Positions 1 through 64,000 of a stretch of 64,000 bases of DNA are shown piece after piece. The DNA is taken from NCBI GenBank assembly GCA_013298025.1, contig JAAFJE010000018.1:1-64000 (forward strand), in the 5' to 3' direction. The notes beneath the pieces were generated by a model, which was given only the letters and a program-made list of their open reading frames with translations, was not told the DNA's origin and ran no database searches. How positions within the stretch are numbered: the first letter of the stretch is position 1; the number at the start of each line of letters is the position of its first letter. The translations under genes were made by a program, and so were the position numbers. Origin of the DNA: Cytophagales bacterium (GTDB lineage Bacteria; Bacteroidota; Bacteroidia; Cytophagales; Spirosomataceae).

Positions 1-114
1 ACAATCGCACAACGTTCCAAGTAAAATTAGTACCAATATCTCTACTAATTCGTGTAAGCAACGACCTTTAACCCTAAAATCCGTTACTTGTTCAAAGTGT
101 TTTGTAAGTTCCAT
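1..114 (-). CDS. ISAs1-family transposase, N-terminal 38 codons (cut by window edge)
   Basis: Reading the minus strand from ATG at 114 gives 38 uninterrupted codons to the window edge. The peptide begins MELTKHFEQVTDFRVKGRCL and continues HELVEILVLILLGTLCD. This matches the start of ISAs1-family transposases: an acidic/aromatic helix, a 'D-x-R-V' turn, then the hydrophobic helix before the DDE catalytic core. The catalytic residues lie outside the window, so integrity cannot be judged. Family assignment rests on this N-terminal pattern only. Confidence 0.6.
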   Translation of the reverse strand, partial: MELTKHFEQVTDFRVKGRCLHELVEILVLILLGTLCDC

Positions 115-169
115 CTTACAAAATTAAAGCTATTCGATTTTTTACCCTAATTTTAGTGCGGAAGCCCTA
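1..169 (-). mobile_element. ISAs1-family insertion sequence, right-hand end only
   Basis: The first 169 bases look like one end of an ISAs1-family element entering from the left edge. On the minus strand a transposase start (position 114) follows about 55 bases of non-coding sequence whose outer end reads CTAGGGCTTCCGCACTAAAA. That is a plausible terminal inverted repeat, since ISAs1 ends typically start with a CAGGG-like sequence. To its right the sequence switches abruptly into the interior of an IS3 orfA, so the element appears to have inserted into that gene. The exact boundary (about 168-170) is inferred; the other end lies outside the window. Confidence 0.6.
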
Positions 170-171
170 GT

Positions 172-525
172 GTTGAATTTAAGAAACAAATTATTAGCCA
201 ATTAGATGCTAAATTGATAACAATTTCGGAAATTAGGAGGCTATATGAAGTGTCGTCAGTGAGCGTATGCCGCTGGCGACAGCAATATTCTAAGCACTAT
301 GAAAAACCGACAAAATTAGTCATTGAGATGGAATCTGAAGCAGTAAAAACGAAGTTATTAGTAGAGCGAAATGCTGAATTAGAGCGTATTATCGGTCAAA
401 AACAACTAAAGATTGACTACTTGGAGAAACTACTTGAAATAGCCTCTGAGGATTTGAAAATCGACCTAAAAAAAAGTATAAATATGCCACTTTCAGCTAC
501 TACAAGTCCCATAGACAAGACTTGA
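172..525 (+). pseudogene. IS3-family transposase OrfA, 5' end interrupted
   Basis: OrfA supplies the DNA-binding half of an IS3 transposase. The frame is open from just after a TAG at 154-156. It starts to look like OrfA at about 172 with VEFKKQIISQLDAKLITISE, the usual HTH_Tnp_1 opening, then RRLYEVSSVSVCRW (recognition helix) and a leucine-rich coiled coil ending near residue 90. No ATG is present; the normal first few codons are missing where the ISAs1-like end abuts. A TTG at 214 is the only in-frame alternative start but would remove half of the HTH. The stop (523-525) overlaps the start region of orfB. The protein is probably not made from its own start. Confidence 0.7.
468..476 (+). 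promoter_or_regulatory. Probable programmed -1 frameshift site (A8G) between orfA and orfB
   Basis: Eight A residues followed by G lie 47 bases before the orfA stop. The orfB frame is exactly -1 relative to orfA and is open upstream to 450, so slippage here would join the two frames into one OrfAB transposase. Runs of A6-A7 followed by G are the usual IS3-family slippery site. Function is inferred from position and frame. Confidence 0.6.
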
Positions 526-1421
526 AGGTAAAGATGAAAGAGCTTTATGAATTAGCACAAATAACTAAACAAGCTCATGCTCAACACCAAAACAAAGAAC
601 AGACCGATGCTTTTAACAAGCAAGATATTTTAAACAAAATTGCTCAGTTACGCATCAAACACCCCACAATGGGCTTGAAAAAACTCTTTCATAAAGTAAA
701 GCCTATTAATCTGGGCAGAGACCGATTTATAGCGATGGCAATGGCGGCTAATTTGGGTATAAAACCCCCAAAAAACTATCTTAGAACAACTTATTCGACC
801 AAAAGTAATCGCTATAAAAACCTCTTAGACGGGATTCTGTTTGATGACATCAACCAACTGTGGGTAAGCGATATTAGCTACTTTTGGGTCGTAGATAAGT
901 TCTTTTATATTACGTTAATCATGGACGTGTATTCTCGGCGAATTGTAGGATATTATGCCTCGACATCGTTGTTGGCTTCTGCTAATGTGGCAGCTTTGAA
1001 ACTCGCCTTAAAGACTAGGTCTAAGCAAGATTTATCCGGATTAATTCATCATTCTGATAAAGGAACTCAGTATGTTTTTAGCGAATATGTTCAACTATTG
1101 GAGAATAATAAAATACAAATCAGTATGGCTAATATCGTCTATGAAAACTCCCATAGTGAAAGGCTAAACGGCATCATCAAAAATGAATATTTAGCTCATC
1201 GAAATATCCAAAATTTAGAACAGCTTGATAGGCATTTGGATAAAGACGTTAAACTCTATAATCACGAAAGACCACATTGGGAGCTTGGTATGATGACACC
1301 TATTGAGTTCGAAAATTATCTCTTAAATACACCAAAATGTCAAAGAACGAAAATGAAAATTTATGTCGACAAAAACACTATTTCTAAACAAAAATTTGAA
1401 AATCAATTATCACTTTTCTAA
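522..1421 (+). CDS. IS3-family transposase OrfB (DDE integrase core)
   Basis: This is the catalytic half of the IS3 transposase, about 299 codons if counted from the TTG at 522. It has an N-terminal HTH_21-like segment, then an rve integrase fold. The DDE triad is visible: Asp117 in LWVSDISYF, Asp179 in HHSDKGTQY and Glu213 in NSHSERLNG, followed by a conserved C-terminal YNHERPH segment. The second Asp and the Glu are 33 residues apart instead of the more common 35. A stand-alone start is doubtful; it is more likely made as an OrfAB fusion by -1 frameshifting at 468-476. The frame is intact, but with orfA interrupted the copy is probably inactive in cis. Confidence 0.85.
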   Translation: MKVKMKELYELAQITKQAHAQHQNKEQTDAFNKQDILNKIAQLRIKHPTMGLKKLFHKVKPINLGRDRFIAMAMAANLGIKPPKNYLRTTYSTKSNRYKNLLDGILFDDINQLWVSDISYFWVVDKFFYITLIMDVYSRRIVGYYASTSLLASANVAALKLALKTRSKQDLSGLIHHSDKGTQYVFSEYVQLLENNKIQISMANIVYENSHSERLNGIIKNEYLAHRNIQNLEQLDRHLDKDVKLYNHERPHWELGMMTPIEFENYLLNTPKCQRTKMKIYVDKNTISKQKFENQLSLF

Positions 1422-1477
1422 GTTTAACATTAACCAAAAAAGTCAACCTATTTCAGGACAGGACAACGATTAACGGA

Positions 1478-1512
1478 TAACAGATACACAGATAACAGAT
1501 ACACAGATAACC
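1478..1512. repeat. Short direct repeat, 15-bp unit
   Basis: Two perfect copies of ATAACAGATACACAG (1478-1492 and 1493-1507) plus the first five bases of a third sit between the IS3 right end and the 3' end of the methyltransferase gene. No function is apparent; replication slippage is a sufficient explanation. Confidence 0.85.
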
Positions 1513-1520
1513 CTTACCAC

Positions 1521-2258
1521 CTATCGTCGAAGATTATCACAAATAATGGCCGTAGCAATACCCGCATTGAGCGACTCGGCTTGTCCGAAACGAGGAATCG
1601 TAATTTTTTCGCTTACAAAAGCTTCTACTTCTGCCGAAATGCCATTAGCTTCGTTGCCTATCACAATATAGCCTTCAGAAGCAAACCGCATTTGATGTAC
1701 ATTTTGGGCATCTAAAAATGTACCATATACCTTGGCTTGGATTGTGGCTAAAAACGAAGGCAAATGTGTATAGTACAATTGAACCCTCGTAAAAGAACCC
1801 ATTGTAGCGGAAATAACCTTGGGATTGTACAAATCTACTGTATTTTCAGAACAGATAATTTTAGAAATTCCGTACCAATCGGCAATGCGAATAATTGTTC
1901 CTAAATTGCCCGGGTCACGGATGTCGTCGAGTACCAAAGCAAACTCTTGAGCCGCCACTTGCAAAGGCTCATTGGCTCTCATTTTCGCTACTGCCAAGGC
2001 TGCATTATTGGAACTAAAACTTCCGGCCCGTTCTAATTCACTTTGTGTGACAATTTCAGCCTGAATAGTTTGTTTGTCTAAAAGGGGTTTATTTTCTTTG
2101 TAAAAATCCTCGGTGACGTACAAAGACGCTAATGCAAAAGGCGAGTGGAGCAATTCTAACACACTTTTTCCACCTTCTACGACAAAAGCTTGAAATTCTT
2201 GGCGAAATTTTTTTTGTTGGAGAGCGTTGATATATTTAATCTGATTTTTTGATAACAT
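1521..2258 (-). CDS. TrmH/SpoU-family RNA 2'-O-methyltransferase
   Basis: This is a cytoplasmic SPOUT methyltransferase expected to transfer methyl from SAM to a ribose 2'-OH in rRNA or tRNA. At 245 aa it has the usual size. An N-terminal substrate-binding domain (about residues 1-95) precedes the knotted SpoU domain. The three SpoU motifs are visible: DDIRDPGNLGTIIRIADWYG, then YIVIGNEANGIS, and the C-terminal IPRFGQAESLNAGIATAI that forms the SAM-binding knot. The gene is divergent from tamL with only about 60 bases between the starts, an arrangement that I recall as common in Bacteroidota. The exact target (RlmB-like or other) cannot be read from sequence. Confidence 0.9.
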   Translation of the reverse strand: MLSKNQIKYINALQQKKFRQEFQAFVVEGGKSVLELLHSPFALASLYVTEDFYKENKPLLDKQTIQAEIVTQSELERAGSFSSNNAALAVAKMRANEPLQVAAQEFALVLDDIRDPGNLGTIIRIADWYGISKIICSENTVDLYNPKVISATMGSFTRVQLYYTHLPSFLATIQAKVYGTFLDAQNVHQMRFASEGYIVIGNEANGISAEVEAFVSEKITIPRFGQAESLNAGIATAIICDNLRR

Positions 2259-2283
2259 ATTATTATTGATTTATCACCCATAA

Positions 2284-2310
2284 GAGATGATTTCTTGCTG
2301 GAATCATCTC
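2284..2310. promoter_or_regulatory. Perfect 9-bp inverted repeat between divergent starts
   Basis: GAGATGATT (2284-2292) and AATCATCTC (2302-2310) form a perfect inverted repeat with a 9-base spacer. It fills most of the gap between the methyltransferase ATG (2258) and the tamL ATG (2322). It could be an operator or a 5'-UTR hairpin ending 11 bases before the tamL start. There is no T-run, so it is not a typical terminator. Confidence 0.5.
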
Positions 2311-2321
2311 CTCATATAAGC

Positions 2322-4799
2322 ATGACGCTACAAGGTTTTATTCGTTCTATCATTGTATTGTGCTGCGGTGTGTATCTTGTTGGCTGCACGCCCGAAGCTA
2401 CCTTACAATATCCTTTGCTCTATTCTCAGAATATTAAAGGTAACAAGGTTGTCAAAAAAGAACAACTCGATGGTCTTTTGCCTCAGCGACCCAACAAACG
2501 TATTTTACGCACGCCCCTAACGCCTGGTTTATATTTTTATCAGTTATTTTCTAAAAAATACCCTCAACAAAAAGTATTATGGGAGCAACAGATTGCAAAG
2601 TTAAATCAAGATTTTGAGCAACAAACCTCCGCTATGGATAATAATTCACCAGAGTACTTAAAATTAAAACAAAAGAAAGAAAAAAATATACAAAAACTAG
2701 ACAAATACATCAAAGAAGGCAACTGGGGTATGCGTACTTTAGGCGAAGCACCTGCCTATTTTTATAAACAAGATGTCGTAAACAATGTAGAAAAACTCAA
2801 GACGTACTATAAAAATCATGGCTTTTTTTACTATGATGTTTCCTATAAAGTTGATAGCTTGTTTCTCAACAGGAGAAGCGTAGCCGTTACCTACCTCATT
2901 AAAGAAGGAGCTTTTTATCCGATTGGCCGCAACGATTCGCTGGTCGTAAAAGATTATACGATAGATTTACTTTTAAGAAAGCACCAACACGAATCGCTTC
3001 TCAAAACAGGCGAACGCCTTACCCTTGAGAATTATAACGCCGAAAAAGAACGGTTGGAAAAACTCCTCCGCAACAATGGTTATTATGCTTTTTCCAAAGA
3101 ATTTTTAAGCATTAAAATCAACGCCCTCGATACGGCACAAAAACAAAATCTCGGCGTTATTACGTTTATTCCGAATCCAGCCAAAACCCCAAAAAACATT
3201 TTTTTTAAAACACCTTATGTATTTGGGAAAATACAATTTGTTTCAGATGGAAGTTCTCCAAGCGTGCCATATCCAAAAGTTGACACCCTTGAAAGTCCTT
3301 TTATTCAGTATATATTTGTCAATAAACGTTTTTCTACCAAGCTGTTAGATACTAAAATTGATTTACGCACAAACGCCCATTTTAGTCAAGAAAAAATAGA
3401 CCAAACCCAGAAAAAACTGTACGCCCTAGAGCAATTTCAATTTACCCGCATTAACCTCGATACAACGCAAGGACGCATCAATGCTACGATTCATGCCCGA
3501 CCGCTCGACAAATATGAGTTTTCGGTTGAAACAGGTGGGAGCGTATTTGCAGGAGGCAGTGGCTCGAAACTGGTGCCAGGTCCATTTCTTAATACGTCGC
3601 TCAAAGCTCGCAATATCAATAGTACAGCAAACTCACTCGAAACAAACTTACGCTTTGGTTATGAAGCCCAAGCGGGTTTTCTTCGTCCCGATTCGGTGAC
3701 ACGCAACCTCGAACTAGGACTCAATACTTCTTTCATTGTACCCAAAATTTTATTACCAGAACCCATTGCTCAACAGTTTGAAAACTACTCGCCACAAACC
3801 CGCATCAGTATTGGGGGAGAATTTATTGGGCGACAAGAGTACAACCGTTTTGGGTTTAAAATCGGTAGCTCGTTTGTTTGGAAACCCGACCCTAACAAAT
3901 ACTGGCAAATTTCGCTATTCGACGTCAACTTAGTGAATACCAGCAACCAAACCTTGGCATTCCGCAACTTCCTCGATAGCCTACAGAAGCTCGGCAACAA
4001 CCTTAAACGAAGCTTTCAACAGTCGTTTATTTCGAGTATTAGTGCCACTTATACTTACACCGATAATCCTTATGGGCAACTCAAAGAAGGCAAATATTTG
4101 AAGCTTTTCCTCGAATCGGGCGGTACGACACTCAACTTATTTCAACACAACAAAATCGGTTTTTTACGTACCCTGTTTGGCGACAGCCTACAGTTTTACC
4201 GCTACATCAAGGCAAGCATCGACTACCGCAAATACATACCAGTGAGAGGTTCTGCCAAAAACTTGTTTGCTTATCGTATCAATACCGGTGTTGCTTATGC
4301 TTACGGCGCTGATAAAGAATTACCTTACGAGAAAAACTTTTTCATTGGTGGTCCCAGCAGTCTAAGAGCTTGGCGACCAAGGCAATTAGGGCCAGGCTCG
4401 TTTAGTGGCTCATTCGATAACCCGGGTAGCATCATTTTGGAAAGTAGTGCCGAACTTCGCTTTAAAATTCTTCGATTTTATGGCGACTTAAACGGGGCAT
4501 TATTTGCTGATGCAGGCAACGTGTGGCGTATTACCAATCAAAATACCGCCGGACTCGAAGGCAGTGATTTTCAGTGGAATCGCTTTTATAAAGAAATAGC
4601 CATGGACATCGGTTTTGGGCTACGCTACGACTTATCGTTTTTCGTGATTCGCTTCGACTGGGCTGTGCGGGTATTAGACCCCGCCTTTAAAGGCGACAAT
4701 TGGGTATTGTTTAGAGATAACCTCAAAAATCCCTTGTATCCCGACCAAGCCTACAAAAATCCCCTGACGCTCAATTTCGGTATTGGTTATCCATTTTAG
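2322..4799 (+). CDS. tamL: TamL-type Omp85 outer-membrane assembly lipoprotein
   Basis: This is an outer-membrane Omp85/BamA-superfamily protein, 825 aa from the ATG at 2322; an upstream in-frame TTG would only add a poor leader. The N-terminus has a hydrophobic signal and a lipobox LVGC with Cys22, which marks the lipidated TamL branch of Bacteroidota rather than BamA. POTRA-like repeats occupy roughly residues 40-420, with VEKLKTYYKNHGFF and NYNAEKERLEKLLRNNGYYA as two of the helix-turn segments. The C-terminal half is the 16-strand barrel with the conserved FFIGGPSSLRAWRPRQLGPG loop and a terminal FGIGYPF strand ending in an aromatic. The partner tamB is not in the window. The role in inserting or exporting outer-membrane proteins is by family. 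Confidence 0.85.
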   Translation: MTLQGFIRSIIVLCCGVYLVGCTPEATLQYPLLYSQNIKGNKVVKKEQLDGLLPQRPNKRILRTPLTPGLYFYQLFSKKYPQQKVLWEQQIAKLNQDFEQQTSAMDNNSPEYLKLKQKKEKNIQKLDKYIKEGNWGMRTLGEAPAYFYKQDVVNNVEKLKTYYKNHGFFYYDVSYKVDSLFLNRRSVAVTYLIKEGAFYPIGRNDSLVVKDYTIDLLLRKHQHESLLKTGERLTLENYNAEKERLEKLLRNNGYYAFSKEFLSIKINALDTAQKQNLGVITFIPNPAKTPKNIFFKTPYVFGKIQFVSDGSSPSVPYPKVDTLESPFIQYIFVNKRFSTKLLDTKIDLRTNAHFSQEKIDQTQKKLYALEQFQFTRINLDTTQGRINATIHARPLDKYEFSVETGGSVFAGGSGSKLVPGPFLNTSLKARNINSTANSLETNLRFGYEAQAGFLRPDSVTRNLELGLNTSFIVPKILLPEPIAQQFENYSPQTRISIGGEFIGRQEYNRFGFKIGSSFVWKPDPNKYWQISLFDVNLVNTSNQTLAFRNFLDSLQKLGNNLKRSFQQSFISSISATYTYTDNPYGQLKEGKYLKLFLESGGTTLNLFQHNKIGFLRTLFGDSLQFYRYIKASIDYRKYIPVRGSAKNLFAYRINTGVAYAYGADKELPYEKNFFIGGPSSLRAWRPRQLGPGSFSGSFDNPGSIILESSAELRFKILRFYGDLNGALFADAGNVWRITNQNTAGLEGSDFQWNRFYKEIAMDIGFGLRYDLSFFVIRFDWAVRVLDPAFKGDNWVLFRDNLKNPLYPDQAYKNPLTLNFGIGYPF

Positions 4800-4934
4800 T
4801 GGCCATCTCCTTACGACTTACAGAAGTTGGTGTTTGGCATAGCCATACTTACGATTGGTCGAAAAATCTAGCTATTTAGTCAATAATATTGACCACCCTA
4901 GCCATTGGCTGAACGTTTTTTTTGTTATGGACGT

Positions 4935-4942
4935 TACATTTG
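4935..4942 (+). promoter_or_regulatory. Putative -7 element for the efflux operon
   Basis: TACATTTG matches the Bacteroidota -7 consensus TAnnTTTG and lies 54 bases before the first gene of the efflux operon. A good TTG -33 element at the usual spacing is not evident, so the call rests on the -7 box alone. Confidence 0.45.
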
Positions 4943-4995
4943 TAAGAAATCCCCCCATTTGAAGCAGTATTTTTGTCCAACCAATTAGTAGTAAA

Positions 4996-6354
4996 ATGTA
5001 TAAATTTCGCAACAATCCAACCATATCACGGCTACAAAATGTATTATTTTTACTCCTTTGTTTTCAGTCGGTGATATATGCACAAGAAACTTCATCCTTA
5101 CCTCCACCCAACGAATCGCTTTCGAGTGCAACGCTAGAAAATATTATCCAATATGCCCTAGCACATCAGCCACAAATCCAGCAGGCCGTTATTGACCAAC
5201 GCATCACAGAAAACACCATCAAAAGCAAGTTAGCTGATTGGTATCCGCAAGTAAATTTCAACTATAATTTACAGCATAATTTTATTGTACAAACCAGTAT
5301 TATTGGTGGAAATCCCGTAAAACTTGGCGTTGACAATACCTCTGCTTTGCAATTTGGTTTCTCGCAGACCATCTTCAACCGTGACGTATTATTGGCCAAT
5401 CGCACCCAACAAGATGTACGCCAGCAGACAGCCCAAACGCTTGAAAACCAAAAAATCACGGTTATTGCCAACGTTTCAAAAGCATTTTATGCGGTATTGG
5501 CAACTCAACAACAGATTAAGGTAGCCGAAGGGGATATTACTCGTTTACAAAAAAGTTTGAAAGATGCCAAAAGTAATTATGCGGCAGGAACAAGCGATAA
5601 AATCGACTATAAACGTGTGAGCATTGCCCTCAACAACGCCCTTGCTACCAAAGCCAGCAACGAAGAGCTACTCAAAGCAAGGCTTCAAACCCTGAAAACC
5701 CTGATGGGCTATACCGACACCAAAGACCTTCGGGTGGTGTATGACGAAACCCTCATGGAAAAAACCATTGCAGCCGATACAACTACGCCACTTGCGGTGG
5801 ACAATCGTATCGAATACCAGCAATTGCAAACCTTAAAACGGTTGAGAGAAGCTGATTTGCAGTACAATAAATGGAGTTTTTTGCCTAGTCTTTCGCTCAA
5901 TGGTGTATATAATTTAAACTACCTCAACAATAGTTTTAGCGATTTGTACAGCCGTAACTATCCCAATTCCTATACAGCACTTACGCTTTCCTTACCTATT
6001 TTTCAAGGTGGCAAACGCAAGTACAACCTCAGCAATGCCGATTGGCAGGTAAAAAGAGTAACGTGGGACATCAGTAACCTGAGCCTAACCCTTAAAGCTG
6101 AATACCAACAAGCCTTGGCAAGCTACAAAAGTAATTTAGCGGTGTATCTTGCTCAGAAAGAAAACGTTGAACTAGCCAAAGAAGTCTATGACGTGGTATC
6201 GTTGCAGTACAAATCGGGCATTAAAACTTACCTTGAAGTGATTACTTCGGAAACTGATTTACGCAACGCACGCATCAATTATTACAACGCTTTATATGCC
6301 GTTCTTTCTAGTAAAATAGACATCCAAAAAGCATTAGGGCAGCTAGGCCGTTAG
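4996..6354 (+). CDS. TolC-family outer membrane efflux protein
   Basis: This is the outer-membrane channel component of a tripartite RND pump (452 aa, normal length). A signal peptide ends near VIYAQ (residue 30). Two OEP repeats follow, rich in long amphipathic helices and containing the typical SYKSNLAVYLAQKENVELA and VSLQYKSGIKTYLEVI segments, with a C-terminal KIDIQKALGQLG end. It is the first gene of a three-gene operon; the membrane fusion protein starts 33 bases after its stop. The export substrate cannot be inferred. Confidence 0.92.
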   Translation: MYKFRNNPTISRLQNVLFLLLCFQSVIYAQETSSLPPPNESLSSATLENIIQYALAHQPQIQQAVIDQRITENTIKSKLADWYPQVNFNYNLQHNFIVQTSIIGGNPVKLGVDNTSALQFGFSQTIFNRDVLLANRTQQDVRQQTAQTLENQKITVIANVSKAFYAVLATQQQIKVAEGDITRLQKSLKDAKSNYAAGTSDKIDYKRVSIALNNALATKASNEELLKARLQTLKTLMGYTDTKDLRVVYDETLMEKTIAADTTTPLAVDNRIEYQQLQTLKRLREADLQYNKWSFLPSLSLNGVYNLNYLNNSFSDLYSRNYPNSYTALTLSLPIFQGGKRKYNLSNADWQVKRVTWDISNLSLTLKAEYQQALASYKSNLAVYLAQKENVELAKEVYDVVSLQYKSGIKTYLEVITSETDLRNARINYYNALYAVLSSKIDIQKALGQLGR

Positions 6355-6387
6355 TCATAACCCTCCACATTTTAACATTGTATTTTT

Positions 6388-7509
6388 ATGTTTCGTCCAA
6401 ATACTATATTATACGTCTTAACGACTTCAACCCTATTGGCCGCTTGTACTGGCAAAAAAGCTGAACAAGCCCAAACGCCTCCGCCTGTTTTGGTAGCCAT
6501 TGAGTCGGTACAAAGTACCGATGCCGCCTTTTATGACGAATATCCAGCCACAGTCAATGCCCTCGATGTAGTAGAGCTTCGTCCACAAGTAAGTGGCTAT
6601 ATCTCAGGCGTACATTTTGCAGACGGGGCAACCGTACACAAAGGACAATTACTTTATACCATTGACACACAGCTGTACGATGCCAACTACGACCAAGCCA
6701 TTGCTAGTTTAAAAGTACAAGAAGCCAATCTCAACAAGGCACAAAAAGATGCCAATCGCTACCACGAACTAGCCAAAAATGATGCCGTTGCCAAGCAATT
6801 AGTTGACAACGCCGATGCCGCCTTAGAAGCCGCCGAAAAGCAAGTAGAAGCTTCAAAAGCCTATATTCGTGGCGTACAAACCAATGTTCGTTATACCAAA
6901 ATCACAGCCCCTTTCGATGGCATTATTGGTATTTCTTTGGTGAAAAAAGGAACGGCTATAACGGCTGGTCAAACGATATTAAACACCGTTTCAACAAGCA
7001 ATCAATTGGCGGTTGATTTCAGCGTAAATCAGCAAGAAATTTTCCGCTTTACGCAACTACTCGAAAATAGAGGCAAAGCCATCGACTCTACTTTTTCATT
7101 GATGTTTGGCGAAGAAAAATATCCTTATTACGGAAAAATAGCCCTACTCGACCGTGCCGTTGACCCACAAACAGGAACAATCAAAACAAGATTAATTTTT
7201 CCGAATCCTAAAAACCTTTTACGTGCTGGCATGACAGGCGTTGTGAGGGTACTGAATACAAGCAAGGCCGCCACCATTATTCCTTACAAAGCTATTTCAG
7301 AGCAATTGGGTGAGTTTTTTGTATATGTACCAAGCGATAGCAATAAAGTAACCCAACGCCGTGTAGAATTAGGCAAGGCCGTAGGCAATAATGTTATCAT
7401 AAAAAAAGGACTCACGACAGGCGAAAAAATCATCACCGAAGGGATTCAAAACTTACGAGAAGGCTCGGTTTATACCACAGAAGTGCCAGCACAACCAGCT
7501 AAACACTAA
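6388..7509 (+). CDS. RND efflux periplasmic adaptor (membrane fusion protein), lipoprotein
   Basis: This is an AcrA/MexA-like adaptor linking the inner-membrane pump to the TolC channel. At 373 aa it has family length. A lipobox LLAAC near residue 20 predicts a lipid anchor. The order is a first beta strand and lipoyl half (VELRPQVSGYISGVHFADGA), an alpha-hairpin rich in Ala, Lys and Glu (about residues 100-170), the second lipoyl half (TKITAPFDGIIG), then a beta-barrel domain (DPQTGTIKTRLIFPNP) and a membrane-proximal domain (TTGEKIITEGIQNLREG). It sits between the TolC and RND genes in one operon. Confidence 0.93.
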   Translation: MFRPNTILYVLTTSTLLAACTGKKAEQAQTPPPVLVAIESVQSTDAAFYDEYPATVNALDVVELRPQVSGYISGVHFADGATVHKGQLLYTIDTQLYDANYDQAIASLKVQEANLNKAQKDANRYHELAKNDAVAKQLVDNADAALEAAEKQVEASKAYIRGVQTNVRYTKITAPFDGIIGISLVKKGTAITAGQTILNTVSTSNQLAVDFSVNQQEIFRFTQLLENRGKAIDSTFSLMFGEEKYPYYGKIALLDRAVDPQTGTIKTRLIFPNPKNLLRAGMTGVVRVLNTSKAATIIPYKAISEQLGEFFVYVPSDSNKVTQRRVELGKAVGNNVIIKKGLTTGEKIITEGIQNLREGSVYTTEVPAQPAKH

Positions 7510-7544
7510 GGCTATTTTTTCTTTATATTCAAAAGCATTAACGC

Positions 7545-10500
7545 ATGATTGCAGATATTTTCATCAAAAGACCCATTACTGCCATAGTGACTTCCATTGT
7601 GCTAGTAATTGTCGGAATAATTGCCTTGACAACCCTGCCCATTTCGCAATATCCCGACATCACCCCGCCAACCGTTACGGTTTCGGGTATTTTTACAGGT
7701 GCCGATGCTCAAACCGTTGAGCAAACCACCACCACGCCCATCGAAACCCAAATCAATGGCGTGCCAGGCATGAGCTATATGTCGAGCAACAGTACCAGTA
7801 GTGGACAAAGTAGCGTAAACGTGACATTCGACATCGGTACAAATGTTGACATCGCCGCCCTCGACGTACAAAATCGGGTTTCGGTAGCTCAACCAACCTT
7901 GCCCGATGCCGTTAAACGCCTAGGCTTAACGGTACGTAAACGCAATCCGAGTATTATGATGGCGATGGCCTTGTACTCGCCAGCAGGGACACATGATGCT
8001 AAGTTTATTGGAAACTATGCCAATATTTACCTCAAAGATGCCCTTCAAAGGGTAAAAGGCGTAGGCGATATTGTATCTCGTGCCGACGACTTCGGGATGC
8101 GTATTTGGCTCAATCCCGAAAAATTGGCTGCTTTACGTATGACACCTTCAGAAGTAACGGCTGCCCTTGCCGAGCAAAACTTACAAGTAGCTGCTGGTAT
8201 TGTTGGGGGAAACCCTCAGCCTTCCAATCAGGCGTTTGAGTACAGTGTTCTGACCAATAGCCGTATTAATCGCAAAGAACAATTTGAAAATATCATTGTT
8301 CGCTCTGCTCCCAATTTAGGTAGTATCGTTTACTTAAAAGACGTAGCACGTGTAGAATTAGGTCGTTTCGACTACGGTGTCAATGCCTTTGTTTTAGGCA
8401 AACCTGCCGCCTTTGTTATCATTTACCTTGCACCCGGTGCCAATGCCTTGGATACTTATAATGGCGTAATTAAGGCAATGACCGAAATGAAAAAGACTTT
8501 CCCCAAAGACCTTGACTATGTTGTTCCTTTAGAGTCGGCCTCTGTTGTAAAGGTTTCTATCGAAGAGGTACTGCATACCCTCGTAGAAGCCCTGATATTG
8601 GTAATATTGGTGGTGTTTTTGTTCCTACAAAACTGGCGTGCAACCCTTATTCCCATCTTGGCTATTCCTGTATCTTTGATAGGAACGTTCATTTTCTTTA
8701 TTCCTTTTGGTTTTACTATTAATACACTTACGTTGTTTGCCTTTGTTTTGGCTATTGGTATTGTGGTAGATGATGCCATTGTAGTGGTAGAAGCGGTGCA
8801 ACACAACATCGATTCGTATAAAATGAGTGCCAAAGAAGCCACTGTCAAAGCCATGAAAGAGATTTCTGGGCCTGTGATTGCCATTGCGTTGATTTTGGCT
8901 GCGGTGTTTGTTCCCGTGAGTTTTGTCCCCGGTATTGTAGGGCGTTTGTATCAGCAATTTGCCATTACCATTGCCGTGTCGGTTATTTTATCGGCTTTTG
9001 TTGCCTTATCGCTTACGCCAGCCCTTTGTGCCACGATGCTCAAACCAAGCAAGGGCGAAAACGAACAAAAAAACCTCCTCGAACGTTTTTTTGCTGCTTT
9101 CAACAAACGTTTCGATAAGCTTTCTTTTGCTTACACCAAGGGCGTAGCTCGGTGGATTAAAGCAACGCCTTTGGTATTGGTCATGATGGTGTGCTTGTTT
9201 GTGGGCTTGTTCTTTTTATTTAAAAACAAACCTACGGGTTTCATTCCTACCGAAGATGAAGGACGCTTGTATGTTACTTACGAAATGCCCGAAGCGACCT
9301 CTACGAGCCGAAATGTGGCTTTTTTCCAAAAAATCCGTCAGCGACTCGAAACCCTCCCCGAAGTACGAGTAATTGGAGGTATTGCAGGTTTGAACGTTGT
9401 GAGCTTTTCTAACAAAACAAACGTAGGTACATTTTTTGTCAACCTCAAACCTTGGTCACAACGAGAAGGAAAAGAACACCACGTACAAGCAGTTATTGAG
9501 AAAATCAAAAAAATGACTGCCGACATCAAGGAAGCAAGGGTATTACCCATTGCCCCGCCCGCCATTCCGGGGCTTGGACAAACGGCTGGTTTTACTTTTG
9601 AACTACAACAAACGACCAGTCCAGACAACCTCCAACAATTTGAAAAAGTGGCTCGTACATTCTTGACAACCCTCAACAAACGTCCTGAAATTGGCTTGGC
9701 TTATACTTTTTTCAGTGCCAGAACCCCAAGTTTTCAAATTGACGTTGACCGAGAACAAGCTAAAAAACAAGGCGTGCAAGTATCCGATGTGTTCAGTACC
9801 CTTTCTACTTTGTTGGGAAGTACGTATGTCAATGATTTTACGCTTTATGGACGCAACTTTAGGGTAATGGTTCAAGCCGATAGCAGTTACCGTTCGTCTT
9901 TAGATAAAATCAAGCAATATTATGTACGCAACAGTGCGGGCAACATGGTGCCTTTGCAATCGTTAGTCAAGACGAAAGTTGTAGAAAATGCCAGTTTGAT
10001 TTCGCATTACAATGTATATAGAACCATCGAAATCAATGGCTCACCTAAGCCCGGATTCAGTAGTGGGCAGGCGATTCAAGCCTTGAAAGAAGTGGCAGCA
10101 AGTACTTTGCCAGTGGGTTATTCTTATGAATTTTCGGGCATGAGTAAAGAAGAAATCAAGGCAGGCGATAGCACCGTTATCATTTTTGCCATATCGTTGG
10201 TGTTTGTCTTTTTGTTTTTGGCAGCCTTGTACGAGAGTTGGTCGATTCCCTTTTCGGTACTTTTTGCCGTACCCATTGGGGCTTTTGGTTCTATTCTGAC
10301 CCTCACTTTTCTGCCCAATTTGTCTAACAATATTTATGCCCAAATTGGCTTAATTACCTTGATTGGACTAGCTGCGAAGAATGCTATTTTGATTGTAGAA
10401 TTTGCCAAAGAGCGAGTAGATAAAGGAATGGAACTCATTCCAGCCACCTTAGAAGCCGTACAATTGCGTTTGCGTCCTATTATTATGACCTCCATGGCAT

Positions 10501-10679
10501 TTATTCTTGGGGTATTGCCTTTGGCATTTGCCAGTGGAGCGGCGGCTGAATCACGCAAGACCATCGGCTGGACGGTCTTTGGCGGTATGCTTTCGGCTAC
10601 CTCTCTAGCCATTTTTGTAGTACCCGTACTTTTTGTTGTTATTGAAAAAATAGCACATCGCAAAAAGCATCTTGCTTAA
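7545..10679 (+). CDS. RND multidrug efflux pump, AcrB/HAE-1 family
   Basis: This is an inner-membrane proton-driven pump, 1044 aa, the size of AcrB. TM1 is at residues 10-30, a first large periplasmic loop follows, then TM2-TM6. The proton-relay Asp pair is in AIGIVVDDAIVVVE and the signature GxxGRLYQQF is at the end of TM6. A second loop and TM7-TM12 follow, with IGLITLIGLAAKNAILIVEF, which carries the conserved Lys. The N-terminal IADIFIKRPITAIV and SQYPDITPPTVTVSG segments are diagnostic of HAE-1. It is the last gene of the tolC-mfp-rnd operon and is closed by a strong hairpin at 10681. Substrates are unknown; hydrophobic drugs or bile-like amphiphiles are usual for the family. Confidence 0.95.
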   Translation: MIADIFIKRPITAIVTSIVLVIVGIIALTTLPISQYPDITPPTVTVSGIFTGADAQTVEQTTTTPIETQINGVPGMSYMSSNSTSSGQSSVNVTFDIGTNVDIAALDVQNRVSVAQPTLPDAVKRLGLTVRKRNPSIMMAMALYSPAGTHDAKFIGNYANIYLKDALQRVKGVGDIVSRADDFGMRIWLNPEKLAALRMTPSEVTAALAEQNLQVAAGIVGGNPQPSNQAFEYSVLTNSRINRKEQFENIIVRSAPNLGSIVYLKDVARVELGRFDYGVNAFVLGKPAAFVIIYLAPGANALDTYNGVIKAMTEMKKTFPKDLDYVVPLESASVVKVSIEEVLHTLVEALILVILVVFLFLQNWRATLIPILAIPVSLIGTFIFFIPFGFTINTLTLFAFVLAIGIVVDDAIVVVEAVQHNIDSYKMSAKEATVKAMKEISGPVIAIALILAAVFVPVSFVPGIVGRLYQQFAITIAVSVILSAFVALSLTPALCATMLKPSKGENEQKNLLERFFAAFNKRFDKLSFAYTKGVARWIKATPLVLVMMVCLFVGLFFLFKNKPTGFIPTEDEGRLYVTYEMPEATSTSRNVAFFQKIRQRLETLPEVRVIGGIAGLNVVSFSNKTNVGTFFVNLKPWSQREGKEHHVQAVIEKIKKMTADIKEARVLPIAPPAIPGLGQTAGFTFELQQTTSPDNLQQFEKVARTFLTTLNKRPEIGLAYTFFSARTPSFQIDVDREQAKKQGVQVSDVFSTLSTLLGSTYVNDFTLYGRNFRVMVQADSSYRSSLDKIKQYYVRNSAGNMVPLQSLVKTKVVENASLISHYNVYRTIEINGSPKPGFSSGQAIQALKEVAASTLPVGYSYEFSGMSKEEIKAGDSTVIIFAISLVFVFLFLAALYESWSIPFSVLFAVPIGAFGSILTLTFLPNLSNNIYAQIGLITLIGLAAKNAILIVEFAKERVDKGMELIPATLEAVQLRLRPIIMTSMAFILGVLPLAFASGAAAESRKTIGWTVFGGMLSATSLAIFVVPVLFVVIEKIAHRKKHLA

Positions 10680-10680
10680 A

Positions 10681-10718
10681 AAAATAGGCATTGCAAACGT
10701 ATTTGCAATGCCTATTTT
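10681..10718. terminator. Bidirectional intrinsic terminator
   Basis: A perfect 17-bp stem (10681-10697 with 10702-10718) and a CGTA loop is flanked by A and T runs on both sides. It lies between the convergent RND pump gene and pabB and can serve both. Confidence 0.9.
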
Positions 10719-10751
10719 TTACTACAACATCTCCTCATAAAGCTGTATCCA

Positions 10752-11750
10752 TCACCAAGGCAAATATACTTTATCTATCAATTCTTTGTATTCTTCCGTT
10801 GCGTTGGCATATACCGTAATGCCTCCGCCACTTTTAAATACTTTGCCTTGCGGCGTATTTTCAATAAAACGAATCATCACGGCACTGTCTAAATTTTCAC
10901 CATCAAAAATACCAAACACGCCTGTATAATACCCACGCTCGTAGTTTTCGGCTTCTTCAATAATTGCCAACGTTTGTGGTTTGGGTGCGCCGCAAATTGA
11001 ACCTGCGGGCAATAGTTTAAACAACAAAGAACCGATATTTTGATGAAAGTTTTCGGGCAATTTCCCACAAATTTCAGAACTTACTTGTAATAAATCACCT
11101 TCTGAAGTTTGTACTTTACTAATATATCGAAAACGCTCAACCCACACTTTTTCTGCCACCATGCTAAGGTCATTTCTAATTAAATCAACGATAGTAGCGT
11201 GTTCGGCGAGTTCTTTTTTATTGTTCAAAATCTCGGCTTCGGCATTGGGAACGTTTGCCGAAATTGTACCTTTCATAGGATGCGAAGAAATGATTCCGTT
11301 GTTGATTTTAACAAAAATTTCAGGTGAAAAAAGCACAAATTGATTGTTGAAGTACAATTGATATTGAGCCGAACTACGTTCAAAAATCTCTTTTAAAGTC
11401 AAATTCACTTTGATTGGAGTAAGCTTGGTGAGGTTTACCAAAAAGCTATTTCCACGAATTAAATGGCGTTTTACGAGGTCGAACGACTGTTGGTATTCCT
11501 GAAAACTAATCGGATATTTTTCTAAATAAAGAGGTTTTTCGAGTAATTTTTTTTCGGAATTGAAATTACTTTTGTTCCCAACTTTGTATAAAATATCTTC
11601 TTTGTCAACTTCCTCAAGAGGCAAAACAATGGGCTTTTTCATCTCATAATCAATGATGAAAAGGAAAGGCTTGCGGTCTTTCCCTAAATCATTCATTAAT
11701 TGAATGGCTTCTTTTGATGCTTGAGATACTATTTGTTTTTTGTAATTCAT
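10752..11750 (-). CDS. pabB: Aminodeoxychorismate synthase component I (PabB-type chorismate-binding enzyme)
   Basis: This enzyme converts chorismate and ammonia to aminodeoxychorismate for folate synthesis. At 332 aa it is the compact form lacking most of the N-terminal domain of long PabB/TrpE. The chorismate-binding signature is present: SHPMKGTISA, then LLPAGSICGAPKPQTLAIIE, ERGYYTGVFGIFDG and the glycine-rich FKSGGGITVYANATEEYKE C-terminus. The motif PAGSICGAPK distinguishes PabB-like from isochorismate synthases, but TrpE-like activity cannot be fully excluded by eye. It is on the minus strand downstream of alaS but separated by a hairpin. The glutamine amidotransferase partner and lyase are not in the window. 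Confidence 0.85.
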   Translation of the reverse strand: MNYKKQIVSQASKEAIQLMNDLGKDRKPFLFIIDYEMKKPIVLPLEEVDKEDILYKVGNKSNFNSEKKLLEKPLYLEKYPISFQEYQQSFDLVKRHLIRGNSFLVNLTKLTPIKVNLTLKEIFERSSAQYQLYFNNQFVLFSPEIFVKINNGIISSHPMKGTISANVPNAEAEILNNKKELAEHATIVDLIRNDLSMVAEKVWVERFRYISKVQTSEGDLLQVSSEICGKLPENFHQNIGSLLFKLLPAGSICGAPKPQTLAIIEEAENYERGYYTGVFGIFDGENLDSAVMIRFIENTPQGKVFKSGGGITVYANATEEYKELIDKVYLPW

Positions 11751-11757
11751 TTAACAC

Positions 11758-11789
11758 AAAGACCTGCGAGATTTTCCTCACAGGTCTTT
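11758..11789 (-). terminator. Probable terminator after alaS
   Basis: AAAGACCTG and CAGGTCTTT form a 9-bp stem, extended inward by GAG/CTC after one mismatch. The hairpin lies between the alaS stop and the pabB start. The T-run on the minus side is short (TTT), so termination may be partial and pabB may be read through. Confidence 0.55.
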
Positions 11790-11831
11790 TATCTTATTAT
11801 TAACTATTTTTAGCCATGGAAAAGTTCATTC

Positions 11832-14471
11832 CTAAACCGCACTTTTCCCTTTCTCAACCGCTTTTGCCAATCCTGAAACATCAGAACCGCCAGCCGTTGC
11901 AAAGAATGGCTGTCCGCCTCCGCCGCCTTTTACTTCTTTTGCCATTTCACGAATGATTTGCCCAGCGTTTAGTTTTTTGTCGGCTACCAAATTGTCGGCA
12001 ATCATGACCGCCAACTGTGGTTTGCCTGCTACTTCTGCACCCAAAACGCAATATAAATTATCAATTTTAGCTTTTAATTCATAAGCCAATTGTTTCAAGG
12101 CATCAGCATTTGGCACAGAAACTACTTCCGCTATTACGTTTACTTCGCCAACGGCTTGTACTTTTGTTAGTAAAGTTTCTTTGATGGCTTGTAATTTTTC
12201 AGACTCAAAAACTTCGATTTTTTTACTTAAAATGGCTTTTTCTTCCAACAAGGCTTTTACGGCTTTTACTACGTCTGGTTGACCTTTGAACAAACCTTTC
12301 AATTCGTTTACAATGGCCAATTGTTCTTCAAACATCGCCAAGGCTTTTTCGCCTGTGTAAGCTTCTACCCGACGAACGCCTGCCGAAACCGAACTTTCTG
12401 CTACGAATTTAAACAAGCCGATTTGTCCTGTCGAAGGCACGTGCGTACCACCGCAAAGCTCTACTGAGAAGTTCGGGTCGAAAGTAATTACACGAACGAA
12501 ATCGCCATATTTTTCGCCAAAAGTTGCTGTTGCACCTGCCGCAATAGCTTCTTTGATAGGCACATTGCGTTTTTCGTCTAAAGCAATATTTGCTCTGATT
12601 TTGGCATTCACAATGTCTTCGATTTTGCCCAATTCTTCGTCTGTCACTTTCGAGAAGTGCGAGAAGTCGAAACGAGTAAGGTCTTCGTTTTGGTAAGAAC
12701 CTTTTTGCGAAATATGCGAGCCTAATACTTCACGCATCGCCGAAAGCATCAAGTGCGTAGCGGTGTGGTTTGAAGTAATTTTACTTCTGCGAGCTGTATC
12801 AATTTTGGCTACCAAAGTTTTGTTGGCAGCGTATTGTTCAACAAATTTCTCGAAATTTTTATCGGTAGAAATATGAATAAACAAATCGTTTTCCTTTTTC
12901 GTATCCGAAATTTTGATAGATAAATCTCCTAACTCCAACACGCCAGAGTCGCCCACTTGTCCACCCATTTCTGCGTAAAAAGGCGTTTTATCTAATACAA
13001 TATGGTACTCGCTTCCTGCTTTGGTTTTTACTTTTCGGTATTTGATAAGGCTTGCCGAGGCTTCTGTTTCGTCGTAACCTACAAATGCAAAGTCGAAATC
13101 TTCGTCAGAAACAATCGTCCAGTCGGTTGCTTCTTTTGAAGAGTCTTTACGAGAACGGTCTTTTTGTGCTTGAAGGGCCACTTTGTAGCCTTCTTCGTCG
13201 ATTGATAAACCATTTTCACGGGCAATCAAAGCTGTTAAATCAGAAGGAAAACCAAAAGTATCGTTCAATTCAAAAACGATTTCACCTGCAATGCTTCCGT
13301 TTTTCTCTGTTTCAGCAATGATTTTATCTAATCTTGTCAAACCCGTTTCCAAAGTACGCAAGAATGAATTTTCTTCTTCTAAAATTACTTTTTCTACAAA
13401 TTCTTGTTGAGCTTTCAATTCAGGGAAAACACCATCAAATTGTTCCGACAACAAGGGAATAAGGCTGTGCATAAACGGCTCACGGAAACCCAAATAAGTA
13501 TAACCGTAACGCACCGCACGACGCAAAATTCTACGGATTACATAACCCGCTTTGTTGTTTGAAGGCAATTGTCCGTCTGCAATCGCAAAAGCAATTGCAC
13601 GAATATGGTCGGCAATTACTCTTAACGCAATATCTTCCCACTTACCTTCACCGTATTTTTTCCCAGCTTTTGCTGCGACAAAATTGATGGTATTCGAGAA
13701 AACATCAGTATCATAATTTGATTGTTTGCCTTGAATCGCCATACACAAACGTTCAAACCCCATACCAGTATCAACGTGTTTGGCTGGCAACGAAACCAAC
13801 GAGCCGTCTGCCATGCGTTCAAACTGCATGAATACGTTATTCCAAATTTCAACCACTTGTGGGTGGTCGGCATTGACTAATTCTTTGCCCGGTTTTTTGG
13901 CTACTTCATCCGCATCACGCAAGTCGATGTGGATTTCAGAACAAGGCCCGCAAGGCCCTGTGTCGCCCATTTCCCAGAAATTATCTTTTTTATTTCCCAA
14001 AATAATACGGTCTTCGCCCACCATAGCTGCCCAAATATCCCAAGCTTCTTTGTCGAAAGGTACACCGTCTTTTTCATCACCCTGAAAAACAGAAACATAG
14101 ATTCTATCTTTTGGTAATTTATAGACCTCTGTAAGCAATTCCCAAGACCATTCTAAGGCTTCTTTTTTGAAATAATCGCCAAAAGACCAGTTGCCCAACA
14201 TCTCAAACATGGTGTGGTGGTACGTATCGAAGCCTACGTCTTCAAGGTCATTGTGTTTACCCGACACACGCAAACATTTTTGCGTATCGGCAATACGTTT
14301 TGAAGGAGGCGTGCCGTTACCTAAGAAAAAATCTTTGAACTGGGCCATCCCTGAGTTATTGAACATCAAGGTTGGGTCGTTTTTAGCAACTAAAGGCGCT
14401 GAAGGGACAATCAAGTGACCTTTTGATACAAAAAAGTCTAAAAATTGCTGACGTATTTCTTTGGATGTCAT
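11832..14471 (-). CDS. alaS: Alanyl-tRNA synthetase
   Basis: This enzyme charges tRNA-Ala and is a cytoplasmic class II synthetase. It has 879 aa, full length. The catalytic core is at the N-terminus (KGHLIVPSAPLVAKNDPTLM and FNNSGMAQFKDFFLG, with TQKCLRVSGKHNDLEDVG), followed by the tRNA-recognition helices. The editing domain has the zinc-site HxxxH in SNHTATHLML and the partner Cys/His in VELCGGTHV. A C-terminal C-Ala domain has the glycine-rich EVKGGGGGQPFFATAGG segment that binds the tRNA elbow. It starts at an ATG on the minus strand, divergent from the MerR-like gene across a 342-base gap. Confidence 0.97.
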   Translation of the reverse strand: MTSKEIRQQFLDFFVSKGHLIVPSAPLVAKNDPTLMFNNSGMAQFKDFFLGNGTPPSKRIADTQKCLRVSGKHNDLEDVGFDTYHHTMFEMLGNWSFGDYFKKEALEWSWELLTEVYKLPKDRIYVSVFQGDEKDGVPFDKEAWDIWAAMVGEDRIILGNKKDNFWEMGDTGPCGPCSEIHIDLRDADEVAKKPGKELVNADHPQVVEIWNNVFMQFERMADGSLVSLPAKHVDTGMGFERLCMAIQGKQSNYDTDVFSNTINFVAAKAGKKYGEGKWEDIALRVIADHIRAIAFAIADGQLPSNNKAGYVIRRILRRAVRYGYTYLGFREPFMHSLIPLLSEQFDGVFPELKAQQEFVEKVILEEENSFLRTLETGLTRLDKIIAETEKNGSIAGEIVFELNDTFGFPSDLTALIARENGLSIDEEGYKVALQAQKDRSRKDSSKEATDWTIVSDEDFDFAFVGYDETEASASLIKYRKVKTKAGSEYHIVLDKTPFYAEMGGQVGDSGVLELGDLSIKISDTKKENDLFIHISTDKNFEKFVEQYAANKTLVAKIDTARRSKITSNHTATHLMLSAMREVLGSHISQKGSYQNEDLTRFDFSHFSKVTDEELGKIEDIVNAKIRANIALDEKRNVPIKEAIAAGATATFGEKYGDFVRVITFDPNFSVELCGGTHVPSTGQIGLFKFVAESSVSAGVRRVEAYTGEKALAMFEEQLAIVNELKGLFKGQPDVVKAVKALLEEKAILSKKIEVFESEKLQAIKETLLTKVQAVGEVNVIAEVVSVPNADALKQLAYELKAKIDNLYCVLGAEVAGKPQLAVMIADNLVADKKLNAGQIIREMAKEVKGGGGGQPFFATAGGSDVSGLAKAVEKGKSAV

Positions 14472-14813
14472 TGGTAAATTGCAATAAGGTTCTCAAGTAA
14501 GCCCAAAGCCTTTATTAGCACATATATGGGCATACTTGCAGGGAATATTTTACACAAAAAAGGCCTTGTACAATCTGAATGATTATTTTTTTTATAATTG
14601 TAATCGTATGCCTTCTTGATTTTTCGATAAAAATTTTATCTTTGCTTAAAATCAATTTTTTGCAAAATTAGTTGTTTTCGAGTTGAAGAACGACATTGTT
14701 TCACAAGGATTTTGGAAAAGTTGCATATTTTTTATAAAAACAAGCATCATTCATCTGACTAAGAACACATTACGAGCCTATAAGCTAGTGGTAAAATTCT
14801 CATTTATCGTCTT
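14472..14813. other. Divergent intergenic region between alaS and the MerR-like gene
   Basis: This is 342 bases without a gene. It is AT-rich and holds the plus-strand promoter at 14616-14644. No clear minus-strand promoter (CAAAnnTA) for alaS was found, and no small ORF looked convincing. Confidence 0.6.
14616..14644 (+). promoter_or_regulatory. Bacteroidota-type promoter for the MerR-like gene
   Basis: TTG (14616-14618), an 18-base spacer and TATCTTTG (14637-14644) match the Bacteroidota pattern TTG...TAnnTTTG. The predicted start of transcription is near 14649, giving a 5' leader of 165 bases to the first ATG or about 237 to the second candidate ATG. Confidence 0.6.
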
Positions 14814-15230
14814 ATGGCTCATACATTAGACACGGTAAAAGTGCTTTCATCGTATCAAGAAGGCTTTTTCTCTATAGATTTACCTATGCAAAATATTACC
14901 AAACGTTATTATTCCATATCTGAAACGGCCAATCTGCTAGAATTATCAGACTCGAAGCTTCGTTTTTGGGAGGAGCAGTTTCCGAGCCTCAATCCAAAAC
15001 GAGACAGAGGCGGTGGTCGAAGATATACCGAAAACGACATTCAACACATCAAAGAAATCAAACGCCTGCTCGAAATAGAGGGCATGACCATTGAAGGGGC
15101 GAAACGTTCTATTGAAAAAAATAAACAAAAGCGTCAACAAACCCAGAAAATTGTGGCTCGTTTAGAAGAAATTAAAGACTTTTTGGTACAACTCCGCAAT
15201 GCTCTGCAAGATACGCCTACCAACGAATGA
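14814..15230 (+). CDS. MerR-family transcriptional regulator
   Basis: This is a DNA-binding regulator with a MerR winged HTH near its N-terminus: RYYSISETANLLELSDSKLR and the wing FWEEQFPSLNPKRDRGGGRR, then YTENDIQHIKEIKRLLEIEG. A Lys/Gln-rich dimerisation coiled coil follows (residues about 95-135). There is no C-terminal effector domain. Two starts are possible: ATG 14814 (138 aa) or ATG 14886 (114 aa, MQNITKRYYSI). The second gives the more usual start for this family. The last codons and stop lie in a perfect 12-bp hairpin. The target genes are unknown. Confidence 0.85.
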   Translation: MAHTLDTVKVLSSYQEGFFSIDLPMQNITKRYYSISETANLLELSDSKLRFWEEQFPSLNPKRDRGGGRRYTENDIQHIKEIKRLLEIEGMTIEGAKRSIEKNKQKRQQTQKIVARLEEIKDFLVQLRNALQDTPTNE

Positions 15231-15245
15231 TAGCGTTGGTAGGCG
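15214..15245 (+). terminator. Hairpin overlapping the MerR-like gene stop codon
   Basis: CGCCTACCAACG (15214-15225) and CGTTGGTAGGCG (15234-15245) form a perfect 12-bp stem with an 8-base loop containing the TGA stop. There is no tight T-run after it (CTCGCTTTACTTT), so it is either a weak terminator or an RNA-stabilising 3' hairpin. Confidence 0.6.
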
Positions 15246-15366
15246 CTCGCTTTACTTTAATCGCATTTTTTAGTCGTTTGGTCTATTCTTCTCTTCGCTT
15301 TTATACCCAATTTTTCCTCTTTTCGTTGTAGTTTTGCCTCAACAAACAGGCTTCATCCAAACAATT

Positions 15367-17616
15367 ATGAAAAGAAAACACGCATTTTTTCTTCTTTTTT
15401 ACCTTTGTAATACTTCTATTGTATCGGCCCATCTCGGCAATTTAGTAGGAAAAATACTCGATGCTCAAACACACCAAGCCATTGTAGGGGCTACCATTAC
15501 GCTGAAAGCCCACAATAAAGGAACAACCGCCGATGCCAATGGTATTTTTCGTCTAAAAAATCTCTCGCCCGAAACCTATACCATAAGCGTTTCGTCGATA
15601 GGATATAAAAGTTTTGAAACGACAGTAGCCATTTATGCCGACCAAACCACTACTGTAGAATGGCTGTTGGTTGCCAGCGAAGTATTGCTTTCGGAAGTCA
15701 AAGTGACCGCCAATAATCCTCAACACCAACAAGTTATTTCTACCTTAGACATCAAAACCCGTCCGATTAACAATAGCCAAGAAGTACTACGCATCATCCC
15801 TGGGCTAGTGATAGGGCAACATGCCGGTGGAGGGAAAGCCGAGCAAATCTTTTTGCGGGGTTTTGACATTGACCACGGTACAGACATCCGGCTTACCGTT
15901 GACGATATGCCCATCAATATGGTTTCTCACGCACACGGACAAGGCTACGCCGATGCACATTTTATCATACCCGAACTCATCGAAGCCGTGGATTTTCAAA
16001 AAGGGCTGTACGATGCAGCCAAGGGAAATTTCACGACTGCGGGTTGGGCAAATTTCAAGACAAAAACGAGCCTAGAAAATGCCTTTGCGAAAGCTTCGAT
16101 AGGGCAATTTAATACCTATAGAATCGCCAGTGGGTTCAACATTCTTAACACAGAAGAACAAAGTGCCTTCGTAGCAGGCGAATATTTGTATTCGGATGCC
16201 TATTTCGACGCACCACAGCATTTTAAACGCTGGAATATTTTTGGCAAATATCACAGTCACCTCACACCCAATAGCCATTTGACGCTCACGGCTAGTAGCT
16301 TTCGTAGTAACTGGGATGCCTCCGGTCAAATTCCAGCAAGAGCCGTAGCCAACGGCAGTATTGGCTTTTTTGGAGCAATCGACCCAAACGAAGGAGGAGC
16401 AACGGGGCGTGACAATGTCAATCTTATTTTACTAAGCCAAACACCCACAGGTAATGTTTGGAAAAACCAAGCATTTTATAGCCATTATACCTTCGACCTT
16501 TATTCAAATTTTACCTTCTTTTTGGAAGACCCCATCAATGGCGACCAAATCAGGCAAGCCGAAAAGCGTCATTTGTGGGGCTATAATAGCGATTATACCG
16601 TAAATCATTTATTGGGAAACAAAGAAGCACATCTGACGGCTGGACTAAACTATCGACACGACCTAACGACTGATACAGAACTGTCGCATACCAAAAATAG
16701 AAACGAAGTACTCCAACGTATCAAATTGGGCGATGTAAACGAAGCCAACATAGGGATTTTTGTAGAAGAAAATATCCAATTGAGTCAAAAATTATCAGCC
16801 AACATAGGTTTACGATGGGACGTTTTTTACAATCAATACCTTGATAAATTACAAAACAATACCCTTAGTCATGCCAACGCATCAATTGTTTCGCCTAAAT
16901 TCAACCTTTATTTTACACCCAACGAACACACCCAATGGTATTTGAAAATAGGCAAAGGATTTCATTCAAACGATACAAGAGCCGTTGTAACCCAACAAGG
17001 ATTATCCATACTACCAGCAGCCTACGGCAGTGATTGGGGGCTTATTTGGAAGCCCATGCCCAAACTATTGCTCAACACAGCCTTTTGGTATTTGTGGCTC
17101 GACCAAGAGTTTGTGTATGTAGGCGATGCGGGCGTAGTAGAGCCATCGGGACAATCACGCCGACTGGGGATAGACCTTTCGGCGAGGTATCAACTACACA
17201 ATGCTTGGTACTTAGACCTCGATGCCAATTGGGCACAACCCCGTGCCATTGGCGAAGCAACAGGACAAGCCTATTTACCATTGGCTGTTACATTTAGCAG
17301 TATAGGAGGTATTACGCTCAAAAAACAACAAGGCTGGGGTGGAAGTTTGCGTTATCGGTATATTGGCAACAGGCCTGCTACAGAGGATTATAGCCTAACA
17401 GCCCAAGGGTATTTTGTGTGTGATGCCTTAGTAAATTACCAGAAAAAACCTTTTGCCATAGAACTAAGCATTCAAAATATATTTAATACCCAATGGAAAG
17501 AAACCCAATTTGCCACGACCAGTCAATTGGCAAACGAATCGGCACCTGTAGAAGAAATTCACTTCACACCGGGAACGCCATTCAATGCTAAACTAAGCAT
17601 CGCTTGGCATTTTTGA
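15367..17616 (+). CDS. TonB-dependent receptor with N-terminal carboxypeptidase-like domain
   Basis: This is an outer-membrane active transporter energised by TonB. I take the ATG at 15367 (749 aa); an upstream TTG would add 11 non-signal residues. A signal peptide ends at about IVSA. A CarboxypepD_reg-like beta-sandwich follows (LVGKILDAQTHQAIVGATIT to about residue 100), then the plug (NNSQEVLRIIPGLVIGQHAG and FLRGFDIDHGTDIRLTVDDM) and a 22-strand barrel ending in AKLSIAWHF. The plug segment SHAHGQGYADAHFIIPELIE is histidine-rich. There is no SusD partner next to it, so a polysaccharide role is not indicated; the substrate is unknown. Confidence 0.9.
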   Translation: MKRKHAFFLLFYLCNTSIVSAHLGNLVGKILDAQTHQAIVGATITLKAHNKGTTADANGIFRLKNLSPETYTISVSSIGYKSFETTVAIYADQTTTVEWLLVASEVLLSEVKVTANNPQHQQVISTLDIKTRPINNSQEVLRIIPGLVIGQHAGGGKAEQIFLRGFDIDHGTDIRLTVDDMPINMVSHAHGQGYADAHFIIPELIEAVDFQKGLYDAAKGNFTTAGWANFKTKTSLENAFAKASIGQFNTYRIASGFNILNTEEQSAFVAGEYLYSDAYFDAPQHFKRWNIFGKYHSHLTPNSHLTLTASSFRSNWDASGQIPARAVANGSIGFFGAIDPNEGGATGRDNVNLILLSQTPTGNVWKNQAFYSHYTFDLYSNFTFFLEDPINGDQIRQAEKRHLWGYNSDYTVNHLLGNKEAHLTAGLNYRHDLTTDTELSHTKNRNEVLQRIKLGDVNEANIGIFVEENIQLSQKLSANIGLRWDVFYNQYLDKLQNNTLSHANASIVSPKFNLYFTPNEHTQWYLKIGKGFHSNDTRAVVTQQGLSILPAAYGSDWGLIWKPMPKLLLNTAFWYLWLDQEFVYVGDAGVVEPSGQSRRLGIDLSARYQLHNAWYLDLDANWAQPRAIGEATGQAYLPLAVTFSSIGGITLKKQQGWGGSLRYRYIGNRPATEDYSLTAQGYFVCDALVNYQKKPFAIELSIQNIFNTQWKETQFATTSQLANESAPVEEIHFTPGTPFNAKLSIAWHF

Positions 17617-17647
17617 ATCCTTTACTTCATCATAAACAGACTTAGGT

Positions 17648-18166
17648 ATGTACCAATCCTTTGAAACACCCCGTTTGTTGCTCAAGCCCACTACCCTTGC
17701 CGATGCCGATTTTATTTTGGCGTTGCTCAATACGCCCAAATGGCTACAATTTATCGGCGACCGAAACGTAAAAAACCTAAGCGATGCCGAAGCTTACATT
17801 CAAAGCCGCATCATAGCTCAATATCAACGCCTTGGCTTTGGCAATTATACCCTCATTAGAAAAGAAGACGGAGCCAAAATCGGAAGTTGTGGCTTGTACA
17901 GCCGTGAAGGATTGGCAGGCATCGACTTAGGCTATGCTCTTTTGCCATCTTACGAAGGCAAGGGCTATGGCTCTGAAGCGGCCAAACACTTGTTAGAAGC
18001 CGCTTTTCAGGTATTTCAACTTCCTGTGGTAAAAGCCATTACACATCCAGCCAACACCGCTTCGCAACAACTGCTCGAAAAACTAGGCTTTTCCTCACTC
18101 GGAACAACCATAATCCAAGAAGAAACCTTATGTTTGTACGAAATAACAAACGCACAAAATCTTTAG
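17648..18166 (+). CDS. GNAT-family N-acetyltransferase (RimJ/RimL-like)
   Basis: This is a 172-aa acetyl-CoA-dependent acyltransferase of the Acetyltransf_3 type. It starts with the family-typical FETPRLLLKPTTLADADFIL. The acetyl-CoA-binding region is IDLGYALLPSYEGKGYGSEA (Q/RxxGxG/A variant EGKGYG), then AITHPANTASQQLLEKLGF. Ribosomal-protein or small-molecule amine substrates are both possible. The glyoxalase-fold gene starts 5 bases after its stop, so the two are likely co-transcribed. Confidence 0.9.
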   Translation: MYQSFETPRLLLKPTTLADADFILALLNTPKWLQFIGDRNVKNLSDAEAYIQSRIIAQYQRLGFGNYTLIRKEDGAKIGSCGLYSREGLAGIDLGYALLPSYEGKGYGSEAAKHLLEAAFQVFQLPVVKAITHPANTASQQLLEKLGFSSLGTTIIQEETLCLYEITNAQNL

Positions 18167-18170
18167 AGCC

Positions 18171-18530
18171 ATGCAAGCACCCATTCCTATTATCCGAATT
18201 TTTGACGAAGAAAAAGCAAAAGCCTTTTATGTGCATTACCTTGGTTTTACAGTAGATTGGGAACACCGTTTTGAGCCAACCATGCCCATTTATTTTCAAA
18301 TTTCGCAAGGCAATTGTCTGATACATTTATCTGAACACCCCGGCGATTGTACCCCCGGAGCAGCCCTTCGCATAGCAGTAGCCGACCTCGTTGCCTTTCA
18401 CCAGCATTTACAAAGTAAGGATTATTCACTTGCCAATCCGTCGGTCGTGACACAGCCTTGGGGATTCTACGAAATGAACATCACCGACCCTTTTGGCAAT
18501 CGGATGATTTTTTGTCAGCCTATTGTTTAA
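18171..18530 (+). CDS. Glyoxalase/bleomycin-resistance-fold protein
   Basis: This 119-aa protein has a single VOC-fold unit with the beta-alpha-beta-beta-beta pattern: IPIIRIFDEEKAKAFYVHYL, FTVDWEHRF, IYFQISQGNCLIHLSEHPGD and a C-terminal NITDPFGNRMIFCQP. The ending DPFGNRM/I is characteristic. Members bind metal or sequester drugs; bleomycin-type resistance is a family label, not shown here. It lies four bases after the acetyltransferase stop. Confidence 0.85.
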   Translation: MQAPIPIIRIFDEEKAKAFYVHYLGFTVDWEHRFEPTMPIYFQISQGNCLIHLSEHPGDCTPGAALRIAVADLVAFHQHLQSKDYSLANPSVVTQPWGFYEMNITDPFGNRMIFCQPIV

Positions 18531-18608
18531 AAAAGAGAAGGGCTTGTGTTTTTTTCGATAAATATGTGACTTTCTGCGTTCGGTTTCGTCATAAGTAGAA
18601 AACAACAG

Positions 18609-19709
18609 ATGGAGAATTATACGGAAAAAGCCTACCAAATAGCCCTTTCGCTTGTACCCAAAATTGGCGATGTGCTTATTCGCCAATTGATAAGTTATTG
18701 TGGTTCAGCCGAACAAGTCTTTCTTACGCCCAAACGCAAGTTGCTCAAGATTCCGAATATTGGGGAAATTTTAGCCCATAATATTCAACAAAAAACCTAT
18801 TTGCCTCATGCCGAACAAATCTTAGAAAGGGCGAAAAAAGAGCAAGTGCAAATCTTATTTTACACCGACGAAGCCTATCCTACACGCCTCAAAACCCTTT
18901 ACGATGCTCCTGCTTTGCTGTATTTTAAAGGCAAAGGCAACCTCAACCCCAGCAGAAGCGTTGCCATTGTTGGCACACGCAAAATGACCGATTATGGCAA
19001 ACATATCACCGAACAAATCGTAGAAAACTTGGCAACGCATCAGGTTTGTTGCATCAGTGGTTTGGCATTTGGGATTGATATTGTAGCCCATCGGGCTTGC
19101 CTCAAACACCATGTTTCTACGTTGGGCATCATGGCCAATGGCATCAATCGGGTGTATCCGACCCAACATAAATCTACGGCACATCAGATGCTTGCCCAAG
19201 GGGGTATTTTATCAGAACATCCTTTTGGCATCGAACCCGAACCGCATTTTTTTCCCCAACGCAACCGCATTATTGCAGGCATGGCCGATGCCGTTGTGGT
19301 AGTAGAAGCGGCGACTAAAGGAGGAGCATTGATTACCGCCGAATTTGCCAACAATTACCACAAAGAGGTTTTTGCCGTACCGGGGCAATTAGGAAAATCG
19401 TTTTCGGAAGGTTGTAATTTGCTCATCAGAAACAACAAAGCCCAAATTTATACCCACATCAACGACCTCGTAGAAGCCCTCAACTGGGACTTACCTGCCG
19501 ATGCCGTGCATCAACCACTTTCTTTTGCTGGACTATCGCACGAAGAAATCCAAGTGATGACGCTTTTACACAAAAATGGGATGATGCACATCGACGAGCT
19601 CAGTTGGCAATCGCAAATTTTTATCGCCAAGCTTTCTTCGGTCTTATTAAGCCTCGAATTTCAAGGTTTTGTCAAGTCTTTTCCCGGTAAAAAATATGGC
19701 ATAGCCTAA
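18609..19709 (+). CDS. dprA: DNA-processing protein DprA (Smf)
   Basis: DprA binds incoming single-stranded DNA and loads RecA during natural transformation. The protein has 366 aa. An N-terminal HhH/SAM-like segment (IGDVLIRQLISYCGSAEQVF, IPNIGEILAHNI) precedes the Rossmann core: VAIVGTRKMTDYGKHITEQI, then SGLAFGIDIVAHRACL, PQRNRIIAGMADAVVVVEAA and GGALITAEFANNYHKEVFAV with PGQLGKSFSEGCNLLIRNN. A C-terminal winged-helix (DML1-like) domain spans about residues 300-366. All hallmark motifs are intact. No other competence gene is in the window. Confidence 0.96.
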   Translation: MENYTEKAYQIALSLVPKIGDVLIRQLISYCGSAEQVFLTPKRKLLKIPNIGEILAHNIQQKTYLPHAEQILERAKKEQVQILFYTDEAYPTRLKTLYDAPALLYFKGKGNLNPSRSVAIVGTRKMTDYGKHITEQIVENLATHQVCCISGLAFGIDIVAHRACLKHHVSTLGIMANGINRVYPTQHKSTAHQMLAQGGILSEHPFGIEPEPHFFPQRNRIIAGMADAVVVVEAATKGGALITAEFANNYHKEVFAVPGQLGKSFSEGCNLLIRNNKAQIYTHINDLVEALNWDLPADAVHQPLSFAGLSHEEIQVMTLLHKNGMMHIDELSWQSQIFIAKLSSVLLSLEFQGFVKSFPGKKYGIA

Positions 19710-19855
19710 ACAGGATGCTACATGATACTTACCTTATAATTTTCCCGTAATTTTGATTTATCTCTTCTTTCAATATACCTTCTAAATATATATTGAGTGG
19801 CATCAACGGCAATGATGCCCTCGAAAGTAATAGCCTCGTCAAAAACCATTAACGA

Positions 19856-20914
19856 ATGATTACTAGAAGAAGTTTTTTGGCGTGTATGAGTGCTTTGCCA
19901 GCATGGCAACAACTTTACACACAAGTCCCCTCACTTCCATTATCGGCATTTGCTCAAAAGCTACAGCCACAAAGACGAATCTTAGAATTACCCGGCTATT
20001 TTGTCTGGTGCAATGCCCCTATTGTCGCTCCAGATGGCAAAATTCATGTCTTTTTTTCTCGTTGGAAAGATACCTACGGCATGGGTGGCTGGATTCATAA
20101 AAGTGAAATTGCTCATGCCATTGCCGAACACCCCACAGGGCCTTATGAAGTAACCGAAACGGTACTTGCTCCCAGAGGCACGGGGCATTGGGATGCCACT
20201 ACTTGCCATAACCCTCATATTCAATATGTTGATGGGCAATACTGCTTATTTTACATGGGCAATGCCAATGGCAAAACCGATACCAAACGTATCGGCTTGG
20301 CTACCGCTCCGGGTTTGAATGGCCCTTGGACTCGCTACGAGCAACCACTACTCGAAGCAGGAAAGGCTGGCACTTGGGACGACCATTGTACGACGAATCC
20401 TTCTTTTATCAAAAAAGGAAAAAACGACTATTGGCTTTACTACAAATCTTGGAATACCGCCGATTATACCCAAGCCAAAGGAAGTATCAGAGGCAATAGA
20501 AAATATGGCTTGGCAACCGCCTCAAGCCTTTTGGGTCCTTACGAACGCTACGAGGGAAACCCTATTCTTGATTTTTCGGGCATGGGACAAAACCAACAGT
20601 TAGAAGACGCTTTTATTTATCGGTCAGGGCGTAAATTTCACCTGATTGCACGTGACATGGGCTATTTTAATCATGAAGTAGGTTTATGGATGGATTCAAC
20701 AAATGGAAAAAAATGGGATGCTCCCCAAGTGGCTTATCTCCCAGCCTCCAACTACATACAAGAGCCTCCGCCCCCTGCCCATCTCAAACGCTATGGTAGA
20801 TTTGAACGACCTCAATTATTACTCGAACATGGCAAACCGACTTATTTGTTTGCAGCCATGCAAGGAGGCAAATATGCCACGTCATCGGGCTTTGTTTTCA
20901 AAATTGAGGCATAA
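19856..20914 (+). CDS. Exported five-bladed beta-propeller glycoside hydrolase (GH43/GH117-like)
   Basis: This 352-aa exported enzyme is likely. The N-terminus MITRRSFLACMSALP fits a twin-arginine (Tat) signal. The body has repeated propeller strands of the GH43/GH32/GH117 type: CNAPIVAPDGKIHVFFSRW, HNPHIQYVDGQYCLFYMGN, TNPSFIKKGKNDYWLYYKSW and LEDAFIYRSGRKFHLIARDM. The Asp and Glu residues near these strands are candidates for catalysis, but I cannot assign the triad. It is the first gene of a three-gene run with GH2 and PL11 enzymes, so it probably trims side chains of the same plant polysaccharide. A -7-like TAATTTTG lies at 19748-19755. The exact family is uncertain. Confidence 0.7.
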   Translation: MITRRSFLACMSALPAWQQLYTQVPSLPLSAFAQKLQPQRRILELPGYFVWCNAPIVAPDGKIHVFFSRWKDTYGMGGWIHKSEIAHAIAEHPTGPYEVTETVLAPRGTGHWDATTCHNPHIQYVDGQYCLFYMGNANGKTDTKRIGLATAPGLNGPWTRYEQPLLEAGKAGTWDDHCTTNPSFIKKGKNDYWLYYKSWNTADYTQAKGSIRGNRKYGLATASSLLGPYERYEGNPILDFSGMGQNQQLEDAFIYRSGRKFHLIARDMGYFNHEVGLWMDSTNGKKWDAPQVAYLPASNYIQEPPPPAHLKRYGRFERPQLLLEHGKPTYLFAAMQGGKYATSSGFVFKIEA

Positions 20915-20976
20915 ACATCATCGACTTATTCGTTTATTTTTGGTCATATTTATTTTTTTTAAAATCCTACTAACTC

Positions 20977-23883
20977 GTGAAATTTAGCTTTAAACTTTTA
21001 TTCGTAGCCTTTTGCCTCTTTTTATGCCATAGCATGAGCCATGCACAAGCTACCCAAATAGACCTACAAGGCACATGGCGATTTGCCATCGACTCGCTCG
21101 ACAAAGGCATTCAAGAAAAATGGTTTACCCGCAAACTAGGCGATAAAATCCAATTGCCTGGCTCTATGCTCGAAAACAACAAAGGCAATCTGGTTACGCT
21201 TCAAACCCAATGGACGGGCAGTATTTACGATAGTTCTTGGTATTTCAACCCTCGCATGGCAAAATACAGGCAAGGGCTTCGGCCAAAATTTCCCTTTTGG
21301 CTCACTCCTCGCAAGCATTATATAGGGGCGGCTTGGTACCAAAGAACTTTTACCATTCCTAAAAATTGGAAAAATCAAAGAATTTCCTTGTATTTAGAAC
21401 GGCCACATACCGAGTCAACGGTGTGGATTGATGGGCAAGAAATAGGTTTACAAAATTCGCTTTGTGTAGCCCATGTGTATGATTTGACCAACAAGCTTTC
21501 CGTAGGAAAACATACCCTGAGTATCAGAATAGACAACCGTACCAAAGCCATCAATGTAGGTAAAGATTCGCATAGCATCACCGACCACACCCAAGGCAAC
21601 TGGAACGGCATTGTGGGTAAAATTACGTTGGCAACCGAAGGACAAGTATGGCTTTCGGATGTACAGGTATATCCGAATGTCAAAGAAAAAATAGCCAAAG
21701 TTGTGGTACAGCTCGAAAATAACCAAGGCAAAACCACAGACGGAACTATCGTATTGGCAGCCAATAGCTTCAATTCGCCCCAAACACATCAGACGCAAGC
21801 CCTTACTGTGGCTTTTTCGGCAACACAAGGCAGCAATACCTTCACTTATACCTTGCCAATGGGCAAGGATTTTCTGACGTGGGATGAATTTTCACCAGCT
21901 TTGTATCGGTTGAATGTACAGGTAAAAACGCCTCAAGGCTTACAATCAGTCCGAAATGTACAGTTTGGAATGAGAGATTTTGCCATCAACGGCACTCGAT
22001 TTGAAATCAACGGGCGACCTATTTTTTTACGAGGAACAGTAGAAAATTGCCAGTTTCCTCTTACGGGCTACGCTCCTATGGATGTACCTTCTTGGGAAAA
22101 AGTATTCAGAAAAGCGAAATCTTATGGGTTGAATCATTTCCGCTTCCACTCGTACTGTCCGCCTGAAGCCGCCTTTATCGCCGCCGATTTAGTGGGGATT
22201 TACCTCCAACCCGAAGGACCAAGCTGGGCGAATCATGGGTCATCGTTGGGCGATGGTCATCCGATTGACCAATACATCATGGACGAAACCAATCGCATGG
22301 CAAAAGAATATGGCAATTATGCTTCGTTTTGTATGCTGGCGTATGGCAACGAACCCAGAGGAAGCAAACAAGTAGAATATTTGACAAAATTTATCAAATA
22401 TTGGCAAGCCAAAGACCCTCGTCGCAAATATACAGGGGCTTCGGTGGCGATGAGTTGGCCACTGGTGCCTGCCAACGAATACATGATTAAATCGGGGCCA
22501 AGAGGATTGCCTTGGGATAAACTTCCTGCCAGTAATACCGATTTTGGAGATAAAGTAAAAGCGTTTACCGTGCCTTATATTACGCATGAACTTGGGCAGT
22601 GGTGTGTGTTTCCGAATTTTGAAGAAATCAAAAAATACAAAGGATTATACGAAGCCCGCAATTTTGAACTTTTTGAAGAAGACCTCCACGACAGAGGCAT
22701 GGGCGACCGTGGCAAAGCGTTTTTGATGGCTTCGGGTAAATTGCAAGCCATCAGCTACAAACACGAAATGGAAATGGCTTTACGCACACCTTTATCGGCT
22801 GGTTTTCAAATGCTTGGACTCAACGATTATTCTGGACAAGGAACGGCATTAGTAGGGGTACTTGATAGTTTTTGGGAAGAAAAAGGATACATTGATGCCA
22901 CAGGCTTTCGGCAGTTTTGCGACACAACCGTGATTTTAAGCCGTTTTCCAAAATTCATTTTCCAACAACAAGAAACAATCCATGTGCCTTTAGAATTATA
23001 TCATTTTGGACAAAAAGTTTTAGATAAAGCCCAAGTAGAATGGAGTATTAGCAATGAACAAGGACAACTTTTAACAACAGGACGCTTTGAACCCAAGGCT
23101 TTTGGCTGGGGCAATAACCAAGCCATCGGAACAGTCAGTTATGCTCCACAAGCCATTACACAAGCAAGCAAATTGGTACTAAAAACATGGATAAAAGGCT
23201 CTGGCGTTCAGAACCAATGGGAGTTCTGGGTTTATCCGAGTCAACTCAATGTAGTACCTAGCCATGAGATTTATGTTTGTACTTCGCTCGACGACAAAGC
23301 ATTAACCATACTAAACGATGGTGGCAAAGTTTTACTACAAGCGGCGGGCAAAGTAGAGCGAGGCAAAGAAGTAGTCAACTATTTACAACCTGTTTTCTGG
23401 AATACTTCTTGGTTTAAGATGCGTCCGCCGCATACGTTAGGCTTTCTTTGCGACCCCAAACATCCTGCTTTTCAGCATTTTCCTACCGAATACCACGCCA
23501 ACGTACAATGGTGGGAATTGGTACAAAAAGCCCAAGTAATGCTTTTAGACGAATTTCCGAAAGGTTTTCAACCCATTGTGCAGCCTATTGACACTTGGTT
23601 TTTAAACCGTCCGCTAGGTTTGATTGTCGAAGCCAACGTAGGCAAAGGCAAATTGTTGCTTTGTAGTGCCGACATACAAAACAACCTTGATACCAGACCC
23701 GTAGCCAAGCAACTGTTGTACAGCCTTACGCAATATATGCAGTCGGCGGCTTTCAATCCACAAACAAGCGTTGAGGCACAAGTCGTAAAAAACCTTTTTG
23801 ACAAAAACTACAAACCAAATTTCAATACATATACTAAAGACGCACCCGACGAGTTGAAGGTGAAAAAGCCTAATAGCAACTAA
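20977..23883 (+). CDS. Glycoside hydrolase family 2 protein (beta-galactosidase/glucuronidase type)
   Basis: This is an exported glycosidase, 968 aa, starting at GTG 20977; a signal peptide ends near MSHAQA. The GH2 order is visible: jelly-roll sugar-binding domain (IDLQGTWRF, GAAWYQRTFTIP), Ig-like domain (VWLSDVQVYPNVKEK), then the TIM barrel (FALNG-like INGRPIFLRGTVEN, LNHFRFHSYCPPEAA). The acid/base is Glu459 in AYGNEPRG and the nucleophile is Glu538 in ITHELGQW. A long C-terminal extension (about 300 aa) is of unknown role. It is 62 bases after the propeller glycosidase and just before the PL11 lyase; together they suggest work on rhamnogalacturonan-I. The bond cleaved is inferred, not shown. 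Confidence 0.85.
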   Translation: MKFSFKLLFVAFCLFLCHSMSHAQATQIDLQGTWRFAIDSLDKGIQEKWFTRKLGDKIQLPGSMLENNKGNLVTLQTQWTGSIYDSSWYFNPRMAKYRQGLRPKFPFWLTPRKHYIGAAWYQRTFTIPKNWKNQRISLYLERPHTESTVWIDGQEIGLQNSLCVAHVYDLTNKLSVGKHTLSIRIDNRTKAINVGKDSHSITDHTQGNWNGIVGKITLATEGQVWLSDVQVYPNVKEKIAKVVVQLENNQGKTTDGTIVLAANSFNSPQTHQTQALTVAFSATQGSNTFTYTLPMGKDFLTWDEFSPALYRLNVQVKTPQGLQSVRNVQFGMRDFAINGTRFEINGRPIFLRGTVENCQFPLTGYAPMDVPSWEKVFRKAKSYGLNHFRFHSYCPPEAAFIAADLVGIYLQPEGPSWANHGSSLGDGHPIDQYIMDETNRMAKEYGNYASFCMLAYGNEPRGSKQVEYLTKFIKYWQAKDPRRKYTGASVAMSWPLVPANEYMIKSGPRGLPWDKLPASNTDFGDKVKAFTVPYITHELGQWCVFPNFEEIKKYKGLYEARNFELFEEDLHDRGMGDRGKAFLMASGKLQAISYKHEMEMALRTPLSAGFQMLGLNDYSGQGTALVGVLDSFWEEKGYIDATGFRQFCDTTVILSRFPKFIFQQQETIHVPLELYHFGQKVLDKAQVEWSISNEQGQLLTTGRFEPKAFGWGNNQAIGTVSYAPQAITQASKLVLKTWIKGSGVQNQWEFWVYPSQLNVVPSHEIYVCTSLDDKALTILNDGGKVLLQAAGKVERGKEVVNYLQPVFWNTSWFKMRPPHTLGFLCDPKHPAFQHFPTEYHANVQWWELVQKAQVMLLDEFPKGFQPIVQPIDTWFLNRPLGLIVEANVGKGKLLLCSADIQNNLDTRPVAKQLLYSLTQYMQSAAFNPQTSVEAQVVKNLFDKNYKPNFNTYTKDAPDELKVKKPNSN

Positions 23884-23937
23884 CCTTGTCAGGTGTTTGG
23901 TGCAATAGTATCATTCTTTAATCCTAAAACTATAACC

Positions 23938-25773
23938 ATGAAAAAGAAAACGTTTCATCTCCTTTTAACCTGTTTATTGAGTATTGGGTGTTTTTTTACA
24001 AAAGCCCAATATTTAATGGAAAACCTCAACAGAGGAATTATTGCCGTAAGAACCAGTCCAACCGAAGTATTTATCAGTTGGCGTATTCTTGGCACAGAAA
24101 ATACAGAAGTAGGCTTTAATATTTATCGAGGAAAAACCAAACTCAACGACAAACCCCTGTTTGTAAGTAATTTTATTGATAAAACAGAAAAAAATGAAAG
24201 CTATACTATTTGTCCTGTCGTTCATGGAAAAGAAAGTAAAGCCGCAGAAACAGCCCAAGTATTAGCCCAAAATTTTATCGAAATCCCCCTCAAAATTCCA
24301 ACAGGAGGCACCAGTGCCAACGGACAAGCCTACACCTACAACGCCAACGATTGCAGTGTAGGCGACGTAGATGGCGATGGGCAATATGAAGTGATTGTGA
24401 AGTGGGAACCAAGCAATGCCAAAGACAACTCGCAGAGAGGCTACACAGGCAATGTGTATATAGATGCCTATCAACTCGATGGCAAACACTTGTGGCGGAT
24501 TGATTTGGGTAAAAACATCCGTGCAGGAGCACACTATACGCAATTCATGGTTTTTGATTTCGATTCAGACGGCAAGGCAGAAATTGCTTGTAAAACCGCC
24601 GACGGCACAACCGACGGGCAAGGCACTGTTATTGGCGATGCCAATGCCGACTACCGCAACGCCACAGGATATGTATTAGATGGTCCAGAATATTTAACCA
24701 TGTTTGAAGGCAAAACAGGCAAAGCACTGGCTACCGTCGATTTTGTTCCAGCCAGAGGCAAAGTAGGCAGTTGGGGCGATACCTACGGCAATCGTGTTGA
24801 CAGGTTTATTTCGGCTGTAGCCTACCTCGATGGCAAACACCCCAGCCTCATCACAGGAAGAGGCTACTACACCCGATTGGTTAGGGTAGCATGGGATTGG
24901 AAAAACGGAAAACTCACCCAGCGTTGGGTTTTCGATAGCAACGAACCAGCCAATGCCGCACACGCCAGCATGGGTAATCACCAAATGACCATTGCCGATG
25001 TTGACGGCGATGGAAAACAGGAAGTATTTAGCGGTTCGAGTGCCATTGATGATGACGGCAAAAGTCTATATTCCAACGGATTAGGGCATGGCGATGCCTT
25101 GCATTTGAGCGACATGGACCCCGACCACCCCGGCTTGGAGCTATGGCAATGCCACGAAGAACCCTCCAAATACGGAGCTTATGGCATGGAGTTTAGAGAT
25201 GCCCTTACAGGAAAACCCATTTGGGGCGTTGAAGGCAACAACAAAGATGTTGGTCGCTGCATGGCAAGCGACATCGACCCACGCTACAAAGGCTACGAAT
25301 GTTGGGGTTCGACAGGCGGTGCATTGTATAATAGCAAAGGAGAAGTCATTTCGCAAGTGCGACCAGCTTCGATGAACTTTGCTGTATGGTGGGATGGCGA
25401 CTTGACAAGAGAACTATTGGATAAAAACTATATTGCTAAATGGGACTACCAAAATAACCAAACCAACCGCATTTTTACGGCAGAAGATTGCCTATCGAAC
25501 AATGGCACCAAAGCCACACCAGCCCTGAGTGCCGACCTTTTTGGCGATTGGCGAGAAGAAGTAATGTTGAGAAAAAGCGATAACTCCGCCTTAAAAATCT
25601 TTACAACGACCATTCCAACCACTTATCGCATTGTTACGCTTATGCACGACCCACAATACAGAGTGGCGATAGCTTGGCAAAATTCGGGCTACAACCAACC
25701 GCCACACCCAAGCTTTTACCTCGGCGAAGGCATGAATCCTGTGGTACTACCAGCAATTAAAGTGGTGAAATAG
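23938..25773 (+). CDS. Rhamnogalacturonan lyase, polysaccharide lyase family 11
   Basis: This extracellular or periplasmic lyase cuts the rhamnogalacturonan-I backbone of pectin. I take ATG 23938 (611 aa); the preceding in-frame 15 codons are not signal-like. A signal peptide MKKKTFHLLLTCLLSIGCFF ends at about TKAQ. An N-terminal beta-sandwich (RTSPTEVFISWRILGTENTE) is followed by the eight-bladed propeller of PL11. Calcium loops are clear: DVDGDGQYEV, DFDSDGKAEI and DVDGDGKQEV, with DLFGDWREEV and the C-terminal YRIVTLMHDPQYRVAIAWQN, all typical of the family. It closes the CAZyme run and is followed by a strong hairpin. Confidence 0.92.
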   Translation: MKKKTFHLLLTCLLSIGCFFTKAQYLMENLNRGIIAVRTSPTEVFISWRILGTENTEVGFNIYRGKTKLNDKPLFVSNFIDKTEKNESYTICPVVHGKESKAAETAQVLAQNFIEIPLKIPTGGTSANGQAYTYNANDCSVGDVDGDGQYEVIVKWEPSNAKDNSQRGYTGNVYIDAYQLDGKHLWRIDLGKNIRAGAHYTQFMVFDFDSDGKAEIACKTADGTTDGQGTVIGDANADYRNATGYVLDGPEYLTMFEGKTGKALATVDFVPARGKVGSWGDTYGNRVDRFISAVAYLDGKHPSLITGRGYYTRLVRVAWDWKNGKLTQRWVFDSNEPANAAHASMGNHQMTIADVDGDGKQEVFSGSSAIDDDGKSLYSNGLGHGDALHLSDMDPDHPGLELWQCHEEPSKYGAYGMEFRDALTGKPIWGVEGNNKDVGRCMASDIDPRYKGYECWGSTGGALYNSKGEVISQVRPASMNFAVWWDGDLTRELLDKNYIAKWDYQNNQTNRIFTAEDCLSNNGTKATPALSADLFGDWREEVMLRKSDNSALKIFTTTIPTTYRIVTLMHDPQYRVAIAWQNSGYNQPPHPSFYLGEGMNPVVLPAIKVVK

Positions 25774-25831
25774 ATACTAGGGGCAGTACAAAGAAATGCT
25801 CTTACACCATTCTTCGTACAGCCCCTAGTAT
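25774..25831. terminator. Convergent terminator hairpin
   Basis: ATACTAGGGGC (25774-25784) and GCCCCTAGTAT (25821-25831) form a perfect 11-bp stem with a long loop, with GTAC/GTAC pairing further in. It lies between the PL11 gene and the oppositely oriented DUF5684 gene, and T-rich sequence follows on the plus side. Confidence 0.65.
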
Positions 25832-25853
25832 TTATTTTGCTAGGCTTCTACCC

Positions 25854-26225
25854 CTAGTCCACTACTGGTCCGAGGTATTGGGCATCGCCAAAGCCTAGGA
25901 TTGGGAAAAAGATAAAAGGTAAGAAAATCAGCCCTACAGTAAAGCCACTGCCTTTACCAAAGCTTTTGGCAAGTGCATTGAACATCAAAATAACAAAAAC
26001 AATGTTGACCAAAGGAATAAATAACATCACCAACCACCAAATAGGCTTACCGACGATTTCTAACAACACGATATTATCATAAATCGGTATGATAGAAGCC
26101 CAACCAGGCTTTCCAGCTTTTTCATAAATTTTCCAGCGAGCAATGATAATAATAACGCCAATAAATAAAAAAGCGATGGTAAAAGAGCCCGTCAAGAGAC
26201 CAATGAGTTCAGAAGATTCTTCCAT
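25854..26225 (-). CDS. DUF5684-type small membrane protein
   Basis: This 123-aa integral membrane protein has about four hydrophobic segments. The core is IYEKAGKPGWASIIPIYDNI followed by VLLEIVGKPIWWLVMLFIPL and ALAKSFGKGSGFTVGLIFLP. The KAGKPGWA-x-IPIYN signature is that of DUF5684 and is seen in many Bacteroidota. Function is unknown. The C-terminus FGDAQYLGPVVD is a recurrent ending in the family. It stands alone on the minus strand, bracketed by hairpins. Confidence 0.85.
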   Translation of the reverse strand: MEESSELIGLLTGSFTIAFLFIGVIIIIARWKIYEKAGKPGWASIIPIYDNIVLLEIVGKPIWWLVMLFIPLVNIVFVILMFNALAKSFGKGSGFTVGLIFLPFIFFPILGFGDAQYLGPVVD

Positions 26226-26371
26226 AAAATAAAACGAGATTTAAGGGTTTAGTAAAATAGTGTGGGTAATAAAGCAGTAAAAAGAGCATAATGGGGTGTC
26301 AGCCCAAGGCGAACAGGCGTTGTTTTTGTAGGTTTCGGGTATAGCAATTAAGCATTTTTTTTGACATATAC

Positions 26372-26427
26372 AAAAAATAAAGCTGTTATGTACAGATTTA
26401 ATCTGTCTATAACAGCTTTATTTTTTT
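26372..26427 (-). terminator. Strong terminator after the AraC regulator gene
   Basis: Left arm 26372-26389 (AAAAAATAAAGCTGTTAT) pairs with 26409-26427, and an inner ACAGAT/ATCTGT stem closes the hairpin. A and T runs flank both sides, so it can work in both directions. It lies downstream of the minus-strand AraC gene. Confidence 0.85.
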
Positions 26428-26448
26428 TCATTACCGTTTTTATATCCC

Positions 26449-27375
26449 TTATATCCCCCCAACACTTTTCTTAAAAAACGTTGGTGTAATGCCTTCATAT
26501 TTCTTAAAAATGGTACAAAAGTAATTTACATTCTGAAAACCTACTTTATAACTGGTATCGGTAATGCTCACGCTGGGGTCGGTGAGCATTTTTTTTGCCA
26601 ATTTTACCCTTTCTTGGATAATATACTCAACCGGACTCAAACCAAACTCCCTTTTAAAACTTCTGAAAAAATGGGCTTTACTCATACAAGCCATGTCACT
26701 GAGCTTATCAATGGTTAAGTTTTCAGCCAAATTTTCTTTGATAAATTTCACCACGTGTGCAAATCGGTTGGTATTGATGTACTGCATATATTGGTCGAAA
26801 ATCAAGACCCTTGCCTGCGTTTGCATCAATCGTAGCAACAATTCTTGCAAGGCAAAATTGGCAAATATATCTTTTGCCACATTGTTTTCTTTAGAAATAT
26901 ACACCAGTCGGTCGATGGTATTGGCCATCTCAAACGAATTTTTGATATGAAACTGCTTGGGGTCTATTTGCCATTGCTCGTGGCGTTCTACCTTAGCATA
27001 TTTTTCATTCAACAAGTCCACGGTTTCCTTGATTTTTTCCTCATCAATAGCCAACGCAATGCACTGCGTAGGCGTTTGTTGGCTGGCTTCTGGAAAATCT
27101 ATCAACATTTCTTCATGCGGAGGTACAATCACCGACTCGCCAGGAAAATACTCAAAACGTTTGTTGCCAAATAAATTCATCACTTTCTTTCCCCTCAACA
27201 TCGCTGTAAATACCAAATCATCAAATTTCAAACTCACCTGTTCCGACGCTTGATGCGTTTCAAAAATATTTAATTCACAATGACTCAAGTTATAAATCGA
27301 ACGATTTTCTACCAAAGTTTTCAACTCTTGGTATTGGGTCAATGCTTGTTTGCTTGGCACAAATAGTTTGCTCAT
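26449..27375 (-). CDS. AraC-family transcriptional regulator
   Basis: This 308-aa regulator has a C-terminal AraC double HTH (about residues 205-305): HVVKFIKENLAENLTIDKLS, DMACMSKAHFFRSFKREFGL and SPVEYIIQERVKLAKKMLTD, then ITDTSYKVGFQNVNYFCTIF-KKYEGITP. The N-terminal domain is a cupin-like AraC sensor with LFGNKRFEYFPGESVIVPPH. It is divergent from the aldehyde dehydrogenase gene (27584), with about 208 bases between the starts. It probably controls that gene; an N-terminal domain of this type next to an AldB/ExaC-like dehydrogenase is a recurrent pair. The inducer is unknown. Confidence 0.9.
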   Translation of the reverse strand: MSKLFVPSKQALTQYQELKTLVENRSIYNLSHCELNIFETHQASEQVSLKFDDLVFTAMLRGKKVMNLFGNKRFEYFPGESVIVPPHEEMLIDFPEASQQTPTQCIALAIDEEKIKETVDLLNEKYAKVERHEQWQIDPKQFHIKNSFEMANTIDRLVYISKENNVAKDIFANFALQELLLRLMQTQARVLIFDQYMQYINTNRFAHVVKFIKENLAENLTIDKLSDMACMSKAHFFRSFKREFGLSPVEYIIQERVKLAKKMLTDPSVSITDTSYKVGFQNVNYFCTIFKKYEGITPTFFKKSVGGI

Positions 27376-27583
27376 AATGCCTTTGAAAGGAATTTTTAAG
27401 TTTTGTTACTGCAATATACAAAATAGAATCGTATCAAGAATAAATATGATATTTTATTGTAGAAACATGATATTATTCTGAAGCTGTTTTTATGCTAAAA
27501 TGGTCAACTTTGTGATGTCAATAACAAAACGAAACAAGCCCTTTGGGCAATACACAAACATTCACTCAATCCTTTTATTAACG

Positions 27584-29104
27584 ATGGAAACTGCAATTGA
27601 AATTAGCAACTTGGTGGATCGTCCACAATTCAAAGAAAGATACGAAAACTTCATTGGTGGCGAATGGGTATCGCCCGTAAAAGGCGAATACTTCCAAAAC
27701 TCGTCGCCTGTTGATGGCTCAACCATTACGCAAGTTGCTCGCTCTACCAAAGAAGACGTAGAGTTGGCCTTGGATGCCGCCCACAAAGCATTTGCTACGT
27801 GGTCACGCACTTCGGCTACTTACCGAAGCAATATTTTATTGAAAATAGCCGATGTCATGGAAGCCAACCTCGACTATCTGGCTGCCGTAGAAACCATCGA
27901 CAACGGTAAGCCCGTGCGTGAAACTAAAGCCGCCGATTTACCTTTAGCCATTGACCATTTTAGATACTTTGCTGGCGTTTTACGTGCCGACGAAGGCAGT
28001 ATTTCAGAACTTGATGCCGATACCCTTTCTATCCAAATCCATGAGCCCATCGGTGTGGTAGCCCAGATTATTCCTTGGAACTTCCCTATTTTGATGGCCG
28101 CTTGGAAGCTTTGCCCTGCCTTAGCCGCTGGCTGTACGGTAGTAATGAAACCTGCCGAACAAACACCCGTAGGCGTGCTAGTGCTGATGGAATTGCTCAA
28201 AGATGTGATTCCAGCAGGGGTGGTAAACATCATTACAGGCTTTGGCCCAGAAGCAGGCAAACCCTTGGCTCAATCGCCTAGAGTAGCCAAAATTGGCTTT
28301 ACGGGCGAAACCTCTACAGGTCGCTTGATTTTGCAATATGCTTCTGAAAACATCGTACCTGTAACGATGGAATTGGGCGGAAAATCGGCCAATATCTTCT
28401 TCCCAAGCATCATGGATGCCGACGACGAATTTTTCGACAAGTGCCTCGAAGGTGCTACCATGTTTGCCCTCAACCAAGGCGAAGTATGTACTTGTCCTTC
28501 GAGAATGCTCGTGCATGAAAGCATTTATGATAAATTTATCGAAAGAGTCATTGAGCGTGTAGAAAAAATCAAAATGGGGCATCCGCTCGACCCCGATACC
28601 ATGATGGGTGCTCAAGCATCGAGAGAGCAATTTGAGAAAATTTTGAATTACATCGAAATTGGGCAAGAAGAAGGAGCCGAACTACTCACAGGTGGTAGTG
28701 CTCAATACATTGATGGGCTGCCCGAAGGCGTTTATATTAAACCTACGCTTTTTAAAGGACACAATAAAATGCGTATTTTCCAAGAAGAAATCTTTGGCCC
28801 CGTGGCATCGGTGACAACCTTCAAAACGGTAGAAGAAGCCATTGCCATTGCCAACGATAGCCTTTATGGCTTAGGTGCAGGCGTATGGACAAGAGATGCC
28901 CATGAGCTATTTACGGTGCCACGTGAGCTACAAGCAGGTCGTGTGTGGGTCAATTGCTACCATGCGTATCCGGCACACGCTAGTTTTGGAGGATACAAAA
29001 AATCAGGTTTTGGTCGTGAAACCCACAAAATGGCTTTGAATCAATATCGTCAAACTAAAAATATTTTGTTGTCGAACAACAAAAACAAATTAGGCTTCTT
29101 TTAA
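27584..29104 (+). CDS. NAD(P)-dependent aldehyde dehydrogenase (AldB/ExaC-like)
   Basis: This enzyme oxidises aldehydes to carboxylic acids in the cytoplasm. From ATG 27584 it has 506 aa; the upstream 28 in-frame codons are not family-like. The cofactor region is [20 protein letters not shown] and [11 protein letters not shown]. The general base is Glu263 in [12 protein letters not shown], and the nucleophile is Cys302 in [14 protein letters not shown], the canonical number. The vicinal CTC is typical of AldB/ExaC-type acetaldehyde or broad aliphatic aldehyde dehydrogenases. It is divergent from an AraC regulator and followed 86 bases later by a DUF779 gene. Confidence 0.93.
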
Positions 29105-29190
29105 ACTGTAGTCGATTGTAGCACAAAGGGTAGGCTCATCATGAAGCTTGCCCTTTGGCTGCAAAACGCTTTAGATTCAAGCAAAAAGCA

Positions 29191-29577
29191 ATGGAAAAGG
29201 CATTCAAACGTGTACTTATCAGCGACTCGGCCAAAGACGTAGTAAAGCATTTACGCAACAAACACGGCGAGCTATTGTTTCATATCAGTGGAGGCTGTTG
29301 CGACGGCACACAACCACAATGCTACGAAACAAGCGATTTCAAACTCGGCAGCGTAGATATAAAAATTGGCGAAGTAGCCAAATGTGGCGTTTATATGAGC
29401 CAAGACCAATTTGAGTATTTCAAATATGCCCAACTCACCATAGACATTGCACCGGGCAGAGGAGGCGGTTTTTCGTTGGAAGTTCCTTTGGGTTTGCGTT
29501 TTACGCTCAAAAGCAGCACTTTACCAGAAGAAGCATTAGCATACATTGAAGACACAAAACAAACCATAGAAACCTGA
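29191..29577 (+). CDS. DUF779 domain protein
   Basis: This small cytoplasmic protein has 128 aa from ATG 29191; a TTG 36 bases upstream is unlikely. The whole protein is the DUF779 domain: HGELLFHISGGCCDGTQPQC, then CGVYMSQDQFEYFKYAQLTI, DIAPGRGGGFSLEVPLGLRF. Several conserved Cys residues (GGCCDG, PQC and KCG) suggest metal binding or redox chemistry, which is inference. DUF779 genes recur beside aldehyde dehydrogenases, as here, so a helper role in aldehyde or alcohol oxidation is likely. It ends four bases before a strong hairpin. Confidence 0.9.
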   Translation: MEKAFKRVLISDSAKDVVKHLRNKHGELLFHISGGCCDGTQPQCYETSDFKLGSVDIKIGEVAKCGVYMSQDQFEYFKYAQLTIDIAPGRGGGFSLEVPLGLRFTLKSSTLPEEALAYIEDTKQTIET

Positions 29578-29580
29578 AAA

Positions 29581-29613
29581 AAGCCGTACCACGCCAAGGC
29601 GTAGGTACGGCTT
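29581..29613 (-). terminator. Strong terminator downstream of the alcohol dehydrogenase
   Basis: AAGCCGTACC (29581-29590) pairs with GGTACGGCTT (29604-29613), and ACGCC/GGCGT continues the stem around an AA loop. A T-run follows only on the minus side, so its main use is for the minus-strand gene ending at 29775. A second, imperfect hairpin (AAACCTA with TAGGTTT) follows at about 29614-29660. Confidence 0.85.
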
Positions 29614-29774
29614 AAACCTAAGTAACAAAGCACTTTGCTTGGTACTTATGCTAGGTTTATGGTTTTGTTTCAGAACAAATTTTATCATTTTTCTAAAACA
29701 AAACTAGCATTTTACCTAATTTTTCTTGTACCTAACCACTATTTGTATTTTTTGTAACAAGAAAAGAGGCACAA

Positions 29775-30788
29775 TTACACCGAAATAATGGCTTTTACCA
29801 GACTGGCATCTTGTACAAGCAGGGGCAATTTTTCGGCAATTTCTTCAAACGTAATCCGATGGGTAATCCATGTTTGTACGTCTATTTTACCTTCTTCAAT
29901 CGCCTTAATGATGTACGTAAAATCGCTTGGCATACTATTGCGGCTCGCAAATAGCGTAAGCTCTCTTCTATGAAAATCGGGGTCTTGAAACGTGTATTCT
30001 CCTTGATATAAGCCTACGAAAACCAGTTTTCCGCCCGAAGCAGGATACGAAAACGCCTTGTGCATGGAGTATTTATTGCCTGTCGCATCGAATACTACCG
30101 TTGGAAGATTTCCATCAAAAGCAACTTTAATATGATCTAAAGCGTTGTCATCGGCAACAATAGCCACATCAGCTTTTTGATTGGTTACGCAAAAATTTAA
30201 GCGATTGGGATTCAAATCTAACACTGCCACCTTTGCTCCACGAATTTTGGCAAATTCCATCACCGCCAAGCCTATTGGCCCCGCTCCTATCACCAATACC
30301 GTATCGTGTGCTTGTACCGCCGCCCTTGCTACCGCATGAGCACCAATACCCAAGGTTTCGACCAATGCTAATGCCTCATAATCAAGCACATCAGACACGT
30401 GCAGTTTTTCGGCAGGCAATTTCACCAATTCAGTCATGCCACCATCGGTATGTACGCCCATCACCTTGATGTTTTCGCAACAATTACTCAAGCCTCGCTT
30501 GCAAGCCCAGCATTCTCCACAATTCAAATAGGGTTCTACGGCACATTTATCCCCCACTTTTACACGGGTCACGGCTGTGCCTACAGCGACAACTTCAACG
30601 CCAAGTTCATGACCTAAGATTCTTGGATAAGAAAAAAAGGGTTGTTTCCCAGCGTAGGCGTGGTAGTCTGTACCACAAATACCTATTTTATGAATTTTAA
30701 CTAAAGCTTCACTGGCTTCGAGGTTGAAATCTTCTGCTATTTCTTGGTACTCAAATTGCAAGGGTGTAAGCAACGATAATGCTTTCAT
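29775..30788 (-). CDS. Zinc-dependent medium-chain alcohol/polyol dehydrogenase
   Basis: This is a 337-aa MDR oxidoreductase. The catalytic zinc site is in GICGTDYHAYAGKQPF and GHELGVEVVAVG. The structural zinc cluster is the four-Cys loop LNCGECWACKRGLSNCCENI. The Rossmann fold is VLVIGAGPIGLAVMEFAKIR, with an acidic residue at VAVLDLNPNR that favours NAD. The subfamily resembles sorbitol, threonine or L-galactonate-type dehydrogenases; the substrate cannot be fixed. A perfect 16-bp inverted repeat lies just upstream of its start. Confidence 0.88.
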   Translation of the reverse strand: MKALSLLTPLQFEYQEIAEDFNLEASEALVKIHKIGICGTDYHAYAGKQPFFSYPRILGHELGVEVVAVGTAVTRVKVGDKCAVEPYLNCGECWACKRGLSNCCENIKVMGVHTDGGMTELVKLPAEKLHVSDVLDYEALALVETLGIGAHAVARAAVQAHDTVLVIGAGPIGLAVMEFAKIRGAKVAVLDLNPNRLNFCVTNQKADVAIVADDNALDHIKVAFDGNLPTVVFDATGNKYSMHKAFSYPASGGKLVFVGLYQGEYTFQDPDFHRRELTLFASRNSMPSDFTYIIKAIEEGKIDVQTWITHRITFEEIAEKLPLLVQDASLVKAIISV

Positions 30789-30799
30789 ATTGACAAAAT

Positions 30800-30840
30800 T
30801 TAATGATTTTTCACTAAAATAATAAGTGAAAAATCATTAA
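30800..30840 (-). promoter_or_regulatory. Perfect 16-bp inverted repeat upstream of the dehydrogenase start
   Basis: TTAATGATTTTTCACT (30800-30815) and AGTGAAAAATCATTAA (30825-30840) are exact inverted copies with a 9-base spacer. It ends 12 bases before the dehydrogenase ATG (minus strand, 30788) and follows the giant protease stop (30898). It could be a regulator operator, a 5'-UTR hairpin or a terminator for the protease gene; the AT-rich stem makes the last less convincing. Confidence 0.6.
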
Positions 30841-30897
30841 ATATACCCGTAAGAAAGACGAAGAAAGATAAAATTTGGTGCAATTTCACCCATTCAT

Positions 30898-33800
30898 CTA
30901 GCGTATAACTTGTATTTTTTGAAGTAAAGAAACACCCGATGCTGTTGTAAGGCGGATGAAATACATACCCGATTGCTCTATTTTCATCTCAAATACATTT
31001 GTGCCTTGCCTTGCTGTCACGGTCGTTGACTGCACCACCTCGCCCGTCATGCTTACAACTGAAACCTGGGCGGTTTCACTCAAAAGAGCATCATAGTGTA
31101 GTCCAACCGTCCCATCAGACGGACTAGGATAGGCTTTAAACGACGCAGTTGCTGGTTGTTCGGAGATAGCGATAGGCATATCAGCCACTACTTGTGTTTG
31201 ACTTGCCGCCTGTGTTCCTACCGTGCTGTTGCTTACTTTAGGTGTTACCGTCACCACTGCCGTATTGTTGCTCGTTGGTGTCACCGTGCCACAAACATTT
31301 GTCACTTTACTCAAAGTATAAGTCGTAGTGGTGCTTGGACTAACCGTGTGCGTATAAGGACTGCTCGTAATACCTGTGACACTTTGCTCATTGATGGTAA
31401 ATGACCAAGGGCTTGTGCCACTTAGGTTGACCGTTAACTTTCCACTATTACTAGCAATAATACTTTGCGTTCCCGTCAATGTGCCTGTTGGTAAACTTTG
31501 TATCAAAATATTTGCTCCATTGTCTGTTCCCACCACCTGCGGACTTGAAGAAACCACTCGAAGGCGATACAACGAGCCACCTTGCGTACTCGTTGGAATA
31601 ATGGATTCGATTGCCCCTGTATTGGCTAGACTGCTTAGTTTACCAATTACCACAGGTTTAGCAAAACTACCTAAAGCATCTGATAATTCTACCGAATAAA
31701 CATTATCACTTTTAAACGTTCCTGTCGAAGTAAAAGCTACACTTACTTTACTGCCCTGACAATAGCTTGTACTCGCCAATTTGTTGGTTAATTGCTGTGG
31801 TAAAACCGTCACCACTGCCGTATTGTTGCTTGTCGGTGTCACTGTGCCACAAACATTCGTTACCTTGCTCAAAGTATAAGTCGTGGTGGCAGTTGGGCTA
31901 ACCGTATGCGTATAAGGACTGCTCGTAACGCCTGTGACATTCTGGTCATTGATGGTAAATGACCAAGGACTTGTACCACTTAGGTTGACCGTTAACTTTC
32001 CACTATTACTAGCAATGATACTTTGCGTTCCTGTCAATGTGCCTGTTGGTAAACTTTGTATCAAAAGATTTGCTCCATTGTCTGCTCCCACCACCTGCGG
32101 ACTTGAAGAAACCACTCGAAGGCGATACAACGAGCCACCTTGCGTACTCGTTGGAATAATGGCTTCGATTGTGCCAGTATTGGCTAGACTGCTTAACTTG
32201 CCGATTACCACAGGTTTAGCAAAACTACCCAAGGCATCTGATAATTCTACCGTGTAAACATTATCACTCTTGAATGTTCCTGTCGAAGTAAAGGCTACAC
32301 TTACTTTACTGCTCTGACAATAACTTGTACTCGCCAATTTGTTCGTCAATTGTTGTGGTAAAACCGTCACCACTGCCGTATTGTTGCTTGTCGGTGTCAC
32401 TGTGCCACAAACATTCGTTACCTTGCTCAAAGTATAAGTCGTGGTGGCAGTTGGGCTAACCGTATGCGTATAAGGACTGCTCGTAACGCCTGTGACATTC
32501 TGGTCATTGATGGTAAATGACCAAGGACTTGTACCACTTAGGTTGACCGTTAACTTTCCACTATTACTAGCAATGATACTTTGCGTTCCTGTCAATGTGC
32601 CTGTTGGTAAACTTTGTATCAAAAGATTTGCTCCATTGTCTGCTCCCACCACCTGCGGACTTGAAGAAACCACTCGAAGGCGATACAACGAGCCACCTTG
32701 CGTACTCGTTGGAATAATGGCTTCGATTGTGCCAGTATTGGCTAGACTGCTTAACTTGCCGATTACCACAGGTTTAGCAAAACTACCCAAGGCATCTGAT
32801 AATTCTACCGTGTAAACATTATCACTCTTGAATGTTCCTGTCGAAGTAAAGGCTACACTTACTTTACTGCTCTGACAATAACTTGTACTCGCCAATTTGT
32901 TCGTCAATTGTTGTGGTAAAACCGTCACCACTGCCGTATTGTTGCTTGTCGGTGTCACTGTGCCACAAACATTCGTTACCTTGCTCAAAGTATAAGTCGT
33001 GGTGGCAGTTGGGCTAACCGTATGCGTATAAGGACTGCTCGTAACGCCTGTGACATTCTGGTCATTGATGGTAAATGACCAAGGACTTGTACCACTTAGG
33101 TTGACCGTTAACTTTCCACTATTACTAGCAATGATACTTTGCGTTCCTGTCAATGTGCCTGTTGGTAAACTTTGTATCAAAAGATTTGCTCCATTGTCTG
33201 CTCCCACCACCTGCGGACTTGAAGAAACCACTCGAAGGCGATACAACGAGCCACCTTGCGTACTCGTTGGAATAATGGCTTCGATTGTGCCAGTATTGGC
33301 TAGACTGCTTAACTTGCCGATTACCACAGGTTTAGCAAAACTACCCAAGGCATCTGATAATTCTACCGTGTAAACATTATCACTCTTGAATGTTCCTGTC
33401 GAAGTAAAGGCTACACTTACTTTACTGCTCTGACAATAACTTGTACTCGCCAATTTGTTCGTCAATTGTTGTGGTAAAACCGTCACCACTGCCGTATTGT
33501 TGCTTGTCGGTGTCACTGTGCCACAAACATTCGTTACCTTGCTCAAAGTATAAGTCGTGGTGGCAGTTGGGCTAACCGTATGCGTATAAGGACTGCTCGT
33601 AACGCCTGTGACATTCTGGTCATTGATGGTAAATGACCAAGGACTTGTACCACTTAGGTTGACCGTTAACTTTCCACTATTACTAGCAATGATACTTTGC
33701 GTTCCTGTCAATGTGCCTGTTGGTAAACTTTGTATCAAAAGATTTGCTCCATTGTCTGCTCCCACCACCTGCGGACTTGAAGAAACCACTCGAAGGCGAT

Positions 33801-36800
33801 ACAACGAGCCACCTTGCGTACTCGTTGGAATAATGGCTTCGATTGTGCCAGTATTGGCTAGACTGCTTAACTTGCCGATTACCACAGGTTTAGCAAAACT
33901 ACCCAAGGCATCTGATAATTCTACCGTGTAAACATTATCACTCTTGAATGTTCCTGTCGAAGTAAAGGCTACACTTACTTTACTGCTCTGACAATAACTT
34001 GTACTCGCCAATTTGTTCGTCAATTGTTGTGGTAAAACCGTCACCACTGCCGTATTGTTGCTTGTCGGTGTCACTGTGCCACAAACATTCGTTACCTTGC
34101 TCAAAGTATAAGTCGTGGTGGCAGTTGGGCTAACCGTATGCGTATAAGGACTGCTCGTAACGCCTGTGACATTCTGGTCATTGATGGTAAATGACCAAGG
34201 ACTTGTACCACTTAGGTTGACCGTTAACTTTCCACTATTACTAGCAATGATACTTTGCGTTCCTGTCAATGTGCCTGTTGGTAAACTTTGTATCAAAATA
34301 TTTGCTCCATTGTCTGCTCCCACCACCTGCGGACTAGAAGAAACCACTCGAAGACGATACTGCAAAGCACCTTGCGTACTTGTAGGAATAATGGCTTCGA
34401 TTGTACCTGTATTGGATAGGCTCGATAACTTACCGATTACCACAGGTTTCGCAAAACTACCCAAGGCATCTGATAATTCTACCGAATAAACATTATCACT
34501 TTTAAACGTTCCTGTCGAAGTAAAAGCTACACTTACTTTGCTTCCCTGACAATAACTTGTACTCGCCAATTTGTTGGTTAATTGCTGTGGTAAAACCGTC
34601 ACCACTGCCGTATTGTTGCTTGTCGGTGTCACCGTGCCACAAACATTTGTCACCTTGCTCAAAGTATAAGTCGTGGTGGTGCTTGGACTAACCGTATGCG
34701 TATAAGGACTACTCGTAACGCCTGTGATATTTTGGTCATTGATGGTAAATGACCAAGGACTTGTACCACTTAGGTTGACCGTTAACTTTCCACTATTACT
34801 AGCAATGATACTTTGCGTTCCCGTTAGTGTGCCTGTTGGTAGCCCTATGAGCGTTACATCGCTCCCATTATCGAATCCCGTAGTTGTTGGGTTCGACGCT
34901 ACAACCCTTACCCGATACTTTGTGCCAAGGGTAAGGTTGGTAGGAATTGTGGCGGCAATCGTGCCTTTGGTGGCCTCACTGCTGAGTGTACCAATGGTGA
35001 CGGGTGTACTAAAACTACCGTTGGCATCCGACAACTGTACAGTATAAATATTGCCTTTGGCTACATTACCCGTCGTGGTAAATGACACATCTACTTTTGT
35101 TCCCAAACAAAACTGATTCGTTGCCAGTGGGCTGGTCGCTATTTGTGTAAGGTCGCCAGCCGAAAAACGAACCATGCCATGTGCATACATCAACCACATT
35201 TTCCCTTTAGCATCCATTTGTACATCTTTAAAATTATCTGCTAAAGGAAAATCTGCTAATTTTTGCCAACTTGTACCATCGTATTTCAACACACGAGCGT
35301 TATCGAACACATACAAATTATTGGCATTATCGAAGGTAAAATTGTTGGGATTACTGAGCAAGGGTACATTCTTGTAATTATACAATTTCCAAGTACTTCC
35401 GTCGTAGCTTGCAATGCCTCTGATATAGCTTCCATCTGAAAGTGTTACCCACAACAATCCTTTGGTATCTAATTTATATTGATAATAAAATCTTCCTGCA
35501 AAAGGGGTATTAGTATTGTTGAATGAGGTAAAAGTTTTAGCCGCCAAATCGTACCTCCTCAACTCCCAAAGCCCTGTACCCCAATCATATACTTGCACCC
35601 AAGCATACTGACTATTCCAGACGGGTGTGTAGTAATATTTATTGCTTTCATTAAATTTGATAAGAGTCGTGATTTTACCTGATTCAATTTTTGCCAACAC
35701 ATAATAGCCTCCGCCAGCATAGCCATAGACTATTTTTGAATTCATATCGAAACTAGAAGGGGATACATCATCGGGGTTGCTCAAATCGACACTCGACATT
35801 TTAGCCCCTGTTTGTTGATTTAGTTGTAATAAATTATAGGTTGTTTTCGGAAAAACGCCACTGTATTCGATGCGTTTACTCATCGTATTAATCATCCAAA
35901 GAGCGTTGTCGTTATTGGTTACACTCAGCATCGAAAGCTGATTGCCAACCAAGCCATTCGTACTTGCTCTATCGAACACTTTCAAATTCAGGGTATCTGG
36001 GTCTATTTTGACCAATCCTTGTGCATTTTTTACAAAAATCCCTCTTGCTCCAATCGCCAACGAACCAAGGTCTCGGTTGAATGTAGGTTTGTTGTCGTTA
36101 TTAAAAAAGCTCCAAGCCGACGAAAGGACGGTTGTACCCGTAGTAAATTGGGTTGTTTGCTGAAACATCAATCCTTGTGGCAAATTTCGCATGGCGGCAA
36201 ACGCCTCACTCGATTCAAACCATTCTTCTACTTTCAGATAATAAGTTGTATTCGGCGTTAGGCTTTGTGCCATGCAGACATAATTGTAAGAAAGAAATTG
36301 ATTCGGAGCAAAAGTTTTGACCAACACAGGACTAGAAAAATCACTTTTGGTCGAAAGCGTAAACTTCACCGTAGCTCCTGCCAAAACGCTATTGCCTGTA
36401 TAAGTAATAGGAAACGTTAACGGAACATTGGTGCCACTATTGGGAATATTGATAGCACTACTCACGGCAGGTTTCAGCCAAAACGTATTTACCTCCGACC
36501 ACGCACTTTGACCACTGGCATTCACCGCTCGCACACGCCACAACAACTGATTATAGTTGGGTGTGGTAAAAGTGCAACTATTGGTTGTGGTAGTAAGGCT
36601 TTTATTAGGATTTTTGAAATAAGGGTCGCCAAAAGTAGTTACTTGTACTTCGTAGCTTGTGGCATTGGCAGCTGCATCAAACTTGAGGGTTAAACTTGTA
36701 TTTTGAGCAATATCACCCGCTTGGTTTTGCGGATAAAGCAATTTGGGCGGTATCAAACCCGTGGCATTCACTTGTATTTTGGCAACATTCGACCAAGGCG

Positions 36801-37851
36801 TTGTATTGAAAGCATTGATTGCTTTTACCCGTACAAAATACTGTTGGCCAGGCTTAAATCCGCCAAAACTATAGCCTTGAATATAGGTGGTATCACTCAG
36901 CAGTTTAACACTAAAATCAGCTACAGAGGCTATTTCGAGCAAGTATTTTTCGGCAGAAACAAGCGGTTGCCATACAAAAGTGGATGTATTATTTAAGGTA
37001 TAGTTGGCAGGCAACACGGGTGCAGACGTAAGACTTGCTACCTGTGCAAACTTGCTGATGGCGTGTTGCTGCATCACAGCCTGACATAAAGGGTGAAAAG
37101 TAGGTGCATACGAGCAATAACTCATAATGCTCCCTCTGGTTTTTTCAAGGGCATTTTCATAGCAATTCGACTCGGCAGGATAACAATGGTCTATGACACC
37201 GCCAGCCCAAGAACAGTTTTGGGTATGTGGCGAACCAAAATTATGCCCCAATTCGTGTGCAACCACCATCAAGCCTCTCGAATCGCCATTTTCTCCCCAA
37301 GGCGATACGCTTTCTACGCCTCCCAGATATGCCACGCCACCAGCACCCGAAAAGCCTTTTGTCACCAAATACATTACTTTGTCATATTGGTTACGAACAG
37401 CCTTTAAGTTGGCGTTGTTGGCCCACGTATCTGCTACCAAACCCAACATTTTGAATATATCCGATACGCCTTTGTAGGGGTCTTTGGCACTATCTTTCCA
37501 AATATTGATGTACGTAACAACCAATTGGGTATTGATTTCTTTTTCATAAATTTTTGAAATACGCTCAATTTGCTTATAAGCTTCGTATTTAATCAAGGTA
37601 GTATCTTGGTTAAATAAAGCGTAAGTATCAGAGTCGATGTCTATAGCAATACGGCATATATATCGCTGGCTCGCATCTATTCTAGCGTTTGCCCTACTCT
37701 TCATCCATTGAGGGGCTTTTTGCATTTGTTCGAGAATTTCGGCTGGCACAACGGCATCATTTACGCCACAAGCCATTGTACGGGTGTTTTCTTGTGCCAG
37801 CGTCTGTACCAAAGGCAAACACAACAACATGATGAGTAGAAGTTTTTTCAT
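30898..37851 (-). CDS. Giant secreted metzincin metalloprotease with FN3/Ig-like repeats and T9SS tail
   Basis: This 2317-aa exported protease is on the minus strand. A signal peptide (MKKLLLIMLLCLPLVQTLAQ) is followed by a reprolysin-like metzincin domain: HELGHNFGSPH at His199, Glu200, His203 and His209, with the Met-turn at GSIMSYC (Met243). Fibronectin III-like modules follow (about residues 280-600), then a propeller-like stretch (about 640-900, e.g. LDTKGLLWVTLSDGSYIRGI). Seven 186-residue units follow (about 905-2205), each a YC-x-G/S-x-KVSVAFTSTG module and a GTLTGTQSIIASNSGK Ig-like module. The last 80 residues form a type IX sorting domain (FKAYPSPSDGTVGLHYDALL, GMYFIRLTTASG, LLQKIQVIR). 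Export via T9SS and cell-surface or free location follow from that tail. Substrates are unknown. Confidence 0.88.
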   Translation of the reverse strand: MKKLLLIMLLCLPLVQTLAQENTRTMACGVNDAVVPAEILEQMQKAPQWMKSRANARIDASQRYICRIAIDIDSDTYALFNQDTTLIKYEAYKQIERISKIYEKEINTQLVVTYINIWKDSAKDPYKGVSDIFKMLGLVADTWANNANLKAVRNQYDKVMYLVTKGFSGAGGVAYLGGVESVSPWGENGDSRGLMVVAHELGHNFGSPHTQNCSWAGGVIDHCYPAESNCYENALEKTRGSIMSYCSYAPTFHPLCQAVMQQHAISKFAQVASLTSAPVLPANYTLNNTSTFVWQPLVSAEKYLLEIASVADFSVKLLSDTTYIQGYSFGGFKPGQQYFVRVKAINAFNTTPWSNVAKIQVNATGLIPPKLLYPQNQAGDIAQNTSLTLKFDAAANATSYEVQVTTFGDPYFKNPNKSLTTTTNSCTFTTPNYNQLLWRVRAVNASGQSAWSEVNTFWLKPAVSSAINIPNSGTNVPLTFPITYTGNSVLAGATVKFTLSTKSDFSSPVLVKTFAPNQFLSYNYVCMAQSLTPNTTYYLKVEEWFESSEAFAAMRNLPQGLMFQQTTQFTTGTTVLSSAWSFFNNDNKPTFNRDLGSLAIGARGIFVKNAQGLVKIDPDTLNLKVFDRASTNGLVGNQLSMLSVTNNDNALWMINTMSKRIEYSGVFPKTTYNLLQLNQQTGAKMSSVDLSNPDDVSPSSFDMNSKIVYGYAGGGYYVLAKIESGKITTLIKFNESNKYYYTPVWNSQYAWVQVYDWGTGLWELRRYDLAAKTFTSFNNTNTPFAGRFYYQYKLDTKGLLWVTLSDGSYIRGIASYDGSTWKLYNYKNVPLLSNPNNFTFDNANNLYVFDNARVLKYDGTSWQKLADFPLADNFKDVQMDAKGKMWLMYAHGMVRFSAGDLTQIATSPLATNQFCLGTKVDVSFTTTGNVAKGNIYTVQLSDANGSFSTPVTIGTLSSEATKGTIAATIPTNLTLGTKYRVRVVASNPTTTGFDNGSDVTLIGLPTGTLTGTQSIIASNSGKLTVNLSGTSPWSFTINDQNITGVTSSPYTHTVSPSTTTTYTLSKVTNVCGTVTPTSNNTAVVTVLPQQLTNKLASTSYCQGSKVSVAFTSTGTFKSDNVYSVELSDALGSFAKPVVIGKLSSLSNTGTIEAIIPTSTQGALQYRLRVVSSSPQVVGADNGANILIQSLPTGTLTGTQSIIASNSGKLTVNLSGTSPWSFTINDQNVTGVTSSPYTHTVSPTATTTYTLSKVTNVCGTVTPTSNNTAVVTVLPQQLTNKLASTSYCQSSKVSVAFTSTGTFKSDNVYTVELSDALGSFAKPVVIGKLSSLANTGTIEAIIPTSTQGGSLYRLRVVSSSPQVVGADNGANLLIQSLPTGTLTGTQSIIASNSGKLTVNLSGTSPWSFTINDQNVTGVTSSPYTHTVSPTATTTYTLSKVTNVCGTVTPTSNNTAVVTVLPQQLTNKLASTSYCQSSKVSVAFTSTGTFKSDNVYTVELSDALGSFAKPVVIGKLSSLANTGTIEAIIPTSTQGGSLYRLRVVSSSPQVVGADNGANLLIQSLPTGTLTGTQSIIASNSGKLTVNLSGTSPWSFTINDQNVTGVTSSPYTHTVSPTATTTYTLSKVTNVCGTVTPTSNNTAVVTVLPQQLTNKLASTSYCQSSKVSVAFTSTGTFKSDNVYTVELSDALGSFAKPVVIGKLSSLANTGTIEAIIPTSTQGGSLYRLRVVSSSPQVVGADNGANLLIQSLPTGTLTGTQSIIASNSGKLTVNLSGTSPWSFTINDQNVTGVTSSPYTHTVSPTATTTYTLSKVTNVCGTVTPTSNNTAVVTVLPQQLTNKLASTSYCQSSKVSVAFTSTGTFKSDNVYTVELSDALGSFAKPVVIGKLSSLANTGTIEAIIPTSTQGGSLYRLRVVSSSPQVVGADNGANLLIQSLPTGTLTGTQSIIASNSGKLTVNLSGTSPWSFTINDQNVTGVTSSPYTHTVSPTATTTYTLSKVTNVCGTVTPTSNNTAVVTVLPQQLTNKLASTSYCQGSKVSVAFTSTGTFKSDNVYSVELSDALGSFAKPVVIGKLSSLANTGAIESIIPTSTQGGSLYRLRVVSSSPQVVGTDNGANILIQSLPTGTLTGTQSIIASNSGKLTVNLSGTSPWSFTINEQSVTGITSSPYTHTVSPSTTTTYTLSKVTNVCGTVTPTSNNTAVVTVTPKVSNSTVGTQAASQTQVVADMPIAISEQPATASFKAYPSPSDGTVGLHYDALLSETAQVSVVSMTGEVVQSTTVTARQGTNVFEMKIEQSGMYFIRLTTASGVSLLQKIQVIR
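31242..35130 (-). repeat. Seven tandem 558-bp repeats inside the giant protease gene
   Basis: The period is exactly 558 bp (186 codons), as shown by repeated blocks beginning at about 31376, 31934, 32492, 33050, 33608, 34166 and 34724. The four central copies (blocks at 31934, 32492, 33050 and 33608) looked identical base for base, and the identity runs into the next unit to about 34299. The two end units are diverged, as expected for an array that expands from its middle. The outer limits are approximate. Confidence 0.9.
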
Positions 37852-38022
37852 AAATATATAAGCAATTAAGTAGCAATGGATAAAATACGTATGCGTAGGA
37901 TTTCGGACTGACGATGTTACGTTGCTAAAAGTTATTCTAAAACCATGCCATAAGCAACATTTTTACCAAATAAGTAAAATAAAATATCAAATAGATACCA
38001 TTTTTAACACGCCCAAATCAAT

Positions 38023-38487
38023 TTATTCAACGTTGGTACAGCCATCTATGAGCCTTCGATGATAGTTGATTTGCCCCAAATGATAGCCCAAATGGGTGGT
38101 TAAATGCACCAAAAGATACGCTGTAGAAGTTTTTTCGGTAAAAACCAAGAGCGGATATTCGCTAGGCAAATCGGCTTCATGTAATTGCATGAGGGTAGCC
38201 TCCACCATCAGGCGTGTGGCTTCGATTTGTGCTAAAAGTGTTGCTTGGGGAATATTTTTATCTGAAAATTCTCGTTCACGGTGACGCACATAGCCCGTAT
38301 TACCGAGCGTAGCCCCGATATAAGTATGCAAATTGCCCATCAGGTGCAGGCATAAATTACCAGCCGAATTGTTGATTTGATGAGCCGTGAGCCAAAGCGA
38401 TGCCTCGTTTGGATAAAGGCTTATTTCTTGATAAAGCCTTCGTAAATCTCGGTCGAAAAGGGCTTGTACAATCGGAATGAGTGCCAT
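38023..38487 (-). CDS. DinB/DUF1572-type four-helix-bundle protein
   Basis: This 154-aa cytoplasmic protein has the DinB-like four-helix pattern. It shows LYQEISLYPNEASLWLTAHQ, NSAGNLCLHLMGNLHTYIG, YVRHREREFSDKNIPQATLL and VHLTTHLGYHLGQINYHRRL. The spaced histidines (HLMGNLH, HLTTHLGYHLGQ) are the expected metal ligands. Members are often thiol-dependent transferases; no substrate can be named. It lies 8 bases after the DUF695-like gene and is probably co-transcribed with it. Confidence 0.8.
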   Translation of the reverse strand: MALIPIVQALFDRDLRRLYQEISLYPNEASLWLTAHQINNSAGNLCLHLMGNLHTYIGATLGNTGYVRHREREFSDKNIPQATLLAQIEATRLMVEATLMQLHEADLPSEYPLLVFTEKTSTAYLLVHLTTHLGYHLGQINYHRRLIDGCTNVE

Positions 38488-38495
38488 CTGTGGGG

Positions 38496-39596
38496 TTAAT
38501 GTCGGCTAAAACGCTTGTAGGTTTTCCAATATTTATCTCGGTAAAGATACACCTCAAAAGTATATAAATCAGGATTTTGTAATTTTAGTTGGTCTAATTT
38601 TTTACTAATACCCCTAAAATCTTTGCTCACCAAAAAGATGTCGAATAGGTTATCGCCAAACTCTCTTCCAATAGGCAGCGTTCCTGTAGGTAATACGGCA
38701 TCTAACACGGTATCTTCTATCAACTGAAAGGTTTGATACTCGTCTTCCGAAGGCAATCCTTTGTTTGCAGCACCATTGTATTGTGTACTGACAATCACCA
38801 CCCAAGGATGCGAAGCTTTGGCATCCCAATCGAGCAGTGTCAAACAAGCGTTGGCTACCACCCTGTTGCCATTGGGCAAGGTAGCCTCAAAAACGCCATG
38901 CTCTTCCTCTGGTGGCGGAACGTAGCTTGCCTCGTAGCATTCGATAAATTCTGTTTGTCGCCATACCAAAAAAGCAGGAAGTTTGTGCATTGGCACTAAT
39001 GTTTTGTGGGCGGCTAAGGCTTCGGCCTTGCTTATCATCCGAATGGTGTCGAGGGTATTCACCAAAGTGCTTTCGCCAAGATAGCTTTCTAAGAAAAGGT
39101 AAATGCCATTTTCTACGGGTAATTGATTGCTGTCGTTGAGGTCTTCATAGACAAACGTGAGGTCTATTTCATCGGGACAGTCTTCGGTTTCGTTGGCAAA
39201 AAAAGTAAGATTTTCACAAGTAAAAGTCAGCCCTTCGGCTTCAATCACAAGGGTATCGGCATTGAAAGGAGGTTTGAGGGCGGTAAATTTCCAGCCTTGT
39301 ACCGTTGGTGCAGCCGCAATGAGTTCTTCTACATACACAATCTTTTTCACGTCGCTATCAACTGTCACGATAAACTCAAGCGTATGTTCGTCGTGTACGC
39401 CCAATTGACAAAAGAAGCCATTGTTTAACGTCTGCAATTGGGAAGAAATTTCATCCATAAGTGCTTCGTCCAAAACCTTGGTTTGTTGGTATTGGTCGTA
39501 GAAATGTTGTTGATGCAACAAAAACCATTGCCAAAAATCTTGATAAGAAGCTATCGCCGTAGCCGATGCTGGGGAAATATTATTGGATACATTCAT
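38496..39596 (-). CDS. DUF695-like protein of unknown function
   Basis: This 366-aa protein has no signal peptide. The N-terminal half (FWQWFLLHQQHFYDQYQQTK, VDSDVKKIVYVEELIAAAPT, GWKFTALKPPF) is typical of Bacteroidota proteins paired with DUF695. The C-terminal part (HPWVVIVSTQYNGAANKGLP, EDTVLDAVLPTGTLPIGREF and a final LYTFEVYLYRDKYWKTYKR) resembles DUF695. The function is not known. It heads a two-gene unit with the DinB-like gene. A minus-strand -7 element is at 39679-39686. Confidence 0.65.
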   Translation of the reverse strand: MNVSNNISPASATAIASYQDFWQWFLLHQQHFYDQYQQTKVLDEALMDEISSQLQTLNNGFFCQLGVHDEHTLEFIVTVDSDVKKIVYVEELIAAAPTVQGWKFTALKPPFNADTLVIEAEGLTFTCENLTFFANETEDCPDEIDLTFVYEDLNDSNQLPVENGIYLFLESYLGESTLVNTLDTIRMISKAEALAAHKTLVPMHKLPAFLVWRQTEFIECYEASYVPPPEEEHGVFEATLPNGNRVVANACLTLLDWDAKASHPWVVIVSTQYNGAANKGLPSEDEYQTFQLIEDTVLDAVLPTGTLPIGREFGDNLFDIFLVSKDFRGISKKLDQLKLQNPDLYTFEVYLYRDKYWKTYKRFSRH

Positions 39597-39678
39597 GTAA
39601 AAAGTAGGTAAGTATAAGTGCTGAATGTTTAGTATGGTTATGGCAGTACGAAAGGGTCAATCATTCGCACCGCTATAA

Positions 39679-39686
39679 CAAATATA
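39679..39686 (-). promoter_or_regulatory. Putative -7 element for the DUF695-like gene
   Basis: On the minus strand TATATTTG (plus CAAATATA) matches TAnnTTTG and is 83 bases before the DUF695-like ATG. No TTG at about 20 bases upstream was found, so only the -7 box supports it. Confidence 0.4.
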
Positions 39687-39742
39687 CAATAATCCTTCAC
39701 ATTTTACTTATGTACTTTGGCAAAAAGTTCAACTTGGTAACA

Positions 39743-39779
39743 TCAGCCCACCTTTTCGCAAACATAATGTTGTGGGCTG
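39743..39779 (-). repeat. Inverted repeat downstream of the Doc gene, attC-like half
   Basis: CAGCCCAC (39743-39750) and GTGGGCTG (39772-39779) pair with a 21-base loop. On the minus strand the sequence reads GCCCACAACATTATGTTTGC, similar in pattern to the attC-like arm near 42158 (ACGCACAATATCGGTTTGG). It may be the degenerate end of a cassette-recombination site, or simply the toxin gene terminator. Confidence 0.4.
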
Positions 39780-39785
39780 GTATTT

Positions 39786-40163
39786 TTACTTGTTTGTAGT
39801 TCGCTGTTTTATCCAAGTTGCAATTTCTTGAAAGTCAAGTTGTCCTGATGCTACTGCGATAACAAAGTCGTACTTTTCGTCTTGTGTGGCTTGCATATCT
39901 TTGCCAAAATTCTTCAAAATCAAACGCATCAAAACGTAACCTGTTCTTTTGTTACCGTCTATAAAAGGGTGATTTTTGACTATGCTTTCCAAAATTGCAC
40001 CTGCTTTTTCTTCGGGGTTTGGGTAAAATTCAGTTTCTCCAAAACCGCTAAAAGGTCGTTCCAGTGCCGCTTTTAGTCCATTTTCATCTCTCACACCTTG
40101 CAAACCAGCAAACTGTCGTATCAAAACTTGATGAATCTCAAGAACTTCTTGATAGTCTATCAT
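39786..40163 (-). CDS. Doc-type toxin of a toxin-antitoxin pair (Fic/DOC fold)
   Basis: This 125-aa protein has the Fic core HPFIDGNKRTGY, and the N-terminal 'I-x-x-HQ-LI' helix of Doc-like toxins (EVLEIHQVLIRQFAGLQGVR) precedes it. Doc phosphorylates EF-Tu using this motif; canonical Fic has G-N-x-R and adenylylates instead. Here the motif HPFIDGNKRTG is the classic Fic form in a Doc-length scaffold, so the reaction cannot be decided by eye. The antitoxin gene is upstream and overlaps by 4 bp (ATGA-type), supporting translational coupling. It is in the accessory island next to attC-like sequences. Confidence 0.85.
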   Translation of the reverse strand: MIDYQEVLEIHQVLIRQFAGLQGVRDENGLKAALERPFSGFGETEFYPNPEEKAGAILESIVKNHPFIDGNKRTGYVLMRLILKNFGKDMQATQDEKYDFVIAVASGQLDFQEIATWIKQRTTNK

Positions 40164-40339
40164 TTAGCCAATTTTTCAAGTAGTTCTCGGTCTTCTGTCA
40201 AAATTGTATTCAAGTTTATTGAAAGACGCATTTTCTCCGTTGTCGTTTTTTCTACTTGGCGAAGGTATTGCAAAAGTTCACCCAAAACTTCATTGGGTAA
40301 ATTGTTCACAATTTGTACTATTTCTTGTTTGAGTTCCAT
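40160..40339 (-). CDS. Antitoxin partner of the Doc-type toxin
   Basis: This 59-aa acidic/hydrophobic protein (MELKQEIVQIVNNLPNEVLG ... LLEKLAK) precedes the toxin and overlaps its start by four bases. I choose ATG 40339 because AAGGAG lies just upstream, a proper Shine-Dalgarno site; an in-frame GTG two codons earlier would fall inside it. SD-led starts are rare elsewhere in this window, which fits an acquired module. There is no recognisable DNA-binding fold beyond a predicted helix pair; assignment is from context. Confidence 0.7.
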   Translation of the reverse strand: MELKQEIVQIVNNLPNEVLGELLQYLRQVEKTTTEKMRLSINLNTILTEDRELLEKLAK

Positions 40340-40479
40340 AATCACTCCTTTTTTAGATATTGCTAAGATACGGATTATTTGGATAAAGTTGTTTCAAAAA
40401 CTTTAAAAATTGCTCTGTGAAGTAACGACTGCTTTCTTGCTCAATATTAGTTTTATCTTAACAATATTAGCACCTGTTT

Positions 40480-42006
40480 TTATTTTCTTGGTATTACCAC
40501 CTTAAAACGTCCTATTTTTTGCTTATCAATACCATTCTTTTTAGAAAGCATTGAGGCTTGTGGATTCGTCCTGATTTGTTTAAGTAGATTAAGTTTACGC
40601 AAATAGGTAACTTCTTTGTCATAAGTGTCTCTATCGTTTGTATTCATAGCTGAATAAATATCAATAGGTGATAACTCCTTGTCATTCATTCCTGCAACCA
40701 AAATCCTTTTATGTATTGGACTTAACTCAAAATCAGAAAACAAACGCAAAAACTCCTCTTGTATTGATGTAAAGTCGGATTTATTAAACAACGTTACAGT
40801 AAACCAAACCGTATTTGAATATAATTTAGGCTTTTGAAGTTCGTTTTGTTGCATTAGCGTAAAAATACGTTTCATGCCTTCGCCCATTTCACGCATCGTT
40901 TGGTTTACTTTCAAGGTGTAGGCAATTTTAGCATTTCTGGAATCATGACGGTTATCTAAGGCTTCCAAATCTTGAACAGTAAGTGTAGAGAGCAAAGCAC
41001 CAGGACTTTTGATTTCCATACGGTCATTAAAAATATGTATTTCAATGCCTCTGCCTTCCGCTGCATAATCTCTGTGTGCTATTGCATTGATTAAAGCCTC
41101 TTTACAAGCGTCTTCGGGATAAATAAACTTTTGTTTGAATTGTGCATTTGCGGTAAATTCTGTTTTGTATGCCAAATACGGACGCATTGATTCCCAAGAT
41201 TTGAATATTAACTCATAAATATTACCTTGCACAAACTCATCACTAATCACATTGTATTTTTCGCCTGACAATAACTCTGTACCTGCAATTTTAATAAAAC
41301 GTATTTGGCAACGTGGATGCCATCTTTGTATATCTTTTGCAAATAATAAAACCGCTGCTCTTGTAAGTCGCAAGCCATTAGTAGCATATTGGGCTAAACC
41401 TAAATGTTGTAAATATCTTTCAACAGTATAGCCTTTCAAATAACTGTCTGCCAAAGATTGTAGTAAGGGGATGTCTAAATCTGATACCGTTGCTCCGTCA
41501 ACGAATTGCCTATCATATTCTCTTGACTTTATTTCTTGTCGGTCAAATTGCAATTTTTTAACGTTAGCGGGTACAGTCTGCCGTTTTTCATTACGACGCA
41601 TGACTCTGCCGTCTCTTAATTGGTATATTTCAGCACTTCCTTTATCCACTTGAAAAAACAAAATGACATTTCCTTCAATGGTGGCTTTTAATTTATACAC
41701 CATTGGTAATTCTTGTCCGTCATAAACGTGTGTTTTGGGTGAGTTCAGCATCATCTCAATATCTTCATCCGAATGTGGTACGCCCGTAATGGTAGTATCG
41801 TCTTCTACGCCAATGATTATTTCCCCACCATCTGTATTGGCAAACGCTACCAACGCTTCTGCAATATCTTCGCATATTTTTTTTGCAAGACGGGGCTTTT
41901 TATTATCAGGTTTCCCTTCTAATGCCAATTTAAACTCCCTAAAATCACTTTCTCCGACAAGAATGGAATTTTTGATTCTTTCTTGTAAAATCAATATGTC
42001 TGTCAT
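40480..42006 (-). CDS. AlbA_2/Schlafen-type ATP-binding protein, putative transcriptional regulator
   Basis: This 508-aa protein starts with an AlbA_2 (Schlafen-type) domain: ESDFREFKLALEGK, then ALVAFANTDGGEIIIGVEDD. A middle domain follows with RLTRAAVLLFAKDIQRWHPR, and then a HATPase_c_4 region: CKEALINAIAHRDYAAEGRG, IEIHIFNDRMEIKSPGALL. The C-terminus (residues about 420-508) has a winged-helix-like ending. Such proteins are widespread and mobile; many are linked to stress response or defence, but the function is undefined. It is followed by the attC-like segment in which the orphan gene ends. Confidence 0.8.
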   Translation of the reverse strand: MTDILILQERIKNSILVGESDFREFKLALEGKPDNKKPRLAKKICEDIAEALVAFANTDGGEIIIGVEDDTTITGVPHSDEDIEMMLNSPKTHVYDGQELPMVYKLKATIEGNVILFFQVDKGSAEIYQLRDGRVMRRNEKRQTVPANVKKLQFDRQEIKSREYDRQFVDGATVSDLDIPLLQSLADSYLKGYTVERYLQHLGLAQYATNGLRLTRAAVLLFAKDIQRWHPRCQIRFIKIAGTELLSGEKYNVISDEFVQGNIYELIFKSWESMRPYLAYKTEFTANAQFKQKFIYPEDACKEALINAIAHRDYAAEGRGIEIHIFNDRMEIKSPGALLSTLTVQDLEALDNRHDSRNAKIAYTLKVNQTMREMGEGMKRIFTLMQQNELQKPKLYSNTVWFTVTLFNKSDFTSIQEEFLRLFSDFELSPIHKRILVAGMNDKELSPIDIYSAMNTNDRDTYDKEVTYLRKLNLLKQIRTNPQASMLSKKNGIDKQKIGRFKVVIPRK

Positions 42007-42035
42007 TGTATCATTTTATTAATTACTCAAAATTG

Positions 42036-42158
42036 GTCTAACGAACAAGGCTTGACGATGTGGCGGATTTTTAGCATAAAAGAATTACAGATGTTGAAGC
42101 TTGCACAAATGTTTCATAGAATCACTTCTGCCGCCATATTACCAAACCGATATTGTGC
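42036..42158 (-). repeat. Putative attC-like recombination site between two cassette-like genes
   Basis: On the plus strand it begins GTCTAAC (42036-42042, fits RYYYAAC), and its minus-strand end reads GTTAGAC (fits GTTRRRY). The opposite end (42152-42158, ATTGTGC) is a degenerate match. Inside, TGGCGG (42061-42066) pairs with CCGCCA (42131-42136), and the wider arms match 8 of 9. It separates the orphan gene from the AlbA_2 gene, both on the minus strand, as an integron cassette site would. No integrase is in the window. Confidence 0.45.
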
Positions 42159-42165
42159 GTAATTT

Positions 42166-42723
42166 TTAATTCAGTTCAACTTTGAGTTTAGATTCAATTA
42201 GTCCATTACTCAATAATTCAATTTCAAACTCATTTTCTATTTTCATATAGGCAAAGTTTGTCCTTCCATATTCACAAATTCTTTTTACAATTTTTCCAAT
42301 TACAATCAATAAAGCTTTTTGGATTTCGTTTTCATATTCATAAAAATTTGGAAACATTGCTTTAATGTTCCAGTTAATCGATTCGATTTTTCCAATTTCT
42401 GGCTTGTATTTAATGTTTTCAGCTTTTCTAATATCCGATTTAAAAATCACAGAAGCTTTAAAGTATTTTTTGTCAGTTCGATACTCTATCATTATCTTCT
42501 CTATCAGTTCAGGTACTTTTAAAAATAGAAGTCCACCACAAAATATGTTGATTAATAGAAATTTTCCTTTGTACAAAAAGAATTCAAAATCACCTTTGAG
42601 AAGTTGTTGTTCCTTTGAACTTAGATTTAAAGAAATCAGTTCAAATTCTTTATCAAGGCCAAAATGAAAATCCTGTCCTATTTTGAATTCAATATCTTTT
42701 ATTTTATCTAGTAAATTATCCAT
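42166..42723 (-). CDS. Protein of unknown function in attC-like-flanked cassette
   Basis: This 185-aa protein has no signal peptide, membrane span or domain I recognise. It is rich in Lys, Glu, Phe and Ile, e.g. KIKDIEFKIGQDFHFGLDKE and GKFLLINIFCGGLLFLKVPE. Base composition is more AT-rich than its neighbours, which fits acquired DNA. It starts only eight bases inside a sequence with GTTGTGC (minus strand), a degenerate cassette-end motif, and ends next to the attC-like site at 42152. It is a likely orphan cassette gene; function is unknown. Confidence 0.6.
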   Translation of the reverse strand: MDNLLDKIKDIEFKIGQDFHFGLDKEFELISLNLSSKEQQLLKGDFEFFLYKGKFLLINIFCGGLLFLKVPELIEKIMIEYRTDKKYFKASVIFKSDIRKAENIKYKPEIGKIESINWNIKAMFPNFYEYENEIQKALLIVIGKIVKRICEYGRTNFAYMKIENEFEIELLSNGLIESKLKVELN

Positions 42724-42730
42724 TTTCTCA

Positions 42731-42765
42731 AATTACGCACAACATAAGGCTCGCCACTCCTGCAA
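42731..42765 (-). repeat. Second attC-like end, upstream of the orphan gene
   Basis: On the minus strand GAGCCTTATGTTGTGCGTAA precedes the orphan gene start. GTTGTGC (42737-42743) resembles the R' box GTTRRRY with one mismatch, and GCCTTATGTT matches the other site's GCCTTGTTCGTT end. Only one arm is visible; the rest may have been lost or lie in the hairpin-rich sequence to 42830. Confidence 0.35.
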
Positions 42766-42789
42766 AAATACTAATGATAAAAACTCTTT

Positions 42790-42826
42790 TGAGCAAAATA
42801 AATTCCGAAGGAATTCATTTTGCTCA
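42790..42826 (-). terminator. Hairpin downstream of the amidohydrolase gene
   Basis: TGAGCAAAATAAATTCC (42790-42806) pairs with GGAATTCATTTTGCTCA (42810-42826) with one mismatch and a GAA loop. It sits 6 bases beyond the amidohydrolase stop on the minus strand. The T-run is interrupted, so it may stabilise the 3' end as much as terminate. Confidence 0.65.
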
Positions 42827-42831
42827 ATTAC

Positions 42832-44421
42832 TTATTTCTCTACGCCTGGTTGCGTGATTTCAAAATGCTCTTTTTTCTTGGCTTCATCCACTATATTTTT
42901 GACATCTTCCAGCAATTTTTTCGCATCATAAACAATGCCATCTTTGATGGTATATTTCACCCCTCCTATGCGTTTTACTACGCCGTTTTCGTCTAGTTTG
43001 ATTGCCCCAGTACCGTACAATACTTGTAAATTCTTGAGCGGATTAGCGTCAACTAGCACAATATCAGCCAATTTACCTACTTCTACCGAGCCAATTTCTT
43101 TGTCTTTGCCCAAGGCTTGTGCTCCGTACAAGGTTGCCGAGCGAATGACTTCTAACGGATGAAACCCCGCTTCTCTGAGCATTTCTAATTCTCTGATATA
43201 CCCAAAACCATAGGTTTGATAGATAAATCCGTTATCGGAACCTGTTGTAACTCTACCGCCTCTGTTTTTGTATTCATTCACGAAGGTCATCCATAATTTG
43301 TAATTATTTTTCCATTCTACCTCTTGTTCCGTTCCCCATTCAAACCAAAACGAGCCATGTGCATTGCGACTTGGGCCGAAAAAACGCCACAACGTAGGAA
43401 GCGTATAGGTATCGTGCCATTCGGCTCGACGGGTTTTGTGCAGGTCACGTGTGGCATCGTAAATATTGAGCGTAGGGTCTATCGTAAAATCAAGGGCTAA
43501 TAGCTCATTCATGACTTTATTCCATTTTTCAGAATACGGAGCTGCCGCTTGTTTCCATAATTTTCCTGCATTTTCAAAACGAGATTGTTCGTTAGAATAA
43601 TTATAATCGGCAGGATAATCTTGTACGGTTTGATGCTCAAACATGGCTTCGGGCAAGCCATACCAATGCTCCATACTGGTAAGTCCTGCACGAGCCGAAT
43701 GCAAAACGTTCCAACGGGCTACGTCTAATTGGGCATGATGACAGCACGAACGCAAGCCCAAACGCTTGTTTTCTTTGAGGGCTGCATCCATCACTTCGGG
43801 GGCTGCACCAAAAAACTTGATGCCATCTGCTCCCGATTTGGCATTTTGGTTGACCCACTCAATGGCTTCTTGGGCATTGCTGATGGGCTTTTTACTGCCC
43901 ATTCCAAAGCCTGTGTAGGCAAAAATACGAGGAGCAACAATGGTATTTTCAGCACTTCTTTTCTTCTCACTCAAAGTCCAATCTAAACCATTCCCTGCCA
44001 TTGGTTCTCTGATGGTCGTAATGCCATGGGCCATCCAAAGTTTATACACATATTCGGCAGGTGTCCCTTGGCTTTGTCCGCCGATATGTCCGTGCATATC
44101 AATAAAACCCGGCAAGGCGTACATTCCCGTGGCATCTATTTCTTTGCCTCCTGTAGCCAGTACGGGCCTACGCTTGGGGTCTATTTTTTCGCCTTCACTG
44201 CCTACCACAGCAATACGAGCGATGCGGTTGTTTTCTACCACTATATCGACAGGGCCTAAAGCTGGCGAGCCAGTACCATTGATTAAGGTAACACCCCGAA
44301 TAATAAGCTGTGGAAATGGGTCTATCCCCTCCCCTGCTTTGCGGACAGGTGCAGGCGTAATTTGAGCTAAGGCCGTATAAACCCCAACGAGCAATGTACA
44401 GAGTAATGTGATTTTTTTCAT
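42832..44421 (-). CDS. Exported amidohydrolase (imidazolonepropionase/prolidase-like)
   Basis: This 529-aa metal-dependent hydrolase has an N-terminal signal peptide (MKKITLLCTLLVGVYTALAQ). The amidohydrolase-1 motifs are present: the strand-1 HxH in LPGFIDMHGHIGG, LRSCCHHAQLDVA (later metal His), TSMEHWYGLPE, VTTGSDNGF (metal Asp) and the C-terminal EIGSVEVGKLADIVLVDANP. It is a superfamily seen with secreted peptidases. It starts 33 bases after the M1 peptidase gene on the same strand, so an exported peptide- or amide-degrading role is likely. The actual substrate is unknown. Confidence 0.85.
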   Translation of the reverse strand: MKKITLLCTLLVGVYTALAQITPAPVRKAGEGIDPFPQLIIRGVTLINGTGSPALGPVDIVVENNRIARIAVVGSEGEKIDPKRRPVLATGGKEIDATGMYALPGFIDMHGHIGGQSQGTPAEYVYKLWMAHGITTIREPMAGNGLDWTLSEKKRSAENTIVAPRIFAYTGFGMGSKKPISNAQEAIEWVNQNAKSGADGIKFFGAAPEVMDAALKENKRLGLRSCCHHAQLDVARWNVLHSARAGLTSMEHWYGLPEAMFEHQTVQDYPADYNYSNEQSRFENAGKLWKQAAAPYSEKWNKVMNELLALDFTIDPTLNIYDATRDLHKTRRAEWHDTYTLPTLWRFFGPSRNAHGSFWFEWGTEQEVEWKNNYKLWMTFVNEYKNRGGRVTTGSDNGFIYQTYGFGYIRELEMLREAGFHPLEVIRSATLYGAQALGKDKEIGSVEVGKLADIVLVDANPLKNLQVLYGTGAIKLDENGVVKRIGGVKYTIKDGIVYDAKKLLEDVKNIVDEAKKKEHFEITQPGVEK

Positions 44422-44454
44422 AAGGTTTGTTGGATGAATGGATGAAAAAGAAAC

Positions 44455-46101
44455 TTATTTTACTGCTAATATATTGACATAAAAGTTTTTATCAAAGGTT
44501 AACTTAGCAAGTTCCTGTGCCGAAAGAGGCAATTGTTGCCATGCTTCGGTTGGTTTGAGCAAGGTATAGGCATCGCCAATACGAATACCCATTTTCATAT
44601 TGAAGCCCGCTACGCAATTGTTCCAACGGTACAGCCAAGCCCCGTTTTCGTATTTATGTTCTAGCACCGGAATAGCCGTATGGCGTAAATATTGGTCAAA
44701 AACTTTACTAAAATCTATTTTTGCCGTAGTCGAAATATAGTTTTCTATTTGTTGCGTAGTTACGGTTTGATGATAAAACGTTTGGTTGAGTCCTCGTAAA
44801 ATTTCACGCCAAAGGGCATCGTCATGAATCGCCTCTCTGATGGTATTGAGCATATTGCCTCCTTTGTAATACATATCGCCAGAGCCTTCGTTGTTTACAT
44901 CATAAAATCCAATGATGGGGCGGTCGTTCCGAATGTTTTTGCGGCAACCAATCACATAAGCTTGGGCGGCTTCTTTGCCATAATAATATTCGGTAAAAAG
45001 ACTTTCCGAGTAGTTGGTAAAACTCTCGTGAATCCACATATCGGCAATGTCTTTGTACGTAATATTGTTGGCAAACCACTCATGTCCAGACTCATGCACG
45101 ATGATAAAATCCCATTTCAAGCCCCAGCCAGTGCCCGACAAATCACGACCCAAATAGCCATTTTGGTAACGATTGCCATACGTCACCGAACTTTGGTGTT
45201 CCATGCCCAAATACGGCACTTCTACCAATTTATAGCCATCTTCATAAAACGGATAAGGACCAAACCAATGCTCAAAAGCTTTGAGCATCAAAGAAGCTTG
45301 TTTAAATTGCTCTTGGGCTTTGGCCAAATTATCAGGAAGTACGTAATAGTCTAAGCTCAAAGCCCCTTTTTCACCTTGAAATACATCCGAAAAATGCGTG
45401 TAAGTACCAATATTTACGTTTACCCCATAATTATTGATAGGGTTACGCACCACCCAATCGAAAGTACTGGTTTGGTTGGCATGATGGGTCACTTTTGCTA
45501 AACGCCCGTTCGATACATCGGTTAAGCCTTGAGGGACTGTCACCGAAATACGCATACTGTCGGGTTCGTCGTACATGTGGTCTTTGCAAGGCCACCAAAC
45601 CGATGCCCCCAAGCCCTGACAAGAAGTGGCGATAAACCAATGGCCGTGTTTGTCGTGCTTCCACGATACGCCACCGTCCCAAGGCGGATTGACGGCTACC
45701 TTGGGTTTTCCGGTAAAATAAACCGTTATTTTTTCGGTTTTGCCAACCTTAGCCAGTTGAGGTAATTGAATAAAAAAAGCATTGCCATCTCTTGTAAAAT
45801 GTAGGTTACGACCATTTTGCACAACTTTGGTCACTTGCATAGGCTTTTGCAAGTCGATTTGCATGAGCTTTTCGGCTTTCAACACCTGATAGGTAATGGT
45901 GTTTTGTCCAGTAAAAGTACTATCGGTAGGATTTACCCTAACTTGAAGATGGTAGTGTTTCAAATCCCACCAAGCACGTTGTGGTGTAATCGACCCTCTG
46001 AGCGTATCGTCGTGGGTAAAGGTATGCTCGGGTGCAAAAAGTTGTGCATTTACTACGAAAGCTTGTAGAAAAATGCCTACGAAAAACAGTTTTTTTAGCA
46101 T
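44455..46101 (-). CDS. M1-family metallopeptidase (aminopeptidase)
   Basis: This exported zinc aminopeptidase (548 aa) has a signal peptide ending at FVVNAQ. The M1 exopeptidase motif YLGMEHQSS (GxMEN-type) precedes the zinc site HESGHEWFANN (His336, Glu337, His340) with Glu359 18 residues further on in IHESFTNYSE. Tyr of the YKGGNMLNTIR segment may be the transition-state Tyr. It lacks the ERAP-like C-terminal domain of long family members. It stands between the S9 and amidohydrolase genes on the same strand, so likely takes part in periplasmic peptide breakdown. Confidence 0.92.
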   Translation of the reverse strand: MLKKLFFVGIFLQAFVVNAQLFAPEHTFTHDDTLRGSITPQRAWWDLKHYHLQVRVNPTDSTFTGQNTITYQVLKAEKLMQIDLQKPMQVTKVVQNGRNLHFTRDGNAFFIQLPQLAKVGKTEKITVYFTGKPKVAVNPPWDGGVSWKHDKHGHWFIATSCQGLGASVWWPCKDHMYDEPDSMRISVTVPQGLTDVSNGRLAKVTHHANQTSTFDWVVRNPINNYGVNVNIGTYTHFSDVFQGEKGALSLDYYVLPDNLAKAQEQFKQASLMLKAFEHWFGPYPFYEDGYKLVEVPYLGMEHQSSVTYGNRYQNGYLGRDLSGTGWGLKWDFIIVHESGHEWFANNITYKDIADMWIHESFTNYSESLFTEYYYGKEAAQAYVIGCRKNIRNDRPIIGFYDVNNEGSGDMYYKGGNMLNTIREAIHDDALWREILRGLNQTFYHQTVTTQQIENYISTTAKIDFSKVFDQYLRHTAIPVLEHKYENGAWLYRWNNCVAGFNMKMGIRIGDAYTLLKPTEAWQQLPLSAQELAKLTFDKNFYVNILAVK

Positions 46102-46171
46102 CGTTTGTTGAGAATAATTGGGTAATAAGTACTAAGATATTGCTTATAAATGTACAAGTTAATTTTGAAAA

Positions 46172-46205
46172 AAAACCATGAAACAAATGTTTGCCTCATG
46201 GTTTT
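46172..46205 (-). terminator. Terminator hairpin after the S9 peptidase gene
   Basis: AAAACCATGA (46172-46181) and TCATGGTTTT (46196-46205) form a perfect 10-bp stem. On the minus strand a T-rich run follows. It separates the S9 gene from the M1 gene. Confidence 0.75.
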
Positions 46206-46223
46206 CTAACAATGCGATGGAGA

Positions 46224-48200
46224 TTATTTGAGGTATTTGTCAAACCATTTAATATATCGCTCAAACCTATCTATTTGATAACTAGGCACTGTAATGCCAT
46301 GAAACTGGTTTGGATACACAATCAATTCGGTAGGAATGCCCAAAACTTTGAGGGCTTGGTACATTTGTTCGCTGCCTACGGCTGGTACGTTGTGGTCGCT
46401 TTCGCCTACCATAAATTGCGTAGGTGTTTTGATTTTATCGGCTTTCAAAAATGGGTACGATAGTTTTACATATTTATCGAAATGCTTCCAAGGCGAGCCT
46501 ATTTCGTGTTCGTATTGTAAAATGTATTGGTCAACGCCATACATCGACGAAATCATGGCTACGCCTGCCCCACTGGCTGCTGCCTTGAAACGGGTGTCGG
46601 TAGCAATGGTGTAGTCGGTCAGAATACCGCCATAACTCCAGCCTCCAATGCCCAGTTTAGTGGCATCGGCAATGCCATTTTTTACCACATAATCGGCTGA
46701 ACCTAAAATATCTAGCACTTCTTTATTGCCCCAATCGCCACTGATAACTTGGCAATAGGCTAATCCTCTGCCATTACTTCCTCGGTAGTTTACCGCAACT
46801 ACGTTGTAGCCAGCGGCAGCCAACATTTGGCGTGATAAATCGAAACTGTATTCATCTTGTGCAACAGGCCCACCATGAATAAAGAAAATGGTGGGTTGCG
46901 GACTTTTATCTTTTCCTACGGCACGATAAAGAATATTGGAAACTACTGTTCCATCTTTGCTTTTAGAACTAAATCCTTCTACGTCTGCCAATTGAATTTT
47001 GCTAAAAAATGACTCATGGATGCTCGTAATACGTCTGAAATTGTTTTGCTCAATGGCATAAATTTCGGCGGGTCGTTGTGGCGTGCTTACTATAGCCAAC
47101 CACGAGCCTGTAGGATGACTTTCTAAAGACGATACAATATATTGTCCCTGTGTTTGGCGTTGAAACTGCCCTGAAAGGCTATAACTAGCCACATAACGCT
47201 CACGGTCGTCGGTAACGGTGACATAAATTTGCGTGCCATCTTTCGACCACTTGGGCGTATTGACGGGGCGGTCTAAACTGCTACTCAAAAGGGTATTTGT
47301 GCCTGTTTGCACATCCACAACCGACAAAACAGCTTGGTCGTACATAATGTAATCGCTGGCAGCAGTGGTACGCAAATAGGCAATTTTATGTCCATCTGGG
47401 CTCCAAACGGGGGCATAATCTCGACCTGTCCAAGTCGTGAGAGCTTTGATTGGGGCATGAGCTTTGGCTTCTACCACATAAATATCGGTGTTTTCGTTGC
47501 GGTCGGGGTCGGGTGTGCGGTTGCTTACAAAAGCAATATATTTCCCATCGGGCGACCACGCCAAAGCATTTTCTTCATAAATCCCTGTGGTGATGGTATC
47601 AAGTTTTTCGGTGGCAAGGTCGAAAAGGTAAATATGACTTGGCTTGTTTTCGAGGTAGCCTTCTATGTCTTTTTTAATTTGATAGCGGTCTATGTAAATC
47701 GGGCGAGGCGTTTTAGGCTTGGCCGAATCGGGGTCTGCCTGAATCACAAGGGCTATTTTTTTGGCATCAGGCGACCACGCATATTCTACGAGCGAGCCTG
47801 TACTTTTGATTTTGGTCAATTGCTTGGCTTCTCCTCCACGGCGGTCGAGCAAGTACAATTGGCTTTGGGTGGCTCCGTTGCGGGTCGAAACAAAAGACAG
47901 GTATTTGTTGTCAGGACTCCACCTCACCTGCGATTCTCCTTCTGTCGAATACGTGAGTTGCACTTGTTGCGAGCCATCCCAACTGCTCATCCAGATGTCT
48001 GACGAGCGTTTGTTTTTACTCGAATCAACCGACGAAACCGTATAAGAAACCCATTGCCCATCAGGCGATATTTTGGCATCGGCTATGGATTTGATTTTAT
48101 ACACATCTGTCGGACGAATACTACGTTTGTTTTGGCTACTTTGTGCTTTTAAACCTAAAGGCAAACAAGCTAAAAAGAAGAAAAACGTTTTTTTTAACAT
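46224..48200 (-). CDS. S9-family prolyl-oligopeptidase-type peptidase
   Basis: This exported peptidase (658 aa) has a signal peptide MLKKTFFFFLACLPLGLKAQ. The N-terminal beta-propeller has WD40-like/PD40 repeats (ISPDGQWVSYTVSSVD, WSPDNKYLSFVSTRN, WSPDGKYIAFVSNRT, WSPDGHKIAYLRT). The C-terminal alpha/beta hydrolase domain carries Ser522 in GGWSYGGILT, Asp in VGESDHNVPAVG and His in YPNQFHGITVP, the S9 triad. It is the dipeptidyl or acylaminoacyl-peptidase type, not further resolved. It begins a minus-strand group with M1 and amidohydrolase genes. Confidence 0.93.
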   Translation of the reverse strand: MLKKTFFFFLACLPLGLKAQSSQNKRSIRPTDVYKIKSIADAKISPDGQWVSYTVSSVDSSKNKRSSDIWMSSWDGSQQVQLTYSTEGESQVRWSPDNKYLSFVSTRNGATQSQLYLLDRRGGEAKQLTKIKSTGSLVEYAWSPDAKKIALVIQADPDSAKPKTPRPIYIDRYQIKKDIEGYLENKPSHIYLFDLATEKLDTITTGIYEENALAWSPDGKYIAFVSNRTPDPDRNENTDIYVVEAKAHAPIKALTTWTGRDYAPVWSPDGHKIAYLRTTAASDYIMYDQAVLSVVDVQTGTNTLLSSSLDRPVNTPKWSKDGTQIYVTVTDDRERYVASYSLSGQFQRQTQGQYIVSSLESHPTGSWLAIVSTPQRPAEIYAIEQNNFRRITSIHESFFSKIQLADVEGFSSKSKDGTVVSNILYRAVGKDKSPQPTIFFIHGGPVAQDEYSFDLSRQMLAAAGYNVVAVNYRGSNGRGLAYCQVISGDWGNKEVLDILGSADYVVKNGIADATKLGIGGWSYGGILTDYTIATDTRFKAAASGAGVAMISSMYGVDQYILQYEHEIGSPWKHFDKYVKLSYPFLKADKIKTPTQFMVGESDHNVPAVGSEQMYQALKVLGIPTELIVYPNQFHGITVPSYQIDRFERYIKWFDKYLK

Positions 48201-48233
48201 AAAATAATTGATTTAGTTGTTTGATGAAAAAAG

Positions 48234-48275
48234 GAAAATATTACCGATTTTTGAACGTAACAATCGGTAATATTT
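48234..48275 (-). terminator. Terminator hairpin after the fucosidase gene
   Basis: AAAATATTACCGATT (48234-48248) and AATCGGTAATATTTT (48261-48275) form a perfect 15-bp stem with a 12-base loop, and a T-run follows on the minus strand. It lies 34 bases upstream of the S9 start, so a role in that gene's control cannot be excluded. Confidence 0.75.
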
Positions 48276-48330
48276 TTCATGGAATCTAATTAAAAATATT
48301 TACGAATAATGGTATGACATTAACCATAAT

Positions 48331-48390
48331 AAAGCATAAACTACTAAAAATCAAAACACTAACGCACAATTAGCTAATTCACAGTTTTGT
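48331..48390 (+). repeat. Dispersed repeat, copy A (about 60 bp)
   Basis: This matches copy B at 51209-51268 at about 47 of 60 positions in the same orientation, e.g. CTAAAAA, CGCACAATTA and ATTCACA blocks. It is intergenic, downstream of the fucosidase stop. The copies may belong to a small palindromic or REP-like family in this genome. Confidence 0.65.
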
Positions 48391-48410
48391 ACAAATGCTT
48401 GATTAGCACC

Positions 48411-49778
48411 TTACTTCTGTTCTATTTCTTTGGCTGATGCTTTATAAATACCAAACGTTGCCAATTCTACCGGAGCAAGTGCCTCCTGAATGGTCAAGCG
48501 AAGTTTGGTAGTTTTGATGGGAGCAAAACGCAACAAACGCTTGTGACCTACGGTAGTGCTGTTGACAAACGGATGCCACGAATCTTTGTCCCAATATTCT
48601 ATCACAAATGATTTGATGCGTTGCCCCGTTTGGATATTTTCTTGCAACAAAATTCTATCAAAAGTACTTTCTTGTTTCAAAGCGATTTCAATACTTTCTT
48701 TTTCTTTCAACGGAATAAACGTATTGAGGGCTTTGTCACTCAGTTTTTTATGAGCAGGATGAATGAGATTTTTAGCGAAAGTTTCATTCAAAATAGCACG
48801 AAATTGTTGTAAAGCAGCCACATCTTGAACTTCTAACAACCCTTTATTATTCGGCGGAATATTGAGTAAAAGTAAACTATTGCGGCCTACCGATTGATAA
48901 TATAAATTTACTAAATTCTGTGGTGTTCTTACTTTCGTATTTTCTTTTTCATGCCAAAACCATCCCGGACGAATCGAAACATCGGTTTCGGCAGGAATCC
49001 ACGCTTGTCCTTTTTCATCGCCTGTATTTAAGTACTTGGGGTCGGCATGACCCGGTGCCAAACCCACAGGATTGAGGCTTGCCCAACAGCTTTCGCCAGC
49101 ACTGCCTTCTTCGTTGCCTACCCAACGCACATCGGGGCCAGCATCAGAGAAGATAACGGCTTTGGGCTGCAAGGTTTTTACCAGTTGCCAAAAACCTTTG
49201 AAGTCGTACTCCATATTTTTGGCATTTTCGCCTTTGGCACCATCAAACCATACTTCCGAAATTTCTCCGTAATTGGTCAACAATTCTTTGAGCTGATTTT
49301 TGTAATAAGTATTATAGGAATCAGTGCCATAACTTGCCTCGTGCCTGTCCCAAGGCGACAAATACACCCCAAATTTTAGTCCAAATTCTTTACAAGCCTG
49401 TGCCACTTCTTTGACAATATCGCCTTTTCCATTTTTATACGGACTATTCTTAACCGAATGTTCGGTATATTTTGAAGGCCATAAGCAGAAGCCATCGTGG
49501 TGCTTGGCGGTGAGAATAGCCATTTTGAATCCACCAGCTTTGAGGGCTTTTACCCATTGTCTAGCATCGAGTTGAGTAGGATTGAAAATGCTCGGCGACT
49601 CGCTGCCATCGCCCCATTCTTTGTCGGTAAACGTATTTACAGTAAAATGCAAAAACGCCGTCGTTTCTAGTTGTTGCCAAGCCACTTGTGTAGCTGTAGG
49701 TTTGGGAAGTGTTGGTGTTTGGGCTTGTGTTGCGATACAAGCCAAGGCAAAGCCTAATGTAAGCAATTGTCTTTTCAT
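48411..49778 (-). CDS. Alpha-L-fucosidase, glycoside hydrolase family 29
   Basis: This exported fucosidase releases terminal L-fucose from glycans. I take ATG 49778 (455 aa) because a signal peptide follows (MKRQLLTLGFALACIATQAQ); 41 upstream in-frame codons look non-coding. The GH29 catalytic barrel has FLHFTVNTFTDKEWGDGSES, AILTAKHHDGFCLWPS, and the nucleophile Asp179 in EVWFDGAKGE. The acid/base is not obvious by eye, as usual for GH29. A C-terminal beta-sandwich (residues about 340-450) is present. Its minus-strand -7 candidate is at 49812-49819. Confidence 0.92.
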   Translation of the reverse strand: MKRQLLTLGFALACIATQAQTPTLPKPTATQVAWQQLETTAFLHFTVNTFTDKEWGDGSESPSIFNPTQLDARQWVKALKAGGFKMAILTAKHHDGFCLWPSKYTEHSVKNSPYKNGKGDIVKEVAQACKEFGLKFGVYLSPWDRHEASYGTDSYNTYYKNQLKELLTNYGEISEVWFDGAKGENAKNMEYDFKGFWQLVKTLQPKAVIFSDAGPDVRWVGNEEGSAGESCWASLNPVGLAPGHADPKYLNTGDEKGQAWIPAETDVSIRPGWFWHEKENTKVRTPQNLVNLYYQSVGRNSLLLLNIPPNNKGLLEVQDVAALQQFRAILNETFAKNLIHPAHKKLSDKALNTFIPLKEKESIEIALKQESTFDRILLQENIQTGQRIKSFVIEYWDKDSWHPFVNSTTVGHKRLLRFAPIKTTKLRLTIQEALAPVELATFGIYKASAKEIEQK

Positions 49779-50100
49779 GATAATTTGAAAATTGGATGTT
49801 AGATAACCACCCAAAAATACACCTAAATCTTGAAAAGCATAGGCTTTGGTATAGGGTTTGTGGTGCAACATACCAAAACATGGCTCGGGCAAGTGATACA
49901 AGTCATTTGATTGCTAGAAGAAAATGTATTAATTCGCAAACAAATTGATAAAACGCCAAGTTCGCTTTATATTTGAAAGATTTTGTGTAAAGGAAGGGTA
50001 GGTAAAGTAATATTTCAACAAGCACACAGCCTAGCTGTATAGGAATCGCTTCTTTATACTTAACTTATAAAAAACGTAAATTAAACTAATTTTTAGAAGA
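49779..50100. other. Divergent intergenic region between fucosidase and desaturase
   Basis: This is 322 bases without a gene. It holds a strong plus promoter (49945-49975) for the desaturase and a minus-strand -7 candidate at 49812-49819 (TATTTTTG on the minus strand) for the fucosidase. No palindromic operator was seen. Confidence 0.55.
49945..49975 (+). promoter_or_regulatory. Bacteroidota-type promoter for the desaturase gene
   Basis: TTG (49945-49947), exactly 20 bases, then TATATTTG (49968-49975). Predicted transcription start is near 49980, giving a leader of about 120 bases before the ATG at 50101. Confidence 0.65.
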
Positions 50101-51099
50101 ATGACTTATCAAAAAGATTTTACCTATGTTACGGGTACCGAACCACACCGTATTCGTACAAGAGAAATTATCAAGGCTCATCCAGAGGTAAAAAAACTCA
50201 TTACCAAAAACCCCATGACTTTCGTATGGATATTGGCTTGTGTATCGCTACAAATTGGCATGGCGTACCTTGTCAAAGACCAAGCTTGGTGGGTAATTTT
50301 GGCGGCGGCGTGGGTAGTTGGGGCTTTTCCAACGCATACGCTTTTTGTGTGTATTCATGAGTCGGCTCATAACCTTATTTTCAAAAAATCTTCTTGGAAT
50401 GTGTTCGCTGGAATTATCGCTAATTTTCCTTCGTTAGCACCTACGGCTATTTCGTTCAAAAATTATCACCTCAAGCACCATGCTTTCCAAGGTGTACACG
50501 AGCTAGATGCCGATTTGCCTGATTTCTGGGAAGCTCGCCTAATCAATAACTACTTCATTGGCAAGGCTTTATGGTTATTATTGTTTCCGTTCTTCCAAGC
50601 TATCAGAACGCTTCGTTGCTTAGAATTAGCCGTAATCGACCGCTTTGTAGTGATGAACATTGTATGCCAATTGGCTTTCGATGCCTTGATTGTTTACACA
50701 ATGGGCTGGGCTGCATTGGGCTACATGGGTGCTAGTTTTATGTTCTCGGTAGGCTTGCATCCGCTTGGTGCACGCTGGATTCAAGAACATTATTTGGTAT
50801 TGGATAAAAACCAAGAAACTTATAGCTATTATGGTCCCCTCAATGGCATCAATATGAACGTAGGCTACCACAACGAACACCACGATATGCCTTCTGTGCC
50901 TTGGAACAACCTGCCTAAATTGAAGGCTACTGCTCCCGAATTTTACGATAACTTGAAATACCACACGTCTTTTACCAAACTGTTCTTTACGTTTTTGTTT
51001 AGCCAAGAGATAGGTCTATTCTCTCGTATCGTAAGAAAAGAAAGAGGTAAAGTAGGACTCGACGATAACTCAACGCCAGACGTTCAACTGTTGAAATAG
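50101..51099 (+). CDS. Dihydroceramide delta-4 desaturase-like fatty acid desaturase
   Basis: This 332-aa integral-membrane di-iron desaturase has the three histidine boxes HESAH (86-90), HLKHH (123-127) and HNEHH (257-261), plus a His in IQEHYLVLDK. The spacing and the surrounding blocks match the eukaryotic DEGS1/Des1 sphingolipid desaturase from memory: YVTGTEPHRIRTREIIKAHP, then SFKNYHLKHHAFQG with DADLP, and GLHPLGARWIQEHY, TYSYYGPLN, NVGYHNEHHDMP, EFYDNL. Four hydrophobic segments are predicted. Bacteroidota make sphingolipids, so a C4-C5 ceramide double bond is plausible; acyl-lipid desaturation remains possible. It is alone in its transcript, with its own promoter and terminator. Confidence 0.85.
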   Translation: MTYQKDFTYVTGTEPHRIRTREIIKAHPEVKKLITKNPMTFVWILACVSLQIGMAYLVKDQAWWVILAAAWVVGAFPTHTLFVCIHESAHNLIFKKSSWNVFAGIIANFPSLAPTAISFKNYHLKHHAFQGVHELDADLPDFWEARLINNYFIGKALWLLLFPFFQAIRTLRCLELAVIDRFVVMNIVCQLAFDALIVYTMGWAALGYMGASFMFSVGLHPLGARWIQEHYLVLDKNQETYSYYGPLNGINMNVGYHNEHHDMPSVPWNNLPKLKATAPEFYDNLKYHTSFTKLFFTFLFSQEIGLFSRIVRKERGKVGLDDNSTPDVQLLK

Positions 51100-51208
51100 C
51101 GATGTATTTGGCTAACGAATGAGTGACTTAGCGAGTCAATGATTTTACTTTCAGATATTTACAATTTATTTTAATGAAAACTAATTTTGCATTAAGTTAG
51201 ATTAAAGT

Positions 51209-51268
51209 AAAGCGTAATATGCTAAAAACCAGAACGCTAATGCACAATTAACTCATTCACAATTGTGC
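51209..51268 (+). repeat. Dispersed repeat, copy B (about 60 bp)
   Basis: This is about 78% identical to copy A at 48331-48390, same orientation. Unlike copy A it ends in a near-perfect dyad (AATGCACAATT/AATTGTGCATT), so copy B keeps a hairpin that copy A has partly lost. Confidence 0.65.
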
Positions 51269-51283
51269 ATTGATACTTACGCC

Positions 51284-51312
51284 AAAAGCCGACTCCATAG
51301 TCGGCTTTTTTT
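51284..51312 (+). terminator. Intrinsic terminator after the desaturase gene
   Basis: AAAAGCCGACT (51284-51294) and AGTCGGCTTTT (51299-51309) with a CCAT loop and a T-run to 51312. It lies well (about 185 bases) after the stop, beyond the repeat copy B. Confidence 0.85.
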
Positions 51313-51437
51313 ATGCAGTGAGTTCACCAGTAAGTTGATAAGTAGGAGTTTTGTTTTTAAATTTTATTGTATCATTTTGAATCATTAAAACTTTATAGTA
51401 CATTTACTTCTATAAATAATCTAAATTTTACCCCAAA

Positions 51438-52394
51438 ATGACAACAAGAAGAGCGTTTATGCAAAATTCGGCAGGTTTGCTTGCGGCAAGCTTATTACCG
51501 TGGAATAGTTTATTCAACCAAATGGGCATTTTACCTAACATCGGGATACAGTTGTTTTCGCTCCCTAAAATGTTGGACCAAGATTTTGTAGGAACAGTAC
51601 AATTTTTGCAAAAAATGGGCTACAAAGAACTAGAATTGTTTGGCCCTTTTCCCTTTAGTGCAACTGTAGCCAAAGAAAATTGGGAGAAAGTAACGCCGAT
51701 GTTGGGCTTCAAAGGAAGTGGTTATTTTGGTAAAACGCCCAAAGAAATCAAACAAATTCTCAACGACCATGGCATGACAAGCCCTTCTACGCATACCGAC
51801 CTCGATACCTTGCTTACGGGCATGGATAAGCTTGGAGAGGCGGCTCAACTATTAGGACATGAATACGTGGTATTGCCAGCCATTCCTGAAGATAAACGCA
51901 AAACCCTCGACGACTATAAACGCATGGCCGATACCTTCAATAAAATTGGCGAAAGTGCCAAAAAAGCAGGGGTAAAATTTGGCTACCATAACCACGGCTA
52001 CGGCTTTAGCCCTATGGATGGACAAATTCCGTTTCAAGTATTGTTAGACAATACCGACCCCAATTTGGTATTCTTAGAAATGGACATCTATTGGACTTCA
52101 GCAGGTGGCGCCGACCCTATTGCTTATTTAGAAAAATATGGCAATCGCTATCGGATGTTGCATTTAAAAGATATGAAAGAGAAAAAACGCTTTTCGGGCG
52201 ATGGCAGCACCTCGTCGCAATGGTTTGAGCTATTTCCTTACATGACTTCGGCTGGCGATGGCGTGTTGGGCGTAAAAGCTATTGTAGAAAAAGCCAATGC
52301 CTTGGGTATCAAACATTTCTTCGTAGAGCAAGATTTAGTAGCACAACCCGACATTGCCTTGAAGAAAAGCATCGACTTTTTGAAAAGCGTATAA
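51438..52394 (+). CDS. Tat-exported sugar phosphate isomerase/epimerase-like TIM-barrel protein
   Basis: This 318-aa protein starts with a clear Tat signal (MTTRRAFMQNSAGLLAASLL). The rest is a xylose-isomerase-like TIM barrel: IGIQLFSLPKMLDQDFVGTV, YKELELFGPFPFS, GVKFGYHNHGYGF (metal-site region), LVFLEMDIYWTSAGGADP and RMLHLKDMKEKKR, with FVEQDL near the end. The Glu, His and Asp pattern fits the metal site of the family. Periplasmic members are common in Bacteroidota; their sugar substrates are mostly unknown. A long hairpin follows the stop. Confidence 0.85.
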   Translation: MTTRRAFMQNSAGLLAASLLPWNSLFNQMGILPNIGIQLFSLPKMLDQDFVGTVQFLQKMGYKELELFGPFPFSATVAKENWEKVTPMLGFKGSGYFGKTPKEIKQILNDHGMTSPSTHTDLDTLLTGMDKLGEAAQLLGHEYVVLPAIPEDKRKTLDDYKRMADTFNKIGESAKKAGVKFGYHNHGYGFSPMDGQIPFQVLLDNTDPNLVFLEMDIYWTSAGGADPIAYLEKYGNRYRMLHLKDMKEKKRFSGDGSTSSQWFELFPYMTSAGDGVLGVKAIVEKANALGIKHFFVEQDLVAQPDIALKKSIDFLKSV

Positions 52395-52710
52395 CAGCCC
52401 AACCACAGGCTTGTTTGATGGCAATAGATTGTAAAATGAAGGCAATGCAAAAGTTTAAATTTGCCTTTTTTTTACAATCTATTGCCTTTTTTTTATATTT
52501 ACTTACTATCTTACAACGAAATTTTTCAAAAAATACTCATAACATAAACCTCCTAATCTCGTTAATAGGATAATAGAAAAATAGACTTTTGCTTGCCGTC
52601 GATACAAGCAAAAACGCACTACAAGGTGGCTTAATGCCATATTTATGATAAATTTTGCAAAAGCACTTGCTTTAGGCAATTTCAGTTCACTTTAAAATTG
52701 TTGTATTCAA
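52395..52710. other. Intergenic region before the EVE-domain gene
   Basis: This is 316 bases without a gene. It holds the long terminator-like hairpin (52420-52494) and a 9-bp inverted repeat TTTTGCTTG/CAAGCAAAA (52587-52595 with 52605-52613). No convincing promoter or small ORF was found. Confidence 0.55.
52420..52494 (+). terminator. Unusually long two-level terminator hairpin
   Basis: GGCAATAGATTGTAAAA (52420-52436) and TTTTACAATCTATTGCC (52470-52486) form a perfect 17-bp outer stem. Inside, AAGGCAA (52439-52445) and TTGCCTT (52461-52467) form a second stem. A T8 run follows (52487-52494). It is downstream of the TIM-barrel gene. Confidence 0.75.
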
Positions 52711-53121
52711 ATGAATTATTGGTTAGTAAAGTCCGAACCTTTTAAGTATTCTTGGGACGATTTTGTGGCACAAGGCGTGGGCATATGGGATGGCGTGCGT
52801 AATTATCAAGCCCGAAACAACCTCAAAGCCATGCAAGAAGGCGATTTAGTATTGTTTTACCATTCTAATGAAGGCTTAGAAGTCGTTGGCATTGCCAAAG
52901 TGGTAAAAGAACATTACCAAGACCCCACCACCGACGACGCTCGCTGGGTAGTGGTCGATTTAGCACCCGTAGAAAAACTTCCCCAAACCGTTACTTTAAA
53001 ACAAATGAAACATGACGAACGCTTACAAAACCTAGCGCTTATTAAACAATCTCGCCTCTCGGTAACGCCCGTGCGTGCCGAAGAATTTGATGTAATTGTG
53101 GCACTAGGGCATTTGTCGTAA
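52711..53121 (+). CDS. EVE-domain protein
   Basis: This 136-aa protein is one EVE (PUA-like) domain: MNYWLVKSEPFKYSWDDFVA, WDGVRNYQARNNLKAMQEGD, LVLFYHSNEGLEVVGIAKVV and LIKQSRLSVTPVRAEEF. The conserved Trp and SEP/NYQARNNL residues form the pocket that reads modified bases in DNA or RNA. The human homologue is THYN1. There is no restriction partner nearby, so a housekeeping modified-base-binding role is as likely as defence. The next gene starts 28 bases later. Confidence 0.92.
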   Translation: MNYWLVKSEPFKYSWDDFVAQGVGIWDGVRNYQARNNLKAMQEGDLVLFYHSNEGLEVVGIAKVVKEHYQDPTTDDARWVVVDLAPVEKLPQTVTLKQMKHDERLQNLALIKQSRLSVTPVRAEEFDVIVALGHLS

Positions 53122-53149
53122 GTCATAACTTAACTTGTGAACATCCGTT

Positions 53150-54739
53150 ATGAGAAAAATTGTTGTTATCCTTCTGTTGTGCCTGCCAGCTTTGTTGTCG
53201 GCACAAAGTATCAAACGCATAGAAATACCTTTGCCTAGCAATAGTGCCGAGTATTTCACTATTCCGCTCAACAACCAAGGCGTGTTGTTGTTGTCGCAAC
53301 TCAATAAAAATCAGTTCAACCTCTTGCGGTACGACACCAACCTCGACCTCGTATGGTCGGTAAATGGGACCATCGACGGTGGTCTCGATTACGTAAAACA
53401 TAGCTACGATGGCAAAAATTTGTACTTGCTTTTTAGCCGTTATCGTAGCAATGTATATGAGGTAATCAAGGTGAATTTGGGCCCTGGTTTTATCGAAAAG
53501 TTTCAAATTTATTCGGTTGACCGCATCGAAGTGTCCGACTTTGTGGCAGTCAATGCCGCTATTTTTATTGCAGGGGTGGTCAATACCCAACCCGTCATTT
53601 TACATACCGACTTGGCGGCTAGAAAAACCAAAATCCTCCCTTCGGCACTGAAAAATCAAGCCGAAATACAGTCGATGGAACTTGACACCACCACCAATAT
53701 CGTTGATGTTACTTATGCGGTAGGCACAAAAGGCAAAAACTTTCAATTGGTTGTGAAGTCATTCGACGAAGAAGGCAAGCCTATCAACCAATTGGCACTT
53801 GATACCCAAGAAGAATTTGCCATGATGAACGGCCGCCTCAACCAAGTATCTGATAGCACGCAAGTAATTATTGGTACGTATGGGCATAAAAATACCATTG
53901 GTACTTCTCGTGGCCCTACCTCGCAAGGGATTTATTTTGGTAAACTACTCGACAACGAAGTGACCGATTTGAATTTCTATAGCTTTACGGATTTTAAAAA
54001 TTTCTTTAATTATTTATCTGAAAAACAACGCTTAAAGCAAGAACGAAAGATTCAAGATAAAAAAGAAAAAGGCGAAGATTTGCGTTTGGACTACCGCTTC
54101 TTGGTACACGACATCGTTAAGCAAGGCGACAACTACGTGGTGGTGGCCGAAGCATTTTATGCCGATTATAAATACAACAACAACTACAGTCCGTTTGGTA
54201 TGGGCAGTATGTATGGCATGAGTCCTTGGAATACATTCTATAACCCTTATCGCTGGGGCTGGGGCTATTATGGCTTGTACTCGCCTTTTAGTAGTTATTA
54301 TAGTCCGTGGGGATACGGCAACCGCAATTACGGCAATCAGCAAACCTTCGACGGCTGGATTTATACCCATGCTATTGTGGTATGTTTCGATGCCAAAGGC
54401 AAATTGCTTTGGGATAGCAGCATTCCGTTGAAAGATGTAAAAGAAGCCAAGTTGATAGAAAAAGTAAAAGCTTCGATAGAAGGCGACAAAGTAACGCTAA
54501 CCTTTAGCAACAAAGGAAACATTTTTACGCAAACTTTCCTGAAAGGCGAAATGCTTACCGACTTGACTCAGAAGCCCATTGATACCCAAAATGAAGGCGA
54601 TGTAGTGAAAAGAACTACCGCCGACCAAATAGATTTTTGGTACAATAATTACTTTTTGGCCTCGGGCTATCAACGCATCAACAACGATGCCGACAACGCC
54701 AAACGCAACGTATTTTACCTCAATAAAGTGTCTTTCTAA
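53150..54739 (+). CDS. Exported protein of unknown function with aromatic/Gly/Asn-rich patch
   Basis: This 529-aa protein has a signal peptide (MRKIVVILLLCLPALLSAQ). The N-terminal 300 residues look like a beta-rich, propeller-type sequence (RYDTNLDLVWSVNGTIDGGL, SYDGKNLYLLFSRYRSNVYE). At about residues 338-397 there is a patch dominated by Tyr, Asn, Gly, Trp and Pro (for example SMYGMSPWNTFYNPYRWGWG). The C-terminal part resumes ordinary beta-rich sequence. I do not recognise a family. It follows the EVE gene and is closed by the hairpin at 54796. Confidence 0.8.
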   Translation: MRKIVVILLLCLPALLSAQSIKRIEIPLPSNSAEYFTIPLNNQGVLLLSQLNKNQFNLLRYDTNLDLVWSVNGTIDGGLDYVKHSYDGKNLYLLFSRYRSNVYEVIKVNLGPGFIEKFQIYSVDRIEVSDFVAVNAAIFIAGVVNTQPVILHTDLAARKTKILPSALKNQAEIQSMELDTTTNIVDVTYAVGTKGKNFQLVVKSFDEEGKPINQLALDTQEEFAMMNGRLNQVSDSTQVIIGTYGHKNTIGTSRGPTSQGIYFGKLLDNEVTDLNFYSFTDFKNFFNYLSEKQRLKQERKIQDKKEKGEDLRLDYRFLVHDIVKQGDNYVVVAEAFYADYKYNNNYSPFGMGSMYGMSPWNTFYNPYRWGWGYYGLYSPFSSYYSPWGYGNRNYGNQQTFDGWIYTHAIVVCFDAKGKLLWDSSIPLKDVKEAKLIEKVKASIEGDKVTLTFSNKGNIFTQTFLKGEMLTDLTQKPIDTQNEGDVVKRTTADQIDFWYNNYFLASGYQRINNDADNAKRNVFYLNKVSF

Positions 54740-54785
54740 AACTACGCATACTTGCGTTTTGGCTAAGAGAACAAACTCTTTTTTG

Positions 54786-54793
54786 TACCTTTG
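54786..54793 (+). promoter_or_regulatory. Putative -7 element for the methyltransferase gene
   Basis: TACCTTTG fits TAnnTTTG. The nearest TTTG upstream is at 24 bases spacing, so the -33 support is weak. The predicted transcript would begin around 54798, inside the hairpin at 54796-54817. Confidence 0.4.
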
Positions 54794-54795
54794 TG

Positions 54796-54824
54796 GCGGT
54801 ATCGGAATCGATACCGCTTTTTTT
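54796..54824 (+). terminator. Perfect hairpin with T7 just before the methyltransferase start
   Basis: GCGGTATCG (54796-54804) and CGATACCGC (54809-54817) form a perfect 9-bp stem with a GAAT loop, followed directly by seven T (54818-54824). It is either the terminator of the preceding exported protein gene or an attenuator/5' hairpin of the methyltransferase transcript. Confidence 0.75.
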
Positions 54825-54850
54825 ATGGAAAAAATCCAACGAGCATTACT

Positions 54851-55753
54851 TTGAAAGCAAATAGCATTACCCTCGAAACGCCTCAGCACTGGCAAGCGTA
54901 TCAGCTCATCGACGCTGGCGGATTTGAAAAATTAGAACGTTTTGGCCAATATATTTTACGCCGACCAGAGCCACAGGCGGCTTGGGATAAATCGTTGTCG
55001 GAAGAAAATTGGCAACGACAAGCGCACGCCTATTTCAAAAAAGACAAAGGTTCACAAGAAAAAGGCGAATGGATTGTAAAAAAAGACATGGCCATCGACG
55101 GACGCTGGTTTATGTCGTACCGCACCGAAAGCTTGCAGTTGCAGTTTAAGCTGGCACTTTCCTCGTTTAAGCACGTAGGCATTTTTCCTGAGCAGGCTAC
55201 CAACTGGGATTTTATTGCAGAAAAGATTAAAAAAATGCCTGTCAAAACGCCCAAGATACTCAACTTATTTGCCTATACGGGTGGGGCTTCTATTGCCGCC
55301 AAACAAGCCGGTGCCGACGTAACGCACGTCGATTCAATCAAGCAAGTCATTAGCTGGTCGAGAGAAAACATGGAGGCGAGCAACCTCGACAACATCCGTT
55401 GGGTGGTAGAAGATGCCCTCAAATTTGTGAAAAGAGAAGCCAAACGAGGCAATATATACCAAGGCATTATTCTCGACCCTCCTGCTTATGGCAGAGGCCC
55501 CGACGGAGAGAAATGGGTTTTAGAAGAACAAATCAATGAAATGCTCAAAACCGTAGCACAGATTTTAGACAAAGAAAATTATTTCTTAATTCTGAATATG
55601 TATTCGATGGGCTTCTCGTCGTTGATTGTAGAAAACTTGGTAAAATGTAGTTTTACTCAAGAAAAAAACCATGAGTTTGGAGAATTATACTTAAACGATA
55701 GTTTTGATAAAAAGCTACCCTTGGGCGTTTTTTACCGCTTTGCGAGCGTCTAA
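54851..55753 (+). CDS. Class I SAM-dependent methyltransferase, RlmI/RlmK-like (COG1092)
   Basis: This is a predicted rRNA cytosine/guanine methyltransferase without the PUA domain of E. coli RlmI. I take TTG 54851 (300 aa), which gives the expected MKANSITLETPQHWQAYQLI; the in-frame TTG at 54791 lies within the -7 element and before the hairpin, so is unlikely. Motif I is ILNLFAYTGGASIAAKQAGA, with the SAM acid in THVDSIKQ, and the catalytic motif IV is ILDPPAYGRGPDG. A nine-codon ORF (54825-54854) ends by overlapping this start, so translational coupling is possible. Confidence 0.85.
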   Translation: MKANSITLETPQHWQAYQLIDAGGFEKLERFGQYILRRPEPQAAWDKSLSEENWQRQAHAYFKKDKGSQEKGEWIVKKDMAIDGRWFMSYRTESLQLQFKLALSSFKHVGIFPEQATNWDFIAEKIKKMPVKTPKILNLFAYTGGASIAAKQAGADVTHVDSIKQVISWSRENMEASNLDNIRWVVEDALKFVKREAKRGNIYQGIILDPPAYGRGPDGEKWVLEEQINEMLKTVAQILDKENYFLILNMYSMGFSSLIVENLVKCSFTQEKNHEFGELYLNDSFDKKLPLGVFYRFASV

Positions 55754-55944
55754 AGCCCGCCTGTAGTAACAGTGAATGAGTGATTATATTCGTACAAATG
55801 TTGTTTTGATGAAAAGCATCAATTTTTTGGGTACGGTCAACTTGTAATAGTGTAATTTACAAATGCACTTTAGAGGTTTTTAGTCTAGGAATTTATGAAG
55901 AACAAACGAAACATCACCAATTCACCGCTCACTACATGGTTGGG

Positions 55945-56010
55945 CTACATAAAAGATTCCAAAGCTTTGAGTAACACCAAGAAAAGTGCGAAAGCGTAAA
56001 CTTTTTTCAT
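55945..56010 (-). CDS. Candidate hydrophobic mini-protein (21 aa)
   Basis: On the minus strand ATG 56010 opens a 21-codon frame ending in TAG (55945-55947). The peptide begins MKKVYAFALFLVLLKALES and ends FM. It has a Lys-Lys start and a hydrophobic stretch like a short membrane or signal-type segment. The promoter upstream is complete (TTG, 20 nt, TATATTTG), with the ATG about 20 bases after the predicted transcript start. It is not a recognised family, and an orphan promoter for a regulatory RNA is the main alternative. Confidence 0.45.
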   Translation of the reverse strand: MKKVYAFALFLVLLKALESFM

Positions 56011-56038
56011 AATAATTATTAAGTGATTAGTTGAGTAA

Positions 56039-56069
56039 CAAATATAATATTTTGTTGAACGAAGAACAA
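56039..56069 (-). promoter_or_regulatory. Bacteroidota-type promoter for the mini-gene
   Basis: On the minus strand TTG (plus CAA 56067-56069), exactly 20 bases, then TATATTTG (plus CAAATATA 56039-56046). It matches the best pattern in this window base for base and spacing for spacing, and points at the 21-codon ORF. Confidence 0.65.
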
Positions 56070-56178
56070 ACGTTTTTAAGACTTTAATATTTATATAATG
56101 ATATTTTGATAAAAAAACGTAAAAAGTTAAAACTAGGTTAAGTAATCTTACTTAGCTCGTAACTTTCCTGTATGCTTT

Positions 56179-56209
56179 TTGGGTGTATCGAAGGAAAATG
56201 GTAAATTTG
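56179..56209 (+). promoter_or_regulatory. Promoter touching the TPR lipoprotein start codon
   Basis: TTG (56179-56181), exactly 20 bases, then TAAATTTG (56202-56209), which ends two bases before ATG 56211. The predicted transcript start (about 56214) coincides with the second in-frame ATG, so this would give a leaderless mRNA if used. Confidence 0.55.
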
Positions 56210-56210
56210 A

Positions 56211-57395
56211 ATGATGAAATATGCGTATAATTTGTTTCTGTGGCTTGCAGTTGCCTTGTGTGGGTTGACGGCCTGTTCTAGCGAATCTAAAAAAGGATTG
56301 GCTATTCCTGCCGTACCAGAAGTAGCGGCAAAAGATAGGCGTAAAGCAGCCATTGATTTCTTGACCGATTTGCTAGGGGCTTTTGCCAATTCGCCCGAAA
56401 TTTATTATAAAAGAGCCAAGTTGTATTTAGAAGACGACAAGCCCAACGAAGCCTTGTCCGACATCAACGATGCCATCGGTATCAAAGCCAACAATGGTAA
56501 CTATTTTCAGGTAAAAGCCTTGATTTTACGGGCACTCAATCGCCCCAAAGAAGCCCTTGAGGCGGCTTCTAAAGCGGAAGTACTTAACGTAGAATCGCCA
56601 GAGTTGTTTACGCTCCTTGGCGATTTGTACCAACAAATCGGGCTGTTTAGTAAGGCAAAATTGTATTTGAATAAATCTTTGCAGATGTCGCCCAACAATG
56701 GCGAAACGTATTTTTTTAAAGGCGAAATTGCCGCCAAACAAGGCGATACCACACTTGCCTTGCATTATTTGCAACAAACACTCAATTTAAAACCTACGTT
56801 TTTTCCGATGTATGTCAAGTTTGCTGATATTTACACGGCTTTACGCCAATACGATTTGGCTCTTTTTTACAGCGACGAAGGCATCAAGCAACATCCTCGC
56901 AACGCTCAGTTGTACTTTAAAAAAGGGGTAACTTACCAAAAGGTGTATCAGACAGACAGTGCCTTGGTGTGCTACAACAAAGCGATTCACCTCGATTCGG
57001 CTATGGCACAGGCAAGTTTTAGTGCAGGTTTATTGTATGTAAAAATCAAGGCTTTTCGTTTGGCAGTGCCTCATTTTTCACATACCTTAAAAGTAAATCC
57101 GCAGTACCCCGATGCCAAAATTTTACTGGCCTATTCGTTGGAATACGCTGGTGAATTGGCCAAAGCTTTGGAATATTATACAGCCATTGTTGCCGAAAAC
57201 CCACAAGATTATCGGGCTATTAATGGGCAATACCGTGCCAAAAGAAAACTAGAATATGGAGGCTATTTACCTCCCGAACTCAGCCTAGAGGATTCGTTAC
57301 CGCATCAAGTACAACGCCGTATCGACACCACCTTGAGGCCTTTACAACCTAAATCTCGCTTGAATGCTAAAATAGATTCGGCAAGAAAAAATTAG
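56211..57395 (+). CDS. Tetratricopeptide-repeat lipoprotein
   Basis: This 394-aa exported lipoprotein has a signal and lipobox GLTAC with Cys22. About eight TPR units follow from residue 55 to 345: for example EIYYKRAKLYLEDDKPNEAL, ELFTLLGDLYQQIGLFSKAK, ETYFFKGEIAAKQGDTTLAL and AQLYFKKGVTYQKVYQTDSA. It probably acts as a protein-interaction scaffold on the periplasmic or outer-membrane side. The start could be ATG 56211 or 56214; the promoter ends at 56209, so the second ATG may be the first base of a leaderless message. It is followed at 57519 by thrS. Confidence 0.9.
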   Translation: MMKYAYNLFLWLAVALCGLTACSSESKKGLAIPAVPEVAAKDRRKAAIDFLTDLLGAFANSPEIYYKRAKLYLEDDKPNEALSDINDAIGIKANNGNYFQVKALILRALNRPKEALEAASKAEVLNVESPELFTLLGDLYQQIGLFSKAKLYLNKSLQMSPNNGETYFFKGEIAAKQGDTTLALHYLQQTLNLKPTFFPMYVKFADIYTALRQYDLALFYSDEGIKQHPRNAQLYFKKGVTYQKVYQTDSALVCYNKAIHLDSAMAQASFSAGLLYVKIKAFRLAVPHFSHTLKVNPQYPDAKILLAYSLEYAGELAKALEYYTAIVAENPQDYRAINGQYRAKRKLEYGGYLPPELSLEDSLPHQVQRRIDTTLRPLQPKSRLNAKIDSARKN

Positions 57396-57518
57396 GTGAA
57401 TTGTGATTGTAACTCAAATTTCATTTATACATACCTTGTTTGGGCAAGACATTTCGGCGTACATTGTTTGTATAATGCCGCCAGTCGTTGCTTTCAAACA
57501 GTAATTCAAACAACTCAA

Positions 57519-59462
57519 ATGATTAAAATTACCTTACCCGATGGTAATGTTAGAGCGTATGCCCAGGGAGTCACTGGGATGGACATTGCCCTCAGTATTT
57601 CAGAAGGACTCGCAAGAAATGTGTTGGCTGCCAAAGTCAATGGAAAAGTAGTAGATGCTTCGTTGCCTATCAACGAAGATGCCGACTTTCAACTCCTTAC
57701 GTGGAACGACACCGAAGGTAAACAAACCTTTTGGCACTCGTCGGCACACTTGTTGGCCGAAGCCATCGAAGCCTTGTATCCGGGTACAAAATTTGGTATT
57801 GGCCCTGCCATTGATACGGGTTTTTACTACGACATCGACATGGGCGATAAAACCTTGAGTTCGGAAGATTTCAAGAAAATCGAAGATAAGATGTTGGAGT
57901 TGGCACGCCAAAAAAATAGCTATGTTCGCCAAGCGGTAGCCAAAGCCGATGCCATTGCTTACTTTACTGAAAAAGGTGACGAATATAAATTGGAACTGAT
58001 AGATGGCCTAGAAGATGGCTCTATCACTTTTTATAGCCAAGGTAATTTTACCGATTTGTGTAGAGGGCCACACATTCCCAACACAAGCTTCGTGAAAGCC
58101 GTGAAGCTCATGAACGTGGCAGGTGCTTACTGGCGTGGCGACGTTACCCGCAAGCAAATGACAAGGGTATATGCCGTGACATTTCCGAAGCAAAAAGAAT
58201 TAGACGAATACCTTCACTTGTTGGAAGAAGCCAAACGCCGTGACCACCGCAAATTGGGCAAGGAGCTTGAATTGTTTGCTTTCTCCGAAAAAGTAGGCAT
58301 GGGTTTGCCACTTTGGTTGCCCAAAGGCACAATGCTTAGAGAACGCCTCGAATCGTTTTTGCGTAAAGCACAAGTGCGTGCAGGTTATTCGCCTGTAGTA
58401 ACGCCTCATATTGCCTCGAAAGAATTGTACGTAACGTCTGGTCACTATGCCAAGTATGGCAAAGATTCGTTCCAGCCGATTCATACCCCAGACGAAGGCG
58501 AAGAGTTTTTCTTAAAACCCATGAACTGCCCTCACCACTGCGAAATTTATAAAACCAAACCTCGCAGTTACCGTGAGTTACCTTTGCGTTTGGCCGAATT
58601 TGGCACGGTGTATCGTTATGAGCAATCGGGCGAGCTACATGGCTTGACTCGTGTAAGAGGATTTACCCAAGACGATGCCCATATTTTTTGTCGCCCCGAC
58701 CAAGTAGAGGAAGAATTTATGAAAGTAATCGACTTGGTGTTGTATGTATTCAAGGCTTTAGGTTTTGATAACTATTCGGCTCAGGTTTCGTTGCGTGACC
58801 CCGAAAACAAAGAAAAATACATTGGTAGAGATGAAGATTGGGAAAAGGCAGAAGCCGCCATCATTCGTTCGGCTCAAACCAAAGGCTTGCCAACGGTGGT
58901 AGAATTGGGCGAAGCGGCTTTCTATGGCCCTAAACTCGACTTTATGGTAAAAGATGCGTTGGGTCGTAAATGGCAGTTGGGTACAATTCAGGTAGATTAC
59001 CAATTACCACAACGCTTCGACCTCGAATATACGGGTTCCGACAACCAAAAGCACCGTCCCGTGATGATTCACCGTGCTCCTTTTGGCTCGCTCGAACGCT
59101 TTGTTGCCATTTTGATTGAAAACACGGCTGGTAATTTCCCCTTGTGGCTATCGCCCGACCAACTGGCGGTATTGCCTATTTCAGAGAAATACGAAGAATA
59201 CGCCAACGAATTGTTTTTACAATTACAAGAACAAGATTTGAGAGGGTATATCGACCACCGAGATGAGAAAATTGGGCGTAAAATCAGAGATGCAGAAGTG
59301 GCAAAAATTCCGTTTATGCTCATTGTAGGCGAGAAAGAAGCCGCCGAAGGCAAGGTTTCGGTACGTAAAAAAGGAGAAGGCGACTTGGGTACGATGCCTG
59401 TGGCTGAGTTTATGGCATTGGCACAAGCCGAAATCAATAAAAACTTGGCTAGTATCAAGTAA
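57519..59462 (+). CDS. thrS: Threonyl-tRNA synthetase
   Basis: This class II synthetase charges tRNA-Thr. I take ATG 57519 (647 aa, usual length); earlier in-frame codons are not family-like. The TGS domain is [20 protein letters not shown], the editing domain has [17 protein letters not shown], and the catalytic core has the zinc ligands in [11 protein letters not shown] and motif 2 [14 protein letters not shown], with motif 3 near [18 protein letters not shown]. The anticodon-binding domain closes the protein. It precedes infC-rpmI-rplT, the classic order, with a hairpin in between. Confidence 0.97.
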
Positions 59463-59783
59463 ATAAGCCTCAAAGGCATGGACTCTAGCAATATGGCTCA
59501 TGCCTTTGTCAAGAAAAAAATTATACTTTATTTTTTTTCATAAAAATCCCCCCTATCTTCGTTCCTGAAATTTGCTTTTAAAGGATTTTTGCCTTAGATT
59601 TCGGACGAAATTAGTCGAACTATTTCGGCAACTTGTATGTTATCTTGCTGAAAGCCTAGCGTTTTACAAGCCTTCTTGCGTGCTGAAAACATTGATTTTA
59701 GGCAAGCTTTCGTAGCAGAAGTAGGCACGATATAACGCAAAATGTACTAATATTAATCTAATTAAAACCAAGAATTTTACAAT
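59463..59783. other. Intergenic region between thrS and infC
   Basis: This is 321 bases without a gene. It contains a hairpin after thrS (59471-59508), T-rich DNA, and a one-mismatch -7 candidate TATCTTCG near 59553. The remaining 200 bases could be an infC leader; no clear autoregulatory fold was worked out. Confidence 0.5.
59471..59508 (+). terminator. Hairpin after thrS
   Basis: CAAAGGCATG (59471-59480) and CATGCCTTTG (59499-59508) form a perfect 10-bp stem. The T-run is delayed (after TCAAGAAAAAAATTATACTT), so termination may be partial and infC read-through is possible. Confidence 0.55.
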
Positions 59784-60341
59784 ATGGCGTTACGCCCCAA
59801 TCAAACCAAAGGAGTAAAAAGAGAAGAAGAGCCTTACAGAATCAATAATCAAATTCGAGGCGTACAACAAGTTCGTTTAGTCGGTGAAAATGTTGAACAA
59901 GGCATTGTTGACATCAAAAAGGCTTTAGAAATGGCCGAGCAACTAGGCTTAGACCTTGTGGAGATTTCGCCCAAGGCTGCACCGCCTGTTTGCCGTGTAA
60001 TTGATTATGCGAAGTTTAAATACGAACAGAAGAAAAAGCAAAAAGAAATCAAAGCCAATGCAGCTAAAACGGTAGTGAAAGAGATTCGTTTTGGGCCCAA
60101 CACCGACGACCACGATTTTAATTTTAAATTAAAGCACGCCATCAACTTCTTGAAAGAAGGAGCTAAAGTAAAGGCGTATGTGCATTTCGTGGGTCGTGCC
60201 ATTGTGTTTAAGGAAAGAGGTGAGATTTTATTGCTCAACTTTGCCAAAGGCTTAGAAGAATACGGCAAGCCCGACGAGCTACCCAAATTGGAAGGAAAGA
60301 GAATGTCTATTATTTTCTCTCCCAAAACCATCAAAAAATAA
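59784..60341 (+). CDS. infC: Translation initiation factor IF-3
   Basis: IF-3 binds the 30S subunit and selects the start codon. The 185-aa sequence has the standard two domains: N-terminal [20 protein letters not shown] with [20 protein letters not shown], a basic linker with [16 protein letters not shown], and the C-terminal [20 protein letters not shown] and [20 protein letters not shown]. The start is ATG; in many bacteria infC uses AUU, which is not the case here. It lies in the thrS-infC-rpmI-rplT order. Confidence 0.96.
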
Positions 60342-60380
60342 CATTACTTGTGGTAGCAATGCCACCAGTACTTGCAGCAA

Positions 60381-60420
60381 ACAAAGGCATAAATCACCAA
60401 GGTGGTTTATGCCTTTTGTT
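60381..60420 (+). terminator. Terminator hairpin after infC
   Basis: A long stem (60381-60398 with 60401-60419) carrying one wobble and one bulge, with AA as its loop, then TTT. It may end the infC transcript so that rpmI-rplT rely on their own promoter, or allow partial read-through. Confidence 0.7.
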
Positions 60421-60468
60421 TTACTAAAAAAGAATCTTTGTTTTTACACAACTAATCAAGTTTTTTTG

Positions 60469-60476
60469 TATTTTTG
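60469..60476 (+). promoter_or_regulatory. Putative -7 element for rpmI-rplT
   Basis: TATTTTTG fits TAnnTTTG and lies 72 bases before the rpmI ATG. A TTG at about 20 bases is missing, but T-rich DNA is upstream. Confidence 0.4.
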
Positions 60477-60493
60477 CAGACTATTTTACGAAG

Positions 60494-60509
60494 CCTCTTT
60501 TTAAAGAGG
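60494..60509 (+). promoter_or_regulatory. Leader hairpin before rpmI
   Basis: CCTCTTT (60494-60500) and AAAGAGG (60503-60509) form a 7-bp stem in the 5' leader of rpmI. L35/L20 operons are commonly autoregulated by L20 binding such leaders; this hairpin is a candidate, not proven. Confidence 0.35.
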
Positions 60510-60547
60510 TCGCTTAATACTTTTTTTCATTTTAAACGTTTAACAAA

Positions 60548-60742
60548 ATGCCAAAAATTAAAACTAAGTCAGGGGCGAAAAAACGCTTCAAATTGACTGG
60601 AACAGGCAAAATCAAGCGTAAACACGCTTTTCACAGCCACATTTTAACAAAAAAATCAACTAAACGTAAGCGTAACTTAGTACACGACACGCTTGTAAGT
60701 TCTGCTGATTTAGACAGAGTAAACTTGATGTTGGTATTGTAA
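60548..60742 (+). CDS. rpmI: 50S ribosomal protein L35
   Basis: This 64-aa basic protein has the L35 signature [20 protein letters not shown] and [19 protein letters not shown], then [10 protein letters not shown]. It is a component of the large subunit. It precedes rplT by 95 bases and probably shares its transcript. Confidence 0.97.
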
Positions 60743-60837
60743 TTTTCCTTCATCAGTAATTTAGTTATTGTTCAACCAGAAACTTGGCTTAGAAGCTTTC
60801 CATAAGAAACGCCAACTTTCAAAAAACAAACAAAAAT

Positions 60838-61182
60838 ATGCCACGTAGCGTCAACCACGTAGCGTCAAGAGCAAGACGTAAAAAAGTGCTTAAATTAGCC
60901 AAAGGTTTTTACGGAAGAGGTAAAAACGTATGGACAGTAGCAAAAAACAAGATTGAGAAAGGTCTTCAATTTGCTTACCGTGACCGTAAGGTTAAGAAAA
61001 GAGATTTCCGTGCTTTGTGGATTCAACGTATCAACGCCGCAGCACGCCAAGAAGGTTTGTCTTACTCAGCTTTGATGGGTAAAGTACACAAATCTGGTAT
61101 TGAGTTAAACAGAAAAGTATTAGCCGACTTAGCCATGAACCACCCAGAGGCGTTCAAAGCAGTAGTTGCTAAAGTAAAATAG
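60838..61182 (+). CDS. rplT: 50S ribosomal protein L20
   Basis: This 114-aa basic protein binds 23S rRNA early in assembly. It is conserved throughout: [60 protein letters not shown] and [17 protein letters not shown]. It is the last gene of the operon and is followed by a strong terminator at 61187. Confidence 0.98.
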
Positions 61183-61186
61183 CCTT

Positions 61187-61218
61187 AAAAATCCCAAGCA
61201 TTGAGCTTGGGATTTTTT
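61187..61218 (+). terminator. Intrinsic terminator after rplT
   Basis: AAAAATCCCAAGC (61187-61199) and GCTTGGGATTTTT (61205-61217) with a short loop and T-run. The palindrome also has an A-run, so it can serve the convergent lipoprotein gene. Confidence 0.9.
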
Positions 61219-61223
61219 GTTTA

Positions 61224-62030
61224 TTAGCATCCTACACTCGTGTGCCAAGCTATTTTTTTGAGTAAACTTCCTTTCTCAGCTGGTTTCGACAAATACAAGG
61301 CTGGCTCAAATACATTGTAATGATTGGTCATATTAAGCAATAAGTCCACAATGCCATCTCCGTCAATATCTCCCACAAACAACACGCTTGGAATAGCGTC
61401 TTCAAAACCCTCGATTGTTTCGAGAAGAGTTATGGGCATTTTTCCTTGTATCTCCGCTTTGATAAACAAGCGATAGTTGCGATAAGTTATTTCCTCACTT
61501 TCAGGATATTTTGTTTGAATGCCCGTGGCATACAATTGGTAGTTGATGCCTTGGTATGTAAATGAAAGAGTATCGTTGGGATGTAGCTCTTTTTCTGAAA
61601 AACCCAGAGATTCGACAGTTCTATCGTTCAGGAATGTCTGAGATTGGATGAGGAAAACACAAGAGTCTTTTAGGGAGGTGCTAACTTCCCAGCCTGTTTT
61701 TTCACCATCGGCATCGACTATTTCGTCATGCACTTGCTTGACGTTGACTTTGCTAGAAGCGAGGTAATAATGTTTCCCTGAAAAAAATAAGCCAATCCAC
61801 GTCATTTTGTCTGCATTCTGCCATACTTCATCGCCATGAAAATAACCTGTGTATAGTAATGGAATAGGGCTTTTGTTAATCGTATCGGGCTTAATTGCGG
61901 TGGTATCTTTTATAACCGCTTGTGCTGGCGGTTGATTTATTGCACTATCATTTATTTGTGTTTTTTCGTGGGAAGATGAAGAACAAGATAGCGTCAAAAA
62001 AATACATAGTGAAATGAACGACTGTTTCAT
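61224..62030 (-). CDS. Lipoprotein of unknown function with a calcium-type loop
   Basis: This 268-aa exported lipoprotein has a signal peptide and lipobox LTLSC at about Cys16. The mature part begins with a low-complexity Ser/Pro/Asp/Thr linker. The rest is beta-rich (YTGYFHGDEVWQNADKMTWI, GINYQLYATGIQTKYPESEE) and ends with a DIDGDGIVDLLLNMT loop that resembles FG-GAP or dockerin calcium loops. I do not recognise a named family. It is convergent with rplT. Confidence 0.75.
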   Translation of the reverse strand: MKQSFISLCIFLTLSCSSSSHEKTQINDSAINQPPAQAVIKDTTAIKPDTINKSPIPLLYTGYFHGDEVWQNADKMTWIGLFFSGKHYYLASSKVNVKQVHDEIVDADGEKTGWEVSTSLKDSCVFLIQSQTFLNDRTVESLGFSEKELHPNDTLSFTYQGINYQLYATGIQTKYPESEEITYRNYRLFIKAEIQGKMPITLLETIEGFEDAIPSVLFVGDIDGDGIVDLLLNMTNHYNVFEPALYLSKPAEKGSLLKKIAWHTSVGC

Positions 62031-62106
62031 AAAGAATTGTCAAGATTGATTTTTAAGGTTTACGAAAGAAAATAGGCTAACATCGAAATATCGCTTATAA
62101 CGCAAT

Positions 62107-62253
62107 TTATGATAGTTTTCTTTTCCTCCTACAAGCTTCACTGCAATATTTTACTTCGTCCCATACTTTTTCCCACTTCTTTCGCCAAGTAAACGGACGC
62201 TGACAAACCGTGCAAAGTTTTTCGGGTAAATGTTCTTTTTTGACTTTTTTCAT
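62107..62253 (-). CDS. DUF2256 mini-protein
   Basis: This 48-aa protein has ATG 62253 and TAA at 62107-62109. It has four Cys in the DUF2256 pattern: [20 protein letters not shown], then [20 protein letters not shown]. The Cys spacing (CxxC ... CxxxC) suggests a small zinc knuckle. Function is unknown. It is too short for many gene finders. Its 5' end overlaps the opposite-strand promoter for the XRE/S24-like gene (62240-62270). Confidence 0.85.
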
Positions 62254-62270
62254 ACACTATCTTATTTTTG
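62240..62270 (+). promoter_or_regulatory. Bacteroidota-type promoter for the XRE/S24-like gene
   Basis: TTG (62240-62242), exactly 20 bases, then TATTTTTG (62263-62270). Predicted start near 62275 gives a 95-base leader to ATG 62370. It overlaps the start of the DUF2256 gene on the other strand. Confidence 0.6.
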
Positions 62271-62369
62271 TAATAATTCTGTCCATTGGCATTCTTGAAA
62301 ATATCTTGTAATTTTAGACAACCGAAACAACGATACCTTCACACGCATTGCCTGTACAACTGAAAAAGT

Positions 62370-63395
62370 ATGTCGATAGTTAGTAATAATATCAAATATT
62401 TACGTCGCCTGAATGGCCTAACACAAGAACAATTTGCTAGACGAATTGGTATAAAACGCTCTTTGTTAGGTGCCTATGAAGAGGCACGAGCCAATCCTAA
62501 TCTTGAAAATCTAAAGATGATTGCCCAAGTATTTGGTACGTCTGTCGATGCCCTGATTAAAACTGATATTCGTAAGATACGTGATACGCCAGGCTTGATT
62601 GGCGGTAGCACGTCGCCCAATCCGTATAAAATTATGCCCGAAGCACAGCAACCTGTGCCTGTAGGCAATATTATTGCCGATTTGCTTCCGTCGGTTGTAG
62701 CACCCAGTCAAACTGCCGTGCCAACACCACCAGCCTCTCCTGTGCCAGTGCCAGCCATCCAAAAAGTGGTAGAAAAATATTACCGCACACCTCAGCAGGT
62801 GCGTTTAGTATCGCAACGGGTAGTACCCAAAAAATTTAGCTTTCAAGAATTTGACAAAGAGCCCAACACGCCTGTAGCTCCGCCTGTTGTACCAACCATT
62901 GCCGAACAAAACTCTCACGAAAAGACGGAAACCGTCCCTTTGGTCAGTATCGCACAGCAGAACGAATACCTGCATAAATACCCCCAAAACCGCTTTCTTG
63001 ATAGCCTGCCAGGCCTCAGCATTCCGAACCTGAGTGCCGACAAACGCTACAGGGCTTTCGAGATGGGAACAGACTTCCCCTTGGCACAAGCCATTGTTGT
63101 GGGACATTTGGTGCAAGACTGGAACAATATCAAAGATGGCAAACATTATGTGTTGGTAGCACCCCAACATGGCGTGTTGTATCGACGGGTCTATAGCCAA
63201 GCCAAAATCAAAGGCACATTGCTGCTCAGTTCAGACGAAGCTCATATTTCGAGCACGGAAATAGCCCTCAAAGACCTTGCCGAATTGTGGGAATGTACGG
63301 CTTTTGTGAGCTATACCATGCCAGAGCCACGCTTGCCTCTCGACCATATCAAGAAAATGGTACAAGACCTCAAGCAAGAGCTTGACCGCTTGTAA
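62370..63395 (+). CDS. XRE-family HTH regulator with S24-like C-terminal domain
   Basis: This 341-aa regulator has a Cro/CI-type HTH at residues 1-65: NNIKYLRRLNGLTQEQFARR with IGIKRSLLGAYEEARANPNL. A long Pro/Val-rich linker (about 75-190) leads to a S24/LexA-like beta domain (about 205-315; AFEMGTDFPLAQAIVVGHLV, DGKHYVLVAPQHGVLYRRVY, GTLLLSSDEAHISSTEIALK). The catalytic Ser of GDSM is replaced (GTDF, residues 233-236) and the Lys position is Arg272-Arg273. Self-cleavage is therefore unlikely. It may bind a ligand or partner. Target genes are unknown. Confidence 0.85.
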   Translation: MSIVSNNIKYLRRLNGLTQEQFARRIGIKRSLLGAYEEARANPNLENLKMIAQVFGTSVDALIKTDIRKIRDTPGLIGGSTSPNPYKIMPEAQQPVPVGNIIADLLPSVVAPSQTAVPTPPASPVPVPAIQKVVEKYYRTPQQVRLVSQRVVPKKFSFQEFDKEPNTPVAPPVVPTIAEQNSHEKTETVPLVSIAQQNEYLHKYPQNRFLDSLPGLSIPNLSADKRYRAFEMGTDFPLAQAIVVGHLVQDWNNIKDGKHYVLVAPQHGVLYRRVYSQAKIKGTLLLSSDEAHISSTEIALKDLAELWECTAFVSYTMPEPRLPLDHIKKMVQDLKQELDRL

Positions 63396-63570
63396 TGATT
63401 GCCATTCGTAGAGCAAAAACCGTTGTTGGTAGAGAATCTGTTTAAGTTTTCGGAAAATCCCTTTTTTTCGTCAAGTGTGTCATCTATTTTAGTCGGAAGC
63501 AAACCTTCTTGCTTGGCTTGCTGTTTGCTATGTAATGATTAAATGACTCACATTGTTATTAAAAAAGTAT

Positions 63571-64000
63571 ATGTTTGATTTTTCCAAGAAACTTCGTGTA
63601 TTCTTTGCTCTTTTCTTGTTGCCTAGTCTTTCGATGCCCTTAGTGCAGGCACAAGCCATCAAGCCCATGCCTACAGGCGAAATGCTTTTAAATCTCAAAA
63701 AATTGAACGTACTCGGTTCGGCACTGTACATCGCAGCCCATCCCGACGACGAAAATACGATTATGCTTTCGTGGTTGGCAAAAGAGCGAAAAGTACGTAC
63801 CTCGTACCTTTCACTTACGAGAGGCGATGGTGGCCAAAACCTCATTGGGGCCGAACAAGCCGAATTGTTGGGGCTTATTCGCACCCAAGAACTTTTAGCC
63901 GCTCGTGCCATAGACGGCCCAGAGCAGTATTTTACCAGAGCAAATGATTTTGGTTTTTCAAAAAATACCGAAGAAACCCTTGAGGTATGGGGCAAAAGTA
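63571..64000 (+). CDS. PIG-L-family deacetylase (LmbE-like), truncated by window edge
   Basis: From ATG 63571 the frame is open to the right edge (143 codons visible). A signal-like N-terminus (VFFALFLLPSLSMPLVQAQA) precedes the PIG-L core: SALYIAAHPDDENTIMLSWL holds the zinc-binding HPDDE (AHPDD) motif, then TRGDGGQNLIGAEQAELLGL and IRTQELLAARAIDG. Members remove N-acetyl groups from GlcNAc-type compounds. The exported, long forms typical of Bacteroidota are of unknown substrate. It is truncated only by the window. Confidence 0.9.
   Translation, partial: MFDFSKKLRVFFALFLLPSLSMPLVQAQAIKPMPTGEMLLNLKKLNVLGSALYIAAHPDDENTIMLSWLAKERKVRTSYLSLTRGDGGQNLIGAEQAELLGLIRTQELLAARAIDGPEQYFTRANDFGFSKNTEETLEVWGKS

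Follow-up and report, generated by a model that had tools for sequence, protein, structure and literature searches.

A DES-family gene in a Cytophagales genome carrying SulA, with a possible role in the modification of sulfonolipids

Enzymes of the DES family oxidise the C4/C5 position of N-acylated 2-amino-3-hydroxy bases, and flavocristamide A, RIF-2 and halocapnine are unsaturated sulfonolipids. The enzymes bCerS and CerR have been described for Caulobacter (PMC11087976). In PMC9304779, Lys281 is given as the residue that separates SulA from Spt, which has alanine at this position, and according to PMC3463246 the sulfonolipids include a signal that triggers multicellularity in choanoflagellates. 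Bacterial DES were not named in the titles and abstract openings listed by the literature searches, a body of text in which subscription journals are thinly covered and from which absence is unproven.

The window, which is the whole stretch of 64,000 nucleotides that was analysed, contains a gene for a DES-like protein whose features are given in Table 1. The protein scored 47.3 bits against PF08557 (cut-off 23) and 83.2 bits against PF00487 (cut-off 29.7). PF08557 was matched in none of 14 control genomes and PF00487 in 5 of the 14. Within the genome to which the window belongs, PF08557 matched the window gene only and PF00487 matched at seven places, made up of the window gene, four further genes and another that matched as two pieces. 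This last gene (G000:C34:147612-148193, pieces L199 and L200), one piece of which contains an internal TAA, is probably a broken gene or the result of a sequencing error. Both PF08557 and PF00487 were present at E <= 0.001 in all 54 members of the alignment used here (A3), 28 of which had been collected via PF08557 and 25 by protein similarity alone. Besides the histidines of the three boxes, His79, His220 and His230 showed no variation among the 54 aligned sequences.

Table 1. Position in the window of the DES-family gene and of the domains and motifs of its product
Feature	Position	Strand	Evidence
DES-family (sphingolipid Delta4-desaturase-like) gene, 332 aa, ATG start, stop included	50101..51099	+	ORF, Pfam domains, 54-row alignment, DEGS1 comparison, AF2 model
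Lipid_DES N-terminal domain PF08557, residues 4-38; sets DES apart from other desaturases	50110..50214	+	Pfam
FA_desaturase domain PF00487, residues 63-284	50287..50952	+	Pfam
His box 1, HESAH (H86, H90)	50356..50370	+	sequence; histidines invariant in 54 rows
His box 2, HLKHH (H123, H126, H127)	50467..50481	+	sequence; histidines invariant in 54 rows
His box 3, HNEHH (H257, H260, H261), within NVGYHNEHHD	50869..50883	+	sequence; histidines invariant in 54 rows

An earlier note, made from the letters of the DNA, had described three His boxes and the blocks TYSYYGPLN, NVGYHNEHHD and EFYDNL, and all of these are present in the protein, the blocks occupying residues 240-248, 253-262 and 280-285. 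Its further claim, that the likeness to DEGS1 extends over the whole length of the protein, was borne out by comparison with an uncurated human DEGS1 sequence, which gave 128 identical residues of 321 (approximately 40%) at an E-value of 1e-78, covering residues 4-321. Of the remaining desaturases in this genome, the four genes L194, L196, L197 and L198 were compared, with the two-piece gene L199/L200 left out. The best of these, L196, was 22% identical to the window protein over 268 residues (E 5e-5), while L194 and L198 aligned as short fragments with E-values of 0.025 or worse and L197 gave no match. On the strength of its sequence the gene is classed as a genuine member of the DEGS/DES Delta4-desaturase family and not as a plain acyl desaturase.

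The structure of the protein was predicted with AF2 from the 54-row alignment, giving a model with a mean pLDDT of 89.8 and a pTM of 0.89; an earlier AF2 model from 6 sequences had a pLDDT of 45 and was set aside as poor. All structural matches of the model were distant. Two chains from chloroplast FtsHi motor complexes were matched with E-values of 5e-5 and 6e-5, TM-scores of 0.63-0.64 on the query length and 16% identity. FtAlkB was matched with an E-value of 0.002 and a TM-score of 0.55, and human SCD with an E-value of 0.09 and a TM-score of 0.35. Matches at E <= 0.001 with 13-15% identity were obtained to six proteins of giant viruses, which carry the names of fatty acid desaturases or of a cytochrome-b5 protein. 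A sequence search of solved structures gave no relative of DES and returned chance matches only, the best having an E-value of 1.7. As modelled, the likeness of the window protein to known membrane di-iron enzymes is at the level of the fold only.

The genes around the window DES, between positions 46224 and 53121, encode an S9 peptidase, an alpha-L-fucosidase, an AP_endonuc_2 TIM-barrel protein and an EVE-domain protein, and no lipid gene was found among these scanned neighbours. Elsewhere in the window, positions 30898-37851 of the minus strand hold an ORF of 2317 aa whose product has a metallopeptidase domain of the M12 type as well as a Por secretion tail. This ORF contains seven direct repeats with an exact spacing of 558 bases (186 codons), and over 300 bases the six other copies show 84-92% identity to the reference copy. 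A protein of 508 aa that combines a Schlafen AlbA_2 domain with a RecG-C-terminal-like HATPase domain is encoded at 40480-42006, also on the minus strand.

A scan of genome_contigs matched at least 595 stretches, at least 562 of which encode relatives of the window protein. Among the best 80 of these at least 562 relatives, 79 had Bacteroidota titles, including Arcicella, Aquirufa, Spirosoma, Hymenobacter, Mucilaginibacter, Chitinophaga, Saprospiraceae and others. The remaining one (L040) was titled Thermoanaerobaculia; it shares the gene order of the ceramide-type clusters described below and is therefore taken to be mis-binned. PF08557 was found in 18 of 59 relatives of the window genome, itself included, and in 30 of 296 genomes of the phylum. 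Scans of viral_contigs gave no DES homologue, and one viral match (L160) was an unrelated protein that carried the pattern by chance.

The gene neighbourhoods of DES were compared in a set of 117, made up of 80 named loci together with 37 stretches from other genomes and uneven in length. The DES gene could be placed in 113 of these; L047, L048, L051 and L055, for which ORFs had been called in the wrong frame, were left out of the neighbour count. When seven genes on each side were considered, the most widely common neighbours occurred at 17 of the 113 loci, in Spirosoma-like kin, and clustering of the 113 neighbourhoods showed no conserved partner of DES beyond close relatives. A SulA gene was absent from all 117 neighbourhoods, some of which are short stretches. 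An Spt-family gene was located two to three genes from DES in six of the 117 (L031, L032, L033, L034, L036 and L040), titled as three Saprospiraceae, two Bacteroidetes/Bacteroidota and the one Thermoanaerobaculia. The gene order in L031-L034 was FA-hydroxylase-like, Spt, GNAT, NAD epimerase and DES. In L036 the DES gene precedes the epimerase and in L040 no epimerase was seen beside DES, so that a CerR-like epimerase adjoins DES in five of the six.

The four partner genes of L032 matched PF04116 (FA-hydroxylase-like, E 7e-20), PF00155 (Spt), PF00583 (GNAT, E 1e-6) and PF01370 (epimerase, E 2e-30), and its Spt scored 648 bits on NF047600, over the cut-off of 640. Read by class and adjacency only, the cluster GNAT is a putative bCerS and the epimerase a putative CerR. 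The six DES proteins were 70-76% identical to the window protein, and four of them fell with it in an 11-row clade (support 98) in a tree that included the desaturases of the window genome; the branching order inside this clade was unsettled. An FA-hydroxylase-like gene lies upstream of Spt at all six loci (PF04116 in L032), and since the cluster combines such a gene with DES it may yield ceramide that is 2-hydroxylated as well as unsaturated. Spt-GNAT clusters were also seen in two genomes that lack DES, at L171 (G034, which has SulA elsewhere) and L189 (G066). In G066 tblastn detected adjacent genes for an Spt-family enzyme (47%) and a GNAT (37%), and the ceramide cluster therefore also exists without DES.

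The window genome, which is 99.97% complete, was searched for Spt with the TIGR01825 and NF047600 profiles and none was found. TIGR01825 matched two full-length enzymes and gave three weak partial matches. The first enzyme (G000:C28) scored 588 bits against Alistipes SulA (7u7h), 532 bits against 28eh, named 'Cysteate-C-fatty acyltransferase', and 228 bits against Sphingobacterium Spt (3a2b), and on the Spt model NF047600 it reached 294 bits against the cut-off of 640. In the alignment it has lysine at the position equivalent to Lys281 (yAKaLPMP, compared with fSAsM in Spt). The second (G000:C45) was nearest to BioF with 354 bits, under the cut-off of 426. Judged by these scores and residues, G000:C28 is assigned as a SulA/cysteate acyltransferase and G000:C45 as a BioF-like enzyme. 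The proposal of the earlier note that this organism makes sphingosine-type lipids is not supported by this outcome; the spt genes for which it had proposed a search were not found in the own genome, so that the lack of sphingolipid synthesis genes, which the note had named as counting against its reading, holds for the key enzyme, and the ceramide-type clusters show that other Bacteroidota DES do lie beside them.

DES, SulA, GNAT and FA-hydroxylase genes are on four separate contigs of the window genome, and the downstream neighbours of SulA were not seen because the gene lies less than 800 bases from a contig end. The GNAT (G000:C14:12335-13456) is 29% identical to the cluster GNAT and is a candidate N-acyltransferase for capnine. 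The FA-hydroxylase (G000:C8:71028-71654) is 37% identical to that of the cluster.

Co-occurrence was examined in the near kin as the 59 relatives of the window genome, itself included, with a threshold of E <= 1e-95 for SulA and with NF047600 for Spt. DES was present in 18, SulA in 57 and Spt in 4, all four over the NF047600 cut-off. Every one of the 18 DES-bearing relatives had SulA and none had Spt, and the four with Spt were without DES, a non-overlap which with only four Spt genomes is not significant (Fisher p 0.30). The main observation in the near kin is the retention of DES by 18 genomes that have no Spt. Four members of the genus to which the window genome belongs likewise contained SulA and DES, with Spt not found. 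DES was missing from 39 of the 57 SulA-bearing relatives and is therefore not required for sulfonolipids. A GNAT related to that of the cluster was found at E <= 1e-5 in 54 of the 59, mostly at 24-33% identity, with copies at 46-49% only in the four Spt relatives, where they adjoin Spt. A cluster-related FA-hydroxylase was found in 29 of the 59.

The 30 DES genomes of the phylum comprised 10 of the window's class, 8 of family code f41 and 12 of f34/f52. All 10 of the class carried SulA and 6 had Spt over the cut-off, while G000, G007, G202 and G206 had no NF047600 match at E <= 1e-120. The 8 genomes of f41 all carried SulA together with an Spt-family match at E <= 1e-120 that was under the curated cut-off, and the 12 of f34/f52 had no SulA at the threshold and an Spt-family match of the same kind. 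An Spt-family match at this level was thus obtained in 26 of the 30, 20 of the 26 being under the curated cut-off. The same level was reached by 223 of the 296 genomes and by the control Bacillus subtilis, and since such a match alone is no proof of Spt the neighbourhoods were read. In all 12 genomes of f34/f52 the Spt-family enzyme was 44-47% identical to the Spt of L032 and 30-34% identical to SulA, and it adjoined a GNAT, 40-44% identical to that of the cluster, as well as an epimerase resembling CerR (29-32%). Spt lay beside GNAT, with an epimerase nearby, in all three of the further genomes read (G155 and G307 of the class and G246 of f41). From these neighbourhoods it follows that DES mostly accompanies a ceramide-type pathway. 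At L188 (G348) the GNAT gene next to Spt is itself split over two overlapping frames, by a frameshift or a sequencing error.

Within the window's class, represented by 73 genomes, Spt over the cut-off was present in 6 of the 10 with DES compared to 4 of the 63 others (Fisher p 0.0002, uncorrected for kinship). Spt is therefore commoner with DES in the class, and the window's lineage, with SulA and without Spt, is an exception among DES genomes. SulA was present in 70 of the 73, which leaves no contrast for an association of SulA with DES.

The best explanation, held here with moderate confidence, is that the DES-family enzyme oxidises C4-C5 of the N-acyl-capnine base in this organism and of ceramide in organisms that have Spt. 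The window enzyme would be a membrane di-iron enzyme of the DES family whose preferred type of substrate is an N-acylated 2-amino-3-hydroxy long-chain base, and its oxidation of C4/C5 would introduce a trans double bond, with C4 hydroxylation also possible. In Bacteroidota with Spt the substrate would be dihydroceramide, and in the window's organism and those relatives that also carry DES, all with SulA and no Spt, it would be the N-acyl-capnine sulfonolipid. In a cell that makes no base by way of Spt, the sulfonolipid would be the obvious substrate. Clean differences between the DES of the window clade and those of the clusters (16 and 6 sequences, respectively) were confined to 12 alignment columns, and both substrates may therefore be accepted.

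The small number of differing columns also agrees with a reading in which the enzyme is a dihydroceramide desaturase in this organism too, supplied with sphinganine or ceramide taken up from eukaryotes or neighbouring bacteria, or with the product of an unrecognised Spt. Such an activity is favoured by the 70-76% identical homologues in ceramide-type clusters and their place in the same 11-row clade (support 98), and it would fit the excess of Spt among the DES genomes of the class (6/10 against 4/63) and the Spt-family matches in 26 of the 30 DES genomes of the phylum. It is nevertheless regarded as unlikely, as a genome of 99.97% completeness holds no third full-length Spt-family enzyme and Spt occurs in 0 of the 18 DES relatives, the lack of DES in the four Spt relatives being not significant (p 0.30).

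The enzyme might instead retain only the ancestry of DES and act on another lipid, such as a phospholipid acyl chain, an ornithine- or glycine-type aminolipid or a 3-hydroxy acyl group. The gene stands alone at most loci and no functional test of bacterial members was found in the literature searched, both of which are compatible with this view, but it is made improbable by the DES N-terminal domain kept in 54 of 54 sequences, by the position of close homologues in ceramide clusters and by the low similarity to the four other desaturases of the genome. Similarly improbable is a DES2-like C4-hydroxylase that forms a 4-hydroxy (phyto-type) base instead of a double bond, for which it speaks that DES-family enzymes include bifunctional desaturase/hydroxylases. 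The stretch that follows His box 1 (NLIFKKSSWN) has a sequence unlike that of the uncurated DEGS1 and two residues fewer.

A second type of bacterial DES was found to be nearer to the eukaryotic enzyme. In f41 a protein search found DES in 9 of 92 genomes, five with the L123 type (67-100% identity to L123) and four with more distant proteins (41-45%). L123 was 48.7% identical to the uncurated DEGS1 and 43% identical to the window protein. This divergent type comprises L123-L126 and L202, and L123-L126 are each nearer to the uncurated DEGS1 than to the window protein. Among 15 aligned rows the combination of [SA]GHFIxEHY with IPG was seen only in L123, L125 and DEGS1, the other 12 having GARWIQEHY or a one-letter variant of it with IPW or VPW (ISW in L144).

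DEGS1 joined the L123 type with a support of 100/99 in a 63-row tree, in which the one eukaryotic sequence was the uncurated DEGS1, on a long branch, and from which the outgroup of own-genome desaturases was omitted. An arrangement holding f41 together without DEGS1 was rejected (p-AU 0.002), a test weakened by the group having been named after an earlier tree. In the tree with the own-genome desaturases as outgroup the root is unreliable, the outgroup not forming one side of any branch and having very long ends. These results suggest an exchange between bacteria and eukaryotes, in one direction or the other. The movement of the gene between the two, as raised by the earlier note, is plausible in that a few bacterial members group with DEGS1, a placement that depends on one uncurated eukaryotic sequence.

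It is conceivable, if rather doubtful, that a bacterial ceramide-cluster DES was redeployed in the Cytophagales to form a 'sulfono-sphingosine', and that the eukaryotic Delta4-desaturase arose within the Bacteroidota family. The results describe a widespread bacterial family of the Delta4-desaturase type, which some lineages have in ceramide-type clusters and others in genomes that carry SulA and no Spt. If active on capnine lipids, the window protein would be a candidate enzyme of sulfonolipid modification, and the family bears on the source of the eukaryotic enzyme that makes sphingosine.

When compared with the described systems, the window protein is closest to DEGS1/Des1, with which it shares PF08557 and PF00487, the three His boxes, the TYSYYGPLN and NVGYHNEHHD blocks and the overall length. 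It differs from the uncurated DEGS1 in having GARWIQEHY for SGHFIAEHY and VPW for IPG, and DEGS1 is eukaryotic whereas the window protein is from a bacterium in whose genome Spt was not found. Plain membrane acyl-lipid desaturases have PF00487 and His boxes like those of the window protein, but they have no PF08557. The DES genes of the ceramide-type clusters (L031-L034, L036 and L040) adjoin Spt, GNAT and mostly epimerase genes, whereas the window DES stands alone. The sulfonolipid pathway of SulA and CapB, as set out in the available parts of PMC9304779 and PMC10191378, names no desaturase, and its SulA is also present in the window genome. N-acyl-capnine has the same 2-acylamino-3-hydroxy head as ceramide, and differs from it in that a sulfonate at C1 replaces the C1 hydroxyl.
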